DNA of 57,070 nt from an uncultured Anaerolineaceae bacterium (GTDB lineage: Bacteria > Chloroflexota > Anaerolineae > Anaerolineales > Anaerolineaceae): assembly GCA_927443345.1 (NCBI GenBank), contig CAKMKJ010000022.1:1-57070 (forward strand), in the 5' to 3' direction. A program made the translations under genes and the position numbers. Below the pieces are notes generated by a model, which was not told where the DNA came from, did no database searches, and saw nothing but the letters and a program-made list of their open reading frames with translations. This document shows positions 1 through 57,070 of this stretch, piece after piece (positions within the stretch are counted from its first letter, which is position 1; each line of letters starts with the position of its first letter).

Positions 1-1060
1 GGCCGATTCCTTGACCGATATTGGTTACCGACATGAGGATGGCGAACATGGAAGCCGCAATGGCCGGACTGGTATATTTCATTGCCAGGGCAAAGTAAAT
101 AGATTGAGACATTCCATAAGCTAAACCAAAGAAGACCGCCACAGCCCACATCAGTGGTTTGGCGCCGATAAACGCCAGAAGCAGCATTGCAGGAATTACC
201 ATAAGTACCGATGCCCACAACGCAGATTTGTCTCCGAGCTTGTCTTTCACAAAACCACCGATGAATGCGCCAGCCACACAACCTAAACCCCACACGGTGG
301 TAATCAAACCAGCGGTACTGAGATCAATATTAAACCGCTCTGTAAGCGCCGGGTTCATTAACTGATTTGCACCAACGATCACCAAAAATATAACCAACCC
401 CGCCCCGGCAGCCGCGATAACTTGTGCGTTTTTGAATGCCTTGAAGGCAGCCCAATTGAAACGCAATCCCTGCGCACGGCCGGTATCTTTGATGAAAAAA
501 AGCAGCGGGATTGGAACGAGGGTGAGTATTGCCAGGAAGTAAAACACAGCAGGCCAATTGAGGTATTGAGCAATAAAACCTGCAGCCGAAGCAGCTACGA
601 TCACACCCACTGATCGACCGCCGACCATGAAGCCCTGCAAGATTCCCCGTTCATTGTCAGGCGTAATATCCAGAGCCAAACCATCCGTACAGGTGTCGTA
701 GAAAGCCATACCCAATTGCAGCAAGAAAGCCAACAAGACAAAACCCCAATAATTGTTGGTGGGGTTGATCTGCGCCACAATCAAGAGACAGATGGTCTGA
801 ACAGCCAGGCCCATAAAAATATAAGGTTTGCGGTGACCGAGACCCAAGAAGTTGAATCGGTCGCTGAGCATGCCAAACAGAATTTTGATTACAAAGGGGA
901 TTAAAGCGATGGTGGAAAAAATCCCCACCTTGCCCATGTCAAAACCACTTCCCATCAAGTAGAGGGCATTGACCGAAGCGAAATACCCTAAAATCGTACC
1001 CTGTGTAAAATAAAGCAGAGCAAACATCGAAAAACGCAGTACTTTGCTTTGGGGTTTCAT
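1..1060 (-). CDS. MFS transporter, C-terminally cut by window edge
   Basis: The reading frame opens at the ATG at 1060 and runs off the left edge without a stop, giving 353 codons. The product starts MKPQSKVLRFSMFALLYFTQ and is almost entirely hydrophobic helices, with a short basic turn GMLSDRF after the second helix that matches the MFS loop 2-3 signature. The opening residues, with FTQG and the later CTDGLALD stretch, resemble the AmpG/PAT (acetyl-CoA or muropeptide) branch of the MFS rather than drug exporters. It would sit in the cytoplasmic membrane; the substrate cannot be told. The dehydrogenase at 1145 lies upstream on the same strand with an 84-base gap, so the two may be cotranscribed. 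The family call is firm; the AmpG-like sub-assignment is tentative. Confidence 0.85.
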   Translation of the reverse strand, partial: MKPQSKVLRFSMFALLYFTQGTILGYFASVNALYLMGSGFDMGKVGIFSTIALIPFVIKILFGMLSDRFNFLGLGHRKPYIFMGLAVQTICLLIVAQINPTNNYWGFVLLAFLLQLGMAFYDTCTDGLALDITPDNERGILQGFMVGGRSVGVIVAASAAGFIAQYLNWPAVFYFLAILTLVPIPLLFFIKDTGRAQGLRFNWAAFKAFKNAQVIAAAGAGLVIFLVIVGANQLMNPALTERFNIDLSTAGLITTVWGLGCVAGAFIGGFVKDKLGDKSALWASVLMVIPAMLLLAFIGAKPLMWAVAVFFGLAYGMSQSIYFALAMKYTSPAIAASMFAILMSVTNIGQGIG

Positions 1061-1144
1061 GGCGCATCCTGTAAATCTGGATTTTTGAAGCTGTTTATGT
1101 CCAATTATACAGGATGCGTCAACTATTGAAGTTATCGTTTTAGA

Positions 1145-1972
1145 TTAACAGCGCAAAGGATTGTTGCCCGCAATAACAAGCGGATCTTCCAATTTGGCGC
1201 GCGCTGCACTCCAGCGCTTGGCGACGTACTTCGTGGCAATTGATTGGGGCACAAGACTGCTGATGGCATGAATCCACTGGTTGATCCAACCGGGAATGAC
1301 CATAAACCGACCCCTCAGAGCAGCCTTCATCGTAATTCGGGCGACATCCTCCGGGTTCATGCTGGTCGCCAGTGCCCAAAAACCCTGGGCAAACATGGAG
1401 CGCATACATTCAACCGTGGTGGGCATGCCCGATGGACAAAGCGCGGTGACACTGCCAAAAGTTTTTATTTCTTCGCGCAATGCCCGAGAAAAATCCAGCA
1501 GGAATCGCTTACTGGCTGCATAAGTCGCCTTGAAAGGCATGGCGTAAAAAGATGCCATACTGCACACATTAATCAACCTGAATTGTTGATCAGGGTCGCG
1601 CAACGGCAAGATGCCGTGGGTAACATCCATGGTGGCCAGAATGTTGATCTGTAAGATCTTGAGTATCTGGGCGCGATTACGTTCAAGAAAACCGCCTTCA
1701 TTATCCAAACCGGCCACGTTGATCAAGCCCCAGAACCTGTACCCTTCTGCTTTAAATCCGGCAAGGAGTTTTTCTCTGGCACTATCATCCGCCAGGTCAC
1801 AGGGCTGGTAAACGACACTAATGTTAAATTTTTCAGCCAACCTGCCGGCAAAAGAAGCGCCCTCGAGAGCCCGGTCGGTAAGCAGAAGATCATATCCACG
1901 GCGAGCAGCCTCAAGCACAAAAGCGCTTCCAAGCCCGCCGGTGGCGCCGGTAATCATCAAAAAACTTTTCAT
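1145..1972 (-). CDS. Short-chain dehydrogenase/reductase (SDR)
   Basis: A 275-residue classical SDR. The N-terminus carries the dinucleotide-binding glycine motif TGATGGLG (residues 8-15), then the NVAG structural motif near residue 86 and a YAASK catalytic Tyr-x3-Lys near residue 151, preceded by a conserved Ser in the CSMAS stretch. It is an NAD(P)H-dependent oxidoreductase; substrate unknown. The start is set by AGGAG just upstream of the ATG at 1972. Its promoter faces away from a second SDR at 2124, and both promoters are flanked by TetR-type operator-like repeats, so it is probably co-regulated with that gene by the TetR protein at 3005. The C-terminus (WINQWIHAISSLVPQSIATKYVAKRW) resembles fatty-acid or steroid-type SDRs. 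Confidence 0.9.
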   Translation of the reverse strand: MKSFLMITGATGGLGSAFVLEAARRGYDLLLTDRALEGASFAGRLAEKFNISVVYQPCDLADDSAREKLLAGFKAEGYRFWGLINVAGLDNEGGFLERNRAQILKILQINILATMDVTHGILPLRDPDQQFRLINVCSMASFYAMPFKATYAASKRFLLDFSRALREEIKTFGSVTALCPSGMPTTVECMRSMFAQGFWALATSMNPEDVARITMKAALRGRFMVIPGWINQWIHAISSLVPQSIATKYVAKRWSAARAKLEDPLVIAGNNPLRC

Positions 1973-2123
1973 TACAATCTCCTATCAAAAGATTCAATCA
2001 GTTGATTAAGTCTACATAATAACTAACGATTTGTCAATCCTTTGATTCAATCAGTTGTTTGAATTATATTGACAAATCAGCGGTTTGAATTAAAATGAAA
2101 TGGAATAACAGGAGTTAAATCGT
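1973..2123. promoter_or_regulatory. Divergent promoter region with three TetR-type operator-like sites
   Basis: Two promoters face away from each other. Minus strand: -35 TTGACA at 2037-2032 and -10 TAGACT at 2014-2009, 17 bp apart, for the SDR at 1145-1972. Plus strand: -35 TTGACA at 2069-2074 and -10 TAAAAT at 2091-2096, 16 bp apart, for the SDR at 2124. Three related imperfect palindromes built on TTCAATCAG/TTGTTTGAA lie at about 1992-2009, 2045-2062 and 2074-2090. The first lies just downstream of the minus -10, the second sits between the two -35 elements, and the third fills the plus spacer. Occupancy would block both promoters. The natural binder is the TetR protein at 3005; this is inferred, not shown. 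Confidence 0.7.
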
Positions 2124-3002
2124 ATGGACTTAAAAAACAAAGCTATTGTGATCACCGGCGCCACCGCCGGTATTGGTTTTCAAACCGCCCTGGATGCTGC
2201 GCACGCGGGTGCTTTTGTGATCGGGGTAGGCAGAAACCCGCAACGCTGCGAGGAAGCTCGCCAAAAAATATCCACCCTCTCTCCAGACGCCACTGTCATT
2301 TTTTTGACTGCCAACCTAGCTTCGCAGAAACAAATCCACAGCCTGGCAGAACAGATTCAACAAACCTTGGCTGACCACCATCTGAATGCTCTGGATGTGT
2401 TGGTGAATAACGCGGGCATGTATATGGGCAAGAAAATATTCACAGAGGACGGCATCGAAACCACCTTTGCGGTCAATCACCTGGCGCCGTTCTTGTTGAC
2501 CCACCTGCTGCTGCCTTTGCTTTCAAAATCTTCAAGCGGACGGGTGATCACCGTCAGTTCAGATTCGCACTACCGCACTTCGTTCATCCCTGAAAAAGCC
2601 AAAAATCCAGGCTTGTTCTTTGGCTTGATGGCTTATAAAGTCTCAAAGCTTAGCAACATCCTTTTCAGCTATGAGTTTAACCGCCTTCACGCCGATGCCT
2701 CCGTGCATGCTTTTGCGGTTGACCCTGGCCTGGTTAATACTGACATAGGCATGAAAGAAACCGGCAGATTGGCCAGCCTGGTCTGGCGCAGCCGCAAGAA
2801 CCTGGGGGTCTCGCCTGAGGTACCTTCAAAAACCATCCTTTTTCTGGCGGGGGAGCCCGCCGTCTCAAAATCCACAGATATATACTGGCATCTTTGCAAA
2901 CCCAAACAACCCAGCCAGAACGCCACAAACCCTGCTCTGGCCAAGCGGTTGTGGAAGGAATCCTGCAAATTAACCGGGCTTTCGTTACCAGAAGGATATT
3001 AA
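2124..3002 (+). CDS. Short-chain dehydrogenase/reductase, retinol-dehydrogenase-like
   Basis: A 292-residue SDR with TGATAGIG at residues 12-19, NNAG near 93-96 and the catalytic YKVSK near 171. The extended form, with long LPLLSKSSSGRVITVSSDSH and HPG/DPG-type (VDPGLVNTDIG) segments, matches the broad retinol dehydrogenase/WW-oxidoreductase-like group of NADP-dependent reductases. The substrate is not predictable. AGGAG at 2110-2114 precedes the ATG. The stop codon is two bases before the TetR gene's ATG, so the two form a tight operon, and the gene is probably repressed by that TetR protein. It is paralogous in fold, but not closely similar, to the divergent SDR at 1145. Confidence 0.9.
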   Translation: MDLKNKAIVITGATAGIGFQTALDAAHAGAFVIGVGRNPQRCEEARQKISTLSPDATVIFLTANLASQKQIHSLAEQIQQTLADHHLNALDVLVNNAGMYMGKKIFTEDGIETTFAVNHLAPFLLTHLLLPLLSKSSSGRVITVSSDSHYRTSFIPEKAKNPGLFFGLMAYKVSKLSNILFSYEFNRLHADASVHAFAVDPGLVNTDIGMKETGRLASLVWRSRKNLGVSPEVPSKTILFLAGEPAVSKSTDIYWHLCKPKQPSQNATNPALAKRLWKESCKLTGLSLPEGY

Positions 3003-3004
3003 AG

Positions 3005-3580
3005 ATGTCAAATGATACCGTCGAACTAAAGATCATTGAAGCTGCTATCGAGTGTATTGAAGAATTTGGCTTAAAAGGCGCGACCAACCGCCGCATCGCA
3101 GTAAAAGCTGGCGTTAATCTAGCCGCCATTAATTATTATTTTCGCAGCAAAGAGAATTTAATCGAAAGAGTCATGGAAACCACGCTTAACAACGCGTTTG
3201 ACTGGGAAGAGATTCAAGCTTTGCCCGGAAACACAGCCAACGAACGCTGCATTGCGATTTTCGAAGATTTACTCAAAGGGGGGTGTAACTATCCTGGAAT
3301 CACTCGGGCTCATTTTTACGAACTGACCACTGACGGAAATTACGATTCTCTAATTGTCAAAAAGTATTCTGTTTTTATTAAGAGCCTTAGTGATGACCTT
3401 TTTCAACGGGGTACGGCGCTCACCCGCGAACAACTCAATCTTGCCGTTTCTCAAATCTCATATGCCTGCTTAATGGCTATTCTGACACCCAAGCTCAATG
3501 AACAAGGCCTGGGATTGGATTTCTGCCATCCTGAAACACGGCACCAGTTTGTGACCAGCCTGGTTGAAAAACTACTTTAG
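3005..3580 (+). CDS. TetR/AcrR-family transcriptional regulator
   Basis: A 191-residue one-domain-plus-ligand-domain regulator. The N-terminal helix-turn-helix reads IIEAAIECIEEFGLKGATNR followed by RIAVKAGVNLAAINYYF, the usual TetR signature at residues 9-45. The remaining all-helical part would bind a small ligand and dimerise. An upstream in-frame extension exists, but AAGGA at 2992-2996 sits eight bases before the ATG at 3005, and the HTH then starts at the usual distance from the N-terminus. It is cotranscribed with the SDR ending at 3002. It is likely to autoregulate through the palindromes between 1990 and 2092. The inducer is unknown. Confidence 0.9.
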   Translation: MSNDTVELKIIEAAIECIEEFGLKGATNRRIAVKAGVNLAAINYYFRSKENLIERVMETTLNNAFDWEEIQALPGNTANERCIAIFEDLLKGGCNYPGITRAHFYELTTDGNYDSLIVKKYSVFIKSLSDDLFQRGTALTREQLNLAVSQISYACLMAILTPKLNEQGLGLDFCHPETRHQFVTSLVEKLL

Positions 3581-3712
3581 TCATCCGCTCAACGTTTTAC
3601 CTAATTTTCATTTATCTTTAGCAATCCTTTATTTGATGCGTCTCTTGGGGATGTATAGGTATTTTTGTGCTGTCTCATTAATTGTTAGGACAGAAACGCG
3701 TCTTTGTACCTG

Positions 3713-4480
3713 CTATCCAAGCTTCACGCAGCGCATTGAAATAGACCCTTGCGTGACTTTTTCACAATAGAATTGCAGCGGTTCATCTGGATCACTGGAA
3801 CCCAAAACATATAGCAACGGCGAATAATGTTCTCCGCTGTTTACTGAAAGCATGGCTGATTTACCGTGTCCATTTAAGCTTATGACCATGTTGTCTTCAC
3901 GCTTCGCAATCCACTGTTTAACCATTTCGTCATATTCAACCGCCCAATCAAATGCAACGTCGCGGAATACGGATTCACGAAGGTTGTGTACAATGTTGCC
4001 GCTTCCCAGAATTAACACACCTTCATCCCGCAAGGGACCCAGCGCCTGCCCGAGAGCGTAATGTGCCTGAAAGTCTAGCATTTGGCCAAGACTGAGCTGC
4101 ACCACAGGGATGTTCGCTGCCGGGTACATGGGGTTTAATACCGACCAGGTTCCGTGATCCAACCCCCACTTCAAATCAACCTCCACATCAGGAAGAATTT
4201 GCTGGATTCGTTCAACCAATTCAAGAGAACCGGGTGCGCGGTATTCAACATCAAACAATTCTTGTGGGAAGCCCCAGAAATCATGAATGGTTTGCGGGTG
4301 ATGATCACCGGTGATGGCGGTTTTCTTGGTCTGCCAGTGCGATGAAATTGATAGAATTGCCTTGGGTTTGGGAATGGATTCGCCGATGTGATGCCAGGTT
4401 CGATTGAATTCGTTTTCTTCGATTGCGTTCAATGGGCTGCCATGACCTATAAAAATCGCAGGAGCGCGTCGATTTATCAT
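3713..4480 (-). CDS. ygiD: DODA-type extradiol aromatic ring-opening dioxygenase (YgiD family)
   Basis: A 255-residue class III extradiol dioxygenase-fold protein, the expected length for YgiD/4,5-DOPA dioxygenase. Motifs are FIGHGSP with His13, SSHW with His48, the LDHGTW stretch around 108-112, and GSGNIVHNL with His165; His13, His48 and a C-terminal EHYSPL His are candidate metal ligands. Known relatives use Fe(II) or Zn(II) and open catechol rings such as L-DOPA; the physiological substrate in most bacteria is not known. It is cytosolic, with no signal peptide. It converges on the TetR gene across 130 bases that hold no recognisable gene. No operon partner is evident. Confidence 0.9.
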   Translation of the reverse strand: MINRRAPAIFIGHGSPLNAIEENEFNRTWHHIGESIPKPKAILSISSHWQTKKTAITGDHHPQTIHDFWGFPQELFDVEYRAPGSLELVERIQQILPDVEVDLKWGLDHGTWSVLNPMYPAANIPVVQLSLGQMLDFQAHYALGQALGPLRDEGVLILGSGNIVHNLRESVFRDVAFDWAVEYDEMVKQWIAKREDNMVISLNGHGKSAMLSVNSGEHYSPLLYVLGSSDPDEPLQFYCEKVTQGSISMRCVKLG

Positions 4481-4641
4481 AGCCTTAAGCCTCTATTCGC
4501 ACCTTAATAAAAACACCATTAATCTAATTTGTACTACATATAATACAATGAAATTGTACTAATGAAACTAGCAACTCTTTAGAATCGCAAACGATTTTTC
4601 CGCATTCCTTCAAGAAGGATATTTGGAAATCGACTGATATT

Positions 4642-4664
4642 AATTGTTTCTAGAAAAAATTATT
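4642..4664. repeat. AT-rich palindrome (family B, copy 1)
   Basis: AATTGTTTCTAGAAAAAATT, a degenerate copy of the CTAG-centred palindrome at 15312. It overlaps the stop codon of the RlmI-like gene. Confidence 0.55.
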
Positions 4665-5670
4665 TCTTACGCTTAACCTTGAGCACCACAATTTTCGTCG
4701 GGTGGTTAAATGGCGCGGGGTCAATTGGAGGGCTTCCCAATTTAGTTTCAGGATAACCAGTGATGTCTTCTGGCACGGGGATTACCTCCTCAATATCAAC
4801 AAAACCATCTTGTCCAAGCGCTTCAAGTGAATGCATGTATTCGGTCCCGGCGAGAAAAAGCGAATTATTTATGGCAATAATGCGTCCTCCATCACGCAGC
4901 AAAGGGCGCACCTTGTTCACCAATCGGTGGCTCTCTTTGGCTTGATCCACCATGCCTTTTTCCGTCACCGAGAAAAAGGGCGGATCGAGGATGACCATAT
5001 CAAAAAGTGCGCCGCTGCGTTTGAGCTGCCCGATGCCGACAAAGAAATCCACGGCCGCCAATTTCATTTTTCCCAGGTCAAGCCGGTTGAGCATGGCTGA
5101 ACGTCTGGCCATGTCAAGAAATTTACGGTTGCGGTCTAGCTGAAAAACACTTGCTGCGCCGCCAGCCAGTGCCGCTAACCCCAGGCTGCCGGTGTAGGCA
5201 AAAGTATTGAGCACTTCAAGACCAGCTGAATGCTCCGTAATCCATTTGCGCAGGTTGCGGGTGTCGAGGTAAAAACTGGCATCCTGGTTGAGTTTCAAAT
5301 CCAGTGCATACTTGATACCGTGTTCAAGAATACTTACATCCAAGTGACTTCCAAATGTGATCAGGCCGTTGCGCAAGTCTTTATCGCGCGCGTTGTGATG
5401 TTTGACCAGCACGCATTTAATCCAGGGGAGGGCTTCAAGATAAATATCCCTCGCCAATTGAGTGATAATGATGGACTCTTCTTCATTTTCAGCGTGGCTG
5501 AAAAGCACCAATGTGCTGCCGTAGAGGTCTGCCATAAGATCGCGAGAACCTTCGTAAAATCCATTGAATAGACGGATGGCGCAATCGTGCCCGGGCGTGA
5601 TCATCGGCTGCCTTTTATTTAAGGCACTAAGTAATAATTCTTGAATGGACGTTTCGATTTCATCAGACAT
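4660..5670 (-). CDS. Class I SAM-dependent rRNA methyltransferase, RlmI-like
   Basis: The C-terminal two thirds is a Rossmann methyltransferase: NTFAYTG (SAM motif I), FQLDRNRKFLDMA (acidic motif II) and VILDPPFF (motif IV). The stretch YALDLKLNQDASFYLDTRNL before it is typical of the RlmI/RlmK family that makes 5-methylcytosine in 23S rRNA. A PUA domain is not obvious at the N-terminus, so the exact target is uncertain. I place the start at the ATG at 5670 (336 residues): a -10-like TACAAT lies seven bases upstream with no Shine-Dalgarno, which suggests a leaderless message. An alternative ATG at 5730 would add 20 residues. The stop codon lies inside an AT-rich palindrome found at three other places in the window. 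Confidence 0.85.
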   Translation of the reverse strand: MSDEIETSIQELLLSALNKRQPMITPGHDCAIRLFNGFYEGSRDLMADLYGSTLVLFSHAENEEESIIITQLARDIYLEALPWIKCVLVKHHNARDKDLRNGLITFGSHLDVSILEHGIKYALDLKLNQDASFYLDTRNLRKWITEHSAGLEVLNTFAYTGSLGLAALAGGAASVFQLDRNRKFLDMARRSAMLNRLDLGKMKLAAVDFFVGIGQLKRSGALFDMVILDPPFFSVTEKGMVDQAKESHRLVNKVRPLLRDGGRIIAINNSLFLAGTEYMHSLEALGQDGFVDIEEVIPVPEDITGYPETKLGSPPIDPAPFNHPTKIVVLKVKRKK

Positions 5671-5730
5671 GTTATTTATTGTATCGTATTCAGCGTGCGG
5701 CTTGCGGAAATCGAAATATATTGTTGTCAA

Positions 5731-6068
5731 AAAGTCGTTTCACAAACTCAACCTGGTAAAACCGTGCCAAGTATAACTGGAGCGATTTGATTTTCTCCAA
5801 TAAAAATTTTCGGATTTTACAATTAGCATTTATCTGACTCTATTACGCACGCCTGTCTCAACCTGACATGCGAAGAAGCCGCAATTCCGCTGGGGCATAA
5901 CAATTACTTTAGGAAGTAAATGGTATATTTTTCGATCAAAGTAAACCGCTTACCACGCGTGTGGATCAATTCATGGATTAACTCAGCCTCACAAAAAACG
6001 TTTATGCAAGACTCCCGTCCGTTTTGAATACGGACGGGAGTCAAAATTTATAATAATAAATGAAACGA
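5731..6068. other. 338-base region without a recognisable gene
   Basis: I see no coding frame with family features here. The stretch holds the upstream region of the methyltransferase gene, then AT-rich sequence, and at 6010-6042 a 13-bp stem hairpin described separately. No tRNA, riboswitch or repeat array is apparent. Confidence 0.6.
6010..6042 (-). terminator. Strong hairpin downstream of GYF-domain gene
   Basis: GACTCCCGTCCGT pairs perfectly with ACGGACGGGAGTC across a seven-base loop. It lies 27 bases past the stop of the gene ending at 6069. There is no T run on either strand, so termination would have to be weak or Rho-assisted, or the hairpin may protect the mRNA end. The stem ends GACTCCCG/CGGGAGTC recur in the hairpin at 18579. 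Confidence 0.5.
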
Positions 6069-6740
6069 TTATTTTCTGTTAAGAATCAGGGTAATTGCCG
6101 AGTCTCTGAAGTTCTTGGCCAGAATGATTTGAATGACCAGCAGCGCAACGCCAGTGACAAAGTTTAAATACGGAACAAGGCACAGCAAGGTCAGAATACA
6201 AAAAGCGGTGGCCAGGCCAGCGCCTTGCATTTTGATTGGCAATGCATGGCGCTGAATATAAGCATTGGTATCACGGACCAAACCAGGGAAAGCCTCGAAA
6301 ATCCAGTACAAATTAAAGAAGGGGATAAACAAAAACCCTACGGCTTTACCGGGTGAGGTGCGGGCGAAGCCATCCTGGATCAACTGCCAATGTCGGTAGA
6401 GTATGATGTAAAACAATACCATTGATGCAATCGCGCTCAGACCAAAAGTCACCAGGCTTCCTGCGAGACAGATCCAGAACCACATGAAGAGATCATTTAG
6501 TTCCTTGATTTCCATCTCGGGGGTCTTATATGAATAAGCATAAGCTGGTGCTGCAACGGGTGCGATGGCGGCTTGAGGTAAAAATTTTACCAACGCAGTT
6601 GTACTGGCAGGCTGCCAGGTGGACATACCTTGCGTCCAGACCAGGGTGGACCCATTAATTTTCTGCTCTGCTACCAACTTGCTGATGACCTCTTCTTCTA
6701 CGGGGCCAACTTGTTGATTTTGAAAACTGTAATACCACAC
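6069..6740 (-). CDS. GYF_2-domain membrane protein, copy A
   Basis: A 223-residue protein. Residues 1-50 (MWYYSFQNQQVGPVEEEVI...TLVWTQGMSTWQP) form a GYF_2/DUF4339 domain, a small bacterial module thought to bind peptides. After a Pro/Ala linker come about four hydrophobic segments (roughly residues 90-120, 140-160, 170-195 and 190-210), so the domain is tethered to the membrane. The segment AFPGLVRDTNAYIQRH, between the second and third helices, aligns with RGLAKEFNEKFDRE in the next gene. It is a tandem paralogue of the gene at 6873-7529 with the same architecture, 132 bases apart. The function is unknown; the family is firm. Confidence 0.8.
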   Translation of the reverse strand: MWYYSFQNQQVGPVEEEVISKLVAEQKINGSTLVWTQGMSTWQPASTTALVKFLPQAAIAPVAAPAYAYSYKTPEMEIKELNDLFMWFWICLAGSLVTFGLSAIASMVLFYIILYRHWQLIQDGFARTSPGKAVGFLFIPFFNLYWIFEAFPGLVRDTNAYIQRHALPIKMQGAGLATAFCILTLLCLVPYLNFVTGVALLVIQIILAKNFRDSAITLILNRK

Positions 6741-6817
6741 GATACCACCTCTTTCTAAGATTGAAATTTTATTGTTTTTAGATATTTAATATACGCACAA
6801 ATACCGGAAAAATGTGC

Positions 6818-6848
6818 AAAAAAGCCTCGGTGATATTTCACCGAGGCT
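6818..6848 (-). terminator. Rho-independent terminator of GYF-domain gene copy B
   Basis: On the minus strand AGCCTCGGTGA pairs perfectly with TCACCGAGGCT over a four-base loop, followed by a run of six T residues (AAAAAA on the plus strand at 6818-6823). It lies 25 bases past the stop at 6873 and separates the two GYF paralogues into independent transcripts. Confidence 0.85.
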
Positions 6849-6872
6849 GATCGAACAATCAAGTATCGAAAA

Positions 6873-7529
6873 CTATTTATGAGACAAAATGACAGCAATG
6901 GCTGCGTTTTTGATTTTGTTGGTGTACATGATCCAGAGTACGAGGAAGGCAATCAATGAAACGCCGAAGGTGATGGGGCTGCCGTAAACACAGATAATCA
7001 TCCAGGTAACCAAATCAAGACTGATTCGCTCACCGGCGATGGCTTCGCGATCAAACTTTTCATTGAATTCCTTGGCTAATCCGCGAAACGCAGGGAAGAA
7101 CCAATATAAATTCCATCCGGGGATGAAGCAGCGTGAAACCATATCATCTGCTGTTCCTCTAACACCTTCGTGCTGAACCAACTGCCAGCTTTTGTACACA
7201 ATAATGATGAACAAAATAGCTGCAGCGATCAAACCAATACCACCCAAGATAATTCCGATCAGGCTGATCCAGAACCAGGTGAACAGTTTTTTGATCTGAG
7301 CAACTTGGGGGTTTTCAACAAATATTGCAGGTGGAACAGTACCGACAGGCGGGGGAGGAATGGATCCCATTAAAGTGCCCAGAGCAGTTTGCGCAATAGG
7401 CTGCCAGGTTGCCATACCAGTTGCCCACACCATGGTGGCGTGGGTGATGGTTCCTGCGGCAATTAGTTTCTTGATCTCTTTTTCGTCTACAGGGCCGACT
7501 TGTTGATTATTAACTGTGTAATACCACAT
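6873..7529 (-). CDS. GYF_2-domain membrane protein, copy B
   Basis: A 218-residue paralogue of the protein at 6069-6740. Its N-terminus MWYYTVNNQQVGPVDEKEIK followed by TMVWATGMATWQP repeats the GYF_2 pattern, including the conserved W, G-P and W-x-P positions. A short proline-rich linker (PPPPVGTVPP) leads to four hydrophobic segments. AGGAG lies near the ATG at 7529. The gene ends in a strong terminator, so it is transcribed separately from copy A. No enzymatic motif is visible. The pair is best explained by tandem duplication. Confidence 0.8.
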   Translation of the reverse strand: MWYYTVNNQQVGPVDEKEIKKLIAAGTITHATMVWATGMATWQPIAQTALGTLMGSIPPPPVGTVPPAIFVENPQVAQIKKLFTWFWISLIGIILGGIGLIAAAILFIIIVYKSWQLVQHEGVRGTADDMVSRCFIPGWNLYWFFPAFRGLAKEFNEKFDREAIAGERISLDLVTWMIICVYGSPITFGVSLIAFLVLWIMYTNKIKNAAIAVILSHK

Positions 7530-7622
7530 AAGCCTCTCCTTGGGTTTCCCCTGAATAGATAGTGAATAATTAGTTATTATTATACGATTTAAAATGCGAA
7601 TAGTTCAACTTTTAATCAAACA

Positions 7623-8120
7623 TTAACTAATTTTCTCAAATTTGCTGGCAGGAACGCCGCAAATCGGGCATTTTTCTGGTGCCGTGCGGGCGTGTGTATA
7701 TCCGCAGACGGGACAGATGTAATAGTCATAGGTTTCGCCTGGTTTGCCAAGAGTCTCAAGCGCTTCTCTGTAAAGCATTTCGTGAATTTTTTCTACTTCG
7801 TTCGCCCAGGTAAAACTCCTGAGCGCTTTGGCATCACCCTCTTCTTCAGCGTCTTTAATAAAGGCGGGGTACATTTCTGAATTTTCGTAATGTTCACCTT
7901 CAATGGCTGCTTTAAGATTTTCTTCGGTGCTTTTTACTTCACCGGCGGTGCGGAAGTGCGTGAGGGCATGCACGGTTTCAGCATGTGCTGCAGCACGGAA
8001 GAGACGGGCTACCTGGGCATAGCCGTCATCATCAGCTTTTTTGGCAAATGCTAAATACTTGCGATTAGCCTGGCTTTCTCCAGCGAAAGCAGCCATCAGA
8101 TCATCATACGATTTGGTCAT
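7623..8120 (-). CDS. Rubrerythrin
   Basis: A 165-residue rubrerythrin. The N-terminal ferritin-like four-helix bundle has the di-iron ligand pattern (ESQANRKY, AETVH, EGEHYENSEMYPAF, ANEVEKIHEMLY), and the C-terminal rubredoxin-like knuckle has CPVCG and CPICG at about residues 135-157. The protein reduces hydrogen peroxide with electrons from NAD(P)H through rubredoxin, in the cytosol, and is typical of anaerobes and microaerophiles. AAGGAG precedes the ATG at 8120. It faces away from the GntR-led operon starting at 8337 across an AT-rich promoter region. Its presence suggests an anaerobic or oxygen-sensitive host. Confidence 0.95.
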   Translation of the reverse strand: MTKSYDDLMAAFAGESQANRKYLAFAKKADDDGYAQVARLFRAAAHAETVHALTHFRTAGEVKSTEENLKAAIEGEHYENSEMYPAFIKDAEEEGDAKALRSFTWANEVEKIHEMLYREALETLGKPGETYDYYICPVCGYTHARTAPEKCPICGVPASKFEKIS

Positions 8121-8238
8121 GATTTTCTCCTTGTTTGTGTAATTTTAATAATTTCATTTCAATTTGAATATTATTATTTTAACTTATAAATTGGGGAATT
8201 TGGGTATCCAAACTCTTGATATATATTAAAAATTCCTC

Positions 8239-8283
8239 TTGACAATTAAATATACAATGATACAATAATACAAAGATACAATT
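8239..8283 (+). promoter_or_regulatory. Promoter with four tandem 8-bp repeats upstream of gntR-type gene
   Basis: TTGACA at 8239-8244 and TACAAT at 8261-8266 form a 16-bp-spaced promoter. The -10 element is inside four head-to-tail 8-mers: ATACAATG (8252), ATACAATA (8260), ATACAAAG (8268) and ATACAATT (8276). The last two lie in the region where transcription would start. This is a likely binding platform for the GntR protein encoded immediately downstream, although known YtrA operators are inverted rather than direct repeats. Confidence 0.65.
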
Positions 8284-8336
8284 TAAATAAATCGGAAGTT
8301 GTGTCAATTTAATGAAATGTGTCGGGAGGATCGAAT

Positions 8337-8765
8337 GTGAAATCATTATTCTTTAACCTGGATTTTCGCTCTGGTGTGCCAAGCTATGTGCAAATCGTGG
8401 AACAAGTGCAAGCCTATCTGGCGAACGGCGAATTGAAACCCGGCGACCAACTACCCACTGTGCGCCAACTCGCCTCTGAATTGCGGGTCAACTTCAACAC
8501 CATCGCCAGAGCCTACCGCATGCTCGATGAAGCTGGCTTGATTTCAACCCAACAAGGGCGCGGCACCTATCTGCTCGACCAACCTTCTGCAGAAGCCATA
8601 CAAAAATTAAAAAAAGAAACCCTTGAATTGCAGTCAAAACGATTTTTGAAATCTTTAGCGAAACAAGGATTCTCTGCCGAAGAAAGTCAACAAACCCTTC
8701 AATTGCTCTTTCAGTCCTGGCAAGACGGTACGCTGGAAAAAGAGCCCGACAACGAAAGCCTGTAA
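8337..8765 (+). CDS. GntR-family regulator, YtrA subfamily
   Basis: A 142-residue regulator with a GTG start at 8337, chosen because GGGAGG at 8324-8329 lies seven bases before it. The winged helix (PSYVQIVEQVQAYLANGELK, PGDQLPTVRQLASELRVNFN, TIARAYRMLDEAGLI, GRGTYL) fills residues 11-80. A short helical tail of about 60 residues follows. That layout, with no large ligand domain, is the YtrA subfamily, whose members usually repress an adjacent ABC transporter operon. Here it heads a five-gene operon that ends in an ABC ATPase and permease, which fits. The likely ligand is unknown; envelope stress or a membrane-active compound would match the family. Confidence 0.9.
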   Translation: MKSLFFNLDFRSGVPSYVQIVEQVQAYLANGELKPGDQLPTVRQLASELRVNFNTIARAYRMLDEAGLISTQQGRGTYLLDQPSAEAIQKLKKETLELQSKRFLKSLAKQGFSAEESQQTLQLLFQSWQDGTLEKEPDNESL

Positions 8766-8777
8766 AAAGAGGAAATG

Positions 8778-9794
8778 ATGAGAGAAAAAAACCGAAACTA
8801 CGGATCAAGAAATGGCAACACGCAAGACAATACCAATGAAAACGGATCAGAAAACTTAAGCCCATTCCGTTCATTCGCTAAAACAAAACAACCCAGCATG
8901 ATAGAGCAGCACATGAATGGAATATCCATGACCATTCTAATCGTGGGTATTCTCATCGCAACGGGTGGTGCTGTGCTCATGGATTCACTTGGCGTCCGTG
9001 ATGGAATCATCTTTGCTGTATTTGTTCCCATCATGGCGCTCAGCTTCTATTTATTTTTTGCCATCCAAATCGCCCGCCAATGGGAAAAAGCCGTTGTGCT
9101 GCGCATGGGTAAAATGCTCGGATTGCGTGGCCCCGGGTTGTTTTGGATCGTTCCTATTCTAGATACCATTACCACCTGGATTGATCAGCGCGTGATGGTA
9201 ACACCCTTCTCCGCGGAGAAAACGCTCACCCGTGACACCGTCCCCGTCAACGTGGACGCAGTGCTCTTTTGGCTGGTATGGGATGCTGAAAAAGCCGCCC
9301 TCGAAGTTGAGAATTATCGCGCCGCCATTGCCTGGGCTTCGCAGACTGCCCTGCGCGAAGTGATCGGCCAAATGACCCTGGCTGACATTCTGATTGGCCG
9401 CGCCAAGATGGATGCCGATCTACAAAAGATCATTGATGAGCGCACCACCCCCTGGGGCATCACCGTGCAATCGGTTGAGATCCGCGACGTGGTCATCCCC
9501 GCAGATCTTGAAGACGCGATGTCTCGCCAGGCCCAGGCCGAACGCGAACGACAGGCGCGTGTGATTCTGGGTGAATCAGAAATGCAGATCGCATCAAGTT
9601 TTGAGGCGGCCTCAAAAGCTTACATCAACAACCCCACTGCGCTGCATTTGCGCGCCATGAACATGCTCTTTGAAGGCTTGAAAGAAAAAGGCGCCCTGGT
9701 GATCGTGCCTTCAAGTGCCGTAGACACCATGAACCTGGGCGGCATTTCAGGCATCACAGCCATGGCCCAGCAAAACATCGACAAAATTAATTAA
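8778..9794 (+). CDS. SPFH/band 7 protein, slipin (stomatin-like)
   Basis: About 338 residues. A polar Asn-rich N-terminal 40 residues precede two closely spaced hydrophobic segments (about 50-95), then the SPFH domain (ARQWEKAVVLRMGKMLGLRG, PGLFWIVPILDTITTWIDQR, TRDTVPVNVDAVLFW), and a helical tail with QAQAERERQARVILGESE. These are slipin hallmarks; slipins form membrane-bound oligomeric scaffolds. Many bacterial slipins pair with an NfeD protease partner, which is absent here. Two ATG codons adjoin at 8775 and 8778; the spacing from AGAGG favours the second. It is the second gene of the GntR operon, placed before an ABC exporter, an unusual partner. Confidence 0.9.
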   Translation: MREKNRNYGSRNGNTQDNTNENGSENLSPFRSFAKTKQPSMIEQHMNGISMTILIVGILIATGGAVLMDSLGVRDGIIFAVFVPIMALSFYLFFAIQIARQWEKAVVLRMGKMLGLRGPGLFWIVPILDTITTWIDQRVMVTPFSAEKTLTRDTVPVNVDAVLFWLVWDAEKAALEVENYRAAIAWASQTALREVIGQMTLADILIGRAKMDADLQKIIDERTTPWGITVQSVEIRDVVIPADLEDAMSRQAQAERERQARVILGESEMQIASSFEAASKAYINNPTALHLRAMNMLFEGLKEKGALVIVPSSAVDTMNLGGISGITAMAQQNIDKIN

Positions 9795-9851
9795 CAGCAG
9801 TCAACCAGCAAGGTGCCAATGTCGCCTTGCCAATCAAAGAAGGAGAACAAA

Positions 9852-10061
9852 ATGGAAATTAACCCAATGGAAATTATTCTAAAATATTTACCTTTGCTCA
9901 TTCCAATCGCACTGCTTCAATTCGGGCTAATGATCGCCGCCCTGGTGGATGTAATCCGTCGCGAAAAGACCAAAGGCCCCAAATGGGTTTGGATCATCGT
10001 TGTGGTGTTCATCAACTTGTTTGGACCCATAGTCTACTTTATTTTCGGGAGAGACGAATGA
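9852..10061 (+). CDS. Small PLDc_N-type membrane protein
   Basis: A 69-residue protein starting at the ATG at 9852, ten bases after AGGAGA. It has two hydrophobic helices (about residues 9-35 and 45-62) with a basic turn RREKTKGPKWVW and ends GPIVYFIFGRDE. This matches the PLDc_N module (phospholipase D-nuclease N-terminal), which also exists as a free-standing small membrane protein; there is no catalytic HKD domain here. Its stop overlaps the start of the ABC ATPase gene (ATGA at 10058-10061), so it is translationally coupled. Stand-alone copies often occur beside ABC-2 exporters, where they may be accessory subunits. Confidence 0.8.
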   Translation: MEINPMEIILKYLPLLIPIALLQFGLMIAALVDVIRREKTKGPKWVWIIVVVFINLFGPIVYFIFGRDE

Positions 10062-10993
10062 ACTCCGTTAAGATTGAAGACTTGCGCAAAAAATATGGGA
10101 ATGTGAACGCGCTGGATGGCTTGAATATTCAGGTCGATTCTGGTTCTGTGTTTGGATTCCTGGGTCCGAATGGCGCAGGTAAAACCACTACACTTCGTAT
10201 TCTGGCCGGTTTGGCGCAAGCCGATTCAGGCAGCATCTTCTTTGGTAGTGAAAATACCAGCAAATCAGGGACTGATCAAAAAGCCCGCCTCGGATATCTA
10301 CCCGAAGAACCTGCTTTCTACGGTTGGATGAGTCCGCGCGAATATCTGGATTACGTGGGCAAGATTTTCAAACTGGAGGCTAAAGAAAGACAGTTGCGGG
10401 TGGATCAACTGCTCGAAAAATCCGGCTTAAAAGAGGCCGCCAAACGCCGCATTGCCGGGTTTTCACGCGGCATGCGCCAGCGCCTTGGCATCGCCCAGGC
10501 GCTTATGAACCACCCATCCTTATTGCTACTGGATGAACCCGTGAGCGCGTTAGACCCCGCAGGTCGCAAGGAAGTGCTTGAAATGATTGAGGGTTTGAGC
10601 AGCGAATGCACTGTGATCATGTCAAGCCATATTCTGGCGGATGTTGAACGCGTCTGTGACACCGTTGGTATCATTAATAAAGGCAAACTGATCACCCAAG
10701 CCAAAAAACAAGACCTCCTGGATCGCTACGCCATCCCGGCTCTTGAAATCACGACCAGCAATGGTTCAGCTTCTCTGATGCCAGAATGGAAGCTGCGTCT
10801 TGAAAAGCTGCCAGCTATCACCGGAGTCACCGTTGAAGGATACCGCTTTCACTTGGCAGTAAAGGACGTCCACACTTCCCAGCAAGAGGTCATGCAAGAT
10901 GCCTTGCACCATAATGTCACTTTTGAAAAACTGGAAGTGGTCAAACCATCACTGGAAGATATCTTCATGCAATTGACCGGGAGCCTAAAATGA
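10058..10993 (+). CDS. ABC transporter ATP-binding protein (ABC-2 exporter type)
   Basis: A 311-residue ATPase: Walker A GPNGAGKTT near residues 36-44, Q-loop-equivalent YLPEEPAFYGWMS, signature FSRGMRQRLG (a common variant of LSGGQ in exporters), Walker B LLLLDEPVSALDP, and switch histidine in MSSHIL. The extra 100 C-terminal residues are typical of ABC-2 exporter ATPases. The start is the ATG overlapping the upstream stop; a longer in-frame extension from 9983 merely reads through the PLDc_N gene. Its stop overlaps the start of the permease (ATGA at 10990-10993). It would act as a homodimer under the permease at the cytoplasmic face of the membrane. Confidence 0.93.
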   Translation: MNSVKIEDLRKKYGNVNALDGLNIQVDSGSVFGFLGPNGAGKTTTLRILAGLAQADSGSIFFGSENTSKSGTDQKARLGYLPEEPAFYGWMSPREYLDYVGKIFKLEAKERQLRVDQLLEKSGLKEAAKRRIAGFSRGMRQRLGIAQALMNHPSLLLLDEPVSALDPAGRKEVLEMIEGLSSECTVIMSSHILADVERVCDTVGIINKGKLITQAKKQDLLDRYAIPALEITTSNGSASLMPEWKLRLEKLPAITGVTVEGYRFHLAVKDVHTSQQEVMQDALHHNVTFEKLEVVKPSLEDIFMQLTGSLK

Positions 10994-11748
10994 ATTTTAT
11001 AACTGCTTTCAATAAAGAATTTCTCGAACAACGCCGTACGCGCAAATTCCTGATCGCTCTGGTGGTATTGGTGTTGTTCGGCATGACCTCTCCATTAATG
11101 GCCAAAATGACTCCACAGATCATGACCATGGTACCAGGCGGAGAAGCCTTTGTCGGCATGATACCTGAACCTACCATCAATGACGCTGTCGCCCAGTACA
11201 TTAAGAATATTATCCAATTTGGTGTACTGCTGGCACTGGTCTTTACAATGGGTTCCATAACAATTGAAAAAGACAAAGGCACTGCGGCTATGATCCTTTC
11301 AAAACCAATGCCCAGGGGTAGTTTTTTGCTGGCCAAGTTCACCTCTCTGGCTTTGACCTTTATCATTGCCGTGGTGATTGCAGGCGTCGCTGCATATTAT
11401 TACACCTACTTTTTGTTTGGCCAAATGAACATCCTCAATTGGATAACCTTGAACGGCTTGATCGTTTTATATATCCTGGTCTACATCGCCATCACCTTGT
11501 TGTACTCCACCCTTACACGCACCCAGTATGTCGCCATCGGACTCTCCTTTGGCACCCTGATTTTTTTGGGTATTCTTGGCAGCCTGCCCGGTTTTGGAAT
11601 CAACCTTCCTGACGCACTGATTAGCAACGCCTCTTTATTAATGAGCGGCTACCCGGTCACCAACTGGACTGGCTTATGGGTCAGCCTGGGAATAATTGTT
11701 GTATCAATAACAACCGCCTGGTTGGTTTTTCGCAAACAAGAACTGTAA
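10990..11748 (+). CDS. ABC-2 type permease subunit
   Basis: A 252-residue membrane protein with about six hydrophobic helices. The N-terminal MNFITAFNKEFLEQRRTRKF is the amphipathic coupling helix typical of ABC-2 permeases, and an outer loop of about 40 residues separates helices 1 and 2. The segment TIEKDKGTAAMILSKPMPRG is the conserved cytoplasmic loop of NatB/YtrC-like permeases. It is the last gene of the GntR-slipin-PLDc_N-ATPase operon. The substrate is not predictable; drug, peptide or lipid export all fit. Two parS sites follow 16 bases after its stop. Confidence 0.9.
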   Translation: MNFITAFNKEFLEQRRTRKFLIALVVLVLFGMTSPLMAKMTPQIMTMVPGGEAFVGMIPEPTINDAVAQYIKNIIQFGVLLALVFTMGSITIEKDKGTAAMILSKPMPRGSFLLAKFTSLALTFIIAVVIAGVAAYYYTYFLFGQMNILNWITLNGLIVLYILVYIAITLLYSTLTRTQYVAIGLSFGTLIFLGILGSLPGFGINLPDALISNASLLMSGYPVTNWTGLWVSLGIIVVSITTAWLVFRKQEL

Positions 11749-11763
11749 AAAAAACATCTTAAT

Positions 11764-11779
11764 TGTTTCACGTGAAACA
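11764..11779. other. parS: parS centromere-like site 1
   Basis: TGTTTCACGTGAAACA, a perfect 16-bp match to the bacterial ParB-binding consensus, extended by one T and one A on either side. It lies in the 195-base gap between the ABC permease and the YhfC-like gene. ParB/Spo0J loads here and spreads, and the ParABS system segregates the origin region. No parA or parB gene is in the window. Confidence 0.93.
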
Positions 11780-11800
11780 AATCATGGGGGAAACTTCAAA

Positions 11801-11816
11801 TGTTTCACGTGAAACA
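11801..11816. other. parS: parS centromere-like site 2
   Basis: A second perfect TGTTTCACGTGAAACA, 37 bp from the first (start to start). Two exact 16-mers this close cannot be chance. Their distance of about 12 kb from the DnaA-box cluster at 23.4-23.8 kb fits the usual clustering of parS near oriC. Confidence 0.93.
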
Positions 11817-11943
11817 TCTCGACAATTCTTCAAATATTAGTACTACCTAAAAAACCCAAAAACGCATATACTCATTCAGTACACGAACAAAAGGTAAATT
11901 AAAGCGCCAGGTGCGCCACTCTTTCTTTTAAAAGGATTTATAA

Positions 11944-12942
11944 ATGGAAATCAATATTGGGTTACTAATTTCGTATACAGTGACAATACTTATCATGATC
12001 GGCGTTCCTGTCGCTTTATCATTTTTAGTGGTGTGGCGATTTAAAGTTTCATGGTGGGTTATTCTTACCGGCGTAGTTACCTTTCTCGTCTCGCAGGTAA
12101 TTCATTACCCTGTTTTACAGTTGGTAAGCGGTTTGTTTAATGACGGCACACTGCCTGTTCCAGCTCCAGAATGGATACCTCTATTTAATGCCGTTATCCT
12201 TGGTTTTCTAGCAGCGTTGTTTGAAGAAACGGCTCGCTATTTTGGTTTCTTTATCATGAAAAAGAAGACTAAACGCGTTGAATCGTCAGTGGGTCTTGGT
12301 ATTGGTCACGGCGGTATAGAAAGTATCGGTTTTGCTGTTTGGCCCTTTTTCCCCTTGTTTGGCGGCGCACTGATTAATTTCTTCTACATTTTATTCTATA
12401 ATCAAGGCGCTCAAATAGCCAACGGCGTCTCTATGGATCAGGTACAGTATACCGTCGCTCAAATTGCCCAATTCTGGGCGAACCCGTGGCATCTCGGCTT
12501 TTTACCTGGTCTTGAGCGCTTAATTGCCATTTCAACCCAAATTTTCCTCTCTGTGCTGGTTTGGAAAGCCGTTCGCACGAAAAAAATGGGCTGGTTCGCT
12601 TTGGCCTTTGTTTATCACATGCTCGTCGATGGAATTGCGGTTTTCCTCACCTACACCGGTTGGGGAGCCTGGGGAATACAAGGAGTTCTCTCCGTTTTTA
12701 TGCTGGCGAATATCTACCTGATCTACTACTTCTGGAAGGAAGAATCAGATAAGCGCAAAGAACTGGCTGAAGAATTGGGAGTGTCGCCTGACGAACTGGA
12801 AGATGACGATATTGATGACCTTGACGATGAAGATGTTGAATTTGAAGAGGAGTTTGATGACGAGGATGACGCTTTCGTATCAGCAGAATCTGTTGAAAAC
12901 GAAGAAGAGAATAGCGCGGAAGAATCAGACAAAGAAAAATAA
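11944..12942 (+). CDS. YhfC/PrsW-like intramembrane protease-fold protein with acidic tail
   Basis: A 332-residue polytopic membrane protein with about seven hydrophobic helices. It carries EETARYFGF (Glu94-Glu95), GLGIGHGGIES (His122, Glu126) and FVYHMLVDG, the pattern of YhfC-type members of the CPBP/PrsW intramembrane metalloprotease clan, where Glu and His residues line the putative active site. From about residue 275 the protein becomes an intrinsically acidic tail, with runs of Asp and Glu such as DELEDDDIDDLDDEDVEFEE. The tail is unusual for the family. AAAGGA lies upstream of the ATG. It ends at a bidirectional terminator. No substrate is indicated. Confidence 0.8.
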   Translation: MEINIGLLISYTVTILIMIGVPVALSFLVVWRFKVSWWVILTGVVTFLVSQVIHYPVLQLVSGLFNDGTLPVPAPEWIPLFNAVILGFLAALFEETARYFGFFIMKKKTKRVESSVGLGIGHGGIESIGFAVWPFFPLFGGALINFFYILFYNQGAQIANGVSMDQVQYTVAQIAQFWANPWHLGFLPGLERLIAISTQIFLSVLVWKAVRTKKMGWFALAFVYHMLVDGIAVFLTYTGWGAWGIQGVLSVFMLANIYLIYYFWKEESDKRKELAEELGVSPDELEDDDIDDLDDEDVEFEEEFDDEDDAFVSAESVENEEENSAEESDKEK

Positions 12943-12960
12943 ATAAATCCAGTTCCTCAC

Positions 12961-12992
12961 AAAAAACGACCGGTTCGCCGGTCGTTTTTTTT
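12961..12992. terminator. Bidirectional Rho-independent terminator
   Basis: AAAAAACGACCGG and CCGGTCGTTTTTT form a perfect 13-bp stem over a TTCG tetraloop. T runs follow on both strands, so it ends both the YhfC-like gene (plus) and the PEP/pyruvate-binding gene (minus, stop at 12991, which lies in the T run). Confidence 0.95.
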
Positions 12993-15309
12993 ACACGATA
13001 TAAGCCAGTACTTTTCCTACATCATCATTCATCAAAATAGTAAGTGTCTTTCCTGGTGCAAAATCTCCGATTGCCAAAAGATGAAGGCATTGTTCATACT
13101 GCTCGTCGGCTGCGATCCACTCTTTGAGATGATTCGGCATTTGGTCGAAAAAAGCTCGATTAAACGCGGTTTTTGGATCATCCAATTGCAAGGCTAATGG
13201 ATAGATGTGCGCTTCTAACAAGTCTTGAAAAAAATGAGTTCCCAGTGACGGCTCAGGGGGCAGACCCAGGTTTTCGCCGGCCATCTCTACCAGTGCTTTC
13301 GAATGGTAGATATCACCATAAGCGATAGGTACGCCAAGATCAGCATTAGAACTTCCCCAACGCCCGGGACCTATACAAATAAATCTTTCTTTTTGTAAAG
13401 CCTCGTTTAATTTGCCGACGGTTCGGGCTAGTTCTACGCGCTCGATATTGCTTTTCAAAGCAAAATAGTTTTTGGCGTTAACGTAAACCACATAATTTAT
13501 CTTGTCAATCTTACCCCGCGGCACCATAAAGTCTGAGGAAAATAGAATTTCATTCTCTGCAAGGTTTGTTGGCATTTTTTCAGTTTCTGATTCACCCAGG
13601 TGGCTCTGCGGACGGCACTGCAGCATGACAATTCCCAGTTTGGGTTGCAAGCCAACATCTTGTTTCAGACTTAAGGCAAATTCCACATCCACCGGGGCAT
13701 GATAAGCCAATTCAAGGGCTCGCAGGATGCCTTTCATACGATTTGTGAACGGCGTTCGCTGCAAAAGAACATCAAAAGTTAACACAAGGTCTTTGGTGTC
13801 TTTTATGATCAAACTGCGTATGGATTCGAAGTAGCCGCCTTCGTCCATTTGGGCAATATAGCGAAGTGGAGGATAATCCGCGTCAAGTACGTCTTTAACT
13901 GCCAGCGTTGTAAGTTTGTTATTCTTCAAATCTATGAGATCAACAAATTGCTGTGAATAGCGTCTGATGTTTTGAGGTTCATTGCTAGGTCTTAATAATG
14001 GATGACTCAAAGCTACCAGGCGGGGATAATCATTGCCTACACGATCAACCGCCCTTGTGCCCAGCCCCCAGACCAAACGCACAAATCCATCTTCCACTCT
14101 TATCTGCGGCGCCCATCGATAAAGGTTGCGGCTAAAGGCAACGCCTGCAGCATGCGGCATCAGGTAATCACCATACCGCTCGCCTTCAACAATTTGGATC
14201 AGCAGCGCCATCCGTTCATCGTAGTCTTGCAAACCTTTGCTGCGGCGGTAGACCAGTGCATTTGGATTGAACACCGAAGCATAGATCTGTGCGATGGCAT
14301 TGGTCAACGCTTTCATATTTTCTTCCAGCGTCCCCTGATTTGGGCAGAAAATACTTTCATACTTTCCGGCAAATGCGGTACCGAAACTGTCTTCTAGTAA
14401 ACTTGAGGAGCGCACAATCAGGGGTTGTTTACCGATCTTGATTAGCATGGTTTGGATCTGATCAAGAAAATAAGGAGCAAAGTCTCCTTTTTGAAAATCT
14501 TGTTCAATCTTTGAAAAATCCGCACGCATTTCTTCTTCGGTCTTATACTTTTGATCATTCCAACCAACAAAGTTGTTTATTGATAAAAAGTTATAAAATT
14601 CGTCAGAACCAACGTAAAAAGATTCAGGCACTGTAATGTTGGCGCTTTCACCTAAATCTGGTGAGTTCTTAAGAATGTGTTGTGCCAACAGCATACCAGC
14701 CGATTTACCACCAATTCTGCCAGCCCCAATTTTTCGTCGCCGAATTTCGGCCAGGTCGTTTACCGTCAACCATTCTTTAGCAATATTGATATAGCGCAGT
14801 TGGTCGCTGATCATGCTGCGGATGAGCACCACTTTGGTCTCTTCAAGCCGCGGAATCAGCCTGGCTTTACTTTCTTCAGGCATACGTTCAATCGTCAGCG
14901 CTTGCTCAAAAACCAAATCCAGCGGTGCTAATTCGGGGTTGATGGCAAGGTGTTGCTCGGTGGGGGTAATCCCTTTTTCGACCAGCACTTCGCTGATCAT
15001 TGTTTCCATTAACTCAAATGGAAGGTGACGGCTAAAAAGCAAGTCGGTCAGTTGGTCGCGTAAAACAGATTTGCGAGTTTCCCAAATATCTGAAGGCTCT
15101 TGGTAATAGGGGTTGTCAACGCCTTCCATTTTTTGGGTCTGAATGGCTTCGCTGCGCACCTGCGCTTCAAATTCCTTATGATCAATAATGCCGCGGTTAA
15201 ACAATTCTGCACGCATACGCGCGCGAATTTTCGTCCCCAAAATGGGATACTGTCCCAGGGCGATGGTGAGGCTTAATAATCGTTCAGAGGAATTAGGTAG
15301 GAAATCCAT
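12991..15309 (-). CDS. PEP/pyruvate-binding (PPDK_N) domain protein without catalytic partners
   Basis: A 772-residue protein. Residues from about 190 carry RRRKIGAGRIGGKSAGMLLA, then VRSSSLLEDSFGTAFAGKYE near 320, the hallmarks of the ATP-grasp nucleotide-binding domain of pyruvate phosphate dikinase and PEP synthase. The phosphohistidine domain (TSxGGxTSHAA) and the C-terminal PEP-utilising barrel are both missing, so the dikinase reaction cannot be run by this chain alone. The first 190 residues are helical with no recognised domain; the C-terminal 180 contain FICIGPGRWGSSNADLGVPI, conserved in similar orphan proteins. It may act with a separate swivel protein or as an ATP-dependent kinase of unknown target. 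It lies downstream of dnaN on the same strand. Confidence 0.8.
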   Translation of the reverse strand: MDFLPNSSERLLSLTIALGQYPILGTKIRARMRAELFNRGIIDHKEFEAQVRSEAIQTQKMEGVDNPYYQEPSDIWETRKSVLRDQLTDLLFSRHLPFELMETMISEVLVEKGITPTEQHLAINPELAPLDLVFEQALTIERMPEESKARLIPRLEETKVVLIRSMISDQLRYINIAKEWLTVNDLAEIRRRKIGAGRIGGKSAGMLLAQHILKNSPDLGESANITVPESFYVGSDEFYNFLSINNFVGWNDQKYKTEEEMRADFSKIEQDFQKGDFAPYFLDQIQTMLIKIGKQPLIVRSSSLLEDSFGTAFAGKYESIFCPNQGTLEENMKALTNAIAQIYASVFNPNALVYRRSKGLQDYDERMALLIQIVEGERYGDYLMPHAAGVAFSRNLYRWAPQIRVEDGFVRLVWGLGTRAVDRVGNDYPRLVALSHPLLRPSNEPQNIRRYSQQFVDLIDLKNNKLTTLAVKDVLDADYPPLRYIAQMDEGGYFESIRSLIIKDTKDLVLTFDVLLQRTPFTNRMKGILRALELAYHAPVDVEFALSLKQDVGLQPKLGIVMLQCRPQSHLGESETEKMPTNLAENEILFSSDFMVPRGKIDKINYVVYVNAKNYFALKSNIERVELARTVGKLNEALQKERFICIGPGRWGSSNADLGVPIAYGDIYHSKALVEMAGENLGLPPEPSLGTHFFQDLLEAHIYPLALQLDDPKTAFNRAFFDQMPNHLKEWIAADEQYEQCLHLLAIGDFAPGKTLTILMNDDVGKVLAYIV

Positions 15310-15311
15310 TG

Positions 15312-15333
15312 TAATTATTTCTAGAAATAATTA
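15312..15333. repeat. 22-bp perfect CTAG-centred palindrome (family B, copy 2)
   Basis: A perfect AT-rich palindrome centred on CTAG at 15321-15324, with the core ATTATTTCTAGAAATAAT. It lies between dnaN and the PPDK_N gene, three bases upstream of the latter's ATG at 15309, and so replaces any Shine-Dalgarno for that gene. Related copies are at 4642-4664, 17215-17239 and 30237-30256. Confidence 0.8.
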
Positions 15334-15348
15334 TTCTTTCTGAACCAA

Positions 15349-15373
15349 ATTCCCCTCTCGCTGGAGAGGGGAA
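15349..15373. repeat. CCCCTCTC/GAGAGGGG inverted repeat, downstream of dnaN
   Basis: ATTCCCCTCTC and GAGAGGGGAAT form a perfect 11-bp stem over GCTG, 24 bases past the dnaN stop. A related element with the same CCCCTCTC/GAGAGGGG arms is at 47655-47683. It could act as a terminator for dnaN but has no T run, and its recurrence suggests a dispersed repeat. Confidence 0.7.
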
Positions 15374-15396
15374 TCCGTTACGAGAGATTGTGTTGC

Positions 15397-16524
15397 TCAG
15401 CCCAAATGCATGGGCATGATGACATGGGTGAAATTCTCATCGCCAACCGGCCGAATAACACCGGGGGTGTTATTGGCATTGGTTTCGAGTGCCACACTGG
15501 GCGCCTTGATTACGTCCAGCACTTCGCGCAAGAAACGCACATTGAAGGCAATCAACAATGCGTTGCCTTCAATATTGGCTTCCATCTGGATATCGCTTTT
15601 GCCGGTTTCTTCTGTCAGGGCACTAATCTCAACTCTGCCTGTGCCGTTCTCTTCAGGGATCACATTCAATTTTATAACGTTATTGCCTTCACGCGCGATG
15701 ATCTCGGCTTGCTTGCATGCTTTCAGAAAAGCCGGGGTCGAGATGGTTGTGCGGGTTTTGTAGTTATGAGGGATGATGGCTCGGAAATCGGGGAAGTTAC
15801 CGTCAATTAATTGTGAAACCAACTCGGCATCATTGAGGTGGAAGATCACCTGTCCGCGGCCCTGGGGTACCACCATGGTGACGGTCTTGTCGCTGTCACC
15901 GGCAATACGCGCCAGTTCACTCATTGCACGCGCAGGGATGATGATCGAGAAATCTTGTTTGATCGGGTTGGCCAGAAGTTCTTTGCGCACTGAAATGCGG
16001 AAGCCGTCAGTCGCGGCCAAAGTGATTTGGCTTTCTTGAACTTCCATTTTGACACCCTGCAACACAGGTCGGGCTTCATCCGCAGAGGCGGCAAAAGCCA
16101 CTTGTTGAATCATTTCGCGGAAATCCACCAGGTTGAGGTCTACGCCTTCGGTCAGATCTGGCACCGGAATCGGCGGAAAATCCTGGGCGTCAATACCTTT
16201 GATGTCATGTACAGAACTATTACAAACCAGGTTGATGGTTTGTGTTCGAGTATCCAGAGCGAGCTGCACATTCTCATTAGGAAAGGTTCCCACCAGATCC
16301 ACCAGGGTTCGGGCAGGGACAGTAACGGACCCCTCTTCCTGGATTTGTGCAGGGATCCAGCAAGTGATGCCCATTTCAAGATTGGTGGCAGATAAACGCA
16401 GGCGACCTTCGTCCGTGGCCACCAGTACGTTTGCCAAAACTGGCAGTGTGCTTCGCGGTGAAACGGCGCGGCTAACCACGCTAAGTCCGTGAGCCAAATG
16501 TTGTTGGGTGACTGTGGCTTTCAT
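15397..16524 (-). CDS. dnaN: DNA polymerase III beta subunit (sliding clamp)
   Basis: A 375-residue protein of the normal clamp length with three repeated domains. MKATVTQQHLAHGLSVVSRA starts domain 1; the family stretches RPVLQGVKMEV and LAATDGFRISVRKE lie in domain 2, and the C-terminus HVIMPMHLG matches the clamp ending with the P-M-R/H-L motif. As a dimeric ring it tethers polymerase III to DNA. AGAGGA precedes the ATG at 16524. In many bacteria dnaN follows dnaA beside oriC; here dnaA is not adjacent (an acetyltransferase lies upstream, facing away), but the DnaA-box cluster is only about 7 kb away. The orientation is co-directional with a fork moving left from that cluster. Confidence 0.97.
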   Translation of the reverse strand: MKATVTQQHLAHGLSVVSRAVSPRSTLPVLANVLVATDEGRLRLSATNLEMGITCWIPAQIQEEGSVTVPARTLVDLVGTFPNENVQLALDTRTQTINLVCNSSVHDIKGIDAQDFPPIPVPDLTEGVDLNLVDFREMIQQVAFAASADEARPVLQGVKMEVQESQITLAATDGFRISVRKELLANPIKQDFSIIIPARAMSELARIAGDSDKTVTMVVPQGRGQVIFHLNDAELVSQLIDGNFPDFRAIIPHNYKTRTTISTPAFLKACKQAEIIAREGNNVIKLNVIPEENGTGRVEISALTEETGKSDIQMEANIEGNALLIAFNVRFLREVLDVIKAPSVALETNANNTPGVIRPVGDENFTHVIMPMHLG

Positions 16525-16657
16525 CGGCGTCCTCTTAATTCAGAAGATAAAAAGATATAGTATTAACGAGTATACAACGAGATGATTAAAAATTCCAGTA
16601 AAGCATCCATACGAAAAAGAAAAGAGTAAAATAACTACCATGATAAGGAGGATTGAA

Positions 16658-17218
16658 ATGTCAAATATTGAATTATTGCCATTAACCCCTGCCCGTTGGC
16701 TTGATTTTGAAAAACTATTCCTATCCAATGCCACGTGTACAGGGTGCTGGTGCATGTGGTGGAGAATTCGCAATAAAGAATTCAATGCCTTGGGCAAGGA
16801 TGGCCTTAAAGAAGCTATGCGAACGCTCGTTCACCGAGGCGTTGAAACTGGTTTGATCGCCTATGTGGACGGCTCCCCCGCCGGGTGGGTCACAGTAGCT
16901 CCACGGAAGGACTATATACGATTTGAAACCTCCCGATATTTCTACCCGGTGGATGATCAACCCGTCTGGTCCATCCCCTGTTTCTTTGTGCATCACGACT
17001 TTCGTCACCAGGGATTAATGTCAAAATTGATCGAAGCAGCCGTGCAATACGCCAAAGCGCACGGCGCGGAAATTATTGAAGCCTATCCGTATGATACTGA
17101 TAAGAAAACCGGACCGGCGGATATTTATACCGGTGTGGTGTCATCATTCGAGTCTGCGGGTTTCGTAGAAGTGGCGCGGCGAAAACCGACGCGTCCGATT
17201 ATGAGAAAGAAAATATAA
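16658..17218 (+). CDS. GNAT-family N-acetyltransferase
   Basis: A 186-residue acetyltransferase. AAGGAGG at 16644-16650 sets the start at the ATG at 16658 rather than the in-frame ATG at 16640 that contains the Shine-Dalgarno itself. The acetyl-CoA-binding core is CFFVHHDFRHQGLMSKLIEA near residues 109-128, matching the V-x-x-x-x-R/Q-x-x-G-x-G/A motif. The N-terminal part contains CTGCWCMWWRIRNKEF, typical of a subgroup with a cysteine- and tryptophan-rich segment. The substrate is unknown. It faces away from dnaN. Its stop codon lies inside an AT-rich palindrome that recurs in the window. Confidence 0.9.
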   Translation: MSNIELLPLTPARWLDFEKLFLSNATCTGCWCMWWRIRNKEFNALGKDGLKEAMRTLVHRGVETGLIAYVDGSPAGWVTVAPRKDYIRFETSRYFYPVDDQPVWSIPCFFVHHDFRHQGLMSKLIEAAVQYAKAHGAEIIEAYPYDTDKKTGPADIYTGVVSSFESAGFVEVARRKPTRPIMRKKI

Positions 17219-17239
17219 TTATTTCTTGAAATAATAAAT
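17215..17239. repeat. AT-rich palindrome (family B, copy 3)
   Basis: Near-identical to the copy at 15312 but centred on TTGA rather than CTAG (core ATTATTTCTTGAAATAAT). It overlaps the stop codon of the GNAT gene, as the copy at 4642 overlaps the stop of the methyltransferase gene. Confidence 0.65.
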
Positions 17240-17259
17240 TACTCTTCCTATGAAATTAG

Positions 17260-17299
17260 GCCACCTTGACAAGGCTGGTGAAAGTCTTGTCAAGGTGGC
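17260..17299 (+). terminator. Long hairpin downstream of GNAT gene
   Basis: GCCACCTTGACAAG pairs perfectly with CTTGTCAAGGTGGC over a 12-base loop. It is followed only by TTAATTGTT, not a clean T run. The position, 42 bases past the GNAT stop, fits a terminator for that gene. Confidence 0.6.
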
Positions 17300-17320
17300 T
17301 TAATTGTTCTCGCTAAGAAC

Positions 17321-17349
17321 AAAAACTCCCCGCGGATTAACGCAGGGAG
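17321..17349 (-). terminator. Rho-independent terminator of tRNA-Leu
   Basis: On the minus strand CTCCCTGCG and CGCGGGGAG form a nine-base stem with one mismatch, then five T residues. It starts 19 bases past the tRNA end. Confidence 0.8.
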
Positions 17350-17367
17350 CGCATGTTATAATCTAGG

Positions 17368-17449
17368 TGCCGAAGGTGGGAATTGAACCCACACTCCTTA
17401 CGGAACACGATTTTGAGTCGTGCGCGTCTGCCAATTCCGCCACTCCGGC
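17368..17449 (-). tRNA. tRNA-Leu (anticodon CAA)
   Basis: An 82-base class II tRNA. The acceptor stem pairs GCCGGAG with CTTCGGC, the D arm reads TGGCGGAATTGGCAGACGC, the anticodon stem CACGA/TCGTG encloses the loop CTCAAAA (anticodon CAA, reading UUG), a variable arm follows, and the T arm has GGTTCAATTCC. The discriminator is A, as expected for leucine. The genome encodes ACCT after the stem, so the terminal CCA must be completed after transcription. Confidence 0.95.
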
Positions 17450-17502
17450 AAAGTGCAAAACAGAGTATATCTGACATTTTAAAACGGGTCAAGGGAATTT
17501 TT

Positions 17503-18570
17503 ATGAAACTTGGAATCATTGGTCTACCTCAATCTGGAAAAACAACGCTTTTTAACGCACTCACACGGGCCATGCAGCCCACCGGCGTTACCGGCAAAAT
17601 TGAAGTTCACACCGCTGTAGTAGATGTACCCGATGTGCGCGTGGATAAGCTTTCTGAAATGTTCAAACCAAAAAAGACCATTTATACCAAGGTCACATAT
17701 GTAGACATTGCAGGTCTTGATGGCAGCGGCAATAAAGGCGGTATTTCAGGCGCCCTGCTCAACCAACTCACCCAACTGGACGGTTTCATTGAGGTTGTAC
17801 GCGTGTTTGAAGACGAGAATGTCATCCACGTCAACGAGACTATCGATCCCGTTAGGGATGTGCATTCAATGGATAGTGAATTCTTGCTCAACGATCTGAT
17901 ATCGGTCGAGCGTAAACTTGAAAGACTTAACGAAGAAGTCAAACGCCCCATGGGTCGCGACAAAGAAGTGGTCGAACGTGAGTTGGTTCTTTTCAACCGC
18001 TTTCACGAAACGCTTTCCAAAGACATTCCGTTGCGCGATATTGAAATCAGTGAATATGAAGACAAGCTGCTTTCAGGTTTCGGTTTCTTAAGCCGCAAAC
18101 CCCTGCTGATCGTAATGAACACCGCCGAAGGCCAAACCGCTCCTGAACTGACTTACACCCACAAACAAAGCAAAGTGGTTTCGCTGCAGGGCAAACTTGA
18201 AATGGATATTGCCCAACTCTCTGCTGAAGAGGCCGAGATGTTTCTTCAAGAGTATGGCATCGAGGAACCCAGTTTGAGCCGAATGATCAAACTCTCATAC
18301 GATCTGCTGGGTCTGCAATCCTTCTTCACCGTTGGACCAGATGAGTGCCGCGCATGGACAGTTCGCCGCGGGGCTTTAGCCCCTGAAGCGGCTGGCGAAA
18401 TCCACTCTGATTTACAAAAGGGTTTCATCCGCGCCGAAGTCATCTCTTATGACGATCTGATGAACCTTGGCGGCATGAACGAAGCCAAAGCCAAAGGCCG
18501 ACTCAGACTCGAAGGCAAAGAATACATTGTTCAAGATGGAGACATTCTTAACATCAGGTTTAATATCTAA
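17503..18570 (+). CDS. ychF: YchF/Obg-like ATPase
   Basis: A 355-residue P-loop protein starting at the ATG at 17503 after AAGGGAA. Walker A is GLPQSGKTT at residues 7-15; YVDIAGLDGSGNKGGISGAL is the G3/switch II region; the C-terminus from about residue 270 is a TGS-like domain ending in GKEYIVQDGDILNIRFNI. YchF/OLA1 hydrolyses ATP in preference to GTP and associates with ribosomes. The G4 position reads VMNTAEG in place of NKxD, as usual in this family. The tRNA-Leu gene lies upstream on the opposite strand. It ends at the hairpin at 18579. Confidence 0.95.
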   Translation: MKLGIIGLPQSGKTTLFNALTRAMQPTGVTGKIEVHTAVVDVPDVRVDKLSEMFKPKKTIYTKVTYVDIAGLDGSGNKGGISGALLNQLTQLDGFIEVVRVFEDENVIHVNETIDPVRDVHSMDSEFLLNDLISVERKLERLNEEVKRPMGRDKEVVERELVLFNRFHETLSKDIPLRDIEISEYEDKLLSGFGFLSRKPLLIVMNTAEGQTAPELTYTHKQSKVVSLQGKLEMDIAQLSAEEAEMFLQEYGIEEPSLSRMIKLSYDLLGLQSFFTVGPDECRAWTVRRGALAPEAAGEIHSDLQKGFIRAEVISYDDLMNLGGMNEAKAKGRLRLEGKEYIVQDGDILNIRFNI

Positions 18571-18578
18571 ATACCATT

Positions 18579-18603
18579 GACTCCCGGCTGCCTGTCGGGA
18601 GTC
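18579..18603 (+). terminator. Hairpin between ychF and OYE gene
   Basis: GACTCCCG pairs with CGGGAGTC over a nine-base loop, eight bases past the ychF stop. No T run follows. The arms are the same as the ends of the 6010 hairpin. Confidence 0.5.
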
Positions 18604-18634
18604 TGCTTAATACTCATTGAAACGGAGCTTTCAC

Positions 18635-19699
18635 ATGACATCCTTATTTGACCCATTAACCATCGGCAGCATTACTTTGCGCAATCGCATAGGGGTATCA
18701 CCCATGTGCCAGTACAGCTACACAGACGGATTTTCGAATGACTGGCAACTCGTCCATCTTGGGGCCAGGGCCACCGGCGGCGCAGGGTTGATCATTGCAG
18801 AAGCCACCGCCGTTGAGCCACGCGGACGCATCACCCCTTATGATGCCGGTCTTTGGGATGACGCGCACATTGCTCCGCTGAAAAAAGTAACCTCTTTTAT
18901 CAAATCACAAGGAGCGGTGGCGGGCATCCAGATCGCGCATGCTGGAAGAAAAGCAAACACCGACAAACCCTGGACGGGTGGTAAGCCCATCCCCGAAAGC
19001 GATGACCGATGGTGGCAGACGGTTGGGCCAAGTGCTCTGCCATACTCCCCTCAATATCAAACACCGCATGAATTAAGTAAAGGTGAAATAAAAGAAATTC
19101 AATCCCTCTTTGTCTCAGCAGCATGGCGTTCATTGGAGGCTGGCTTTGAATGGATGGAACTTCACGCAGCCCACGGCTATTTGATCCACGAATTCTATTC
19201 ACCGCTTTCCAACCAGCGCACTGATGAATACGGCGGCAGTTTTGAAAACCGCATCAGATTTATGATCGAAACCCTGCAAGCTATTCAAACCGTTTGGCCA
19301 AAAGAACTTCCACTGACCACTCGCATTTCAGGTACCGATTGGTGTGAGGGCGGTTGGACAATTAATGATTCAGTAAAACTGGCAATAATACTCAAGGGAA
19401 TGGGTGTTGACCTGGTGGATTGTTCTTCTGGCGGCAACGCGGCTGAAGCCAAAGTTCCGGTCGGACCGGGGTACCAGGTGCCTATTTCTGAGGCATTACG
19501 CCGTGAGGCTGACATCGCAACCGCAACCGTTGGAATGATCACAACACCGCAGCACGCAGATGAGATCATCCGCAACGGCCGCGCAGATGTTGTGCTGCTT
19601 GGCCGCGAATTCTTACGTGATGCCTATTGGCCACTGCATGCAGCCAAATCATTGGGCAGCGAGAATGAAGCACCGCCTCAATATCAGCGCGCTTTTTAA
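18635..19699 (+). CDS. NADH:flavin oxidoreductase, old yellow enzyme family (YqjM-like)
   Basis: A 354-residue FMN-binding barrel. The start is the ATG at 18635, seven bases after GGAG. Recognisable features are VSPMCQYSYTDG with the redox-tuning Cys (residue 24) of YqjM-type ene-reductases, HLGARATGGAGLIIAEATAV, IQIAHAGRKA with the HAGR FMN contact, ELHAAHGYLIHEFYSPLSNQ with the His-x-x-H/N substrate pair, and RTDEYGGSFENR. Relatives reduce activated C=C bonds with NAD(P)H and are linked to electrophile and oxidative stress. The gene converges on surE and the two coding regions overlap by four bases at their stops. Confidence 0.93.
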   Translation: MTSLFDPLTIGSITLRNRIGVSPMCQYSYTDGFSNDWQLVHLGARATGGAGLIIAEATAVEPRGRITPYDAGLWDDAHIAPLKKVTSFIKSQGAVAGIQIAHAGRKANTDKPWTGGKPIPESDDRWWQTVGPSALPYSPQYQTPHELSKGEIKEIQSLFVSAAWRSLEAGFEWMELHAAHGYLIHEFYSPLSNQRTDEYGGSFENRIRFMIETLQAIQTVWPKELPLTTRISGTDWCEGGWTINDSVKLAIILKGMGVDLVDCSSGGNAAEAKVPVGPGYQVPISEALRREADIATATVGMITTPQHADEIIRNGRADVVLLGREFLRDAYWPLHAAKSLGSENEAPPQYQRAF

Positions 19700-20511
19700 T
19701 CCAGTTTGCCGAACAGGTCTTGCAGATCGGTCAAATTCACACGAGAAGTCATATCCAAACTTAACGGTGTGACGGATACCATGCGGTTGGTTCTGAAGGT
19801 GCCAACATCGGTAGTGGAGTCAGCAAGATCGTTTTCATTGGGTAAAGGCATTCCATCCACGATCATGTGCTTTTCATGTGCTTTTGGTTCACGATAATAA
19901 GCCACAAAATATGGATTCCGCGCCAGGCGGGTAACACGCCATGGGGTTTCAGGGGTGGCGTCAGAGGGTACATTGACATTTAATGCCATCACGTCTTCTG
20001 GCATTTTCTTATCCAATAAAAGCTTGGCAAAGCGCCGTGTAAAGAAGGCGGCGGCTGAAAAATCCACCTGATCTGAATAACCCAAATAATCCTGGCTCTC
20101 AAGCTGTACCGAAACCGCCAGTGATGGAATGCCTGATGATGCGCCTTCAAGTGCCGCGCCTACTGTTCCAGACATGGTGATATCAATGGATGGATTTTCG
20201 CCGTAATTGATGGCCGAGACCACCAAATCGGGTTTAGTTTTTAATATTCCGAATAAAGCATAATTTACTGTTTGGGCAGGAGATGCGCCAATTGCGTAGC
20301 ACGTCCACTCCTGATCGCCGATGGTAAGTTTAACTTCTTTAATCTCGCCATCCGATTTTGATGGCACGCTGCGCCCGGCGCCAGAATGCTGCTCGCGCGG
20401 CGCGGCTACAGTTACATAGCCAATTTTTGAAAGTTCCTGCGCGGCAGCCCATAAACCCGGGGAGTGTATGCCGTCATCGTTGGTCAATAAAATTTGAGGT
20501 TTGTTATTCAT
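19696..20511 (-). CDS. surE: 5'/3'-nucleotidase SurE
   Basis: A 271-residue SurE with the diagnostic metal-binding N-terminus ILLTNDDG (Asp12, Asp13), APREQHSGAGRS with the metal-ligand Ser, SAINYGENPS with the metal-ligand Asn, and SGTVGAALEG. It dephosphorylates nucleoside monophosphates and short polyphosphates and is associated with stationary-phase survival. It is cytosolic. The gene is monocistronic between the OYE gene and tRNA-Arg. The length is within the family range. Confidence 0.96.
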   Translation of the reverse strand: MNNKPQILLTNDDGIHSPGLWAAAQELSKIGYVTVAAPREQHSGAGRSVPSKSDGEIKEVKLTIGDQEWTCYAIGASPAQTVNYALFGILKTKPDLVVSAINYGENPSIDITMSGTVGAALEGASSGIPSLAVSVQLESQDYLGYSDQVDFSAAAFFTRRFAKLLLDKKMPEDVMALNVNVPSDATPETPWRVTRLARNPYFVAYYREPKAHEKHMIVDGMPLPNENDLADSTTDVGTFRTNRMVSVTPLSLDMTSRVNLTDLQDLFGKLD

Positions 20512-20540
20512 CTTTTTCTCTTTTAATTATATGAACAGGC

Positions 20541-20567
20541 AAAGAAAAAGAGCGGTGACCCGCTCTT
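20541..20567 (-). terminator. Rho-independent terminator of tRNA-Arg
   Basis: On the minus strand GAGCGG and CCGCTC pair over a GTCA loop, followed by TTTTTCTTT. It starts six bases past the tRNA end. Confidence 0.85.
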
Positions 20568-20572
20568 CTTAG

Positions 20573-20646
20573 TGCCCTCGGCAGAACTCGAATCTGCAAC
20601 CTTTTGCTCCGCAAGCAGACGCTCTGTCCAATTGAGCTACGAGGGC
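20573..20646 (-). tRNA. tRNA-Arg (anticodon GCG)
   Basis: A 74-base cloverleaf: acceptor GCCCTCG/CGAGGGC, D arm GCTCAATTGGACAGAGC, anticodon stem TCTGC/GCAAA around the loop TTGCGGA, and T arm GCAGATTCGAGTTCTGC. The anticodon read from the loop is GCG, for CGC arginine codons. The stem has a C-A mismatch at 28-42. The body resembles other bacterial tRNA-Arg genes. CCA is not encoded (ACT follows). Confidence 0.85.
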
Positions 20647-20753
20647 TCACATGTTAGCCGTACAAATATAAACCATTTGGTTAGGTTCGTCAAGATTTTT
20701 TGATTCTTCACCCCATTGTTAGTTTTTGGTAGTATTGATGGGTTTTTGGCTTG

Positions 20754-20781
20754 GTAAGGGCTTGGCGCGCCAAGCCCATAA
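20754..20781. repeat. GTAAGGG-type palindrome (family A, copy 1)
   Basis: GGGCTTGGCG and CGCCAAGCCC form a perfect 20-bp palindrome, flanked by GTAA on the left and ATAA on the right. It lies just past the azlD stop. It shares the GTAAGGG start with the copies at 25516 and 44047, but the inner arm differs. Confidence 0.6.
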
Positions 20782-20789
20782 AAAAATAA

Positions 20790-21113
20790 TTACAAAATGA
20801 GTCTCACAATTGCCACGACTGCCATCCCCACCAGTATGGTGGCAAACATACTGCGCGTTTTCCAGGCAGTAAAACCGGCAGGAAGTGCTGCCCACAAGTA
20901 GAGGTTGCTCCAGGACAGGTTCATTTGTCCGTCGGCCACTAATAGCGACGGTAGCAGCAGCGCGGCCAGCACCGCAACCGGCACATATTTTAACCAGGCC
21001 TCGATGAAGGGATGCAGTTTTCGTCCGCGTAAAAACCAGGCTGGCAGCAGACGCGGCACATAGGTAACCACTCCCATTCCGATTATAGTGATGAAAAACA
21101 ATTCATTAGTCAT
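20790..21113 (-). CDS. azlD: AzlD-type branched-chain amino acid exporter small subunit
   Basis: A 107-residue membrane protein with about four hydrophobic helices. The pattern VTYVPRLLPAWFLRGRKLHP, followed by WLKYVPVAVLAALLLPSLL, is characteristic of AzlD. Together with AzlC it forms a LIV-E exporter of branched-chain amino acids. The gene overlaps azlC by eight bases, so translation is coupled. No regulator (AzlB) is next to it. Confidence 0.93.
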   Translation of the reverse strand: MTNELFFITIIGMGVVTYVPRLLPAWFLRGRKLHPFIEAWLKYVPVAVLAALLLPSLLVADGQMNLSWSNLYLWAALPAGFTAWKTRSMFATILVGMAVVAIVRLIL

Positions 21114-21840
21114 GTTTTACCTCAGTGATTTGTTGTTTTCCATTTTTGCTTGTGTTTTCAAGAATAGCTCCAAACGTAGCCCCTATCACGGTTGCTAAAA
21201 TAACATTCCATTGAGTAATTCCAAATTTCCACAATATAATGGAAATTACTGCACCAATAATCGCCACAATCACGTGCTTACGATGATGAACCTGCAAAAT
21301 GAGCAAGGCAATGAACATGGCTGGCAATGCATAATCCAGGGCAAATGGTTTTACGTCAGAGATCAAGTTTCCAGCAAGAACACCCAGAATTGTTCCGACT
21401 ACCCACGAAAATTGGCAGATAAAATTGATGCTCATCGCAGGCAAGGCCGAAGTGTCTCCCTCACTAAATCTCAAACTGTGAACTGCAAAAGTTTCATCAG
21501 TCAGTTCATAACAAAAACCGGCAACTTCAATTTTTTTCCACTCTTTCATATGAGATGACAATGATGCACTCATCAACATATGTCGCAGATTAACAATGAA
21601 AGTGGTAATGATGATTGAAAAAGGATTCAATCCTTGTGCAAAGAAACCGGTAGCCATTAATTGAGCGGATCCTGCAAAAACCATGATAGACATCAAAATG
21701 GTATTCAAAGTGCTGATTCCTGCATTAACACCCAAAACACCATAAGCAAAACCAACCGGGATATATCCCAGTACAACAGGTAAAGCTGGTGTAAGAACTC
21801 TTTTAACAAAAGAAAGCGTTTCAAAATTCGAATTAATCAT
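21106..21840 (-). CDS. azlC: AzlC-type branched-chain amino acid exporter large subunit
   Basis: A 244-residue polytopic protein. The segments PVVLGYIPVGFAYGVLG and MVFAGSAQLMATGFF, then FIVNLRHMLMSASL, are hallmark AzlC sequences. With AzlD it exports leucine, isoleucine, valine or analogues when internal pools rise. The ATG at 21840 opens the two-gene operon. Nothing in the 175-base gap toward the ferredoxin gene suggests a leader peptide or T-box. Confidence 0.93.
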   Translation of the reverse strand: MINSNFETLSFVKRVLTPALPVVLGYIPVGFAYGVLGVNAGISTLNTILMSIMVFAGSAQLMATGFFAQGLNPFSIIITTFIVNLRHMLMSASLSSHMKEWKKIEVAGFCYELTDETFAVHSLRFSEGDTSALPAMSINFICQFSWVVGTILGVLAGNLISDVKPFALDYALPAMFIALLILQVHHRKHVIVAIIGAVISIILWKFGITQWNVILATVIGATFGAILENTSKNGKQQITEVKHD

Positions 21841-21988
21841 TTATATAATCCTGCTGAATCAAATAAGTTTTGATTATATCAATTAAAGCACTTCAATTTG
21901 TGACATTTAATAGTAGAATTGGTGACGTTTCACCCATCAGAAAAAATTGACAAGTAAAAATTGCTGTGCTATTCTTTTCAGCAGATAA

Positions 21989-22186
<198 letters not shown>

Positions 22187-22203
22187 TTTTATTCTGAAAT
22201 CTC

Positions 22204-22235
22204 AAAGAGACAGTCTTAATCGACTGTCTCTTTTT
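22204..22235 (+). terminator. Rho-independent terminator of ferredoxin gene
   Basis: AAAGAGACAGTC pairs perfectly with GACTGTCTCTTT over a six-base loop and runs into TTTTT. It lies 18 bases past the ferredoxin stop. Confidence 0.95.
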
Positions 22236-22301
22236 GTTTGTTATGGGCAGATGATATAATTTTTTTAGTCCAAAAAAAAATTAATACTTATGTGAGGTTT
22301 T

Positions 22302-22958
22302 GTGAAAAAATTCATAGCGGTGGCTGGCAATATTGGGGTTGGTAAATCTACCCTGGTTGAGATGATCTGCGAAAGATTGGATAGTAAACCCTATTATGAA
22401 CCGGTCACCGAAAACCCCTATATCTCAGATTTTTATAAAGACATGGTTTCTTGGAGTTTTCATTCACAAATCTTCTTTTTAACCCACCGTTTGCGAATTC
22501 ATCAAGAATTGATTCGAAATTCTGGATCCGTTATTCAGGATCGCAGTATTTATGAAGACGCCGAAGTATTCGCTCAAAATTTGTTTGCTCAAGGCCGCAT
22601 GTGTGAACGCGATTACACCACCTATCGTTCTTTATACCGAACACTTGCAGAATATCTTCCTCCCCCTGATTTAATGATCTACTTACGCGCTTCTGTTCCA
22701 ACTTTATTAAATCGCATTGCGTTAAGAAACCGTGATTATGAACAACAAATTGCTCCTGAATATCTATCTCGATTAAACGAACTCTATGAAAATTGGATTA
22801 ACAATTTCACCTTATGTCCGGTGCTGACTGTTCCTTCCGACGATTTGGATTATGTGGCACATCCCCGTCATTTAGAGTTAATAATCAACAAAATAAAAGA
22901 AAAATTAACCGGAAAAGATGAGGTCGTTTTTACTCCTGAAGAAACACAAAAAGCCTGA
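22302..22958 (+). CDS. Deoxynucleoside kinase 1 (dGK/dAK type)
   Basis: A 218-residue P-loop kinase with a GTG start at 22302, preceded by GAGG. Walker A is GNIGVGKST (residues 9-17), followed by EPVTENPYISDFY (substrate base contact), FHSQIFFLTHRL, IQDRSIYEDAEVF with the DRS catalytic/base-selecting motif, and the LID region RIALRNRDYEQ. It salvages deoxynucleosides to dNMPs in the cytosol. A paralogue with a divergent DRS position is at 24792, and the pair flanks the probable replication origin, echoing the Bacillus dgk-dck pair. Its last codons form part of a terminator used by SpoVS on the other strand. Confidence 0.92.
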   Translation: MKKFIAVAGNIGVGKSTLVEMICERLDSKPYYEPVTENPYISDFYKDMVSWSFHSQIFFLTHRLRIHQELIRNSGSVIQDRSIYEDAEVFAQNLFAQGRMCERDYTTYRSLYRTLAEYLPPPDLMIYLRASVPTLLNRIALRNRDYEQQIAPEYLSRLNELYENWINNFTLCPVLTVPSDDLDYVAHPRHLELIINKIKEKLTGKDEVVFTPEETQKA

Positions 22959-22972
22959 TTTTTCAATCAGGC
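22948..22972 (-). terminator. Rho-independent terminator of SpoVS gene
   Basis: On the minus strand GCCTGATT and AATCAGGC pair over GAAA and run into TTTTT. It is embedded in the last codons and stop of the kinase gene on the plus strand, so the two convergent transcripts overlap. Confidence 0.9.
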
Positions 22973-23007
22973 CAAAACAGTCTTATCAATTCATCGATTA
23001 AATTTGG

Positions 23008-23268
23008 TTAGACTGGATCTACCACTAATTTAATTGCTGTGCGAACTTTTCCTTCAATGTCCACATCAACGAATTCAGGATAACAGACAATTTTTATTCC
23101 ATCTTCTTCTAAATAACCTTTTGCCAAGACGAGTGCTTTGACGGCCTGATTTACTGCACCTGCACCAATTGCCTGTATATCTGCGTGCTTATGTTCACGC
23201 ATGACACCCGCAATGGCCCCCGCGACAGCCGCTGTGCGAGAATTGGCTTTGACCTTAATTACATCCAT
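23008..23268 (-). CDS. spoVS: SpoVS-family nucleic-acid-binding-like protein
   Basis: An 86-residue protein, the same length as Bacillus SpoVS, opening at the ATG at 23268 after a GGGAGTGG ribosome-binding site. The sequence MDVIKVKANSRTAAVAGAIA, then RTAIKLVVDPV at the end, is strongly conserved across the SpoVS family (Alba-like fold). In Bacillus it affects sporulation, but homologues are common in non-sporulating Chloroflexota and Deinococcota, where the role is unknown. The gene reads away from the DnaA-box region immediately upstream of it, and ends in its own terminator. Confidence 0.93.
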   Translation of the reverse strand: MDVIKVKANSRTAAVAGAIAGVMREHKHADIQAIGAGAVNQAVKALVLAKGYLEEDGIKIVCYPEFVDVDIEGKVRTAIKLVVDPV

Positions 23269-23339
23269 TTTTTCCACTCCCTTCTGGATCAACGATGGTC
23301 TTTCTTAAAAAGCCAAGGGGGCAAAACGCCTACTTGTTA

Positions 23340-23790
23340 AAGATTGTACAAGAAATTATGCACAGTTTCAATACTTTATATTTGATATAAAAAGCAGTTT
23401 ATTTATGAACATGTGGATAAGTGTGGTGATGAATTAGTTATTCTTTATAAGGATAGTGTTAAATAGTTGTAATAGTAGTGGCTGTGGATATGTGGATAAA
23501 AAAAGATAAAGCGTTTTCTTGGCAATATTTGGGCACATAGTAAAAATAATCGCCATATATGGGGTAATTCGTTATTATCTATTCACAGCAGACTGTTGAT
23601 GAAATAGTGTTTATTAGTAGAAAAATATTAAACTGAAGAGAATCGTTTTTATTGTTGCTTTTGGCTGGTTTTTGTCCACCGCATAAGGGGACTATTAGGA
23701 TGAATTTATCCACAAGAAGTCAATGTTTATCCACAGCTTTTCAGATGGTTATCCACACTTAAAGATTTTTTTGTTGAGAGAAGCAGATTA
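23340..23790. other. oriC: Probable chromosomal replication origin (oriC) with DnaA boxes
   Basis: About 520 bases between SpoVS and the nucleotidyltransferase gene hold no gene but six matches to the DnaA box TTATNCACA. Three on the right read forward and are evenly spaced: 23706-23714, 23727-23735 and 23749-23757. On the left, reverse-oriented TGTGGATAA sits at 23412-23420 and 23491-23499, and forward TTATGCACA at 23356-23364. Weaker boxes are at 23483-23491 and 23579-23587. Between the two groups (about 23500-23660) the sequence is AT-rich, a candidate unwinding element. Two parS sites 12 kb away and dnaN 7 kb away support the call. dnaA itself is not visible. Confidence 0.88.
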
Positions 23791-24777
23791 TTATAAGGTT
23801 TCTACGACTTCTTCAACTTTATCCAGCGCGGCATCTAAAGCGTCCAACCGGGTTGGTAGTGTTTTTGAATCCAGTTTGAGTTGATGGCTAAAAGCCTGCC
23901 ATTCTTTGTAACAGGCTTCGGTTTTTGGAAGCAAAGTCGCGGCCAGCGTCCAAACATCCAACAAAACCCAAACAGCAGCGGCAGGGCGCTCTTCTGACAG
24001 CGCGAGGATGGCTTTTTCGTAATAATTTCGCCGATTAGGATTGATACTTGGCGGAATCGTTTTGATAGAAGAAAGCGCCTCAAAAGTATTATTTAATCCC
24101 GCCAGCCAGGGTTGCCAACTTTCATCAGTCACTTCTATGCTTGTAAACAAGTGAACCAGGTCGCCAGTGAGGTCGGGTATGCCGGCTTTTTCTGCGCGGT
24201 CAGGCAGATCAACGAACAACCTGCGGACGGTGAGGGGCATGCCTGAAAGGCAGGCTGCAGCATTAGCTGTTTTGCGGACGGCGTTGACAAAAACTTGAAT
24301 GCGTTTAATCCCCTGTGGCACGCTGCCATCTTCCAGTGCTTGCCAATCTTGGCGTGCAGAATCCAGAAATAGTCGGCTTCGTGCTGCCACATTAGCGGGC
24401 TGCCAAAATTGTGATATGGCGGTTGAGCGGGTGAGATCAAACCAGTGGGTGGAATCTTGCAGGCTGATGGCGCCGAGATCCAGCGCGCCGCCAATCCATG
24501 GGTCAAGACGCAGTTTGCGGGCTGGCGAAAAAGTCTCTTGTGGGTAGTGAGCAATATCCAGGTGTACATCAGCATTGATACGCACGATCTCACGGCAGGT
24601 AGCAACCGGCCGGTCGTGTACACAGATCAGGTCAATATCCGTGACGCCGCCGATGAAGGGGTCTTGGTGGAGCAGCGATCCTGTCAGGTATACGCACACC
24701 AATCCGCGGTCTTTTGCGGTCAGTTTGGCGGCATTTTCTTTTGCGAGGTTGAGCAGGATATCGCGCGTGACACGCAT
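23791..24777 (-). CDS. Nucleotidyltransferase-fold protein of unknown target
   Basis: A 328-residue protein. The N-terminal 100 residues hold the polymerase-beta-type nucleotidyltransferase signature: VYLTGSLL (Gly-Ser), then GVTDIDLICV (Asp-x-Asp) 14 residues on, and a third acidic position in DVHLDIAHY. This is the same minimal core as aminoglycoside and DNA-pol-beta-like transferases. The remaining 200 residues are helical and match no family that I recognise; a conserved-looking R-R-N-Y-Y-E-K stretch lies near 255. The substrate could be a small molecule or RNA. It lies 14 bases downstream of deoxynucleoside kinase 2 on the same strand and is probably cotranscribed with it. It ends against oriC. 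Confidence 0.7.
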   Translation of the reverse strand: MRVTRDILLNLAKENAAKLTAKDRGLVCVYLTGSLLHQDPFIGGVTDIDLICVHDRPVATCREIVRINADVHLDIAHYPQETFSPARKLRLDPWIGGALDLGAISLQDSTHWFDLTRSTAISQFWQPANVAARSRLFLDSARQDWQALEDGSVPQGIKRIQVFVNAVRKTANAAACLSGMPLTVRRLFVDLPDRAEKAGIPDLTGDLVHLFTSIEVTDESWQPWLAGLNNTFEALSSIKTIPPSINPNRRNYYEKAILALSEERPAAAVWVLLDVWTLAATLLPKTEACYKEWQAFSHQLKLDSKTLPTRLDALDAALDKVEEVVETL

Positions 24778-24791
24778 GGCTGGCTCCGTGG

Positions 24792-25427
24792 TCAGGAAAT
24801 AGGTAATTGCGGTTGAAACGGTGCTTCTTCAAGTGCGGTGGCGATGCGTGCAGTGATGATATCCAAATCCATGTTGCGGCTGACGAAATCTAGCTCGTCG
24901 GTCTGGATGACCAGTATTTCCGAAGAGTGGGTGGACCCCAAATAGAAATCATCGTAAGAGCGGTTCAACAATTCAATATAGTCGCGTTCCATGGTGCGTT
25001 CGTAAGGGCGGTCACGCTGCGCGATGCGCCGCATCAGGGTTTCAGTGGTGGCGCGCAAATAAACCACCAGGTTGGGAGGGGTGATCTTTTCAGCCAGCGC
25101 CTCCTGCACGTTGTAATACATATCCAGCTCGTCTCCCTTGAGGTTGATGCGTGCAAAAAGCGCATCCTTTTCGAAGGTGTAATCGCTGATTACGGCCTTG
25201 GCAGATTCGAGGCGTTCGTTTATGTTGCGGCGCTGTTGATGATAGCGGCTGAGTAAAAAAAAGATCTGGGTTTGAAAGGCATAGCGCGCACGGTCTGAAT
25301 AAAAGTTGCTTAAAAAGGGATTCTCTTCAAAGACTTCGAGCACAAGCTCCGCCTCGAAATGAGGCTGCAGCATTCTGGCGAGGGTGGTTTTGCCCACCCC
25401 AATGACACCTTCAACGGCAAAATACAT
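24792..25427 (-). CDS. Deoxynucleoside kinase 2 (dCK/dAK type)
   Basis: A 211-residue paralogue of the kinase at 22302. Walker A is GVIGVGKTT (residues 7-15), then EVFEENPFLSNFYSDR, YAFQTQIFFLLSRY and the LID RRIAQRDRPYER. The DRS motif of kinase 1 is replaced by VISDYTFEKDALFA, the SDY form seen in the second member of paired kinases in Firmicutes. That suggests a different base preference. It is transcribed toward oriC with the nucleotidyltransferase gene 14 bases downstream. The function is dNMP salvage. Confidence 0.92.
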   Translation of the reverse strand: MYFAVEGVIGVGKTTLARMLQPHFEAELVLEVFEENPFLSNFYSDRARYAFQTQIFFLLSRYHQQRRNINERLESAKAVISDYTFEKDALFARINLKGDELDMYYNVQEALAEKITPPNLVVYLRATTETLMRRIAQRDRPYERTMERDYIELLNRSYDDFYLGSTHSSEILVIQTDELDFVSRNMDLDIITARIATALEEAPFQPQLPIS

Positions 25428-25515
25428 AAATTGACGTCTCCAACCGGGTTTCCGGCTTTCGTATGGGGATTTTCAATACAGAAAATATACCATAAATTTA
25501 TAGCCACGGTGATTT

Positions 25516-25543
25516 GTAAGGGCAATTCATGAATTGCCCTTAC
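25516..25543. repeat. 28-bp perfect palindrome (family A, copy 2)
   Basis: A perfect 28-bp palindrome starting GTAAGGGCAATTC and ending GAATTGCCCTTAC. An identical copy is at 44047-44074. It lies between kinase 2 and the DinB gene. As RNA it would fold on either strand, but there is no T run. Confidence 0.9.
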
Positions 25544-25556
25544 CCGGAAGAGGTTA

Positions 25557-26075
25557 TCACCACGGCCATGTTTGTCCGCTTTCATGGATGAACGCAATGA
25601 TTGCATCCAGCGTCGGCAGGGGATGACCCAGCCCGGTCATGACGATGGAGAGTTCGCCGCGGTGGTGGGCAGAGTGAAGCAGCGACTGGGTCAGAAGCTG
25701 CCAGCGCGCCAGCTTGAACGGCTGCCCACCGATGGGGATGTCAACGATTTCAAGCAGTTTTTCATCCGTTACCCAGTTGAGGTATTTAAAACGCTCCTCC
25801 GCGATCTGGCTGAAGGCCACTGTGATCTCTTGCAGGCTGAGGGTCTTGTCGGGTGCACCTTTGGGGTTCACCGGCTTGCCCTCGCTGCGGGCCAGAAAAA
25901 AGAACTCGGTCGTCAGCATGTGAGTCAGAAGCGCCTGCACCGATCCGTGGCTGGGGCTGGATTGGGCGGTAAAGGAGGCTTCGTCCATTGCGGCGGCGGT
26001 TTGCAGCACGAGCTGGTTGGCATGATTGTTGGTGTTGTGAAGCACAAGTAAGGCTGATTTATTTAAGTTATCCAT
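25557..26075 (-). CDS. DinB-family putative metal-dependent protein
   Basis: A 172-residue four-helix DinB/YfiT-type protein, started at the ATG at 26075 because GGAG lies just upstream. Histidines expected to bind metal are visible in NNHANQL near the N-terminus, in LLTHML near residue 48 and in SLLHSAHHRGEL near the C-terminus. These proteins are often thiol transferases or hydrolases with unknown substrates; no specific activity can be given. It follows the ArsR/DUF2087 regulator gene with a 12-base gap in one operon, so its expression probably follows that regulator. Confidence 0.85.
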   Translation of the reverse strand: MDNLNKSALLVLHNTNNHANQLVLQTAAAMDEASFTAQSSPSHGSVQALLTHMLTTEFFFLARSEGKPVNPKGAPDKTLSLQEITVAFSQIAEERFKYLNWVTDEKLLEIVDIPIGGQPFKLARWQLLTQSLLHSAHHRGELSIVMTGLGHPLPTLDAIIAFIHESGQTWPW

Positions 26076-26087
26076 TTTGGTCTCCAA

Positions 26088-26657
26088 TTAATTCACCCAA
26101 TAATCCCCGCCGCCGCCCTCGCGGTTCATCAGTTTGTATTCAATCATCCCGCGGCGGAGTGAGGCTGTGTCTTCATTGAACCTCTTGAATATCTCGTTAA
26201 CTTCTTTTTCGCTGTAGCGCTTGCCCTTCACAAAAGCTTTTAAAACGTGCCGGAGCAGAACGATGAATTTCTTGTCCTGAACCGGAAAGGCCTTGATCTG
26301 ACCTTCAGCATTAAGAAAATTGGAGAGTACCTTGCGCTCAAAGGCGTCTTCACCCAGGCCCTCTGAGAGCCTGGGTAGATTCTCGTCTTGCAGCAGATGG
26401 CGCGACATGGATTTAAGTGTCTCGGTTTGAAGAGAATAAATGTAATAGTGTCCTTCGGTACGTGCGCTGACCAGCCCGGCTTTTGACAGGTTTGCCAGAT
26501 GGTGAGAAGTGGTCGAGACGCTCAACCCGAGCAGCTCAGCCAACTTTTCCACGGAAGTGGGCTGTTGGGCCAGCAAGCCGATGATCTTGAGGCGGTTTTC
26601 ATCCGCCAATGATTTAAAGAAGGCCAGCAGTTCGGCCAGTTGTTCCTGTTCAGTCAT
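26088..26657 (-). CDS. ArsR-type HTH regulator with DUF2087 domain
   Basis: A 189-residue two-domain regulator. Residues 1-80 hold an ArsR-like winged helix: LADENRLKIIGLLAQQPTSV, LAELLGLSVSTTSHHLANLS, KAGLVSARTEGHYYIYSL. Residues about 105-185 (ILNFLNAEGQIKAFPVQDKK-like stretch, VLLRHVLKAF, RYSEKEVNEIFKRFNEDTAS, LRRGMIEYKLMNREGGGGDY) form a DUF2087 domain, frequently fused to such helices. No cysteine metal site is evident, so it is not a classical metal sensor. It heads an operon with the DinB gene and probably controls it. Confidence 0.88.
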   Translation of the reverse strand: MTEQEQLAELLAFFKSLADENRLKIIGLLAQQPTSVEKLAELLGLSVSTTSHHLANLSKAGLVSARTEGHYYIYSLQTETLKSMSRHLLQDENLPRLSEGLGEDAFERKVLSNFLNAEGQIKAFPVQDKKFIVLLRHVLKAFVKGKRYSEKEVNEIFKRFNEDTASLRRGMIEYKLMNREGGGGDYWVN

Positions 26658-26869
26658 GCAAAACTCCTTGATAATGTTTCGATACCAATAGAAATGATTT
26701 TATCAGAGTTGTGAGGTGTGTCAAGGGAGAAGGCAATCTCTCGCAACACATAGCGCGTGAAGCGCGCTAGTGCGCAGAGCGAGAGCGCAAAGTCGCAAAT
26801 TAAACCAAGGGTATATGAAAAACCATGTTTCTCCAAAGAAACCCGGTTTCTAGGGGTAGAACTTATAGA

Positions 26870-26902
26870 AGTCCCCTGCAGATTCAAAATCTGCGGGGGA
26901 CT
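26870..26902 (-). terminator. 15-bp stem hairpin downstream of pepF
   Basis: AGTCCCCTGCAGATT and AATCTGCGGGGGACT pair over CAA with one T-G wobble. It lies 26 bases past the pepF stop. There is no T run after it on the minus strand, so intrinsic termination is uncertain. The rest of 26658-26927 shows no gene. Confidence 0.5.
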
Positions 26903-26927
26903 AAGTAAGGTAGGGCTCTGAACTTAA

Positions 26928-28700
26928 CTACTTCGTAATCTTCTCCAACTGATCCACAAGCGCATCGAGCACATCGAAGCCGCCCTGCCAGAACGAAGCC
27001 TTGGTCACGTCCACACCGGCCTCGGCCATTACCTGCATCGGCGCCTCGGACCCTCCCGCGGAGAGCATCTTGATGTATTTCGGCTTGAAGGATTCTCCCT
27101 CGGCCTTGAACTGCTTGTAAAGTGAAAGCACCAGCAATTGCCCGAAGGCGTAGGCATACACATAGAAGGGCACCTGGTAGATGTGCGGAATGGAGACCCA
27201 CTCCCACTTGAATTCTTCAGAGACTTCCACTGCGCTGCCGAACTGCTTCTTGAGGTTTTCCATGTAGGCTGCAGAAAGCTCATCCACGGAAGCGCCTTCG
27301 GCGATCATCTGGTGCGCCTGTTTCTCGAACATGGCGAAGAACGACTGTCTTTGAATGGTGGCATAGGCGTCATCCATCTGTTTGAAGAGCAGGTCGCGCT
27401 TGACGGCATCGTCAGATTCTTCAGCTAACAGGCGGTCCACCAGCATCATCTCGCCAAAAGTGGAGGCGGTTTCAGCCAGCGGCAGACAGGCATGCTGGGT
27501 GAAGAGGCTGTGCTTGTCGGCCAACATTGAGTGGATGGCGTGACCCAGTTCGTGAGCCATGGTGGCGACGTCATCCGTCTTGCCCTGGTAATTGAGCAGC
27601 ACCCAGGGGGTCAGGTCGGGGGTGACGGTGGCGCAGAAAGCACCGTCGCGCTTGCCCTTGCGCACTTCGGCATCAAGGTGGTCTTCCTTAAACACACGTT
27701 CGGCCATTTCAGCGAACAGCGGATCAAAATCGGTGAAAGATTCCAAAACTTTGGCAGCGGCTTTGTCATAGGCGTAGGCTTTATCTGCCATGGCAACCGG
27801 GGCATAAATATCGTAACGGCGCAGCTTGTTCACACCCAGCAGTTTGGCTTTCAATTTAAAAAAGCGTTGGAAGATGCCGGTGTTCTTTTCGGCCACTTTC
27901 AGCAAAAGATCAATTACTTCATCCGGCAGGTCGTTGGCCAGGTTGCGCGCGGAGATCGGACTCTTGTGATGGCGCAGGGTGACTTCTTCATTCTTCCAGT
28001 CGCGCACTATGATCTGATACATCTGCCCGAGGATGTCGCCATCCGCGCCGTAAACACGGTAAAGCGACTGATAGGCTTTGGCGCGCAGGTCGGGGTTGTC
28101 GCTGCGGACGTAGCTCATCAGTTCGCCGCGTGTCATTTCTTTGACCTCGCCATCCACTTCAAATGTGAAGACATAGCGATTGGTTATGGAATCGTAAAGG
28201 GTGGTGAGTGCATTGACACCGGTGACGTTCTTGGTGTTGATGATCTTCTCTTCAGGTTCGGTCAGGGTGTGCGGTTTGAAGTGGCGCATTTCTTCAAGCC
28301 AGTAGCGGTAATCGCCCGATTCTTTCATCAGGCGTTCTGCGGCGGCATCTGAAAGCTCCTTCCACCACAGGCTGAAAAAGAGGGTGCGGTTACCGATCTC
28401 GGATTGCTGCTGTTCAGTTTTGGCGATCAACCCCAGCGCGGCTTGATTTTGAGTATCTTCGGCGAACCACAAACCGGCATAGCTACCCATGAGATGTGCC
28501 ATGCGCGAAATACCTTCCATCGCCTTGATCACCGACAGGAAGTCCGTGCTGCTGATGTCATCTTTTAACATCGGGCGCAGTTTTTCAAAGTCCGCGGTCA
28601 GTTTATCGATGGCCTTAAAATCTTTGTTGAAGTCCTTTTCAGAAGTGTATATATCTGAAAGGCTCCAGCGTTTTTGAGTGTAGGTAACAGGTTTGGTCAT
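26928..28700 (-). CDS. pepF: Oligoendopeptidase F (M3 family)
   Basis: A 590-residue cytosolic metallopeptidase with the zinc motif HELGHAIH (His383, Glu384, His387) and the downstream third-ligand region LPLAETASTFGEMML. The N-terminal domain (RWSLSDIYTSEKDFNKDFKA) and the segment ARNLANDLPDEVIDLLLKVAEK are typical of PepF. It cleaves oligopeptides of about 7-17 residues. The length is normal for the family and no signal peptide is present. It stands alone on the minus strand between the ArsR regulator and the inositol phosphatase gene, with a 109-base featureless gap upstream. Confidence 0.96.
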   Translation of the reverse strand: MTKPVTYTQKRWSLSDIYTSEKDFNKDFKAIDKLTADFEKLRPMLKDDISSTDFLSVIKAMEGISRMAHLMGSYAGLWFAEDTQNQAALGLIAKTEQQQSEIGNRTLFFSLWWKELSDAAAERLMKESGDYRYWLEEMRHFKPHTLTEPEEKIINTKNVTGVNALTTLYDSITNRYVFTFEVDGEVKEMTRGELMSYVRSDNPDLRAKAYQSLYRVYGADGDILGQMYQIIVRDWKNEEVTLRHHKSPISARNLANDLPDEVIDLLLKVAEKNTGIFQRFFKLKAKLLGVNKLRRYDIYAPVAMADKAYAYDKAAAKVLESFTDFDPLFAEMAERVFKEDHLDAEVRKGKRDGAFCATVTPDLTPWVLLNYQGKTDDVATMAHELGHAIHSMLADKHSLFTQHACLPLAETASTFGEMMLVDRLLAEESDDAVKRDLLFKQMDDAYATIQRQSFFAMFEKQAHQMIAEGASVDELSAAYMENLKKQFGSAVEVSEEFKWEWVSIPHIYQVPFYVYAYAFGQLLVLSLYKQFKAEGESFKPKYIKMLSAGGSEAPMQVMAEAGVDVTKASFWQGGFDVLDALVDQLEKITK

Positions 28701-28809
28701 AAGAGTCCTTTTTAGATTAGAATTTTCCTTAAAAACTACAAAAAAAGTAACTTAATATTTCTATTCTTTGGTGATTATACAGTTAGATGTATTAGAATTT
28801 CAAATTATT

Positions 28810-29586
28810 CTACTGAAGGATTTTTAACAATTCCTTATGTATCCCTGGCGCGGAAGATACCAGCCCGTAAGGCGGCTTGAAGAAATCAGGGTCGCCGTGC
28901 AGATCGGTCACGGTTGCGCCAGCCTCCTGGCTGATTAGCGACCCGGCGGCGATATCCCAAGCGTTAATTTTTTCTTCCCAATAGCCATCCAGCCGACCGC
29001 AGGCCACGTAACAAATATCAATCGCCGCGGACCCCAGCCGCCGCACACCCTGGGTGATATTGGTCATGCGCCCGAAGATTTCCATACGTCGGGCAACGAG
29101 GGTTTGATCGGGTTCGTTGTGCGGCAGACCGGTCACCAATAAGCTGTGCTGCAGGTTGGCGCAATCTGACACGCGGATGGGTTCGCCGTTCAACCAGGCG
29201 CCCTTGCCGCGTTCTGCGCTGAAGCATTCGTCGTGTGAGGGGTCGTAGACTACCCCCAACTGTAATTTACCTTGATATTGATAGGCCACCGAGATGGCAA
29301 AGAACGGCACCTTGTGGCTGTAGTTGATCGTGCCATCCAGCGGATCAATATGCCAGCAGTGATCTGCATACCCGTTGACTTTTCCGGTTTCTTCCGCGAT
29401 GATCGAGTGCTCCGGGAAGCTGCCCAAAATGGCGTCAAGCAGCAGTTTTTCGCAGGCAAGATCTACTTCGGTTACAAAATCTGTTTCGCTCTTGTAGCCG
29501 ATGGTATGTTTTGTGTGAAGGCTATCCAGGGCGATTTGGCCTGCGGCTTTACTCCAGGCGATTACCTGGTTGAGTGTGGGTTCCAT
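28810..29586 (-). CDS. Inositol-monophosphatase family phosphatase
   Basis: A 258-residue enzyme with the metal-binding motifs of the IMPase family: IIAEET (Glu65-Glu66), IDPLDGT (Asp81, Asp84) and INAWDIAAG near residue 210. It removes phosphate from myo-inositol 1-phosphate or related sugar and nucleotide phosphates (SuhB, CysQ and histidinol phosphatases share the fold), with Mg2+. The substrate is not decided by the sequence. The start lies three bases after the stop of the HD-domain gene, so the two are cotranscribed and translationally coupled. Confidence 0.93.
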   Translation of the reverse strand: MEPTLNQVIAWSKAAGQIALDSLHTKHTIGYKSETDFVTEVDLACEKLLLDAILGSFPEHSIIAEETGKVNGYADHCWHIDPLDGTINYSHKVPFFAISVAYQYQGKLQLGVVYDPSHDECFSAERGKGAWLNGEPIRVSDCANLQHSLLVTGLPHNEPDQTLVARRMEIFGRMTNITQGVRRLGSAAIDICYVACGRLDGYWEEKINAWDIAAGSLISQEAGATVTDLHGDPDFFKPPYGLVSSAPGIHKELLKILQ

Positions 29587-29588
29587 AT

Positions 29589-30224
29589 TTATCTTTCTCC
29601 GTTGATTTCTGCGATGAGTTGCTCAAAAAAACCGTCAAGGTATTGGCTGCGTTTGTGCGCAATTGCTCTGGCGGTTTGGGTAAACAGTTTCTTCTCTATT
29701 TTCTGCAATTTATACAGGTGTTCATGATAAGCGCTGTGCAGTTCGCCCTCTATTTCTTTGCCGGTTTCGATGAACTGCTGCGAGGGGGGTGCATAAAACG
29801 GCGTGCCTGCCAGTGCGGCATAAACAGATACCCTGATGGCGCCGATGGCACCCAACACATCCAGCTTATCCGCGTCAAAAATACACCAGGCTTCAATCGT
29901 CTCAGGCGGTTCCTGATCGCCTCTGAAGCGGTGTGCGCGCACACAATGCTGAACGGCTTTAATGCGTTCTTCAGGCCAGCCTTCTTCACGCAGAATCTTG
30001 CCGGCAAATTCTGCTGAGCGCAGGTGGTGTTCTTTGCGCGTGTCACTGCCTGGGGTTGTACCGTCTGCGTCGTGCAGCAGGGCGGCGGCATGCACGATTT
30101 CGAGATCCGCGCCTTCGGCCAGCGCGAGGCGCTCAGACATTTTATAAACTCTTTCAATGTGAGAGAAATCATGCACGGCATCCACATGTTCATACCATGC
30201 ACGTGCTTTTTCTAATGTTAACAT
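29589..30224 (-). CDS. HD-domain phosphohydrolase
   Basis: A 211-residue HD-superfamily protein: HDFSHIERVYKM (His18, His22), AAALLHDADG (His51-Asp52) and CIFDADKLDVLGAIG (Asp near 122) supply the metal ligands. It is of the YedJ/YpgQ type, cytosolic, and dephosphorylates nucleotides or related compounds, exact substrate unknown. The gene lies between hutI and the IMPase gene; the IMPase follows three bases after its stop. Upstream is an AT-rich CTAG palindrome at 30237-30256. Confidence 0.9.
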   Translation of the reverse strand: MLTLEKARAWYEHVDAVHDFSHIERVYKMSERLALAEGADLEIVHAAALLHDADGTTPGSDTRKEHHLRSAEFAGKILREEGWPEERIKAVQHCVRAHRFRGDQEPPETIEAWCIFDADKLDVLGAIGAIRVSVYAALAGTPFYAPPSQQFIETGKEIEGELHSAYHEHLYKLQKIEKKLFTQTARAIAHKRSQYLDGFFEQLIAEINGER

Positions 30225-30236
30225 TCCGCTCCTGAT

Positions 30237-30256
30237 AATTATTTCTAGAAATAAAT
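30237..30256. repeat. CTAG-centred AT-rich palindrome (family B, copy 4)
   Basis: Matches the 15312 copy over AATTATTTCTAGAAATAA. It lies in the 33-base gap between the hutI stop (30258) and the HD gene start (30224). Confidence 0.75.
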
Positions 30257-30257
30257 C

Positions 30258-31508
30258 CTATTGAGGATAAACAATCCCTTTTTTGATCACAGTACGCACA
30301 AGGTTGCCGCCAAAGCGGTATGCCAGGTGGCGATAATCTTCCACAGACAAGATCAACAGATCCGCCTGCTTGCCTGCTTCAAGTGAACCTATGGTGGCGC
30401 TGCGGCCGGTGGCGTAGGCGGCGTTTATGGTTGCGGCTGCCAGCGCCTGGGCGGGGGTGAGTTTCAATGTTCTGCAGGCTAACGCGATGACGAACTGCAT
30501 GCTTTCACACCAGGCCGTACCGGGGTTGAGGTCCGTGGCCAATGCGAGGATGGCATCCGCGGCGAGCAGGTCTTTTGCTGGTGTGTAATGCGCATCAGCC
30601 AGCCCAAAGGGGGTGCAGGGCAGCGAGACCACCGCCGTTTTGGATCTGCCCAAGAGTTGTATTTCTGCTGCCGATGTTTTTACCACATGATCCACGGAGG
30701 TTGCGCCTAATTCACTGGCCAGGGCGGCGCCGCCCAAATTTTCAAATTCATCCACATGTGCCTTAAGCGGAAAGCCTAACGATCTCGCCGCAGTAAATAT
30801 CTGCAAAGTTTGGTCTAGGTTAAACGCCCCTTTTTCGCAAAAGACATCCACAAAGGGCAGAGGTTTATTGGCAGCTTTGTGGTGCCACCAATCTTTCAGA
30901 GCAGGCAGCATTTCGGCACAAATTAACTGTGTATAGGCATCTTCCCGGCCTGCATATTCAGTTGGGATGGCGTGGGCTGCCAAAAAGGTGGGCACAATTT
31001 CAAGCGGACCCTCATGGTCAAGCTGCAGCAAAACCGCCATTTGGGCTAGTTCGGTTTTCAGTGCCAGTCCGTAGCCGGTTTTGGTTTCTGCTGTGGTGGT
31101 GCCATAACTAAACATTGCGTTGGCCCTTGCTCTTGATTCATGCAGCAGCGTCTCGTGATCTGCGGCACGCGTGGCTTTTACTGTAGAAGCGATGCCGCCG
31201 CCAGCCGTCATAATTTCCATATAACTCTTGCCTTGCAGACGCATTTCAAATTCTACAGCGCGATCGCCCGCCCACACCAGGTGGGTATGCGCGTCCACGA
31301 ATCCGGGCAGCATGGCCTTGCCGTCTGCATCCAGGCGTTCTTCGTCTGGATACTTATTCAGTAAATCAAGCGTAGTGCCAGTCTCAATGATTACCCCATC
31401 ACGGATTAATACAGCACCATTGGGAATGATCCCCAGACGGCCGAGGTCGCGTCCGCGCTGCGGAGAGCCGGCCAGTGTTATCAATTGTGATGCAGAATGA
31501 ATGAGCAT
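30258..31508 (-). CDS. hutI: Imidazolonepropionase
   Basis: A 416-residue amidohydrolase with VDAHTHLVWAGDRAVEFEMR (zinc ligands His-x-His), EIMTAGGGIASTVKATR, the FSYGTTTAETKTGYGL stretch, KAHVDEF, and DLNPGTAW near the end, all diagnostic of HutI. It converts 4-imidazolone-5-propionate to N-formimino-L-glutamate, the third step of histidine degradation. hutH, hutU and hutG are not in the window, so the pathway is split or incomplete locally. Downstream are the HD and IMPase genes on the same strand, 33 bases away. Confidence 0.95.
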   Translation of the reverse strand: MLIHSASQLITLAGSPQRGRDLGRLGIIPNGAVLIRDGVIIETGTTLDLLNKYPDEERLDADGKAMLPGFVDAHTHLVWAGDRAVEFEMRLQGKSYMEIMTAGGGIASTVKATRAADHETLLHESRARANAMFSYGTTTAETKTGYGLALKTELAQMAVLLQLDHEGPLEIVPTFLAAHAIPTEYAGREDAYTQLICAEMLPALKDWWHHKAANKPLPFVDVFCEKGAFNLDQTLQIFTAARSLGFPLKAHVDEFENLGGAALASELGATSVDHVVKTSAAEIQLLGRSKTAVVSLPCTPFGLADAHYTPAKDLLAADAILALATDLNPGTAWCESMQFVIALACRTLKLTPAQALAAATINAAYATGRSATIGSLEAGKQADLLILSVEDYRHLAYRFGGNLVRTVIKKGIVYPQ

Positions 31509-31577
31509 GGGTCCTCTTCAGAGTGTTCTACTTCATAGTATACCTGAAGGGGCAAAGCAGGGTAAGCTGGATTGAAT

Positions 31578-32744
31578 TCAATCGGCCTTTTTTAAGTGAG
31601 GAATCTTGATGCGGGTCAAGATAAATAGCGCTATCAGGTTGAAGACCAGGCTTCCCGCAGCATTAAACAAGATGCCTCCCTTGTATAATTGCGGACCAAT
31701 CACATCTCCGAGCGCGCGGCCTATCGAAAGTGCAGCGATGAACAGGGCCATCGTGGTGGCGCGAGCTGTTGGCGTGATCTCAGACATCAAAGGCAGTGCG
31801 CTGATCACCACTATCTCGAAAGATAAGAAGAACATGAACAACCAGATGAAAGCTCCCACTATGGAGCTTCCCACAAGGGGCAGGGTGATCACGGTCAAAC
31901 TGCTGAGAATGATGCCCGCAGCGATGGATTTTTCTTTACCGATGCGGTCTGCCAAAAAAGCAGCGATGCCATTGCCGCCAAGTTCAGAGAATCCGATCAC
32001 AGCGGAGGCAGCGCCAAGCGCTGCGATCTGTAGGCCGTAAGCGTCTTGCATCCACACCCCGAAGATCACATTGATCAGTTCGTTGCCCAGAATGAACGAC
32101 AGCCCCATCAACATACCCATCACAGCAGGCATATACCCCAGCACTTTGCGGATATCCGCAAACACAGCAACGGGCTCCCCTTGAACGGGAAGGTCATTTG
32201 GTACCAGCCACCAGATCAACAGGGTGGCAATAGCACCGGCAACAGATAACGCAATGAAAGGGCCGTTCCATAATCCGTTCTCGAGGATTAATCCCGCCAG
32301 GGGCACCATGATGATGAAAGACAGCGCCCACGAAAGCTCGATCACCGCCATGTAAAAACCGCGTCTCGCGTAGGGGGTATGATCACCAAGATAAGCTTGT
32401 ATGGGCGGCAGCAGCACATTGTTACCCAGCGACCCCAACAGAATGGCGATGAAAAAAGTCACAATCGAAGGGAACAAACTGGCTGACAACATGCCGGTTA
32501 AAAAGAATCCCATGCCAATCAGCATGCCGGTTTTTCGTCCACGGCGGTCAGCAATCGGCGCTAAAAACGGACCCAATGCACTGGTGGCCATTGAAACCGC
32601 CATGGCCAAAGAGATGATGCCAATATCTACACGTAAACCGCTGGCAAACACCGCCAGAAATGGATAGATCATTCGTGTGGCGGTGTTGACCACCAATCTC
32701 GAAAGGGTAAAGACCCCCAGTTTCACATTCAAAGAAGTTATCAT
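31578..32744 (-). CDS. MFS transporter (DHA1-like)
   Basis: A 388-residue transporter with about 12 hydrophobic helices. The loop 2-3 motif reads GPFLAPIADRRGRKTGMLIG (residues about 58-77), a good match to the G-x3-D-R-x-G-R-R signature, and the central cytoplasmic loop is around residues 185-205. A second, weaker loop motif is FLADRIGKEKS in the C-terminal half. The substrate is unknown; export of small organic molecules is the common role. It is upstream of hutI on the same strand with a 69-base gap, and a link to histidine breakdown is possible but not shown. Confidence 0.9.
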   Translation of the reverse strand: MITSLNVKLGVFTLSRLVVNTATRMIYPFLAVFASGLRVDIGIISLAMAVSMATSALGPFLAPIADRRGRKTGMLIGMGFFLTGMLSASLFPSIVTFFIAILLGSLGNNVLLPPIQAYLGDHTPYARRGFYMAVIELSWALSFIIMVPLAGLILENGLWNGPFIALSVAGAIATLLIWWLVPNDLPVQGEPVAVFADIRKVLGYMPAVMGMLMGLSFILGNELINVIFGVWMQDAYGLQIAALGAASAVIGFSELGGNGIAAFLADRIGKEKSIAAGIILSSLTVITLPLVGSSIVGAFIWLFMFFLSFEIVVISALPLMSEITPTARATTMALFIAALSIGRALGDVIGPQLYKGGILFNAAGSLVFNLIALFILTRIKIPHLKKAD

Positions 32745-32764
32745 AATTGGCAGCCCTGGCTTAT

Positions 32765-32792
32765 AAAAGAGCCCTCCCGCTGACGGGAGGGC
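32765..32792 (-). terminator. Rho-independent terminator of Rrf2 gene
   Basis: On the minus strand GCCCTCCCG and CGGGAGGGC pair over TCAG, followed by TCTTTTAT. It separates the Rrf2 gene from the MFS gene. Confidence 0.9.
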
Positions 32793-32869
32793 AAAATTGG
32801 AATTGCCCTGGTGATCAAAATAGAGGTATTTCGCAGATCTAAAGAGGTTTTTTGATTTACAACTAAAAA

Positions 32870-33268
32870 TTAAGCAGCTAATTGACCAAAGGTGGTTTGA
32901 CGAAGTTTCTTGACCATCTCATCTTGAGTTTCGCACCAAATTTTGTGCATGGGGCAGTCGTTAGAGAACTCGCAGATATCTGGTGTCAGGGTGCATTCAT
33001 TTAGTGAGATAGGACCGTCAATAGCTTCAACCACTTCAAGCAATGAAATGTTGGCGGCTGGTCTTGAAAGCAGCACACCGCCGCGAGCTCCGCGTGATGT
33101 GTGAATCAGCCCTGCTATTGAAAGTTGCGAAATGATCTTAGCCAGAAACGAAGGGGGAATCTTCTGGACTTCAGCGATTTGACTTGTCGCTGCTCGTTGG
33201 GTGGGATCAAGCTTTGCTAAATATAGCATTGCCCGAACCGCATAATCAGCTTGTCTGGTGATCTGCAT
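32870..33268 (-). CDS. Rrf2-family regulator with three-cysteine Fe-S site
   Basis: A 132-residue winged-helix regulator: MQITRQADYAVRAMLYLAKL, IAEVQKIPPSFLAKIISQLS and GLIHTSRGARGGVLLSRPA define Rrf2. The C-terminal part has Cys92, Cys99 and Cys105 with C-x6-C-x5-C spacing, close to the cluster ligands in IscR (92/98/104) and NsrR (93/99/105). That makes Fe-S-based sensing of iron-sulfur status, NO or redox likely. An extra Cys112 follows. A TACC-N6-GGTA palindrome at 33278-33291, just upstream of its start, could be an autoregulatory operator. It is divergent from the thioesterase gene. Confidence 0.92.
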   Translation of the reverse strand: MQITRQADYAVRAMLYLAKLDPTQRAATSQIAEVQKIPPSFLAKIISQLSIAGLIHTSRGARGGVLLSRPAANISLLEVVEAIDGPISLNECTLTPDICEFSNDCPMHKIWCETQDEMVKKLRQTTFGQLAA

Positions 33269-33277
33269 TGTTATATA

Positions 33278-33291
33278 TACCTCTTTTGGTA
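33278..33291. promoter_or_regulatory. TACC-N6-GGTA palindrome upstream of Rrf2 gene
   Basis: TACCTCTTTTGGTA is a perfect four-base inverted repeat around a six-base A/T-rich spacer, nine bases upstream of the Rrf2 start codon. Position and form fit an operator for the Rrf2 protein, but it is not a match to a published box that I recognise. Confidence 0.4.
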
Positions 33292-33402
33292 AAATTTGTC
33301 TCTATTGTACTTCATTTTAGTAATATTTAAGTTTAATTCATAGTGACGATTATACTTTTTTTTTATTAATTCACTATTTTGAAGGCGGTGTATAATTTTG
33401 AC

Positions 33403-33840
33403 ATGAATTCATACCGGTTTAAGTACCCAATCACTGTTCGTTATGGTGACCTTGATCCGCAGTGGCATGTCAATAATACGCGCTTTCTCACATTTGCTGA
33501 ACAGGCGCGTTTTGCCTACCTGATGGAGCAGGGTCTGTTTGATGGCAAGTCTTTCTGGGATTTGCCTCTCATCGTCGGGGATATCCACTGCCGCTATCGG
33601 GTGCCGATTGACCCGGGGGTGACGGTGATCATCTCAACCGGCATTCTCAGTATTGGCAACAAGAGCTTGGTGATGGGCAGTCTGATCACCAGCGAAGACG
33701 GCAGCATCGTGCATGCCGAGATTGAAACGGTGATGGTTGCCTACGACTACCGCACCAAGAAAGCTGTACCGGTTTCGGATGAATTGCGCGCCACCTTTGA
33801 AATATATGAGGGCAAGTCATTTCCAAAGTCAGCGAGGTGA
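33403..33840 (+). CDS. Acyl-CoA thioesterase, hot-dog fold (4HBT/FadM-like)
   Basis: A 145-residue single hot-dog domain starting at the ATG at 33403: YPITVRYGDLDPQWHVNNTR (catalytic Asp and the H-V-N-N stretch), then FLTFAEQARFAYL, DIHCRYRVPIDPG and GSLITSEDGSIVHAEIETV. It is expected to hydrolyse acyl-CoA thioesters in the cytosol. The extended -10 TGTATAAT at 33389-33396 ends six bases before the ATG with no Shine-Dalgarno between, so the mRNA is probably leaderless. The M42 peptidase gene follows two bases after the stop. Confidence 0.9.
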   Translation: MNSYRFKYPITVRYGDLDPQWHVNNTRFLTFAEQARFAYLMEQGLFDGKSFWDLPLIVGDIHCRYRVPIDPGVTVIISTGILSIGNKSLVMGSLITSEDGSIVHAEIETVMVAYDYRTKKAVPVSDELRATFEIYEGKSFPKSAR

Positions 33841-33842
33841 GC

Positions 33843-34889
33843 ATGGAATTGCCGCAAGTGGATGAAGGTCTGCTGAACCGCTTTTTGGTCGAGCTTTTGA
33901 AAGTTCCCAGCCCAACAGGCTATACGCAAGAAGCTGCCTCGCTGCTGCAAAGAGTCTTTCGCAGCATCTCTGATGTGACCGTAAAGGTCATGCCCAAGGG
34001 CGGATTGATGGTGACCCTGCCCGGTGAGAAAGATGACGCCCCCCGCGGCCTGACCGCCCACATGGATACGCTTGGCGCCATGGTTAAGACCATCAAATCC
34101 AATGGACGGTTGACCCTCTCTCAAATCGGCGGCTACAGTTGGAATTCTGTAGAAGGCGAAGTCTGCACCGTTTTTACCCGCAGCGGAAAGCGCGTCCGCG
34201 GGTCAATCTTAATTGACACACCCTCGGTGCACGTGCACGCTGCCAAGGCTAGCGAGACCAAACGTGAGCAGGAGCACATGGAAGTGCGTCTGGATGAACG
34301 CGTGAGCAACCCCGAAGAAGTTAAAACCCTCGGCATCAGCGTGGGCGATTTTGTGGCCTTCGATCCGCGTGTGGAACTCAACAACGGCTTCATTCGCTCG
34401 CGCCACCTGGATGACAAGGCCGGTGTGGCCTGCCTTGTGGAGGCCATCCGCTGCCTAACCTCTGAAAACCGCAAACCCAAACAGACAGCTTGTTTCTATT
34501 TTAATAATTATGAAGAAGTCGGTCATTTCTCTGTGGAAGATTTTCCGATGAAGATCAGCGAACTACTGGCCGTGGATATGGCTGCCGTGGGTGAGGGGCA
34601 GAATTCAGACGAGTTCCACACCACATTATGTGTCAAAGACTCAAGCGGTCCTTACCATCATGGCATGAGCGAACGTTTGCGCAGCCTGGCTGAAGCGCAG
34701 CGCATCGACTACCGCGTGGATATCTATCCCTACTATGGGTCGGATGGCTCCGCCTATTGGCGCTCCGGCGGCAGTGTGCCTGTGGCGTTGATCGGCCCGG
34801 GCGTGGATGCGTCGCATAACTACGAGCGTACGCATATCGATGCACTTGTGGATACCACACGCTGGGTGCTGGCGTATTTGTTGAGTTGA
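33843..34889 (+). CDS. M42-family metallopeptidase
   Basis: A 348-residue co-catalytic metallopeptidase: TAHMDTLGAM (His, Asp), RHLDDKAGVACL (bridging Asp), NNYEEVGH (catalytic Glu and metal Glu), AVDMAAVGEG (Asp) and SHNYERTH (His) give the M42/M20-fold metal set. Relatives are glutamyl or deblocking aminopeptidases forming dodecameric cages. The start is the ATG at 33843 because GAGGTGA lies five bases before it; a GTG at 33837 overlaps the thioesterase stop. The role is peptide turnover in the cytosol. It is in an operon with the thioesterase gene. Confidence 0.92.
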   Translation: MELPQVDEGLLNRFLVELLKVPSPTGYTQEAASLLQRVFRSISDVTVKVMPKGGLMVTLPGEKDDAPRGLTAHMDTLGAMVKTIKSNGRLTLSQIGGYSWNSVEGEVCTVFTRSGKRVRGSILIDTPSVHVHAAKASETKREQEHMEVRLDERVSNPEEVKTLGISVGDFVAFDPRVELNNGFIRSRHLDDKAGVACLVEAIRCLTSENRKPKQTACFYFNNYEEVGHFSVEDFPMKISELLAVDMAAVGEGQNSDEFHTTLCVKDSSGPYHHGMSERLRSLAEAQRIDYRVDIYPYYGSDGSAYWRSGGSVPVALIGPGVDASHNYERTHIDALVDTTRWVLAYLLS

Positions 34890-34896
34890 TTTTTTT

Positions 34897-34924
34897 GTAG
34901 GGACACGGCGCGCCGTGTCCCTAC
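34897..34924. repeat. 28-bp perfect palindrome (family A, copy 3)
   Basis: Starts GTAGGGACACGGCG and ends CGCCGTGTCCCTAC, a perfect 28-bp palindrome with the same GTAGGG/CCCTAC ends as the other family members but a different GC-rich inner arm. It sits eight bases past the M42 peptidase stop. Confidence 0.9.
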
Positions 34925-35015
34925 TTTGTCACTAATTTCTAATCCCCTTCTAACACTCGCCCATTACAATTACCCGACAGTCTCGATTAAGCACTTCGAA
35001 ACTGGTAAAATGAAA

Positions 35016-35045
35016 TTGGCCTTATGGCCCAATAACGCATATAAT
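35016..35045 (+). promoter_or_regulatory. Promoter of clpC
   Basis: -35-like TTGGCC (35016-35021), an 18-bp spacer and a perfect -10 TATAAT (35040-35045). Transcription would start near 35052, leaving a leader of about 50 bases before the GTG start. I see no CIRCE or CtsR-type heptad repeat near it. Confidence 0.6.
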
Positions 35046-35099
35046 ATGAGCCCTTCACTTATTAGTGGTAGCGGTTTGATTTTTCAGGAGGATTACCCT

Positions 35100-37613
35100 G
35101 TGTCAGGAATGGAACGATTTACCCAAAGAGCACGGCGTGTATTGGCGCTGGCTCACCAAGAAGCCGAGCGTTTGCGCCACACCAATATTGATACTGAACA
35201 TTTATTGGTCGGTTTAATCGAAGAAGACGGCGGCATTGCCAGCCATGCCCTGCGTGATTTAGGTCTTGAACCTGATCGCGTGCGCGAGATGGTCGAAAGA
35301 CTAACCGGCATGGGCTTGCAAGACACCACCACCATCGAACTTTCTAAAGGTACCCAGCAGGTGCTTGAGTTTGCCATTGAAGAAGCCCGCCTGCTCGGAC
35401 ACCAATTCATCGGCACCGAACATCTGTTGATGGCTTTGACCCGCTCTACTGAAGGCATGGCTATTGAAGTGCTTAAGAAATTGGGCGTCACCCCCGAACA
35501 AGTAAGACGCCAGGTTCGGCGCGCCATGGATGAGGCCACCAACTCCCCCGCCACCGCCGGACAGGCGCCCATCGGACGCAAAGACGATAAAAAAGACGCC
35601 AAGACCCCTCTGGTGGATCAATTGGCCGTGGATCTCACCACCCTGGCCGAAGAAGGCAAGCTGGATCCCGTGATCGGGCGCCAGAAAGAGATCGAACGCC
35701 TGATTCAGATTTTGGCGCGGCGTAACAAGAACAACCCCGCCCTGATCGGTGAACCCGGTGTCGGCAAGACCGCCATCGTTGAAGGCCTGGCCCAGCGCAT
35801 TGTGGATGGCGACGTGCCCGCGCCATTGATCGGCAAACGCGTGCTGCAACTGGATGTAGGGTCGCTGGTTGCAGGCACCATGTATCGCGGTCAATTTGAA
35901 GAGCGTCTCAAACGCGTGATTGATGAATTAAAAGCCTCCAAGTCCATCCTCTTTATTGATGAACTGCACATGCTGGTGGGCGCCGGTTCTGCCGGTTCCA
36001 CCGTGGATGCCGCCAACATTCTCAAACCCGCATTGTCGCGCGGCGAACTGCAAGTGGTCGGCGCTACAACGCTAGACGAATACCGCAAACACATCGAAAC
36101 CGACGCCGCCCTCGAGCGACGTTTTCAACCTATTGTCGTCATCGAACCCACTGTGGATGAAACCATCCAGATTCTCAAGGGTATTCGTAAAGCCTATGAA
36201 GAACATCACCGCCTGATTATCTCTGATGAAGCGCTTGAAGCAGCAACCCACCTCTCTTCTCGTTATGTGACCGAGCGTTTCTTGCCAGACAAGGCCATTG
36301 ACCTGATTGACGAAGCCTCTTCCCGCGTGCGAATGTATAAAAGCCCGGCAGCCCAGACTTTCAAAGACTTGATGACCCAACTGCGCGGCATCCGCGCGGA
36401 TCGGGCCGCAGCCGTTGAAGGCGGACGCAACGACGACGCTCAGGAACTCACCGACAAAGAATCCGGCCTCAAGGCGCAGATCGAAAAACTGCGCACCGGT
36501 TGGGATCGATCAAACAGCCCTGTTGTGACACACGAAGACATCGCTGAACTGGTCTCAATGTGGACCGGTGTGCCCATCATGCAATTGGCCACCGAAGAGT
36601 CAGAACGCCTGCTGCACATGGAAGACGAAATGCGCCTGAGCATCGTCGGCCAGGATGAAGCCATCGAAACCATTTCCAAGGCCGTGCGCCGCGGACGTGC
36701 CGGGTTGAAAGATCCGCGCCGGCCAATTGGCTCATTCATGTTCCTCGGCCCCACCGGCGTGGGCAAAACCGCCCTCACCAAGACCCTGGCTATGTTCCTC
36801 TTTGGCAGCGAAGATTCGCTGGTGCAAATTGACATGTCTGAGTTTATGGAGCGTCACAACGTCAGCCGTTTGGTCGGTGCACCTCCAGGCTATGTCGGTT
36901 TTGAAGATGCTGGCCAGCTCACCGAAGCCATTCGCCGTCGGCCATACTCAATCATTGTCTTTGATGAAATTGAAAAGGCTCATCCCGAAGTGCATAACAT
37001 GCTGCTTCAGATCATGGAAGAAGGCCAGCTCACCGATGCCCGCGGGCACAAGGTGGATTTCCGCAACGCCATCATCGTCATGACCTCCAACATTGGCGCG
37101 GATATGATCAAAAAGCAGGGCAACCTGGGTTTCAACCTCAAGAAAGATCAGAAGGAAGAAGACGCCAGAAATTACGAAGATATGCGCAAGAAGCTGATGG
37201 ATTCGCTCAAAAAGGTCTTCAGACCCGAATTCATCAACCGCCTGGATGGCGTGATCGTCTTCCACCCGCTCAACCAGGAGCACATCCGCATGATCGTCAA
37301 TGTGGAGCTCGAAAAAGTGGCCGTGCGCATGCGCGATCACAACATCGAACTCAAAGCCTCCGAAGCCGCGCTGGACTTTTTGGCCACAGAGGGCTTCAAC
37401 CCAGAAATGGGTGCCCGTCCGCTGCGCAGAGTCTTGCAGGATAAAGTGGAAGACCGCCTCTCTGACGCTGTGCTCTCGCACGAATTCAATGAAGGCGACA
37501 CCATTTTGGTGGACCTGAACAAAGAAAAAGAAGTCGTGCTCAAGCGCGAGAAGAAAAAGAAGGTCGTCAAAGAAGCCATTGAGCCCGAGACCCCTGAACC
37601 AGTTCCGGCGTAA
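35100..37613 (+). CDS. clpC: ATP-dependent Clp protease ATPase subunit ClpC
   Basis: An 837-residue Hsp100 protein. The GTG start at 35100 is chosen because AGGAGG at 35086-35091 lies eight bases before it; an upstream in-frame extension to 34926 covers the promoter and is not coding. Domains in order: two Clp_N repeats (about 1-145), AAA-1 with Walker A GEPGVGKT at 217-224, a UVR-like coiled segment (about 420-465), AAA-2 with Walker A GPTGVGKT near 550, and the Clp D2-small domain. It ends in a charged [20 protein letters not shown] tail. With ClpP it unfolds and degrades proteins; no clpP is nearby. The short middle region marks ClpC, not ClpB. Confidence 0.96.
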
Positions 37614-37628
37614 CAAGAATGCGAAATC

Positions 37629-37656
37629 GTAGGGGCGGTTCGTGAACCGCCCTAAA
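37629..37656. repeat. Imperfect GTAGGGGCGG-type palindrome (family A, copy 4)
   Basis: GGGCGGTTC and GAACCGCCC pair over GT; the outer GTAG is kept on the left, but the right end reads CTAA, so this copy has decayed. It follows the clpC stop by 15 bases. Confidence 0.75.
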
Positions 37657-37670
37657 TTAACCGACCTTAC

Positions 37671-37699
37671 TTGACATTAACTTTAACCAAGCATATACT
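37671..37699 (+). promoter_or_regulatory. Promoter of riboflavin transporter operon
   Basis: TTGACA (37671-37676), 17-bp spacer, TATACT (37694-37699): a near-consensus housekeeping promoter. It places the transcription start about ten bases before the FMN aptamer. Confidence 0.85.
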
Positions 37700-37716
37700 T
37701 CGGTTAATTAAATATG

Positions 37717-37842
37717 TTCTTCGGGGCAGGGTGAGAGGCTAATCGTCTCAATTCCCGATCGGTGGTGACAACCCACGAGCGCGAAACGCGCATGAGCAGG
37801 TGAAATCCCTGAGTCGACGGTAAAGTCCGGATAAAAGAAGAA
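37717..37842 (+). ncRNA. FMN riboswitch (RFN element) aptamer
   Basis: The conserved RFN blocks occur in order: TTCTTCGGGGCAGGGTGA at the 5' side, AATTCCCGATCGGTGGT, ACCCACGAGCG, GAGCAGGTGAAATCCCT, then GTCGACGGTAAAGTCCGGAT and the closing GAAGAA. The P1 stem pairs TTCTTC (37717-37722) with GAAGAA (37837-37842). It binds FMN and shuts down riboflavin synthesis or uptake genes when FMN is plentiful. It controls the ABC transporter genes starting at 37912. Confidence 0.96.
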
Positions 37843-37877
37843 TTTTTCCATTCAAGCGCCACAGCGTATTGAAACTC

Positions 37878-37908
37878 AAGCCCCGAAAACTCATTTTTCG
37901 AGGCTTTT
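37878..37908 (+). terminator. FMN riboswitch expression platform: terminator and Shine-Dalgarno mask
   Basis: AAGCCCCGAAAA pairs with TTTTCGAGGCTT over a short loop with one C-A mismatch, followed by TTTTATTTT. The arm contains GAGG (37900-37903), which sits eight bases before the TTG start at 37912. The hairpin can therefore both terminate transcription and hide the ribosome-binding site. Confidence 0.75.
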
Positions 37909-37911
37909 ATT

Positions 37912-38733
37912 TTGATTAAACAACCTGTATCAGAACATAAATCTTCTGGCAAGCGGCATAAGACGCTTGAAAAACTGGCGCGTTACAATGGATGGCTGGT
38001 GGTCGTTTCCATCCTGCTGGTGTTGGCCGTCTGGTCGCTCGGTGTGCAATGGGGCAAGCCGCCTGCTTTTTTGCTGCCCTCGCCGCAAGCCGTGTGGGAT
38101 AAATTTGTCTCCACCCTGGCAGACGGATCGCTGCTGCGTCATGCCTCGGTCACCTTCTTCGAAGTGCTTGCCGGTTTGTTTTTCGGCAGCCTGCTCGCTA
38201 CTTGCCTCGGCTATTTCCTGGCAAAATCATCCACGCTTGAAAAACTGCTTTCACCCTACCTGGTTGCCAGCCAGGCCATTCCGCTGGTGGCGATTGCCCC
38301 GCTTTTGATCATCTGGTTTGGCCCCGGTATCTCCTCCAAAATTTTGATCTGCGCGCTGATCGTCTTTTTTCCGGTGTTGGTCAACACCATTATAGGCTTC
38401 AGGGGTGTGCCAGAAAATCTGCGCGACCTTATGGTCTCGATGCGCGCCACGCGCTGGCAGAAGCTGCGTCTGCTTGAAATCCCTGCAGCGCTGCCCATCC
38501 TCTTTGGCGGATTGCGCATCGGCGCAACGTTATCTGTGATCGGCGCGGTAGTGGGTGAGTTCGTTGGCTCGGATAAAGGGTTGGGTTTTCTGATTAACGT
38601 CGGCCGCGGACAGTTCGACACGGCCCTTGTCTTTGTCGCCATCTTCACCCTAATTTTTATGGCTTTGAGTCTTTACGGTCTGGCCATGCTGGCTGAAAAA
38701 CGTTCTACGCGCTGGAAAACCGCCCATCACTAA
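37912..38733 (+). CDS. ribX: Riboflavin ABC transporter permease
   Basis: A 273-residue inner-membrane permease with about six helices and the ABC coupling loop EAA-like motif MRATRWQKLRLLEIPAALPI (residues about 180-199), typical of the SsuC/ThiX-type family. TTG at 37912 is the best start: GAGG is correctly spaced and no ATG or GTG fits. The FMN riboswitch upstream and the NMT1-like binding protein downstream match the RibXY system known from Chloroflexus aurantiacus, which imports riboflavin; I assign it on that basis. SsuC-type alternatives (sulfonates, pyrimidine precursors) are made unlikely by the riboswitch. Confidence 0.85.
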   Translation: MIKQPVSEHKSSGKRHKTLEKLARYNGWLVVVSILLVLAVWSLGVQWGKPPAFLLPSPQAVWDKFVSTLADGSLLRHASVTFFEVLAGLFFGSLLATCLGYFLAKSSTLEKLLSPYLVASQAIPLVAIAPLLIIWFGPGISSKILICALIVFFPVLVNTIIGFRGVPENLRDLMVSMRATRWQKLRLLEIPAALPILFGGLRIGATLSVIGAVVGEFVGSDKGLGFLINVGRGQFDTALVFVAIFTLIFMALSLYGLAMLAEKRSTRWKTAHH

Positions 38734-38755
38734 TCTTATTCCCCGGGAGGGAAAC

Positions 38756-39751
38756 ATGAAAAAAACATTACTAATCATCGTTATGCTTTTGGTGGCGTTA
38801 TCTGCCGGTTGTGCTGCAAAGAATTCTGAGGTTGCCACTGACGCGCCTGCCGCAGCATCATTAACCAAAGTTACTCTGCCATTAGGGTATATCCCCAATG
38901 TGCAATTTGCCCCATTGTATGTGGCGATTGATAAAGGCTATTATCAAGAAGAAGGGGTTTCGGTTAGTCTCGACTACAGCATGGAAAATGACAATGCCGT
39001 GCTGTTGGCCAACGACACCCTCCAGTTTGCTATTCTTTCAGGCGAACAGGTTATTTTGGCGCGCGATAAACAAATGCCCCTCGTTTACGTGGCGGCATGG
39101 TATCAGCAGTACCCGGTGGGTATCGTTTCAAAAACATCTGCCAACATCACTTCCATTGCTGATTTGAAGGGTAAAAAGATCGGCCTGCCCGGGCTCTACG
39201 GCGCCAATTATATCGGCGCCATTGCCATGCTCGATTCTGCAGGTTTGTCTGAATCGGATGTCGCCCTCGACTCCATCGGCTTCAACCAGGTTGAAGTATT
39301 GATGGCTGACCGTGAAGACGCTGTAGTAATTTACGTGGCCAATGAACCTGTGCAGCTTGAAGCCCAGGGGGAATCCATCACCCTACTCAAAGCCTCTGAT
39401 GCAATTGATCTGGTTTCCAACGGATTGGTCACCAACGAGAAGACGCTCACAGAGAACCCTGAGCTGGTTAAAGCCATGATTGCCGCCACCTTAAAGGGCG
39501 TTCAATACACCATTAATAACCCTGACGAAGCTTACGAAATTTCCAAGAAGTATGTAGAGAACCTGGCCTCCGCGGATCAAGCTGTGCAAAAGCAAGTACT
39601 GCTGAATTCTATCGAACTGTGGAAAGGCGATATTCTGGGCTATTCTCAACCTCAAGCCTGGCAGAACATGCAGCGGATATTAACCAAAATGAAACTGCTC
39701 ACCAATGACATTGACGTCAGCACCTGCTTTACCAATGAGCTGCTGCCGTGA
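38756..39751 (+). CDS. ribY: Riboflavin-binding lipoprotein of ABC transporter
   Basis: A 331-residue lipoprotein. The signal peptide MKKTLLIIVMLLVALSAGC ends in a lipobox with Cys19. The mature part has the NMT1/THI5-like fold: KVTLPLGYIPNVQFAPLYVA, DKGYYQEEGVSVSLDYS, DLKGKKIGLPGLYGANYIGA. Members bind thiamine precursors, riboflavin or other heterocycles. Here the FMN riboswitch points to riboflavin, as in Chloroflexus RibY. GGGAGG precedes the ATG. The ATPase gene's GTG overlaps its TGA. It is anchored to the outer face of the cytoplasmic membrane. Confidence 0.88.
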   Translation: MKKTLLIIVMLLVALSAGCAAKNSEVATDAPAAASLTKVTLPLGYIPNVQFAPLYVAIDKGYYQEEGVSVSLDYSMENDNAVLLANDTLQFAILSGEQVILARDKQMPLVYVAAWYQQYPVGIVSKTSANITSIADLKGKKIGLPGLYGANYIGAIAMLDSAGLSESDVALDSIGFNQVEVLMADREDAVVIYVANEPVQLEAQGESITLLKASDAIDLVSNGLVTNEKTLTENPELVKAMIAATLKGVQYTINNPDEAYEISKKYVENLASADQAVQKQVLLNSIELWKGDILGYSQPQAWQNMQRILTKMKLLTNDIDVSTCFTNELLP

Positions 39752-40494
39752 CACAATTTCTAGAAGTTGACCATCTAGGGATGACCTTTAACGGCGCCGA
39801 GGGTGAACTGATGGCGGTGCAAGATGTCTCTTTCACCCTGGCTGAACAGGAATTTTTGTGCGTGTTGGGTCCGTCTGGCAGCGGAAAAAGCACCCTGCTG
39901 CGTTTGATTGCCGGTCTGATCAAACCTACTGCCGGTTCCATCCAGTTTGGCTGTCTGCCCGGAGAGCAGCCGAGCATCAGTCTGGTGTTTCAACAAACCA
40001 ACCTGATGCCCTGGCGGACGGTGATGCAGAACATTTTACTGCCGCTTGAACTGCAAGGCATTGACCGCGACCAGGCGCTTGAACGCGCCAATGCCATGAT
40101 CCATCTCGTGGGTCTGGAAGAGTTCGCGCAGGCTTGGCCATCTGAGTTATCAGGTGGCATGGCCCAGCGCGTGGCTATTGCCCGCGCCTTCATTGCCGAG
40201 CCCGATCTGCTGCTGCTGGATGAACCCTTCGGTTCGCTGGATGCCCTGACCCGCGAACGCATGGGTGCCGAACTGCTCAACATCTGGCAGAGTCAACGGA
40301 CTGCGGTGATCATGGTCACCCACTCCATCTCGGAGGCTTTGTTGCTTTCTGACCGCGTGATGGTTTTCTCGCCGCGCCCGGCAACCATTGTAGCCGAAAT
40401 GAAAGTTGATCTTCCCCGCCCCCGGCAGGAAGAAACACGTTACGACCCCGAGTTTCTGAAGTATGCAAAACTTCTGCGTCAGGCGATTAAGTAG
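39748..40494 (+). CDS. ABC transporter ATP-binding protein of riboflavin importer
   Basis: A 248-residue importer ATPase starting with a GTG that overlaps the ribY stop (GTGA at 39748-39751). Walker A is GPSGSGKST near residues 38-46, the Q-loop VFQQTNLMPWRT, the signature LSGGMAQRVAIARA, Walker B LLLLDEPFGSLDA, and the switch histidine in VTHSISEA. It belongs to the nitrate/taurine/thiamine-precursor ATPase group, the expected energiser for RibX and RibY. Having the ATPase in the same operon makes the transporter complete. It converges on holB. Confidence 0.93.
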   Translation: MTQFLEVDHLGMTFNGAEGELMAVQDVSFTLAEQEFLCVLGPSGSGKSTLLRLIAGLIKPTAGSIQFGCLPGEQPSISLVFQQTNLMPWRTVMQNILLPLELQGIDRDQALERANAMIHLVGLEEFAQAWPSELSGGMAQRVAIARAFIAEPDLLLLDEPFGSLDALTRERMGAELLNIWQSQRTAVIMVTHSISEALLLSDRVMVFSPRPATIVAEMKVDLPRPRQEETRYDPEFLKYAKLLRQAIK

Positions 40495-40504
40495 AGCGTT
40501 TGTG

Positions 40505-41494
40505 TTATTTGATTTGGGGAATGTTTAGCAGCAGGTTTTCAAGAAGCAACTTCAAATTGGCATTGGATTCCAATATCTCCAGAGAATGATCCACCGAATT
40601 TAACAAGTCCACTATGTGCTGCGCTGATAGCTTTTTGGCTAGAGCTATGATGTCGTCTGCGTGGTCCTGGTTGGTCAGGTAGCCTTCCTGCCCATTGGAA
40701 GCCAGCAGTAAATCGCGGACAACCGAGAGCCAGGTTTGCAGGGTCAATCGTAATTGATCGCGGTTTTTTGTGAGGGGTTCCGCCGCAGCGAAGCGCTCGC
40801 GGATGTTCAGAGGCAATAAACGCAGCAGTTCGTCCACCCAGGCGGCGCGTTTTTCAACCAGGTCGGGGTCGGCGGCCATGCGCAGCGCCAGGCCGGTGCG
40901 TCCGTTTGCAAGGTGCGCCAGCAGCGCAGATTTTTCAGGGTCGTAGTGCCAGCGGGTTTGCAAACTTTCTTGCAATTTTTCAATCGGCACAGGCCGCAGG
41001 CGCAAAATTTCACACCGTGAAGCAATCGTCGGCAGCAGGTTGTCTGGTGAATCTGCGGTTAAGAGCAAGATGACTTGTTTAGGGGCTTCTTCCAGCGTTT
41101 TGAGGAGCGCATTCTGTGCGTTTGCGTTGGCGCGTTGAAAATTGAGCAGCAAGGCTACGCGAAATTTTGCTTCATACGGAGAAAGCATTAAGCTGCGCTG
41201 CAATGCGCGGATCTGATCCACTTTGAGCATGCCGCCTTCTGAATCCGCTTCAACGATGCTCAGATCGGGATGCTGCATTTTTTCGGTGAGACGGCACAAG
41301 CGGCACTCTCCGCAGGGCACGCCGTGGGCTATTGGCGATTGGCAGTTAACTGCCTGAGCAAAAGCCAGCGCCAGGCTGCGTCTTCCAATGCCGGGGGCGC
41401 CGCTGAATAAATAAGCATGTCTCACATCGCCGTGGGTGATGTGCTGTTTGAGCAGTGCGGCTGCCCATTCGTGTCCTAATAAGTCCCAACTCAT
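40505..41494 (-). CDS. holB: DNA polymerase III delta' subunit
   Basis: A 329-residue clamp-loader subunit. The P-loop reads GAPGIGRRSL, with Arg-Arg in place of the catalytic Lys, as expected for the non-hydrolysing delta' subunit. The zinc knuckle CGECRLCRL follows near residue 62, with an additional upstream Cys. NAQNALLKTLEEAP is the sensor 1-SRC region and TIASRCEILRL the SRC motif. It bridges tau/gamma to delta in loading the DnaN clamp. The gene is preceded by the histidine kinase gene on the same strand (a 46-base gap) and ends 10 bases from the riboflavin ATPase stop. Confidence 0.94.
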   Translation of the reverse strand: MSWDLLGHEWAAALLKQHITHGDVRHAYLFSGAPGIGRRSLALAFAQAVNCQSPIAHGVPCGECRLCRLTEKMQHPDLSIVEADSEGGMLKVDQIRALQRSLMLSPYEAKFRVALLLNFQRANANAQNALLKTLEEAPKQVILLLTADSPDNLLPTIASRCEILRLRPVPIEKLQESLQTRWHYDPEKSALLAHLANGRTGLALRMAADPDLVEKRAAWVDELLRLLPLNIRERFAAAEPLTKNRDQLRLTLQTWLSVVRDLLLASNGQEGYLTNQDHADDIIALAKKLSAQHIVDLLNSVDHSLEILESNANLKLLLENLLLNIPQIK

Positions 41495-41540
41495 GTGGGG
41501 ATTGTAGCCTGAAACGTGAGAGATGACAACAATTATTAAG

Positions 41541-43241
41541 TTATTCGATAATCAGGGGGTCAAATTCGGGCAGTGGCACCCAGGCCAGCACGCTTGTGCC
41601 GTTACCTGGTTCTGAGCTGATATCCACGGCGCCGCCAACGTTGCCGGCCCTTGTTTCCATGTTTGATAGACCATGACCGATGGTCAGTTTCACTTTGTTG
41701 AGGTCAAATCCGCGGCCGTCGTCTTGCACTTCCAGCAAGGCGCGGTCTGGCGTCTTCCAAACCACGATTTCCACACGGTGGGCTTTGGCGTGTTTGGCAA
41801 TGTTGGCCAGCGATTCCTGGCAGATGTGAAAGAGCGCCACCGCGTGTGTCTCAGGCAAAAGGGAAAGGTCTTCTTCGACACCCTGAACATTGACATCGAT
41901 CAGCGTGTTGGCGCGGAACTCTTGCACCAGCCTTTGGATGCCCTGCATCAGGTTTTCGTTGTTCAACTGCCTTGGGCGTAAATCCAGAATATAAGCACGG
42001 ATGTCGCGGATGGTGTGGTTAAGGTCTTTAATCGCCTGGTCAATGCGGCTGGTAGATTGCACCAGGTCTTCGGTCATCAACAGGCGTGCGTGTTCGAGCG
42101 TCAGCCCGACTGCATATATAGATTGGATGATGCCGTCGTGAAGGTCCATGCCAAAGCGGTCGCGTTCTTCAAGCACCGCCAGACGCTTGCCTGATTCATT
42201 CAGTTGCACGTTTTCAATGGCAGTGGCCATCCATGCGCTGATGGCTTGCACGAACTGAACTTCCAGATCATCCAGTGGCTGCGGATGGCAGGCGCCAACA
42301 CACAAAACACCCACCACACCGCGCCGCCCGGTCATGGGCAGAACTGCAAGTTGGTGAATGCCCTGCAATTTGGTTTCAGGGTTGAGGTCGGCGTATTCAT
42401 ATTCAGAGAGGTTGAGCACCACCGGGATGCCGTTCTGAGCTGTTCGGCCGATTGTGCTTTCTCCGATGGCATAGGTGGTGCGCTTCCATAAATTCTTGAC
42501 CCCCTCGCCGCGGTGCTGCGAAAGCTGAAGATTTTTACTGTCTTCAATGCGCAAAAAGATCTCACCCACTTCGAGCCGCAGGTAATCCATCAATTGGGTC
42601 AACCCGCTGTTGAGAATCTGGTGAATATCCGTGCTGGTCGCCAGGGTGGATGCCAGTTGGTCAAGCAGCGCCAGGTTTTCGTTACGCCGGGTGAGCGCCC
42701 GGTCACGCGTCATCATTTCTTTATACATGCGTGCGTTTGAAATCGAAATGGCTGCATACGCCGCCAGCATTTCAATGATCTGTTGGTCTTGTGCGGTGAA
42801 GTCTTCACCATTGCGCTTGTCGGTGAGATAAAGTTGGCCTAACTGCTGCTGTCCCTGATAAATCGGCACGCCGAGGAAAGAAGTCATTTTGGGGTGAAAA
42901 GCGGGGAATCCGCTGCTGCGCGGATCGGAATTAATGTCTGTCACCCGGATGGATTCTTTGGAGTGCATCAATTCGCCGATCAAGCCTTCACCCACTGGAG
43001 GATGTGAGAGCTGATCCAACTCATCGCGGCTCATACCCATCGGGATAAACTTTTCGAGACGTCCTTCTGCATCCAAAATACCTAATGCGGCGTAATTTGC
43101 ATTAACTTGTTCCATGGCGATGCTGGCAATTTTTTCCAGCAGCGTATCAATTGACATTTCACGCACCAGTTCAAGGCTGGCTTTATGTAAGGCCAAGAGT
43201 CTGTTTTCAAGTTGTTCAACTGTCAGGGGGTTTGTGGTCAT
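41541..43241 (-). CDS. Soluble sensor histidine kinase, GAF-GAF-HisKA_3 (NarL type)
   Basis: A 566-residue kinase without membrane segments. GAF 1 covers about residues 30-170 (LYLTDKRNGEDFTAQDQQII), GAF 2 about 195-345, then the dimerisation-phosphoacceptor helix RFGMDLHDGIIQSIYAVGL with His368, and an HATPase_c domain ending in DDGRGFD and GLSNMETRA motifs. It would phosphorylate a LuxR/NarL-type response regulator, but none is in the window, so it is an orphan here. The ligand of the GAF domains is unknown. It lies directly upstream of holB on the same strand. Confidence in the domain order is high. Confidence 0.93.
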   Translation of the reverse strand: MTTNPLTVEQLENRLLALHKASLELVREMSIDTLLEKIASIAMEQVNANYAALGILDAEGRLEKFIPMGMSRDELDQLSHPPVGEGLIGELMHSKESIRVTDINSDPRSSGFPAFHPKMTSFLGVPIYQGQQQLGQLYLTDKRNGEDFTAQDQQIIEMLAAYAAISISNARMYKEMMTRDRALTRRNENLALLDQLASTLATSTDIHQILNSGLTQLMDYLRLEVGEIFLRIEDSKNLQLSQHRGEGVKNLWKRTTYAIGESTIGRTAQNGIPVVLNLSEYEYADLNPETKLQGIHQLAVLPMTGRRGVVGVLCVGACHPQPLDDLEVQFVQAISAWMATAIENVQLNESGKRLAVLEERDRFGMDLHDGIIQSIYAVGLTLEHARLLMTEDLVQSTSRIDQAIKDLNHTIRDIRAYILDLRPRQLNNENLMQGIQRLVQEFRANTLIDVNVQGVEEDLSLLPETHAVALFHICQESLANIAKHAKAHRVEIVVWKTPDRALLEVQDDGRGFDLNKVKLTIGHGLSNMETRAGNVGGAVDISSEPGNGTSVLAWVPLPEFDPLIIE

Positions 43242-43369
43242 ACCGGTAACCTCAACTTTATTCTACCCGAATTGCAACTTCTTAGTCAATCTGGGTCTGT
43301 GAAGTGATAAACCCGGTTACAGCCTTATACAACCCCCTCCGAAAGGATGTCAACCACTATAGAACCTTG

Positions 43370-43391
43370 TATAATCACCATTGAGGTGATC
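43370..43391 (+). promoter_or_regulatory. Extended -10 promoter and long Shine-Dalgarno of Mo-oxidoreductase gene
   Basis: TGTATAAT ends at 43375. GAGGTGATC at 43383-43391 is a nine-base match to the 16S anti-Shine-Dalgarno complement (AAAGGAGGTGATCC), followed three bases later by the ATG at 43395. It fixes that start over a longer frame from 43347. Confidence 0.75.
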
Positions 43392-43394
43392 GAT

Positions 43395-44030
43395 ATGCAA
43401 AACTCATTATTTCGCAGAACGGAAGAAGAAAAATTAAAGAAAGAAGGCCGCGTCCCACCCGGGCAGGCATTGACTCAAAAATTTCCTGTTCTGCATTACG
43501 GACCCGTACCGCAATTTGACCCTGCCACATGGAAATTTGAGGTGTGGGGAGAAGTGGAACAACCCTTAACGTTAAATTGGATCGAGTTTAATGAACTGCC
43601 AAAAACCAGCCTGACCATGGATATTCACTGTGTCACACGCTGGAGCAAATTTGATACTAACTGGCAGGGAGTCTCTGTCAAAACACTGGTGGATCAGGGG
43701 TTGATCAAGATCAAACCCTCTGCCCGATTTGTCTTACAGCATGCTGAATACGGTTTTTCTGTTAATCTGCCGCTTGATATCGTCACGGCCGAAAACTTCT
43801 TATTGGCCACGCATTATGAAGGCGCACCCATCACACCAGACCACGGTTTTCCGCTGCGCGGGGTGGTTGGTGCGGTTCTTGAGAAAACCGAATTGGTAGT
43901 GCCCTATTTCTGGAAAGGTGCCAAATGGCTGCGCGGACTCGAATTCCTGGCTGAAGATGCCCCCGGTTTCTGGGAGCAGGCCGGTTATCATAACCGCGGT
44001 GACGTCTGGAAGGAAGAACGATTCGGGTAA
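43395..44030 (+). CDS. Molybdopterin-dependent oxidoreductase, sulfite-oxidase fold
   Basis: A 211-residue protein with FEVWGEVEQPLTLNWIEF near the start, DIHCVTRWSKFDTNWQGVSV (the Cys that would bind Mo), and HGFPLRGVVGAVLEKTELV, the pattern of the YedY/MsrP and sulfite oxidase Moco domain. No Tat signal or transmembrane segment is visible, so it is predicted to be cytosolic, unlike exported YedY. It lacks a heme or dimerisation domain. The reaction is unknown. It is monocistronic, with the 28-bp palindrome just past its stop. Confidence 0.9.
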   Translation: MQNSLFRRTEEEKLKKEGRVPPGQALTQKFPVLHYGPVPQFDPATWKFEVWGEVEQPLTLNWIEFNELPKTSLTMDIHCVTRWSKFDTNWQGVSVKTLVDQGLIKIKPSARFVLQHAEYGFSVNLPLDIVTAENFLLATHYEGAPITPDHGFPLRGVVGAVLEKTELVVPYFWKGAKWLRGLEFLAEDAPGFWEQAGYHNRGDVWKEERFG

Positions 44031-44046
44031 TTGTTTTATTATAAAT

Positions 44047-44074
44047 GTAAGGGCAATTCATGAATTGCCCTTAC
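44047..44074. repeat. 28-bp perfect palindrome (family A, copy 5)
   Basis: Identical base for base to the copy at 25516-25543, about 18.5 kb away. It lies between the convergent Mo-oxidoreductase and LysM genes. Confidence 0.9.
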
Positions 44075-44083
44075 GATGTATTC

Positions 44084-44875
44084 CTATTTTCTGCGCATGA
44101 ACCTGACATAAAACCCCAAACCGACGCCCGCCAAAATGATCAAACCGCCTACGATCGCCAGAAACACGGAGGAGCTGCCTTCTTCATTAACCAGCGGCAG
44201 CGATGAACTGGCCTGTGCACTGAAATTCACCGTGGAGGTGTCACCGGCTTTCAGGTTGATGGTATTGTTTTGCCCTGAGGTAGGGTTATAGCCGTCAGGA
44301 ATGGCCACGCTGATCGTGTATTCACCCTCGACAACCTCTTCAAAGCACACTGCTTCACCGGTACTGATCGTGGTTCCAATTTTTGAAAAACTGCCGTCCG
44401 GGTTTGTAATGCTGATCTCCCCGCCCGCCAAACCAGTATTTGTGATCTCGTTTGTTTCAGCCATGGCGTTGCCGTTGACATCATCATACAGATAAACGCA
44501 TATGACGCCATAACCCTTGACGGGTTCGGGTGTTGGCAGGTTGCTGGTGGGTGTCGGGGATGGGCCAACTGTTACCGCGGGAGTGGGGACGGTTCCGAGC
44601 AGCAATTGCTGGCCAATTTGTAAAAAGCGGCATTGGTCGAGATCCAGGCTGTTGAGTGTGCGCAGCGTGTCGATGTTTACACCGGTTAAATAAGAGATAC
44701 TGTCGCAAGTCTCATTTTCTCTCACCGTATAGTAAATATTGCCGTTTGCCATGGCGGTTGGCGTGAAATAAAAGACTTGCGCGTCTACCGGCCTGGCGAG
44801 CAGCGGCGTTGCCATTAAAAAGATGAAGCCACTGACCAGCATTAGGGACAGAATGATTTTTTGTGTACGTTTCAT
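44084..44875 (-). CDS. Membrane-anchored LysM protein with SdrD-B-like domain
   Basis: A 263-residue exported protein. AAAGGTGA precedes the ATG at 44875. Residues 1-30 are a signal peptide or anchor (MKRTQKIILSLMLVSGFIFL), then LysM at about 45-92 (YYTVRENETCDSISYLTGVN through IGQQLLL), a Pro/Thr-rich linker, an SdrD-B-like Ig domain (ICVYLYDDVNGNAMAETNEI, GLAGGEISI), and a C-terminal transmembrane helix ending FYVRFMRRK. LysM binds peptidoglycan or other GlcNAc polymers; a stalk-like surface protein is likely. The start at 44944 listed by simple frame extension would place 23 polar residues before the signal peptide. Confidence 0.88.
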   Translation of the reverse strand: MKRTQKIILSLMLVSGFIFLMATPLLARPVDAQVFYFTPTAMANGNIYYTVRENETCDSISYLTGVNIDTLRTLNSLDLDQCRFLQIGQQLLLGTVPTPAVTVGPSPTPTSNLPTPEPVKGYGVICVYLYDDVNGNAMAETNEITNTGLAGGEISITNPDGSFSKIGTTISTGEAVCFEEVVEGEYTISVAIPDGYNPTSGQNNTINLKAGDTSTVNFSAQASSSLPLVNEEGSSSVFLAIVGGLIILAGVGLGFYVRFMRRK

Positions 44876-45011
44876 AATTTCACCTTTGGTCATTATAACA
44901 TTATCTAAATCACCTTTAAAATCACCCATTAAATCGTTTGACAAACGTAATTTATTAATTCGTGTACAATTATTGAGTAATTATCGCCTTGTTCCAGAAA
45001 CAGGAGGATTT

Positions 45012-45425
45012 ATGTATCAAAAATTACTCATCATTGGACGGCTCGGAAAAGATCCCGAAATGCGTTTTACCCCCAACGGCCAGGCCGTTACCAGTTTTTC
45101 AGTCGCTACTGATCGTTCATACAGTGACCAGGCCGGAAAACTCGTCAAAGAAACCGTGTGGTTCCGCGTCTCTGCATGGGGAAAACTGGCTGAAACCTGC
45201 AACAATTTCTTGCAAAAGGGCAAAATGGTCATGGTGGAAGGCCGCTTGACCGTGGATGCCAAGACCGGCGGTCCGCGCATTTGGACGGGCCAGGACGGCA
45301 CCCCCCGCGCATCGCTCGAAATGGTTGCCAACACTGTAAAATTCCTCTCCGCCAAATCGGATGGCAGTACCCCCGGTGGCGAAGAAGACATGGATTCCGG
45401 TCCGTCTGAGGATATTCCCTTCTAG
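45012..45425 (+). CDS. ssb: Single-stranded DNA-binding protein
   Basis: A 137-residue SSB. AGGAGG at 45002-45007 sets the ATG at 45012. The OB fold occupies residues 1-110 (LLIIGRLGKDPEMRFTPNGQ, VWFRVSAWGKLAETCNNFLQ, KGKMVMVEGRL), and the acidic C-terminus DSGPSEDIPF is the classic protein-interaction tip. The linker is unusually short. It binds ssDNA as a tetramer. It heads a plus-strand cluster with DUF3467, a translin-family protein and a membrane protein at 3-12 base gaps. The usual neighbours rpsF and rpsR are absent. Confidence 0.95.
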   Translation: MYQKLLIIGRLGKDPEMRFTPNGQAVTSFSVATDRSYSDQAGKLVKETVWFRVSAWGKLAETCNNFLQKGKMVMVEGRLTVDAKTGGPRIWTGQDGTPRASLEMVANTVKFLSAKSDGSTPGGEEDMDSGPSEDIPF

Positions 45426-45437
45426 GGTTTTTCGCTC

Positions 45438-45773
45438 ATGACCAATCAACCACAACCAAATCCGCCAAGCGTACCCCCCATCGACTTGCCGGAGAATTTA
45501 GAGCCCATCTATAGCAACGTTACGCGCATCAGCCACACGCCTTCAGAGATGGTGCTTGATTTTAGCCGTCTTCTGCCCGCGGATTCGCGCTTCAAGGTTC
45601 TATCGCGCATAATCATGTCGCCAGTTGGCGCTAAACTGCTGCACCGCGCGCTTGGTGAGAACCTGGCGCGATACGAAGCCAATTTTGGCGAGATCCGCAT
45701 GCCTGGTGATTCGCGCCTGGCAGATGATCTTTTTAAAGGTATTCACCCACCCAAACCCCCGGAGACTCAATAA
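45438..45773 (+). CDS. DUF3467 protein
   Basis: A 111-residue protein with the DUF3467 core EPIYSNVTRISHTPSEMVLD, then SRLLPADSRFKVLSRIIMSP and LLHRALGENLARYEANFGEI. The N-terminal 20 residues are Pro/Gln-rich and probably disordered; no transmembrane segment. The function is unknown. It begins 12 bases after ssb and is followed by the translin gene five bases on, so all three share one mRNA. The association with ssb suggests, but does not prove, a nucleic-acid-related role. Confidence 0.85.
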   Translation: MTNQPQPNPPSVPPIDLPENLEPIYSNVTRISHTPSEMVLDFSRLLPADSRFKVLSRIIMSPVGAKLLHRALGENLARYEANFGEIRMPGDSRLADDLFKGIHPPKPPETQ

Positions 45774-45778
45774 TAGCC

Positions 45779-46417
45779 ATGCAGGAATTTACTGATCTTA
45801 TTGAAAAAGCTAAAGCTGTCTTTGATCAGCGCACTGCGGTGCGTGATCAAGCCCTGATTCAGGCACGCGCGCTCACTCGTTTGGCAGCCCATACCATCCG
45901 TGCCATACACCGTGATGAAGCCGCCGCCGCCCAGGATATGCTTCTTGATGCGCGCGTATTGATCCTCAACATCCAGCGCGACCTCGCTTCTTACCCTGAT
46001 ATTTATTACGCCGGCTACACCCAGGATGCCGTCAAGGAATATGCCGAGGCCAATCTGACGGTGGCTTTGATTCTCAACCAACCCATGCCCACCCCTGACG
46101 AACTCGGCATTGAATATGCCGCCTACCTAAACGGACTGGCTGAGACCATCGGCGAGTGCCGCCGAAAGTGTTTGGATATTCTGCGCATGGGCTATTCTGA
46201 AGACGCTGAACGTCTGCTCACCACCATGGATGAAATCTACAACGTGCTCGTCACCATGGATTACCCTGACGCCATCACCAACGGCCTGCGCAGACAAACA
46301 GATCTCGTACGCGGCATTATTGAACGTACCCGCGCCGACCTCACCCTCAGCCTGCGTGAACAGCACCTGCAAGAAGCGTTGCAAAAGTTTGCCGAAAAAT
46401 TCCCCGGCATGGAATAA
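45779..46417 (+). CDS. Translin-family protein
   Basis: A 212-residue all-helical protein. The C-terminal half, with LAETIGECRRKCLDILRMGY and TMDEIYNVLVTMDYPDAITN followed by GLRRQTDLVRGIIERTRADL, is strongly characteristic of the translin/TRAX family, as is DARVLILNIQRDL near residue 60. Translins form octameric barrels that bind RNA or ssDNA, and some members cleave RNA. They are common in eukaryotes and archaea and rare in bacteria. Here it lies in the ssb operon, five bases after DUF3467, with a membrane protein three bases downstream. Catalytic competence cannot be judged by eye. Confidence 0.85.
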   Translation: MQEFTDLIEKAKAVFDQRTAVRDQALIQARALTRLAAHTIRAIHRDEAAAAQDMLLDARVLILNIQRDLASYPDIYYAGYTQDAVKEYAEANLTVALILNQPMPTPDELGIEYAAYLNGLAETIGECRRKCLDILRMGYSEDAERLLTTMDEIYNVLVTMDYPDAITNGLRRQTDLVRGIIERTRADLTLSLREQHLQEALQKFAEKFPGME

Positions 46418-46420
46418 CGC

Positions 46421-46807
46421 GTGACAGGAACTCAAAAAACGACACAAATCCCGGTCATCGTCAACATGACACAAATCATCATCCTGGTGGTTGGCATTGT
46501 CTGGATCGGTTTCAGTCTTTACATGGCTATTGGGACTGATCCTTCCTTTGCCAAATTGGGGGCTTATCGCTGGATCATGGCGGGTATGACCTTTACGCCG
46601 GGACTGTTTTTGCTGGTGATGTGGTTTTTGCTGCGCAAGCGCTGGAAGACCGCCTGGTTTCTGACCGTGATTGCTCTTGGGCTCATGACTATTGCCATCA
46701 TTTTTGATCAAGTCGGCTGGGTGGATGTAGCGGTGATGCTCGGTTCTGCAATCCCCCTTGTGCTTTTGATCATTGACCGCAAGTGGTATTTGAAGACTAA
46801 AACTTGA
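46421..46807 (+). CDS. Small four-helix membrane protein, unknown
   Basis: A 128-residue protein with a GTG start three bases after the translin stop, or possibly a later ATG at the MTQIIIL stretch (46466). Four hydrophobic helices can be seen at about 17-40, 47-68, 75-98 and 98-120, with a basic RKRWK turn in the middle. I do not recognise the family. It is the fourth gene of the ssb cluster and its stop overlaps the TTG start of a GNAT pseudogene. Confidence 0.65.
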   Translation: MTGTQKTTQIPVIVNMTQIIILVVGIVWIGFSLYMAIGTDPSFAKLGAYRWIMAGMTFTPGLFLLVMWFLLRKRWKTAWFLTVIALGLMTIAIIFDQVGWVDVAVMLGSAIPLVLLIIDRKWYLKTKT

Positions 46808-47259
46808 ACAAAAATCGAAAACTTTCAACCAACCTAATAGTGAGCTTAAGGCCGGTATTTCAATCTGATCTGCCGGTCTTTTTTGAGCACCAAAACGACG
46901 AGGGTGCTGTCGAAATGGTGGGGCTGCCTTCTCGTGCACGGGATGATTTTTTCGATCACTGGCACAAGGTCATGGCCAATTCAACCATTATTCTGCACAC
47001 CATTCTTTTTGAGAATGAAATTGCCGGCTATTTGTGCTCTTTTGTCAAAGAAGCAGACGAACGCGAGGTGGGTTACCATTTGGGCAAGGCATTCTGGGGA
47101 AAGGGTATTGCCACACAGGCCTTGTAATTATTTCTTCCGTTAATTCCACTCCGTCCGCTTTACGGCCTAACTCCTGCTCACAACATCGGCACACAAAAAG
47201 TGCTCACTCGCTGCGGGTTTATGCTTATGGATGAATATGAAGGGCTGTTGAAATACTAA
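46804..47259 (+). pseudogene. GNAT acetyltransferase interrupted by in-frame stop
   Basis: A 151-codon frame broken only by a TAA at 47125-47127 (codon 108). Upstream, LRPVFQSDLPVFFEHQNDEG through LGKAFWGKGIATQAL is a RimJ/RimL-type GNAT including the acetyl-CoA loop GKGIAT. Downstream, in the same frame without any shift, comes LFLPLIPLRPLYGLTPAHN followed by IGTQKVLTRCGFMLMDEYEG, the family's usual C-terminal strand with N-x-G-S/T-x-K/R-V-L. A single C-to-T change in a CAA codon would explain the stop. The start is a TTG overlapping the upstream stop. It is a fresh pseudogene, a sequencing error or a recoded stop. Confidence 0.8.
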
Positions 47260-47344
47260 CTCATATAAAAGTTTAACGATTTTCACACAACGTCACATTT
47301 TTTTCTCCGTAAATATACATATAGCGTTCAAAAAGGAGAATAAA

Positions 47345-47536
47345 ATGGATGAAAATGTGACCACAGAAGTAAAGCAAGGCGTAAAACATGTGCATCACCA
47401 TCACGGTGGAAGTGCCGCCGGTGGGTTGTGGTTTGCAGGCTGGTTGTTCTTTTTAGCCTACACTCAACCCTTATTCTGGAAGGCAGTCTTGGGTCTGATT
47501 ATCTGGCCTTACTACCTGGGCATTGCTCTCAGATAA
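47345..47536 (+). CDS. His-cluster single-pass miniprotein
   Basis: A 63-residue protein with AAAGGAG ten bases before the ATG. Residues 1-15 are charged, then VHHHHGGSAAGG (His cluster at 17-20), then two hydrophobic stretches (about 27-42 and 45-62: LWFAGWLFFLAYTQPLFWKA, GLIIWPYYLGIAL). It looks like a membrane miniprotein with a cytosolic metal-binding candidate. I do not know a family. It has its own ribosome-binding site and a spacing to neighbours of 85 and 229 bases, so it is a separate unit. Confidence 0.65.
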   Translation: MDENVTTEVKQGVKHVHHHHGGSAAGGLWFAGWLFFLAYTQPLFWKAVLGLIIWPYYLGIALR

Positions 47537-47654
47537 TCATCATAGAATTCGACCGCGGACGAGAAGATACTTCTCATCCGTTGTTTATTTTTATATACAG
47601 AAAAATTTCTCTTAATTTCTGTGAAAAAGGCTGGTTACTTTTACCAGTCTCCTG

Positions 47655-47683
47655 CCCCTCTCCGCCCGCAGGATGGAGAGGGG
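47655..47683. repeat. CCCCTCTCC/GGAGAGGGG inverted repeat
   Basis: CCCCTCTCC and GGAGAGGGG are separated by 11 bases, followed by TTGGGGTGAGG. Together with 15349-15373 it belongs to a dispersed intergenic repeat seen as debris in many genomes. It has no gene within it. Confidence 0.65.
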
Positions 47684-47765
47684 TTGGGGTGAGGCTGGGG
47701 TTAAAGAACTGATAATTAACAGGGGTCATGCACGCTCTCTGATTGTTCGTTATAATAAAGGGGAT

Positions 47766-48638
47766 ATGTCAAATAAAAAACATAACATCAAGCGCGTTGT
47801 GATCACCATCCACCCCAAAATGTCGGGAGCTAACGATCAAGCCCGGCAGGTGAGTGATTTTTTGCAGAACCTGGGCATTACAGTTGAAATTTGCAACACG
47901 GCGAATTGCGATTTACCGCAAAAGCTGGCAGCCAGCGAAGTTGATCTGCTGATCGCCCTCGGTGGAGATGGCACCATGCTGCGCGCCGGGCATCTCACTG
48001 CTCCCTTCGGTATTCCGCTGCTGGGCATCAATATGGGGCGTTTTGGTTTTCTCATGCAGCTTGGCCGTGACGAATGGCAGCAATATCTTCCCAGGCTGGT
48101 CAGTGGCGATTTTGAAATCGAAAACCGCATGATGCTCAAAGCAGAACATTGGCGGGCAGAAAAACTTTTGGCTTCTTTTCAGGTATTGAATGAAGTTGTC
48201 GTCTGCCGCGGACAGGTCGTGCGACCGATTCGCATCAGAGCCGAAGTCGATGGGTATACGCTGGCTTCTTACGTCGCAGACGGTTTGATTGCCTCCACCC
48301 CCACCGGCTCTACGGCTTATGCCATGGCGGTTGGTGGCCCGATCATGCCGCCTGAATTGCGCAACATCCTCATTGTACCGGTCGCGCCCCACCTCTCCAT
48401 GGATCAGGCGGTCATCCTGCCGGCCGGGGCATGTGTGAACTTTTACCCTTCCAGTGATCACCAGGCTGTCATGAGTATTGACGGGCACGCCCCCGTGTCC
48501 CTCAAAAACGAAGACAGGGTTGCAATTATGGCAAGTGAAAATCAGGTTAAATTTGTAGTGTTTCAGGACCCCGGCTACTTCTACCGCAACCTGAGCCATT
48601 ACATGGAACAAAATCCATCCATTGGCGGTTTGAAATGA
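47766..48638 (+). CDS. nadK: NAD kinase
   Basis: A 290-residue kinase. AAAGGGG lies directly upstream of the ATG at 47766, and -10-like TATAAT is just before it. The catalytic motif is LIALGGDGTMLRAGHL (Gly-Gly-Asp-Gly), then GINMGRFGFL, then the second conserved region ASTPTGSTAYAMAVGGPIM. It makes NADP from NAD and ATP or polyphosphate. The stop overlaps the ATG of the zinc-ribbon membrane protein gene (ATGA), which is followed by recN, so the three are in one operon. A longer in-frame start at 47673 lies in the repeat region and is not credible. Confidence 0.95.
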   Translation: MSNKKHNIKRVVITIHPKMSGANDQARQVSDFLQNLGITVEICNTANCDLPQKLAASEVDLLIALGGDGTMLRAGHLTAPFGIPLLGINMGRFGFLMQLGRDEWQQYLPRLVSGDFEIENRMMLKAEHWRAEKLLASFQVLNEVVVCRGQVVRPIRIRAEVDGYTLASYVADGLIASTPTGSTAYAMAVGGPIMPPELRNILIVPVAPHLSMDQAVILPAGACVNFYPSSDHQAVMSIDGHAPVSLKNEDRVAIMASENQVKFVVFQDPGYFYRNLSHYMEQNPSIGGLK

Positions 48639-49177
48639 GCGACAACACTCAGCAGCCCATGTACTGTTATAGCCATCCCCAGCGCGAAACCCTTTTACGC
48701 TGCAACCGCTGTGATAAACCCATTTGCACCTCGTGCGGTGTTCGCACTCCCACCGGCTTTCGCTGCAAAGAATGTGTACGCGGCCAACAAAAGATCTTTG
48801 ACACCGCCCAATGGTGGGATTTCCCCCTGGCGGTATTAACCGCGGGTGTTTTGGCTTTCTTCAGCACATTTATTGCCGGAATGGTTGGATTTTTTATGTT
48901 ATTTCTGGCGCCTGTTGCCGGCATCATTATTGCTGAAGCCGTGCGGCGTCTCTTGAAAAAAAGGCGTTCCAAAAATTTGCCGCTCATTACCGCCGCTGCC
49001 GCATTTGTGGGCGCCATGCTGCCAACTCTTGGCAATATCGCCATATTGCTGCTTTTTGCTGGAAGCGGCCAGGGCGCAAATCTTTTAGGCGGATTCATTT
49101 CAATGATTTGGCCGTTAATCTTTGCGTTGTTGGTTGCAAGTTCAATATATTTTCGCCTTAAGGGCATCAGGGTTTAA
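48635..49177 (+). CDS. B-box-type zinc-finger membrane protein
   Basis: A 180-residue protein. The N-terminus CYSHPQRETLLRCNRCDKPI then CTSCGVRTPTGFRCKECV is a B-box/treble-clef zinc finger (residues about 11-48, seven Cys and one His). After an Arg/Lys linker come two helical hairpins (about 67-105 and 118-175). This combination is frequent in Chloroflexota and other lineages as a 'zinc-finger + DUF' membrane protein of unknown function. The ATG overlaps the nadK stop (ATGA), and recN starts 10 bases after its stop, so the gene is in a nadK-recN operon. Confidence 0.85.
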   Translation: MSDNTQQPMYCYSHPQRETLLRCNRCDKPICTSCGVRTPTGFRCKECVRGQQKIFDTAQWWDFPLAVLTAGVLAFFSTFIAGMVGFFMLFLAPVAGIIIAEAVRRLLKKRRSKNLPLITAAAAFVGAMLPTLGNIAILLLFAGSGQGANLLGGFISMIWPLIFALLVASSIYFRLKGIRV

Positions 49178-49187
49178 GGATCGGCAT

Positions 49188-50906
49188 ATGCTTGACGAAT
49201 TGCGCATCGAAAATTTTGCCATCATCAATAAGCTTGAAATTCGTTTTAAGAGCGGTCTGGTCATTGTTACCGGCGAGACCGGTGCAGGCAAATCCATTAT
49301 TTTGGATGCCATTATGGCGCTGGTGGGCGGACGTGTGGATGCCAACATGGTGCGCAGCGGTGCGGAGCGCGCTTCCCTTGAAGCAATCTTCAGTATCCCC
49401 ACTCAAACCCGAAGTGAAATTATTGAAATTCTCAAACGCGAAGACCTGGATGAAGGTGAACCCTTTGTCACACTGGGGCGCGAAATCCGCGGTGAGGGGC
49501 GGTCTGTGGCGCGCGTCAATGGACGCAGTGTCAACGTCAGCCTGCTCAAGGAATTAGGGCATTATCTGGTCGATATTCACGGTCAGTCTGAGCATTTATC
49601 GCTGCTGGACGAGCGTTCACACCTGGGCTTGCTGGATCGTTACGCGGTCACTCAGGCTGAATTGGCAGAGTATCAAGCTTCCTACAAAAAACTTACAGGC
49701 ATCCGCAGAGAGTTAAAGTCTTTGCGCGACCTTGAAAATGAATCCGCGCGCCGCATGGAACTGCTCTCCTTTCAGGTGAATGAAATCGAAGCAGCCCAAC
49801 TCAAAGGAGGCGAAGAAGAAGAGCTGGATCAAGAGCGCAGCCGTCTGGCTAATGCAGAAAGCCTCTCCTCTTCTGCCCAACAAGCCCTGGCGCTGCTGGA
49901 TGAAGGCTTGCCAGACACCTCCTCTGCTGTTGATCTGATCGGGCGGGCTTCACAGTTGCTGGCATCCCTTGCGCGCATTGATGCCAGTCAGCAAGACCTC
50001 GCTGCCCAGGTGGAAGCGGTCAACGCACAGCTTGCCGAAGTGAACCTTGATTTACGCAGCTACCTCGACGAGATTGAATTCAATCCACGCCGACTGGAGC
50101 AGGTTGAAAACCGGCTGGAATTGATCCATCAAATGAAACGAAAATACGGCGGTAGTGTCGAAGCCGCCATTGAGTATGGAAAGACCACTCGTATGCAGCT
50201 CGAAAATATTGCCAATGCCGGTGAACGCATTGCTGAACTTGAAGCAGACGAAGTCGCAGCATTGCAAGAAGCTAAAAATTACGCTCAACAACTCACTGAA
50301 AAACGAAAAACCGCTGCACAACTATTAGGTTCTGCTGTAGAGCGTGAATTAGCCGATTTGAGCATGCCCGGCGCACGCTTTTCGGTCTCTTTTGATCAGA
50401 GGGCTCAAACCACGGCTGAGAATGATCAATTTACCGAGAACGGTATTGACCAGGTTGAATTCTTGATTGCGCCCAACCCGGGTGAGGGATTGAAGCCGTT
50501 GGTGAAGATCGCTTCAGGTGGTGAAACGTCGCGCTTAATGCTCGCCTTAAAGAACGTGCTGGCCGGTGTGGATTTTGTGCCCACCCTTGTGTTTGACGAG
50601 ATTGACCAGGGCATCGGCGGCCGGGTGGGATTTATCGTTGGTGAAAAACTCTGGCACCTCGGCGTCAACCATCAGGTGATGTGTGTGACCCACCTTTCGC
50701 AACTGGCTGCTTTTGGCGAGCAGCACTTCAGAGTGCGCAAACTGATTGTAGATGACCGCACCCTCACTGAAGTGGAAGAGTTGGATGATACCGCCAGGAT
50801 CGTTGAACTGGCACAGATGACGGGCAGTATGAGCGAATCCAATTTAACCGCTGCACAAGAGATGCTTTCCAAGGCTCACGAAAGACAAAAACAACTGGAA
50901 GGTTAA
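49188..50906 (+). CDS. recN: DNA repair protein RecN
   Basis: A 572-residue SMC-like ATPase, full length. Start MLDELRIENFAIINKLEIRF at 49188; Walker A GETGAGKS at residues 28-35; a long coiled-coil middle (about 150-370); then VKIASGGETSRLMLALKNVL (signature motif) and LVFDEIDQGIGGRVG (Walker B, D-loop), followed by VTHLSQLAAFGEQHF. RecN tethers DNA ends during double-strand break repair. The gene is third in the operon with nadK and the zinc-finger protein. The BTAD regulator follows five bases after its stop, so it may be cotranscribed. Confidence 0.96.
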   Translation: MLDELRIENFAIINKLEIRFKSGLVIVTGETGAGKSIILDAIMALVGGRVDANMVRSGAERASLEAIFSIPTQTRSEIIEILKREDLDEGEPFVTLGREIRGEGRSVARVNGRSVNVSLLKELGHYLVDIHGQSEHLSLLDERSHLGLLDRYAVTQAELAEYQASYKKLTGIRRELKSLRDLENESARRMELLSFQVNEIEAAQLKGGEEEELDQERSRLANAESLSSSAQQALALLDEGLPDTSSAVDLIGRASQLLASLARIDASQQDLAAQVEAVNAQLAEVNLDLRSYLDEIEFNPRRLEQVENRLELIHQMKRKYGGSVEAAIEYGKTTRMQLENIANAGERIAELEADEVAALQEAKNYAQQLTEKRKTAAQLLGSAVERELADLSMPGARFSVSFDQRAQTTAENDQFTENGIDQVEFLIAPNPGEGLKPLVKIASGGETSRLMLALKNVLAGVDFVPTLVFDEIDQGIGGRVGFIVGEKLWHLGVNHQVMCVTHLSQLAAFGEQHFRVRKLIVDDRTLTEVEELDDTARIVELAQMTGSMSESNLTAAQEMLSKAHERQKQLEG

Positions 50907-50911
50907 ATTCC

Positions 50912-53900
50912 ATGACCCCAGCGGGGCAGACGGAAACACCTCAATTACAAATATTTCTGCTCGGTCCGCCATTGGTGACTCGGGCGGGTCAAATTGTGCG
51001 CATAAACCGGCGGGAACAACGCGCCGGTCTTTATTTTTTGGCCGGACACACCGATCCAGTCAGTCGTGCTGAAATTTGCAACACTTTTTGGCCTGACGAC
51101 CCTGAAGAAGTGGCAAGGAAGAAACTAAGAGAGGGATTAAGCAGGTTACGCTCCGCTTTGAAGGACTCCCATATTTTCATCACCGATAATGATTTCATTT
51201 CTTTGAATTTATCACGGGTATATGTAGATGCACATGAATATAACAAGATCGTTTTACCGCTATTACATAGTTCTCAATTATCAGGGAATGGCATCCTTCC
51301 TGAATGGGTTTACGGTCAATTACAAAAAGCCATGGAATTGTGTCGGGGGCATCAATTTTTACAGAATGTCGCCTTACATAACTCATCAGGCTTTGACTCC
51401 TGGATGTCACTTACCGATCAATCTTTTTCCTTCTCGCGAGAAAAAATCCTTGAGCGATTGGCAGAGCATTGTATCGCCTTGGGGAACATTGATGAAGCCA
51501 TTCTCTGGTTGGGGCGAATTACGAATTTTGATCAGCTAAATACCGATATTAACTATTTAATGATAAATTGCTTGCGAGAACGAAGACGTTTTAAAGAGGC
51601 TCAAGAATATTTAACTTTCTTGGATCAGTTCTACAAAGCCAATCAACCGGGGGGGTTGCCTGAAATATTAAAAGAAATGAACAAACGGGTGCAACGAGAA
51701 GTACTTGAGGTCGCTATTATCCATCCAGAAAAATGGCTGGGTGAAAAGACAGAAAATATTCCATTTGTGGGACGCAACGACTTGCTCGTCAGGTTGAACA
51801 ATGCATATCACCGCAGAGGATTGGTTCATATATCCGGTGTATCAGGTTCCGGAAAAACCCGTTTGGTGCGCGAATTCTATACCAGGTTGCAATACAACCC
51901 GAGGTTTTTGTTTTGCTCAGGAAAACCCATGATCAGCAGCACCCCTTATGCGCCTATTGTCGAAGGCTTAAACGCGATGGTTACAGAAAAGGAGTGGTTA
52001 TCACTTCCTGACGAAATTAAAACCAACCTGCACAGCCTTTACCCTGCCATAAAGTTCAGCGAAAAACGCCTTTCTCCAATCATAATTGAAAAACTTCCTG
52101 ATAATCCCCTCATACGGATTCATAATGCCCTGTATTCCTTATTAAAAATATTGGCTGAAAAGAAAACCCTGGTCATGGTGCTGGATATAGCTGAATGGTG
52201 CGATGAAGCTACGCTGCAATTTCTTGCCTATCTGAATGATCGTCAATTTTTTAAGAATTTTGGATTGTTGATTGTCATCTCAAGAACTGAAGGACGCAAT
52301 CCCGCGCTTGAGGCTTATCTTGATCAAAGCGTGCTTACATCCAATCTTGAACGGATGGTTTTGGACCCATTTACCCTGGAAGAAACGTCACAATTGATCT
52401 CGATGATGTTGGGCAAAGCGGCAAGTGCAGATTTGTTGAAAAAGATCCAATCTCAAACGGGAGGAAACCCGTATTTATTGATTGAAACCCTTAAATCGCT
52501 TGATCTTTACACAATTGATTTTTCAAACTATTCCGAGATGGATCATTTTCCAATTCCAGCTACAATTCGGGCGATTGTAAAAGAAAAAATCAGGGTTTTG
52601 GCTGATTCCACCCGGGAGGTTTTGTTGTCGGCGGCTGTCTTGGGCCAGCATTTTCAACCACAATTGCTTGAAAAAATGGTGAAGATTGATTTTAATACAT
52701 TGTTATCCGCACTTGAAGAATTGCAACAGGCCGGCATTTTAACCAATACCAGTGGATCGCAAAAATCCTCGTTCTACGAATTTCCACACGACCAATTTCG
52801 ACAAGTCATTGTTGAAGATTTATCACCGGTGCGTAAACGCGGACTCCATCTCGCGGCGGTGCAGGCGATGCTTGAAGTTAAAGGAGAGGCAGCAGATTTG
52901 GCCTCCACTTATGCCTGGCATTATGAACAGGCAGGAGAATACGCCAAAGCCTTCTCGGCATGGTGTGATGCTGGCAGATATTCACGCACTTGTTTCTCAA
53001 AAGTGGATGCCTACGCTGCATACCAACATGCTTTGAATTTGCTCCGTGACCTGCCGGCAGACATTTCACCTGTCTTGCTCCGGCAATTATTATTGGAGTG
53101 GGGTGACTATGCTTATGATCAATACGATGACATCACCTGTGAAAAAATATTCAAGACGGGGTTGGAACGCGGTGAAGCAATTCAAGACCCTCTTTTAATT
53201 GGCATTTCCATCAGCGGCTTGGGCCGTGTAGCTGAAATGCGGTATGAAGTGGATGAAGGCATCGAACTTCATAATCGTGCGTTATTTTTTCTATCTAAAA
53301 CAGACGGCACCGCTGAGAAACTTGAAACCCATGCCCGATTAGGAATCTTGTATGAATTGAAAGATGAATACATACAGGCAAAAGCGACTTTCTTAACCGG
53401 TTTAGATATAGATAACAACGTTGACGATCCTCGTGTTTTAGAAGCATCGGTAAATCTTAAGTCGCAACTCTCCTTGCTAAACAGCATGATGGGCTGCCCG
53501 GCGCAAGCTGAGGTGGATGCCAGCCAGGCTGCCAATGAAAGCAGATTGATCCCTCGTCTTTCGGGAAGAGTTCACGCAAACACATCATTGGCGATCGCCC
53601 AGTATTATTGCGGCCATTACCAAAAATCGCTGCAAACGGCGTTCTCTGTATACAATCTGGCAGAAAAATTAAACCTAAATTGGTGGGTTTCTTTGTTAGA
53701 TATCACCGTTGCCAAGAATTATTTGGTCATGGGTCAGCTCGACGAGAGCTGGCATCACCTCCACCACGCCATTGAGCAAAAAGATCCCGTCTTATTGCAC
53801 AAGATCATATTAGAGCATTACGTCATCAAAGGGGATATTCTTCGCCTCTTGGGTGATTTTACGGCAGCAGAAGAACAATACCGCCTGGGCGCACAAGCGC

Positions 53901-54439
53901 CGCTTACAGAACTTCAATCGCTTGAAAATTATTTTGGTTTAGGGCTCACACTTTGTCAGCGTAATCAGCTTGTTGAGGGAGCGAGAATCATACAAGAGGC
54001 AGTTGATAAATCAGAAATTCTGGGTTTGGAATCTGTATCTTTGATTGGAAAGGTCTTCTTGCCTGCACTTAAAAACCCCAATATTGATGAAAATAGCTTT
54101 GTAAATGAAATCGCCCCTATTGTTCAGGAACTTAAATTGCGCGGATTTGGTTCTGCCAATTTGACAGCCGGGCTTATGACAGCCGGGATAGCACTGCGCA
54201 GAGGGGCAACAGACAAAGCAAGAAGCGGTTTTGTTGAGGTCGTTGAAAACAGCATAAAAGCCAACCATCGCTGGTACGAGTTATGGGCTGTATCTGCTTT
54301 GGCAAGTCTAGAGATAAATGGCAAGTTAGAAGGTCAGCAGTACCAGGAGCACAAAAAGCTAATTCTTGGTGAAATGGCATCTCACGTCGTTAAAGCGCCG
54401 CTTTCTGGCTTGTTTAAAAAACTTTCGAAAACCATCTGA
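50912..54439 (+). CDS. SARP-type BTAD / AAA ATPase / TPR transcriptional regulator
   Basis: A 1175-residue signal-transduction ATPase. The N-terminus LQIFLLGPPLVTRAGQIVRI, with the helix RAEICNTFWPDDPEEVARKK LREGLSRLRSAL split over about 55-90, resembles a SARP/OmpR-type DNA-binding domain. The bacterial transcriptional activation domain (BTAD) follows to about residue 260 (YVDAHEYNKIV to FLDQFYKANQPGGLP). AAA_16 begins at FVGRNDLLVRL, with Walker A GVSGSGKT near 309-316. The C-terminal 500 residues are TPR-like helices (EQAGEYAKAFSAWCDAGRYS, YYCGHYQKSLQTAFSVYNLA). It resembles the LAL/SARP group, which switches between inactive and active forms with nucleotide. GGAAGG precedes the ATG at 50912. 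The target genes are not known. Confidence 0.9.
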   Translation: MTPAGQTETPQLQIFLLGPPLVTRAGQIVRINRREQRAGLYFLAGHTDPVSRAEICNTFWPDDPEEVARKKLREGLSRLRSALKDSHIFITDNDFISLNLSRVYVDAHEYNKIVLPLLHSSQLSGNGILPEWVYGQLQKAMELCRGHQFLQNVALHNSSGFDSWMSLTDQSFSFSREKILERLAEHCIALGNIDEAILWLGRITNFDQLNTDINYLMINCLRERRRFKEAQEYLTFLDQFYKANQPGGLPEILKEMNKRVQREVLEVAIIHPEKWLGEKTENIPFVGRNDLLVRLNNAYHRRGLVHISGVSGSGKTRLVREFYTRLQYNPRFLFCSGKPMISSTPYAPIVEGLNAMVTEKEWLSLPDEIKTNLHSLYPAIKFSEKRLSPIIIEKLPDNPLIRIHNALYSLLKILAEKKTLVMVLDIAEWCDEATLQFLAYLNDRQFFKNFGLLIVISRTEGRNPALEAYLDQSVLTSNLERMVLDPFTLEETSQLISMMLGKAASADLLKKIQSQTGGNPYLLIETLKSLDLYTIDFSNYSEMDHFPIPATIRAIVKEKIRVLADSTREVLLSAAVLGQHFQPQLLEKMVKIDFNTLLSALEELQQAGILTNTSGSQKSSFYEFPHDQFRQVIVEDLSPVRKRGLHLAAVQAMLEVKGEAADLASTYAWHYEQAGEYAKAFSAWCDAGRYSRTCFSKVDAYAAYQHALNLLRDLPADISPVLLRQLLLEWGDYAYDQYDDITCEKIFKTGLERGEAIQDPLLIGISISGLGRVAEMRYEVDEGIELHNRALFFLSKTDGTAEKLETHARLGILYELKDEYIQAKATFLTGLDIDNNVDDPRVLEASVNLKSQLSLLNSMMGCPAQAEVDASQAANESRLIPRLSGRVHANTSLAIAQYYCGHYQKSLQTAFSVYNLAEKLNLNWWVSLLDITVAKNYLVMGQLDESWHHLHHAIEQKDPVLLHKIILEHYVIKGDILRLLGDFTAAEEQYRLGAQAPLTELQSLENYFGLGLTLCQRNQLVEGARIIQEAVDKSEILGLESVSLIGKVFLPALKNPNIDENSFVNEIAPIVQELKLRGFGSANLTAGLMTAGIALRRGATDKARSGFVEVVENSIKANHRWYELWAVSALASLEINGKLEGQQYQEHKKLILGEMASHVVKAPLSGLFKKLSKTI

Positions 54440-54525
54440 TTATGTCAATGTTTTGTCAACGGATAAGTTGTATAAACGACGTAATAACGTTGCAGCCTCT
54501 TGCGCAAGATTTAGGGAGCTTGCGC

Positions 54526-54576
54526 AAAGAAGGTTGAGAGAGAACAGGGCGTGGACTCTTTCGACCTTCTTTTTTT
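54526..54576 (+). terminator. Rho-independent terminator after BTAD regulator
   Basis: AAAGAAGGTTGAGAGAG pairs with CTCTTTCGACCTTCTTT (two wobbles) over a 13-base loop, and TTTTTTT follows. It lies 86 bases past the BTAD stop; the region between shows no gene. Confidence 0.9.
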
Positions 54577-54593
54577 AATCACCTTTCAAAAGA

Positions 54594-54627
54594 ACCCCGG
54601 GAATCTGAACTTTTTGATTCTCGGGGT
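54594..54627 (-). terminator. Hairpin downstream of mutS2
   Basis: On the plus strand ACCCCG-G-GAATC pairs with GATTC-T-CGGGGT around a ten-base loop. On the minus strand it follows mutS2 by 62 bases and is followed by CTTTTG, a weak T run. Confidence 0.55.
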
Positions 54628-54688
54628 CTGGGGGTAAACTAATTTGACGCCAACTATTACTTTAAATTTAGGTGCAAAATTTTATAGA

Positions 54689-57070
54689 TCATTCCAGATG
54701 CACAATGGTAACGCCTTCTCCGCCTTCTTTATCTCCGCCTTCTTCAAAATTTTTGACTTCGCTGTTCAGTTTGAGCGCTTCACGGATCACCTGACGCAAG
54801 CGGCCGGTGCCCTTGCCGTGGATGATGCGCACGAATGGCAGACCCGCCATGCTCGCGTTTGAGATATAGCGGTCCAGTGCATCCAGGGCATCTTCGGCAC
54901 GCTGACCGCGCAGGTCAATTTCCATGCCTGGCGAGGGTCTGAATGGGCTGGCTGCCGGGGCCGAAGTTGATTCCACTTTACCCCTGTTCTTCCTGGGTGA
55001 AGCAACTTCCACTTTCACTTCTTCTGCATTCGGAGCCATCAAGTCGTTCATTTTGGCGCGCACTCTCAGGCTGCCGATCTGCACTTCCATGTCGTGTTCG
55101 CCAATGGAGGTGATCACGCCTTCCATATTTAAAGAGCGCAGTTTCACACGTGCACCAGGTTTGGGGATGAATTCGGTGCGGCTTTGCTTGGGTGAATTCT
55201 GGCGTACCACCGGTTTGGCGGCTTTCTCTTCTGCCACGCTAATTTTCTCTTCAAGCGTTTTTAAGGCTTCAATTGGCTGTCGGGCGCGCTGCAGTTCCCG
55301 GCGCACCTCATCCATCTCTTGCCGCAGGCCGGCCAGTTCGTTTTCGGCCTCGCTACGCGCTTTTTCAAGTTCTTTGTGACGCTCATCTTCTATTTCTTCC
55401 AACCGATGGGCCAGTTCCTCTTTCTGATTGAGGATGAGTGACCGTTCTCTATCCGCAGCGGACCGCGCCTTGCGCGCCACCTCGCGCTGATAGTGAATTT
55501 CTTTGAGCAGGTCTTCAGACTTCAACTCGTTTGGGTCGATCATGGTCTTGGCGGAATCCAGAATCTCATCCGGCAGGTTCAGACGTTTGGCAATCGACAG
55601 CGCGTTGGATCTGCCCGGAATGCCCAGCGTCAGGCGGTAGGTCGGACGCAGCGTCTTGAGGTTGAACTCCATGCTGGCGTTGGTCACCCCCGGGGTGGCG
55701 TGTGCCAGAGCCTTCAACTCGGGATAGTGTGTGGCGATCAAACAGGGGATGCGCCGCTCCACCAAATAGAGCATAATCGCACGCGCTAACGCCGAACCTT
55801 CCTGCGGATCGGTGCCGGCACCCAGTTCATCCAGCAGCACAAGCGTTTTGGTGCGTGCATGCGTGAGGATGCGTACAATGTTGGTAATGTGCCCCGAAAA
55901 AGTGGAAAGCGACTGTTCAATGGATTGTTCGTCACCGATGTCGGCGAAAATATCATCAAAGAAACTGAGCTCGGAGCCTGATTGCGCCGGGATGTGCAAT
56001 CCGCATTGTGCCATCAAAATCATCAAGCCGACTGTCTTCAGCGTCACTGTCTTGCCGCCGGTGTTCGGACCGGTGATGATCACCGCGAAGGTTTGCGCGT
56101 CGAGATCCACGTCAATAGGCACGACCGTGGCCGGTTCGAGCAGCGGATGGCGCGCATGGAACAACTTAATGCAGGTGCCGGGGTGATGTTCGTGAGCCGG
56201 CGGGCTGACTACTTTGAGCAGCGGCTCAGAGGCTTTCAGTTCATCGCCAAATTTGGCGCACATCAGGGTGAAGTCCAGCAAAGCCAGTGCATCCACGATA
56301 CCGCAGATGGCTGAGGCTTCTGCTCCCACCTTGTTAGAAAGATCGGTCAGAATTTTTCTGATTTCATCCCGTTCTTGCAATTGCATCTCGTGCCAGCGGT
56401 TGTTGAGCTCCACCACGGCAATCGGTTCCACAAACAGAGTCGCCCCTGATGAAGACTGGTCATGCACAATGGATTTCATCTTACTGCGATATTCTGCGCG
56501 CAGCGGAATCACGTAGCGTCCGTTGCGTTGAGTGATGATGGCTTCTTGCAGCATGGAGGTGTTTTGAGAATCCGAGATCATGCGTTCAAGCTTGCTAATC
56601 AGGCGGGCATGCGAGATTTTAATCTCCGAGCGGATTGACCCGAGCTTCTGTGAAGCGCTATCCAACACCTCACCGCGGTCAGAGATGCAGCGCGAGATGG
56701 ATTCAATCACGCCGGGTGGGGGTGGCAGCAATCTGACGATCTCTGCCAGATGTGGAAAGTCCTTCGCCTGCTTTTCAAATGAGCGGTGCAGGCTGCGTGC
56801 AGAGATTAAAGTGCCCGAGACCGACAACAGGTCTGACTCAGTCAACACGCCCCCGCGCCTCGCCATCTCCGCCAGCGGACGGATGTCGTGCGCACCGCCC
56901 ACACCCATATCCAGTTTGATACTGAGCAGACGGCGGGCTTCGGTGGTCTTGGCCTGGCGTTCAAGGGCTTCTGCCAGCGTGGCGGCAGGTCTGAGCGCGT
57001 GCGCAAGTTCAGCAGACGCGCTGAAGGCAGCGAACCCGGCCAGCTTCTCGATCACCTTGTGAAATTCAAG
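54689..57070 (-). CDS. mutS2: Endonuclease MutS2, 5' end outside the window
   Basis: The frame stays open through the right edge: the five codons before the GTG at 57055 read LEFHK, which continue the family's N-terminal LEFxKIxExL pattern, so the true start is to the right. Visible domains: MutS core and lever helices, Walker A GPNTGGKTVTLK, Walker B/D-loop LVLLDELGAGTDPQEGSALA, ATHYPELKALAHATPG; then a coiled coil (about 500-600), a KOW-like GARVKLRSLNMEGVI segment, and a C-terminal Smr endonuclease domain (MEIDLRGQRAEDALDALDRY, RIIHGKGTGRLR). It suppresses recombination or, in recent work on Bacillus, rescues collided ribosomes. It is the last gene of the window and converges on the BTAD regulator. 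Confidence 0.96.
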   Translation of the reverse strand, partial: LEFHKVIEKLAGFAAFSASAELAHALRPAATLAEALERQAKTTEARRLLSIKLDMGVGGAHDIRPLAEMARRGGVLTESDLLSVSGTLISARSLHRSFEKQAKDFPHLAEIVRLLPPPPGVIESISRCISDRGEVLDSASQKLGSIRSEIKISHARLISKLERMISDSQNTSMLQEAIITQRNGRYVIPLRAEYRSKMKSIVHDQSSSGATLFVEPIAVVELNNRWHEMQLQERDEIRKILTDLSNKVGAEASAICGIVDALALLDFTLMCAKFGDELKASEPLLKVVSPPAHEHHPGTCIKLFHARHPLLEPATVVPIDVDLDAQTFAVIITGPNTGGKTVTLKTVGLMILMAQCGLHIPAQSGSELSFFDDIFADIGDEQSIEQSLSTFSGHITNIVRILTHARTKTLVLLDELGAGTDPQEGSALARAIMLYLVERRIPCLIATHYPELKALAHATPGVTNASMEFNLKTLRPTYRLTLGIPGRSNALSIAKRLNLPDEILDSAKTMIDPNELKSEDLLKEIHYQREVARKARSAADRERSLILNQKEELAHRLEEIEDERHKELEKARSEAENELAGLRQEMDEVRRELQRARQPIEALKTLEEKISVAEEKAAKPVVRQNSPKQSRTEFIPKPGARVKLRSLNMEGVITSIGEHDMEVQIGSLRVRAKMNDLMAPNAEEVKVEVASPRKNRGKVESTSAPAASPFRPSPGMEIDLRGQRAEDALDALDRYISNASMAGLPFVRIIHGKGTGRLRQVIREALKLNSEVKNFEEGGDKEGGEGVTIVHLE

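Follow-up and report, generated by a model that had tools for sequence, protein, structure and literature searches.

The window analysed in this work, a stretch of 57,070 b from the genome of an uncultured Anaerolineaceae bacterium (the window genome), carries a group of DnaA boxes in a gap between two genes, away from dnaA. This raises the question of whether replication of the chromosome starts at this place. The initial annotation had read the region as a probable oriC, and that reading is supported by the box cluster, by the match of a basal unwinding system (BUS) profile, by a kept gene context and by the GC skew of relatives. With high confidence, we regard the gap 23293-23790 as the chromosomal oriC of this bacterium. 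As an origin it is ordinary in kind, and it has a conserved address away from dnaA.

DnaA boxes in the intergenic gap

The gap is 498 b long. The region had been called gene-free, which holds for 23293-23790, between a SpoVS-family gene and a gene of 328 aa (here NT328), as no ORF of at least 80 aa, the threshold of our ORF listing, was found there. Six exact TTATNCACA boxes span 402 b of the gap, starting at 23356 (+ strand), 23412 (-), 23491 (-), 23706 (+), 23727 (+) and 23749 (+); all six previously annotated matches were thereby found again at their places. These are also the only TTATNCACA matches in the window, where 1.77 were expected, and 1 of 100 shuffles of the whole window reached six. 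Dinucleotide shuffles of the gap gave a mean of 0.045 boxes and a maximum of 2, none of the 20,000 reaching six. The gap therefore holds an intergenic cluster of DnaA boxes beyond chance, which is one criterion for an oriC. At the level of the whole assembly (3.67 Mb in 94 contigs), 70 exact copies of TTATCCACA were counted, five of them in the gap. No other TTATCCACA cluster was found in the assembly, the next closest pair on a single contig being 2.5 kb apart.

The boxes fall into two groups. On the right, three boxes on the + strand occupy 23706..23714, 23727..23735 and 23749..23757, with spacings of exactly 21 and 22 b, in agreement with the two helical turns annotated before. On the left, the box at 23491 belongs to the module described below. 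The box past the trio side (23412..23420, - strand) has no exact counterpart in the three closest relatives of our named-locus search (best 80 of 101), whose NT328 proteins are 87% identical to that of the window. The box TTATGCACA (23356..23364, + strand) is found in two of these three relatives and adjoins, on the spoVS side, the conserved sequence TTGTACAA; it may instead serve the control of spoVS.

Some palindromes were also seen in the gap. TTGTACAA itself is a palindrome (23344-23351) upstream of spoVS, and by eye either it or a TTGTACACAA-like sequence was detected in most same-genus loci and in loci L038 and L039; it probably serves spoVS control. Between the two box groups lies the palindrome CCATATATGG (23553..23562), whose class is present in 31 of 75 gaps, the window included, with 6.9 expected. 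At some loci, e.g. L160 and L173, at least two such palindromes occur per gap. CCATATATGG is possibly a candidate site for an origin-binding factor or a regulator. The sequence CCATATATGGGG occurs twice in the genome, the other copy (C11:12981) having one DnaA box about 50 b off. The surroundings of that copy lack a box cluster, and inspection by eye showed no trio module; it was treated as a chance occurrence.

The unwinding module

The published rule for a BUS asks for one DnaA box with at most two mismatches and an optional second box with at most four, a spacer of 0-16 bp (peaking at 10-13 bp) and at least three NAN trios (PMC8287927). In the case of the window, the exact box TTATCCACA (23491..23499, - strand) has no mismatch and is the first of a tandem pair. 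The second and weaker box, ATATCCACA (23483..23491, - strand), has one mismatch and overlaps the first by one base, and an equivalent weak box is present in relatives. A spacer of 12 b (23479..23490), which contains the larger part of the weak box as well as the G+C-rich bases TGGC, leads from the exact box to trio 1. Five DnaA-trios of the 3'-GAT-5' type follow on the + strand (23464..23478), running from 23478 down to 23464 between box 23491 and spoVS; read outward from the box they are TAG TAG TAA TTG TAG. The first three are A-centred and the fourth is T-centred, and the window has no C-centred trio. Across 55 origins, period-3 conservation ends after five trios. By its sequence, the conserved module is a BUS as in Bacillus subtilis, for which strand separation dependent on DnaA and the trios is predicted. 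By analogy with the B. subtilis BUS, the stretch past the trios (23421..23463) would be the place of duplex opening and helicase loading; 23430-23480 is 76% A+T.

The unwinding element had originally been placed in the AT-rich stretch 23500-23660, which adjoins box 23491 on the right. The richest 50 b of the gap (23604-23653, 80% A+T) do fall within it, between the box groups rather than at the trios, and another 80% stretch starts at 23353. Overall, A+T amounts to 71% in 23500-23660 and to 69% left of box 23412. As A+T content alone leaves the matter undecided, conservation on the trio side decides the location of the module: what relatives conserve are the trios 23464-23478, to the left of that box, and 23500-23660 was consequently overruled as the conserved unwinding module.

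A BUS profile was built from 41 relatives while holding out the window, its closest relatives L148-L150, and L168, L176 and L216 (test genomes or near kin, with P. submarina and the Leptolinea records L176/L216). Also outside the profile were L154, without a match to the BUS regular expression, and L184, L195, L202, L206, L208, L215 and L224, which match it and were not entered; a third Leptolinea record, L179, was part of the profile. This held-out profile matches the window at 23460-23500 with an E-value of 2.3e-10, the next match having 2.6. It was also applied to Pelolinea submarina MO-CFX1 (G108), Leptolinea sp. HRD-7 (G066) and a relative with a main contig of 2.7 Mb (G027). At the sites of G027, G108 and G066 the E-values were 4e-8, 3e-7 and 7e-6, and no other match in the 1.6 Mb sampled had a value below 4; the row of G027 itself may be among the 41 profile sequences.

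Named loci were taken as the best 80 of 101 in our search, including Pelolinea submarina, Leptolinea, Anaerolinea thermolimosa, Bellilinea and Longilinea. From these best 80 of 101, 74 have at least 450 b of downstream sequence, and 53 of the 74 contain a match to the BUS regular expression, compared with 2.8% of 3700 Markov controls and 3 of 74 reversed sequences. A pair of boxes 20-22 b apart, as formed by the right-hand boxes of the window, is present in 57 of the same 74 loci and in none of 3700 controls. The profile matches 57 of the 80 named loci (best 80 of 101), 41 of these being its own training rows. In the other 23 of these best 80 of 101, several of which are cut at contig ends, no match at E 0.01 or better was found. 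Eight of the 23 also lack an exact TTATCCACA (L170, L181, L186, L187, L199, L210, L222 and L223); some of these eight are cut by contig ends, and in others the origin may have moved or diverged. Three loci (L171, L174 and L185) have no boxes just downstream of NT328 and carry the module elsewhere in the locus, about 0.3 kb from spoVS in the case of L174 and L185.

The gene neighbourhood and its conservation

From left to right, the gap is set in the order dNK1 (+), spoVS (-), gap, NT328 (-), dNK2 (-). The outer genes are deoxynucleoside kinases, dNK1 at 22302..22958 (PF01712, 5.3e-53) and dNK2 at 24792..25427 (PF01712, 4.1e-38). The spoVS-family gene bordering the origin lies at 23008..23292 (PF04232, 2e-34). 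On the other border, the nucleotidyltransferase-like gene NT328 (23791..24777) has no Pfam match in the window, and 2 of 19 homologues match Polbeta weakly (best 0.035). Its residues GS and TDxD, typical of nucleotidyltransferases, are invariant in the 19 aligned homologues. Elsewhere in the window, an FMN riboswitch was identified at 37713-37846 (Rfam RF00050, 80.6 bits).

NT328 was found in 36 of 396 genomes of the class, own genome included, and all 36 belong to the taxonomic order of the window. It lies near the origin in most, not all, of the loci read. Within the genus, NT328 was found in 14 of 16 genomes, the window genome among them, and the two without it are 77% and 68% complete. All 14 same-genus loci, own included, keep the succession of dNK1, spoVS, gap, NT328 and dNK2, with spoVS present and the trio module visible by eye in each of them.

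Triplets of TTATCCACA with gaps of 9-16 b, the pattern of the right-hand group, were detected at 41 places in 38 of the 147 genomes of the family, own genome included; the reversed control pattern gave no match in the 147. Of 30 places read, 27 lie at the NT328 end, as in the window. The remaining three are L014, where the NT328-dNK2 pair is inverted, L035, beside spoVS where the contig ends, and L030, at a contig end with neither gene. In L014 the inversion leaves the triplet adjoining dNK2 rather than the NT328 end. The strict triplet pattern was absent from the other 15 genomes of the genus; 13 of them carry the homologous locus according to the NT328 search, and there the right-hand group has fewer exact boxes. 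The position is thus kept in related genomes, in 14 of 14 loci of the genus and in 27 of 30 places of the family plus the inverted one. The gene context had been described as atypical for an oriC; among the Anaerolineaceae loci read, the spoVS/NT328 setting is the usual one.

GC skew

A cumulative GC-skew minimum at the site was one of the checks proposed in the initial annotation. Since the window genome is divided into 94 contigs, its own skew was assessed within the window, and near-complete relatives were sampled with twenty 20-kb samples per chromosome and read contiguously around the site. The window has a local minimum at 23284 with a weak step, reached by 29 of 1000 permutations. In two near-complete relatives the local cumulative minimum lies within 0.9 kb of the site, namely 380 b away in G108 and 886 b away in G027. 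The minimum lies farther away in the same-genus G136, 10.6 kb off in a 400-kb stretch, and in the third near-complete relative, G066 (record L176; G066:C1:986009), where it is 50 kb off with near-zero skew between; a recent inversion or a transferred island is perhaps the reason for the G066 offset.

On the larger scale, the sampled sign change across the site is sharp in G027 and clear in G108, with one later sample of odd sign. In the case of G066, skew is positive in each of the ten samples between the site and the far maximum, and the six to the left are near zero and of mixed sign. For G108, G066 and G027, the sampled skew maxima are roughly half a chromosome away from the site, which for G027 means half of the 2.7-Mb main contig.

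Alternative explanations

Being next to dnaA or dnaN is a common, though not a defining, trait of an oriC, and this locus does not have it. The gene dnaN (15397-16524) ends 6.8 kb left of the gap, close to the 7 kb given before; instead of the seven genes then counted, eight protein ORFs (by our reading, spoVS included) and two tRNAs lie between. The gene dnaA, the sole PF08299 match in the assembly, is on contig C55, other than that of the window, where by our reading it adjoins an RNase J-like gene. One may suppose that the true origin adjoins dnaA and that the cluster described here is secondary, as oriC usually lies near dnaA (PMC10225481) and as the P. submarina record starts at dnaA, not at the origin-like site. 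We consider this very improbable, because the 20 kb surrounding dnaA in the window genome (about 9 kb on either side) contain neither a box nor a profile match, and the surroundings of dnaA in 12 relatives (~3.2 kb each) have 0 or 1 box. A second, denser cluster by dnaA, which would have spoken against the present site, was accordingly not seen in these stretches. Moreover, the skew switches at the site and not at dnaA in G108 and G027, and in the samples of G027 it has the same sign on both sides of dnaA.

The cluster could also be a datA-like site of DnaA titration or timing, or a DnaA-regulated promoter of spoVS, with replication starting elsewhere. DnaA acts as a regulator too in other bacteria, and box 23356, common to two of three close relatives, lies in the upstream region of spoVS. 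Such sites, however, do not require trios to be in register with a tandem box pair, the assembly has no second TTATCCACA cluster, and three of the four relatives read contiguously have their skew switch at the homologous site or close to it, so that we give this explanation a small chance. That the origin belongs to an integrated plasmid or another mobile element, as the iteron-like spacing of 21-22 b could suggest, is exceedingly improbable in our judgement: the neighbours look chromosomal, no replication initiator was found among the ten searched with Pfam, and different genera of the family share the locus.

The middle base of the trios and DnaA

In total, 55 origins were compared, consisting of 54 named loci (from the best 80 of 101) and the window. 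At the middle of trios 2-5, A occurs 137 times, C 57, T 16 and G 10 times in 220 positions. Changes between A and C account for 34 of the 54 changes inferred there by parsimony on the NT328 protein tree, trio 1 being left out of the count as its A is fixed by the search pattern. Outside the trios the corresponding value is 53 of 543, the sum of 22 of 325 for the 18 columns past the trios and of 31 of 218 for the 23 box-side columns, of which +24 and +25 alone have 19 of 48. Fisher's test of the trio middles versus the columns past the trios gives p 5e-20, a value to be read with the notice that these control columns are poor in C, that the parsimony is simple and its changes are not fully independent, and that the register of a few rows may be off. 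Only A is present at the middle of the first three trios in 23 of the 55 origins, and 50 of the 55 have either A or C at each of these middles, with trio 1 being A by pattern.

For B. subtilis, a study on this base states that DnaA reads the amino group at the trio middle. With C instead of A at the middle of trio 1, strand separation was about equal, and T at trio 1 lowered it; C at trios 1-3 was better than G or T for growth and initiation; the authors raise the possibility of a wider sequence range for other DnaA homologues (PMC10721633). Swapping of A and C at the trio middles, as seen in the aligned sequences, fits such amino-group reading by DnaA. An earlier report of natural C-centred trios may exist in the literature.

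The DnaA of the window genome has 450 aa and was aligned with B. subtilis DnaA (PDB 8btg) over residues 5-443. According to hand-counted positions, it shares Glu183, Asn187, Ile190, Ile193, Arg202 and Glu228 with the B. subtilis protein and has His in place of Asn196. These residues contact or flank the trios in B. subtilis, with Asn196 touching the third trio base, and none of the five essential ones is conserved universally (PMC10721633). All five trio-contacting residues essential for growth (Asn187, Ile190, Ile193, Arg202 and Glu228) are identical in the window genome.

Proposed mechanism

From the elements and their conservation, the kept gene context, the skew near homologous sites and the DnaA residues, we infer how this origin might work. 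DnaA would bind the tandem boxes 23491/23483 and the three phased boxes 23706-23757, and the two DnaA-bound groups may be brought together over the ~200 b between them, with DnaA at the right-hand boxes helping its loading at the tandem boxes. By analogy with B. subtilis, a DnaA oligomer would grow from the tandem pair over the spacer onto the + strand trios, from 23478 to 23464. Capture of bases could then open the duplex toward spoVS, where the helicase would be loaded. Forks would presumably leave in both directions; the genes at 23791-33268 point left, against the rightward fork.

Comparison with known origins

The closest likeness is to the incC/BUS of B. subtilis, which has tandem boxes beside the trios, a short spacer and repeated trios of the 3'-GAT-5' type (PMC6669920, PMC8287927, PMC10721633). 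Shared features are also a second box group at a distance and most of the DnaA residues in contact with trios. In contrast to B. subtilis, the origin is not beside dnaA, there are five trios instead of six, Asn196 is His, and Anaerolineaceae relatives use C besides A at the trio middle; furthermore, the box groups stand ~200 b apart in a single gap between spoVS and NT328.

Similarly, the oriC of Thermotoga maritima has TAG repeats in an unwinding element beside DnaA boxes whose phasing matters (PMC10316083). That is a minimal origin with five boxes, tested experimentally with its own DnaA, whereas here one group is displaced by ~200 b and the origin is predicted from sequence. There are also described origins not adjacent to dnaA (PMC10225481), which this one resembles in having dnaA on another contig and, in three relatives, 320-332 kb off (325 kb in G108, 332 kb in G066 and 320 kb in G027). 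It differs from the described dnaA-distant origins, judged from titles and abstract openings, in its neighbours spoVS, NT328 and two deoxynucleoside kinases. Titles and abstract openings of the literature on Chloroflexota or Anaerolineae origins and on spoVS-linked origins gave no description of this origin.

As a whole, these results place the origin of the mostly uncultured Anaerolineaceae (Chloroflexota) at the spoVS/NT328 landmark, which can serve to orient genomes and to estimate growth rates from coverage. The trio pattern is worth a dedicated study, and the set of 55 origins represents an evolutionary test of amino-group reading at the trio middle base.
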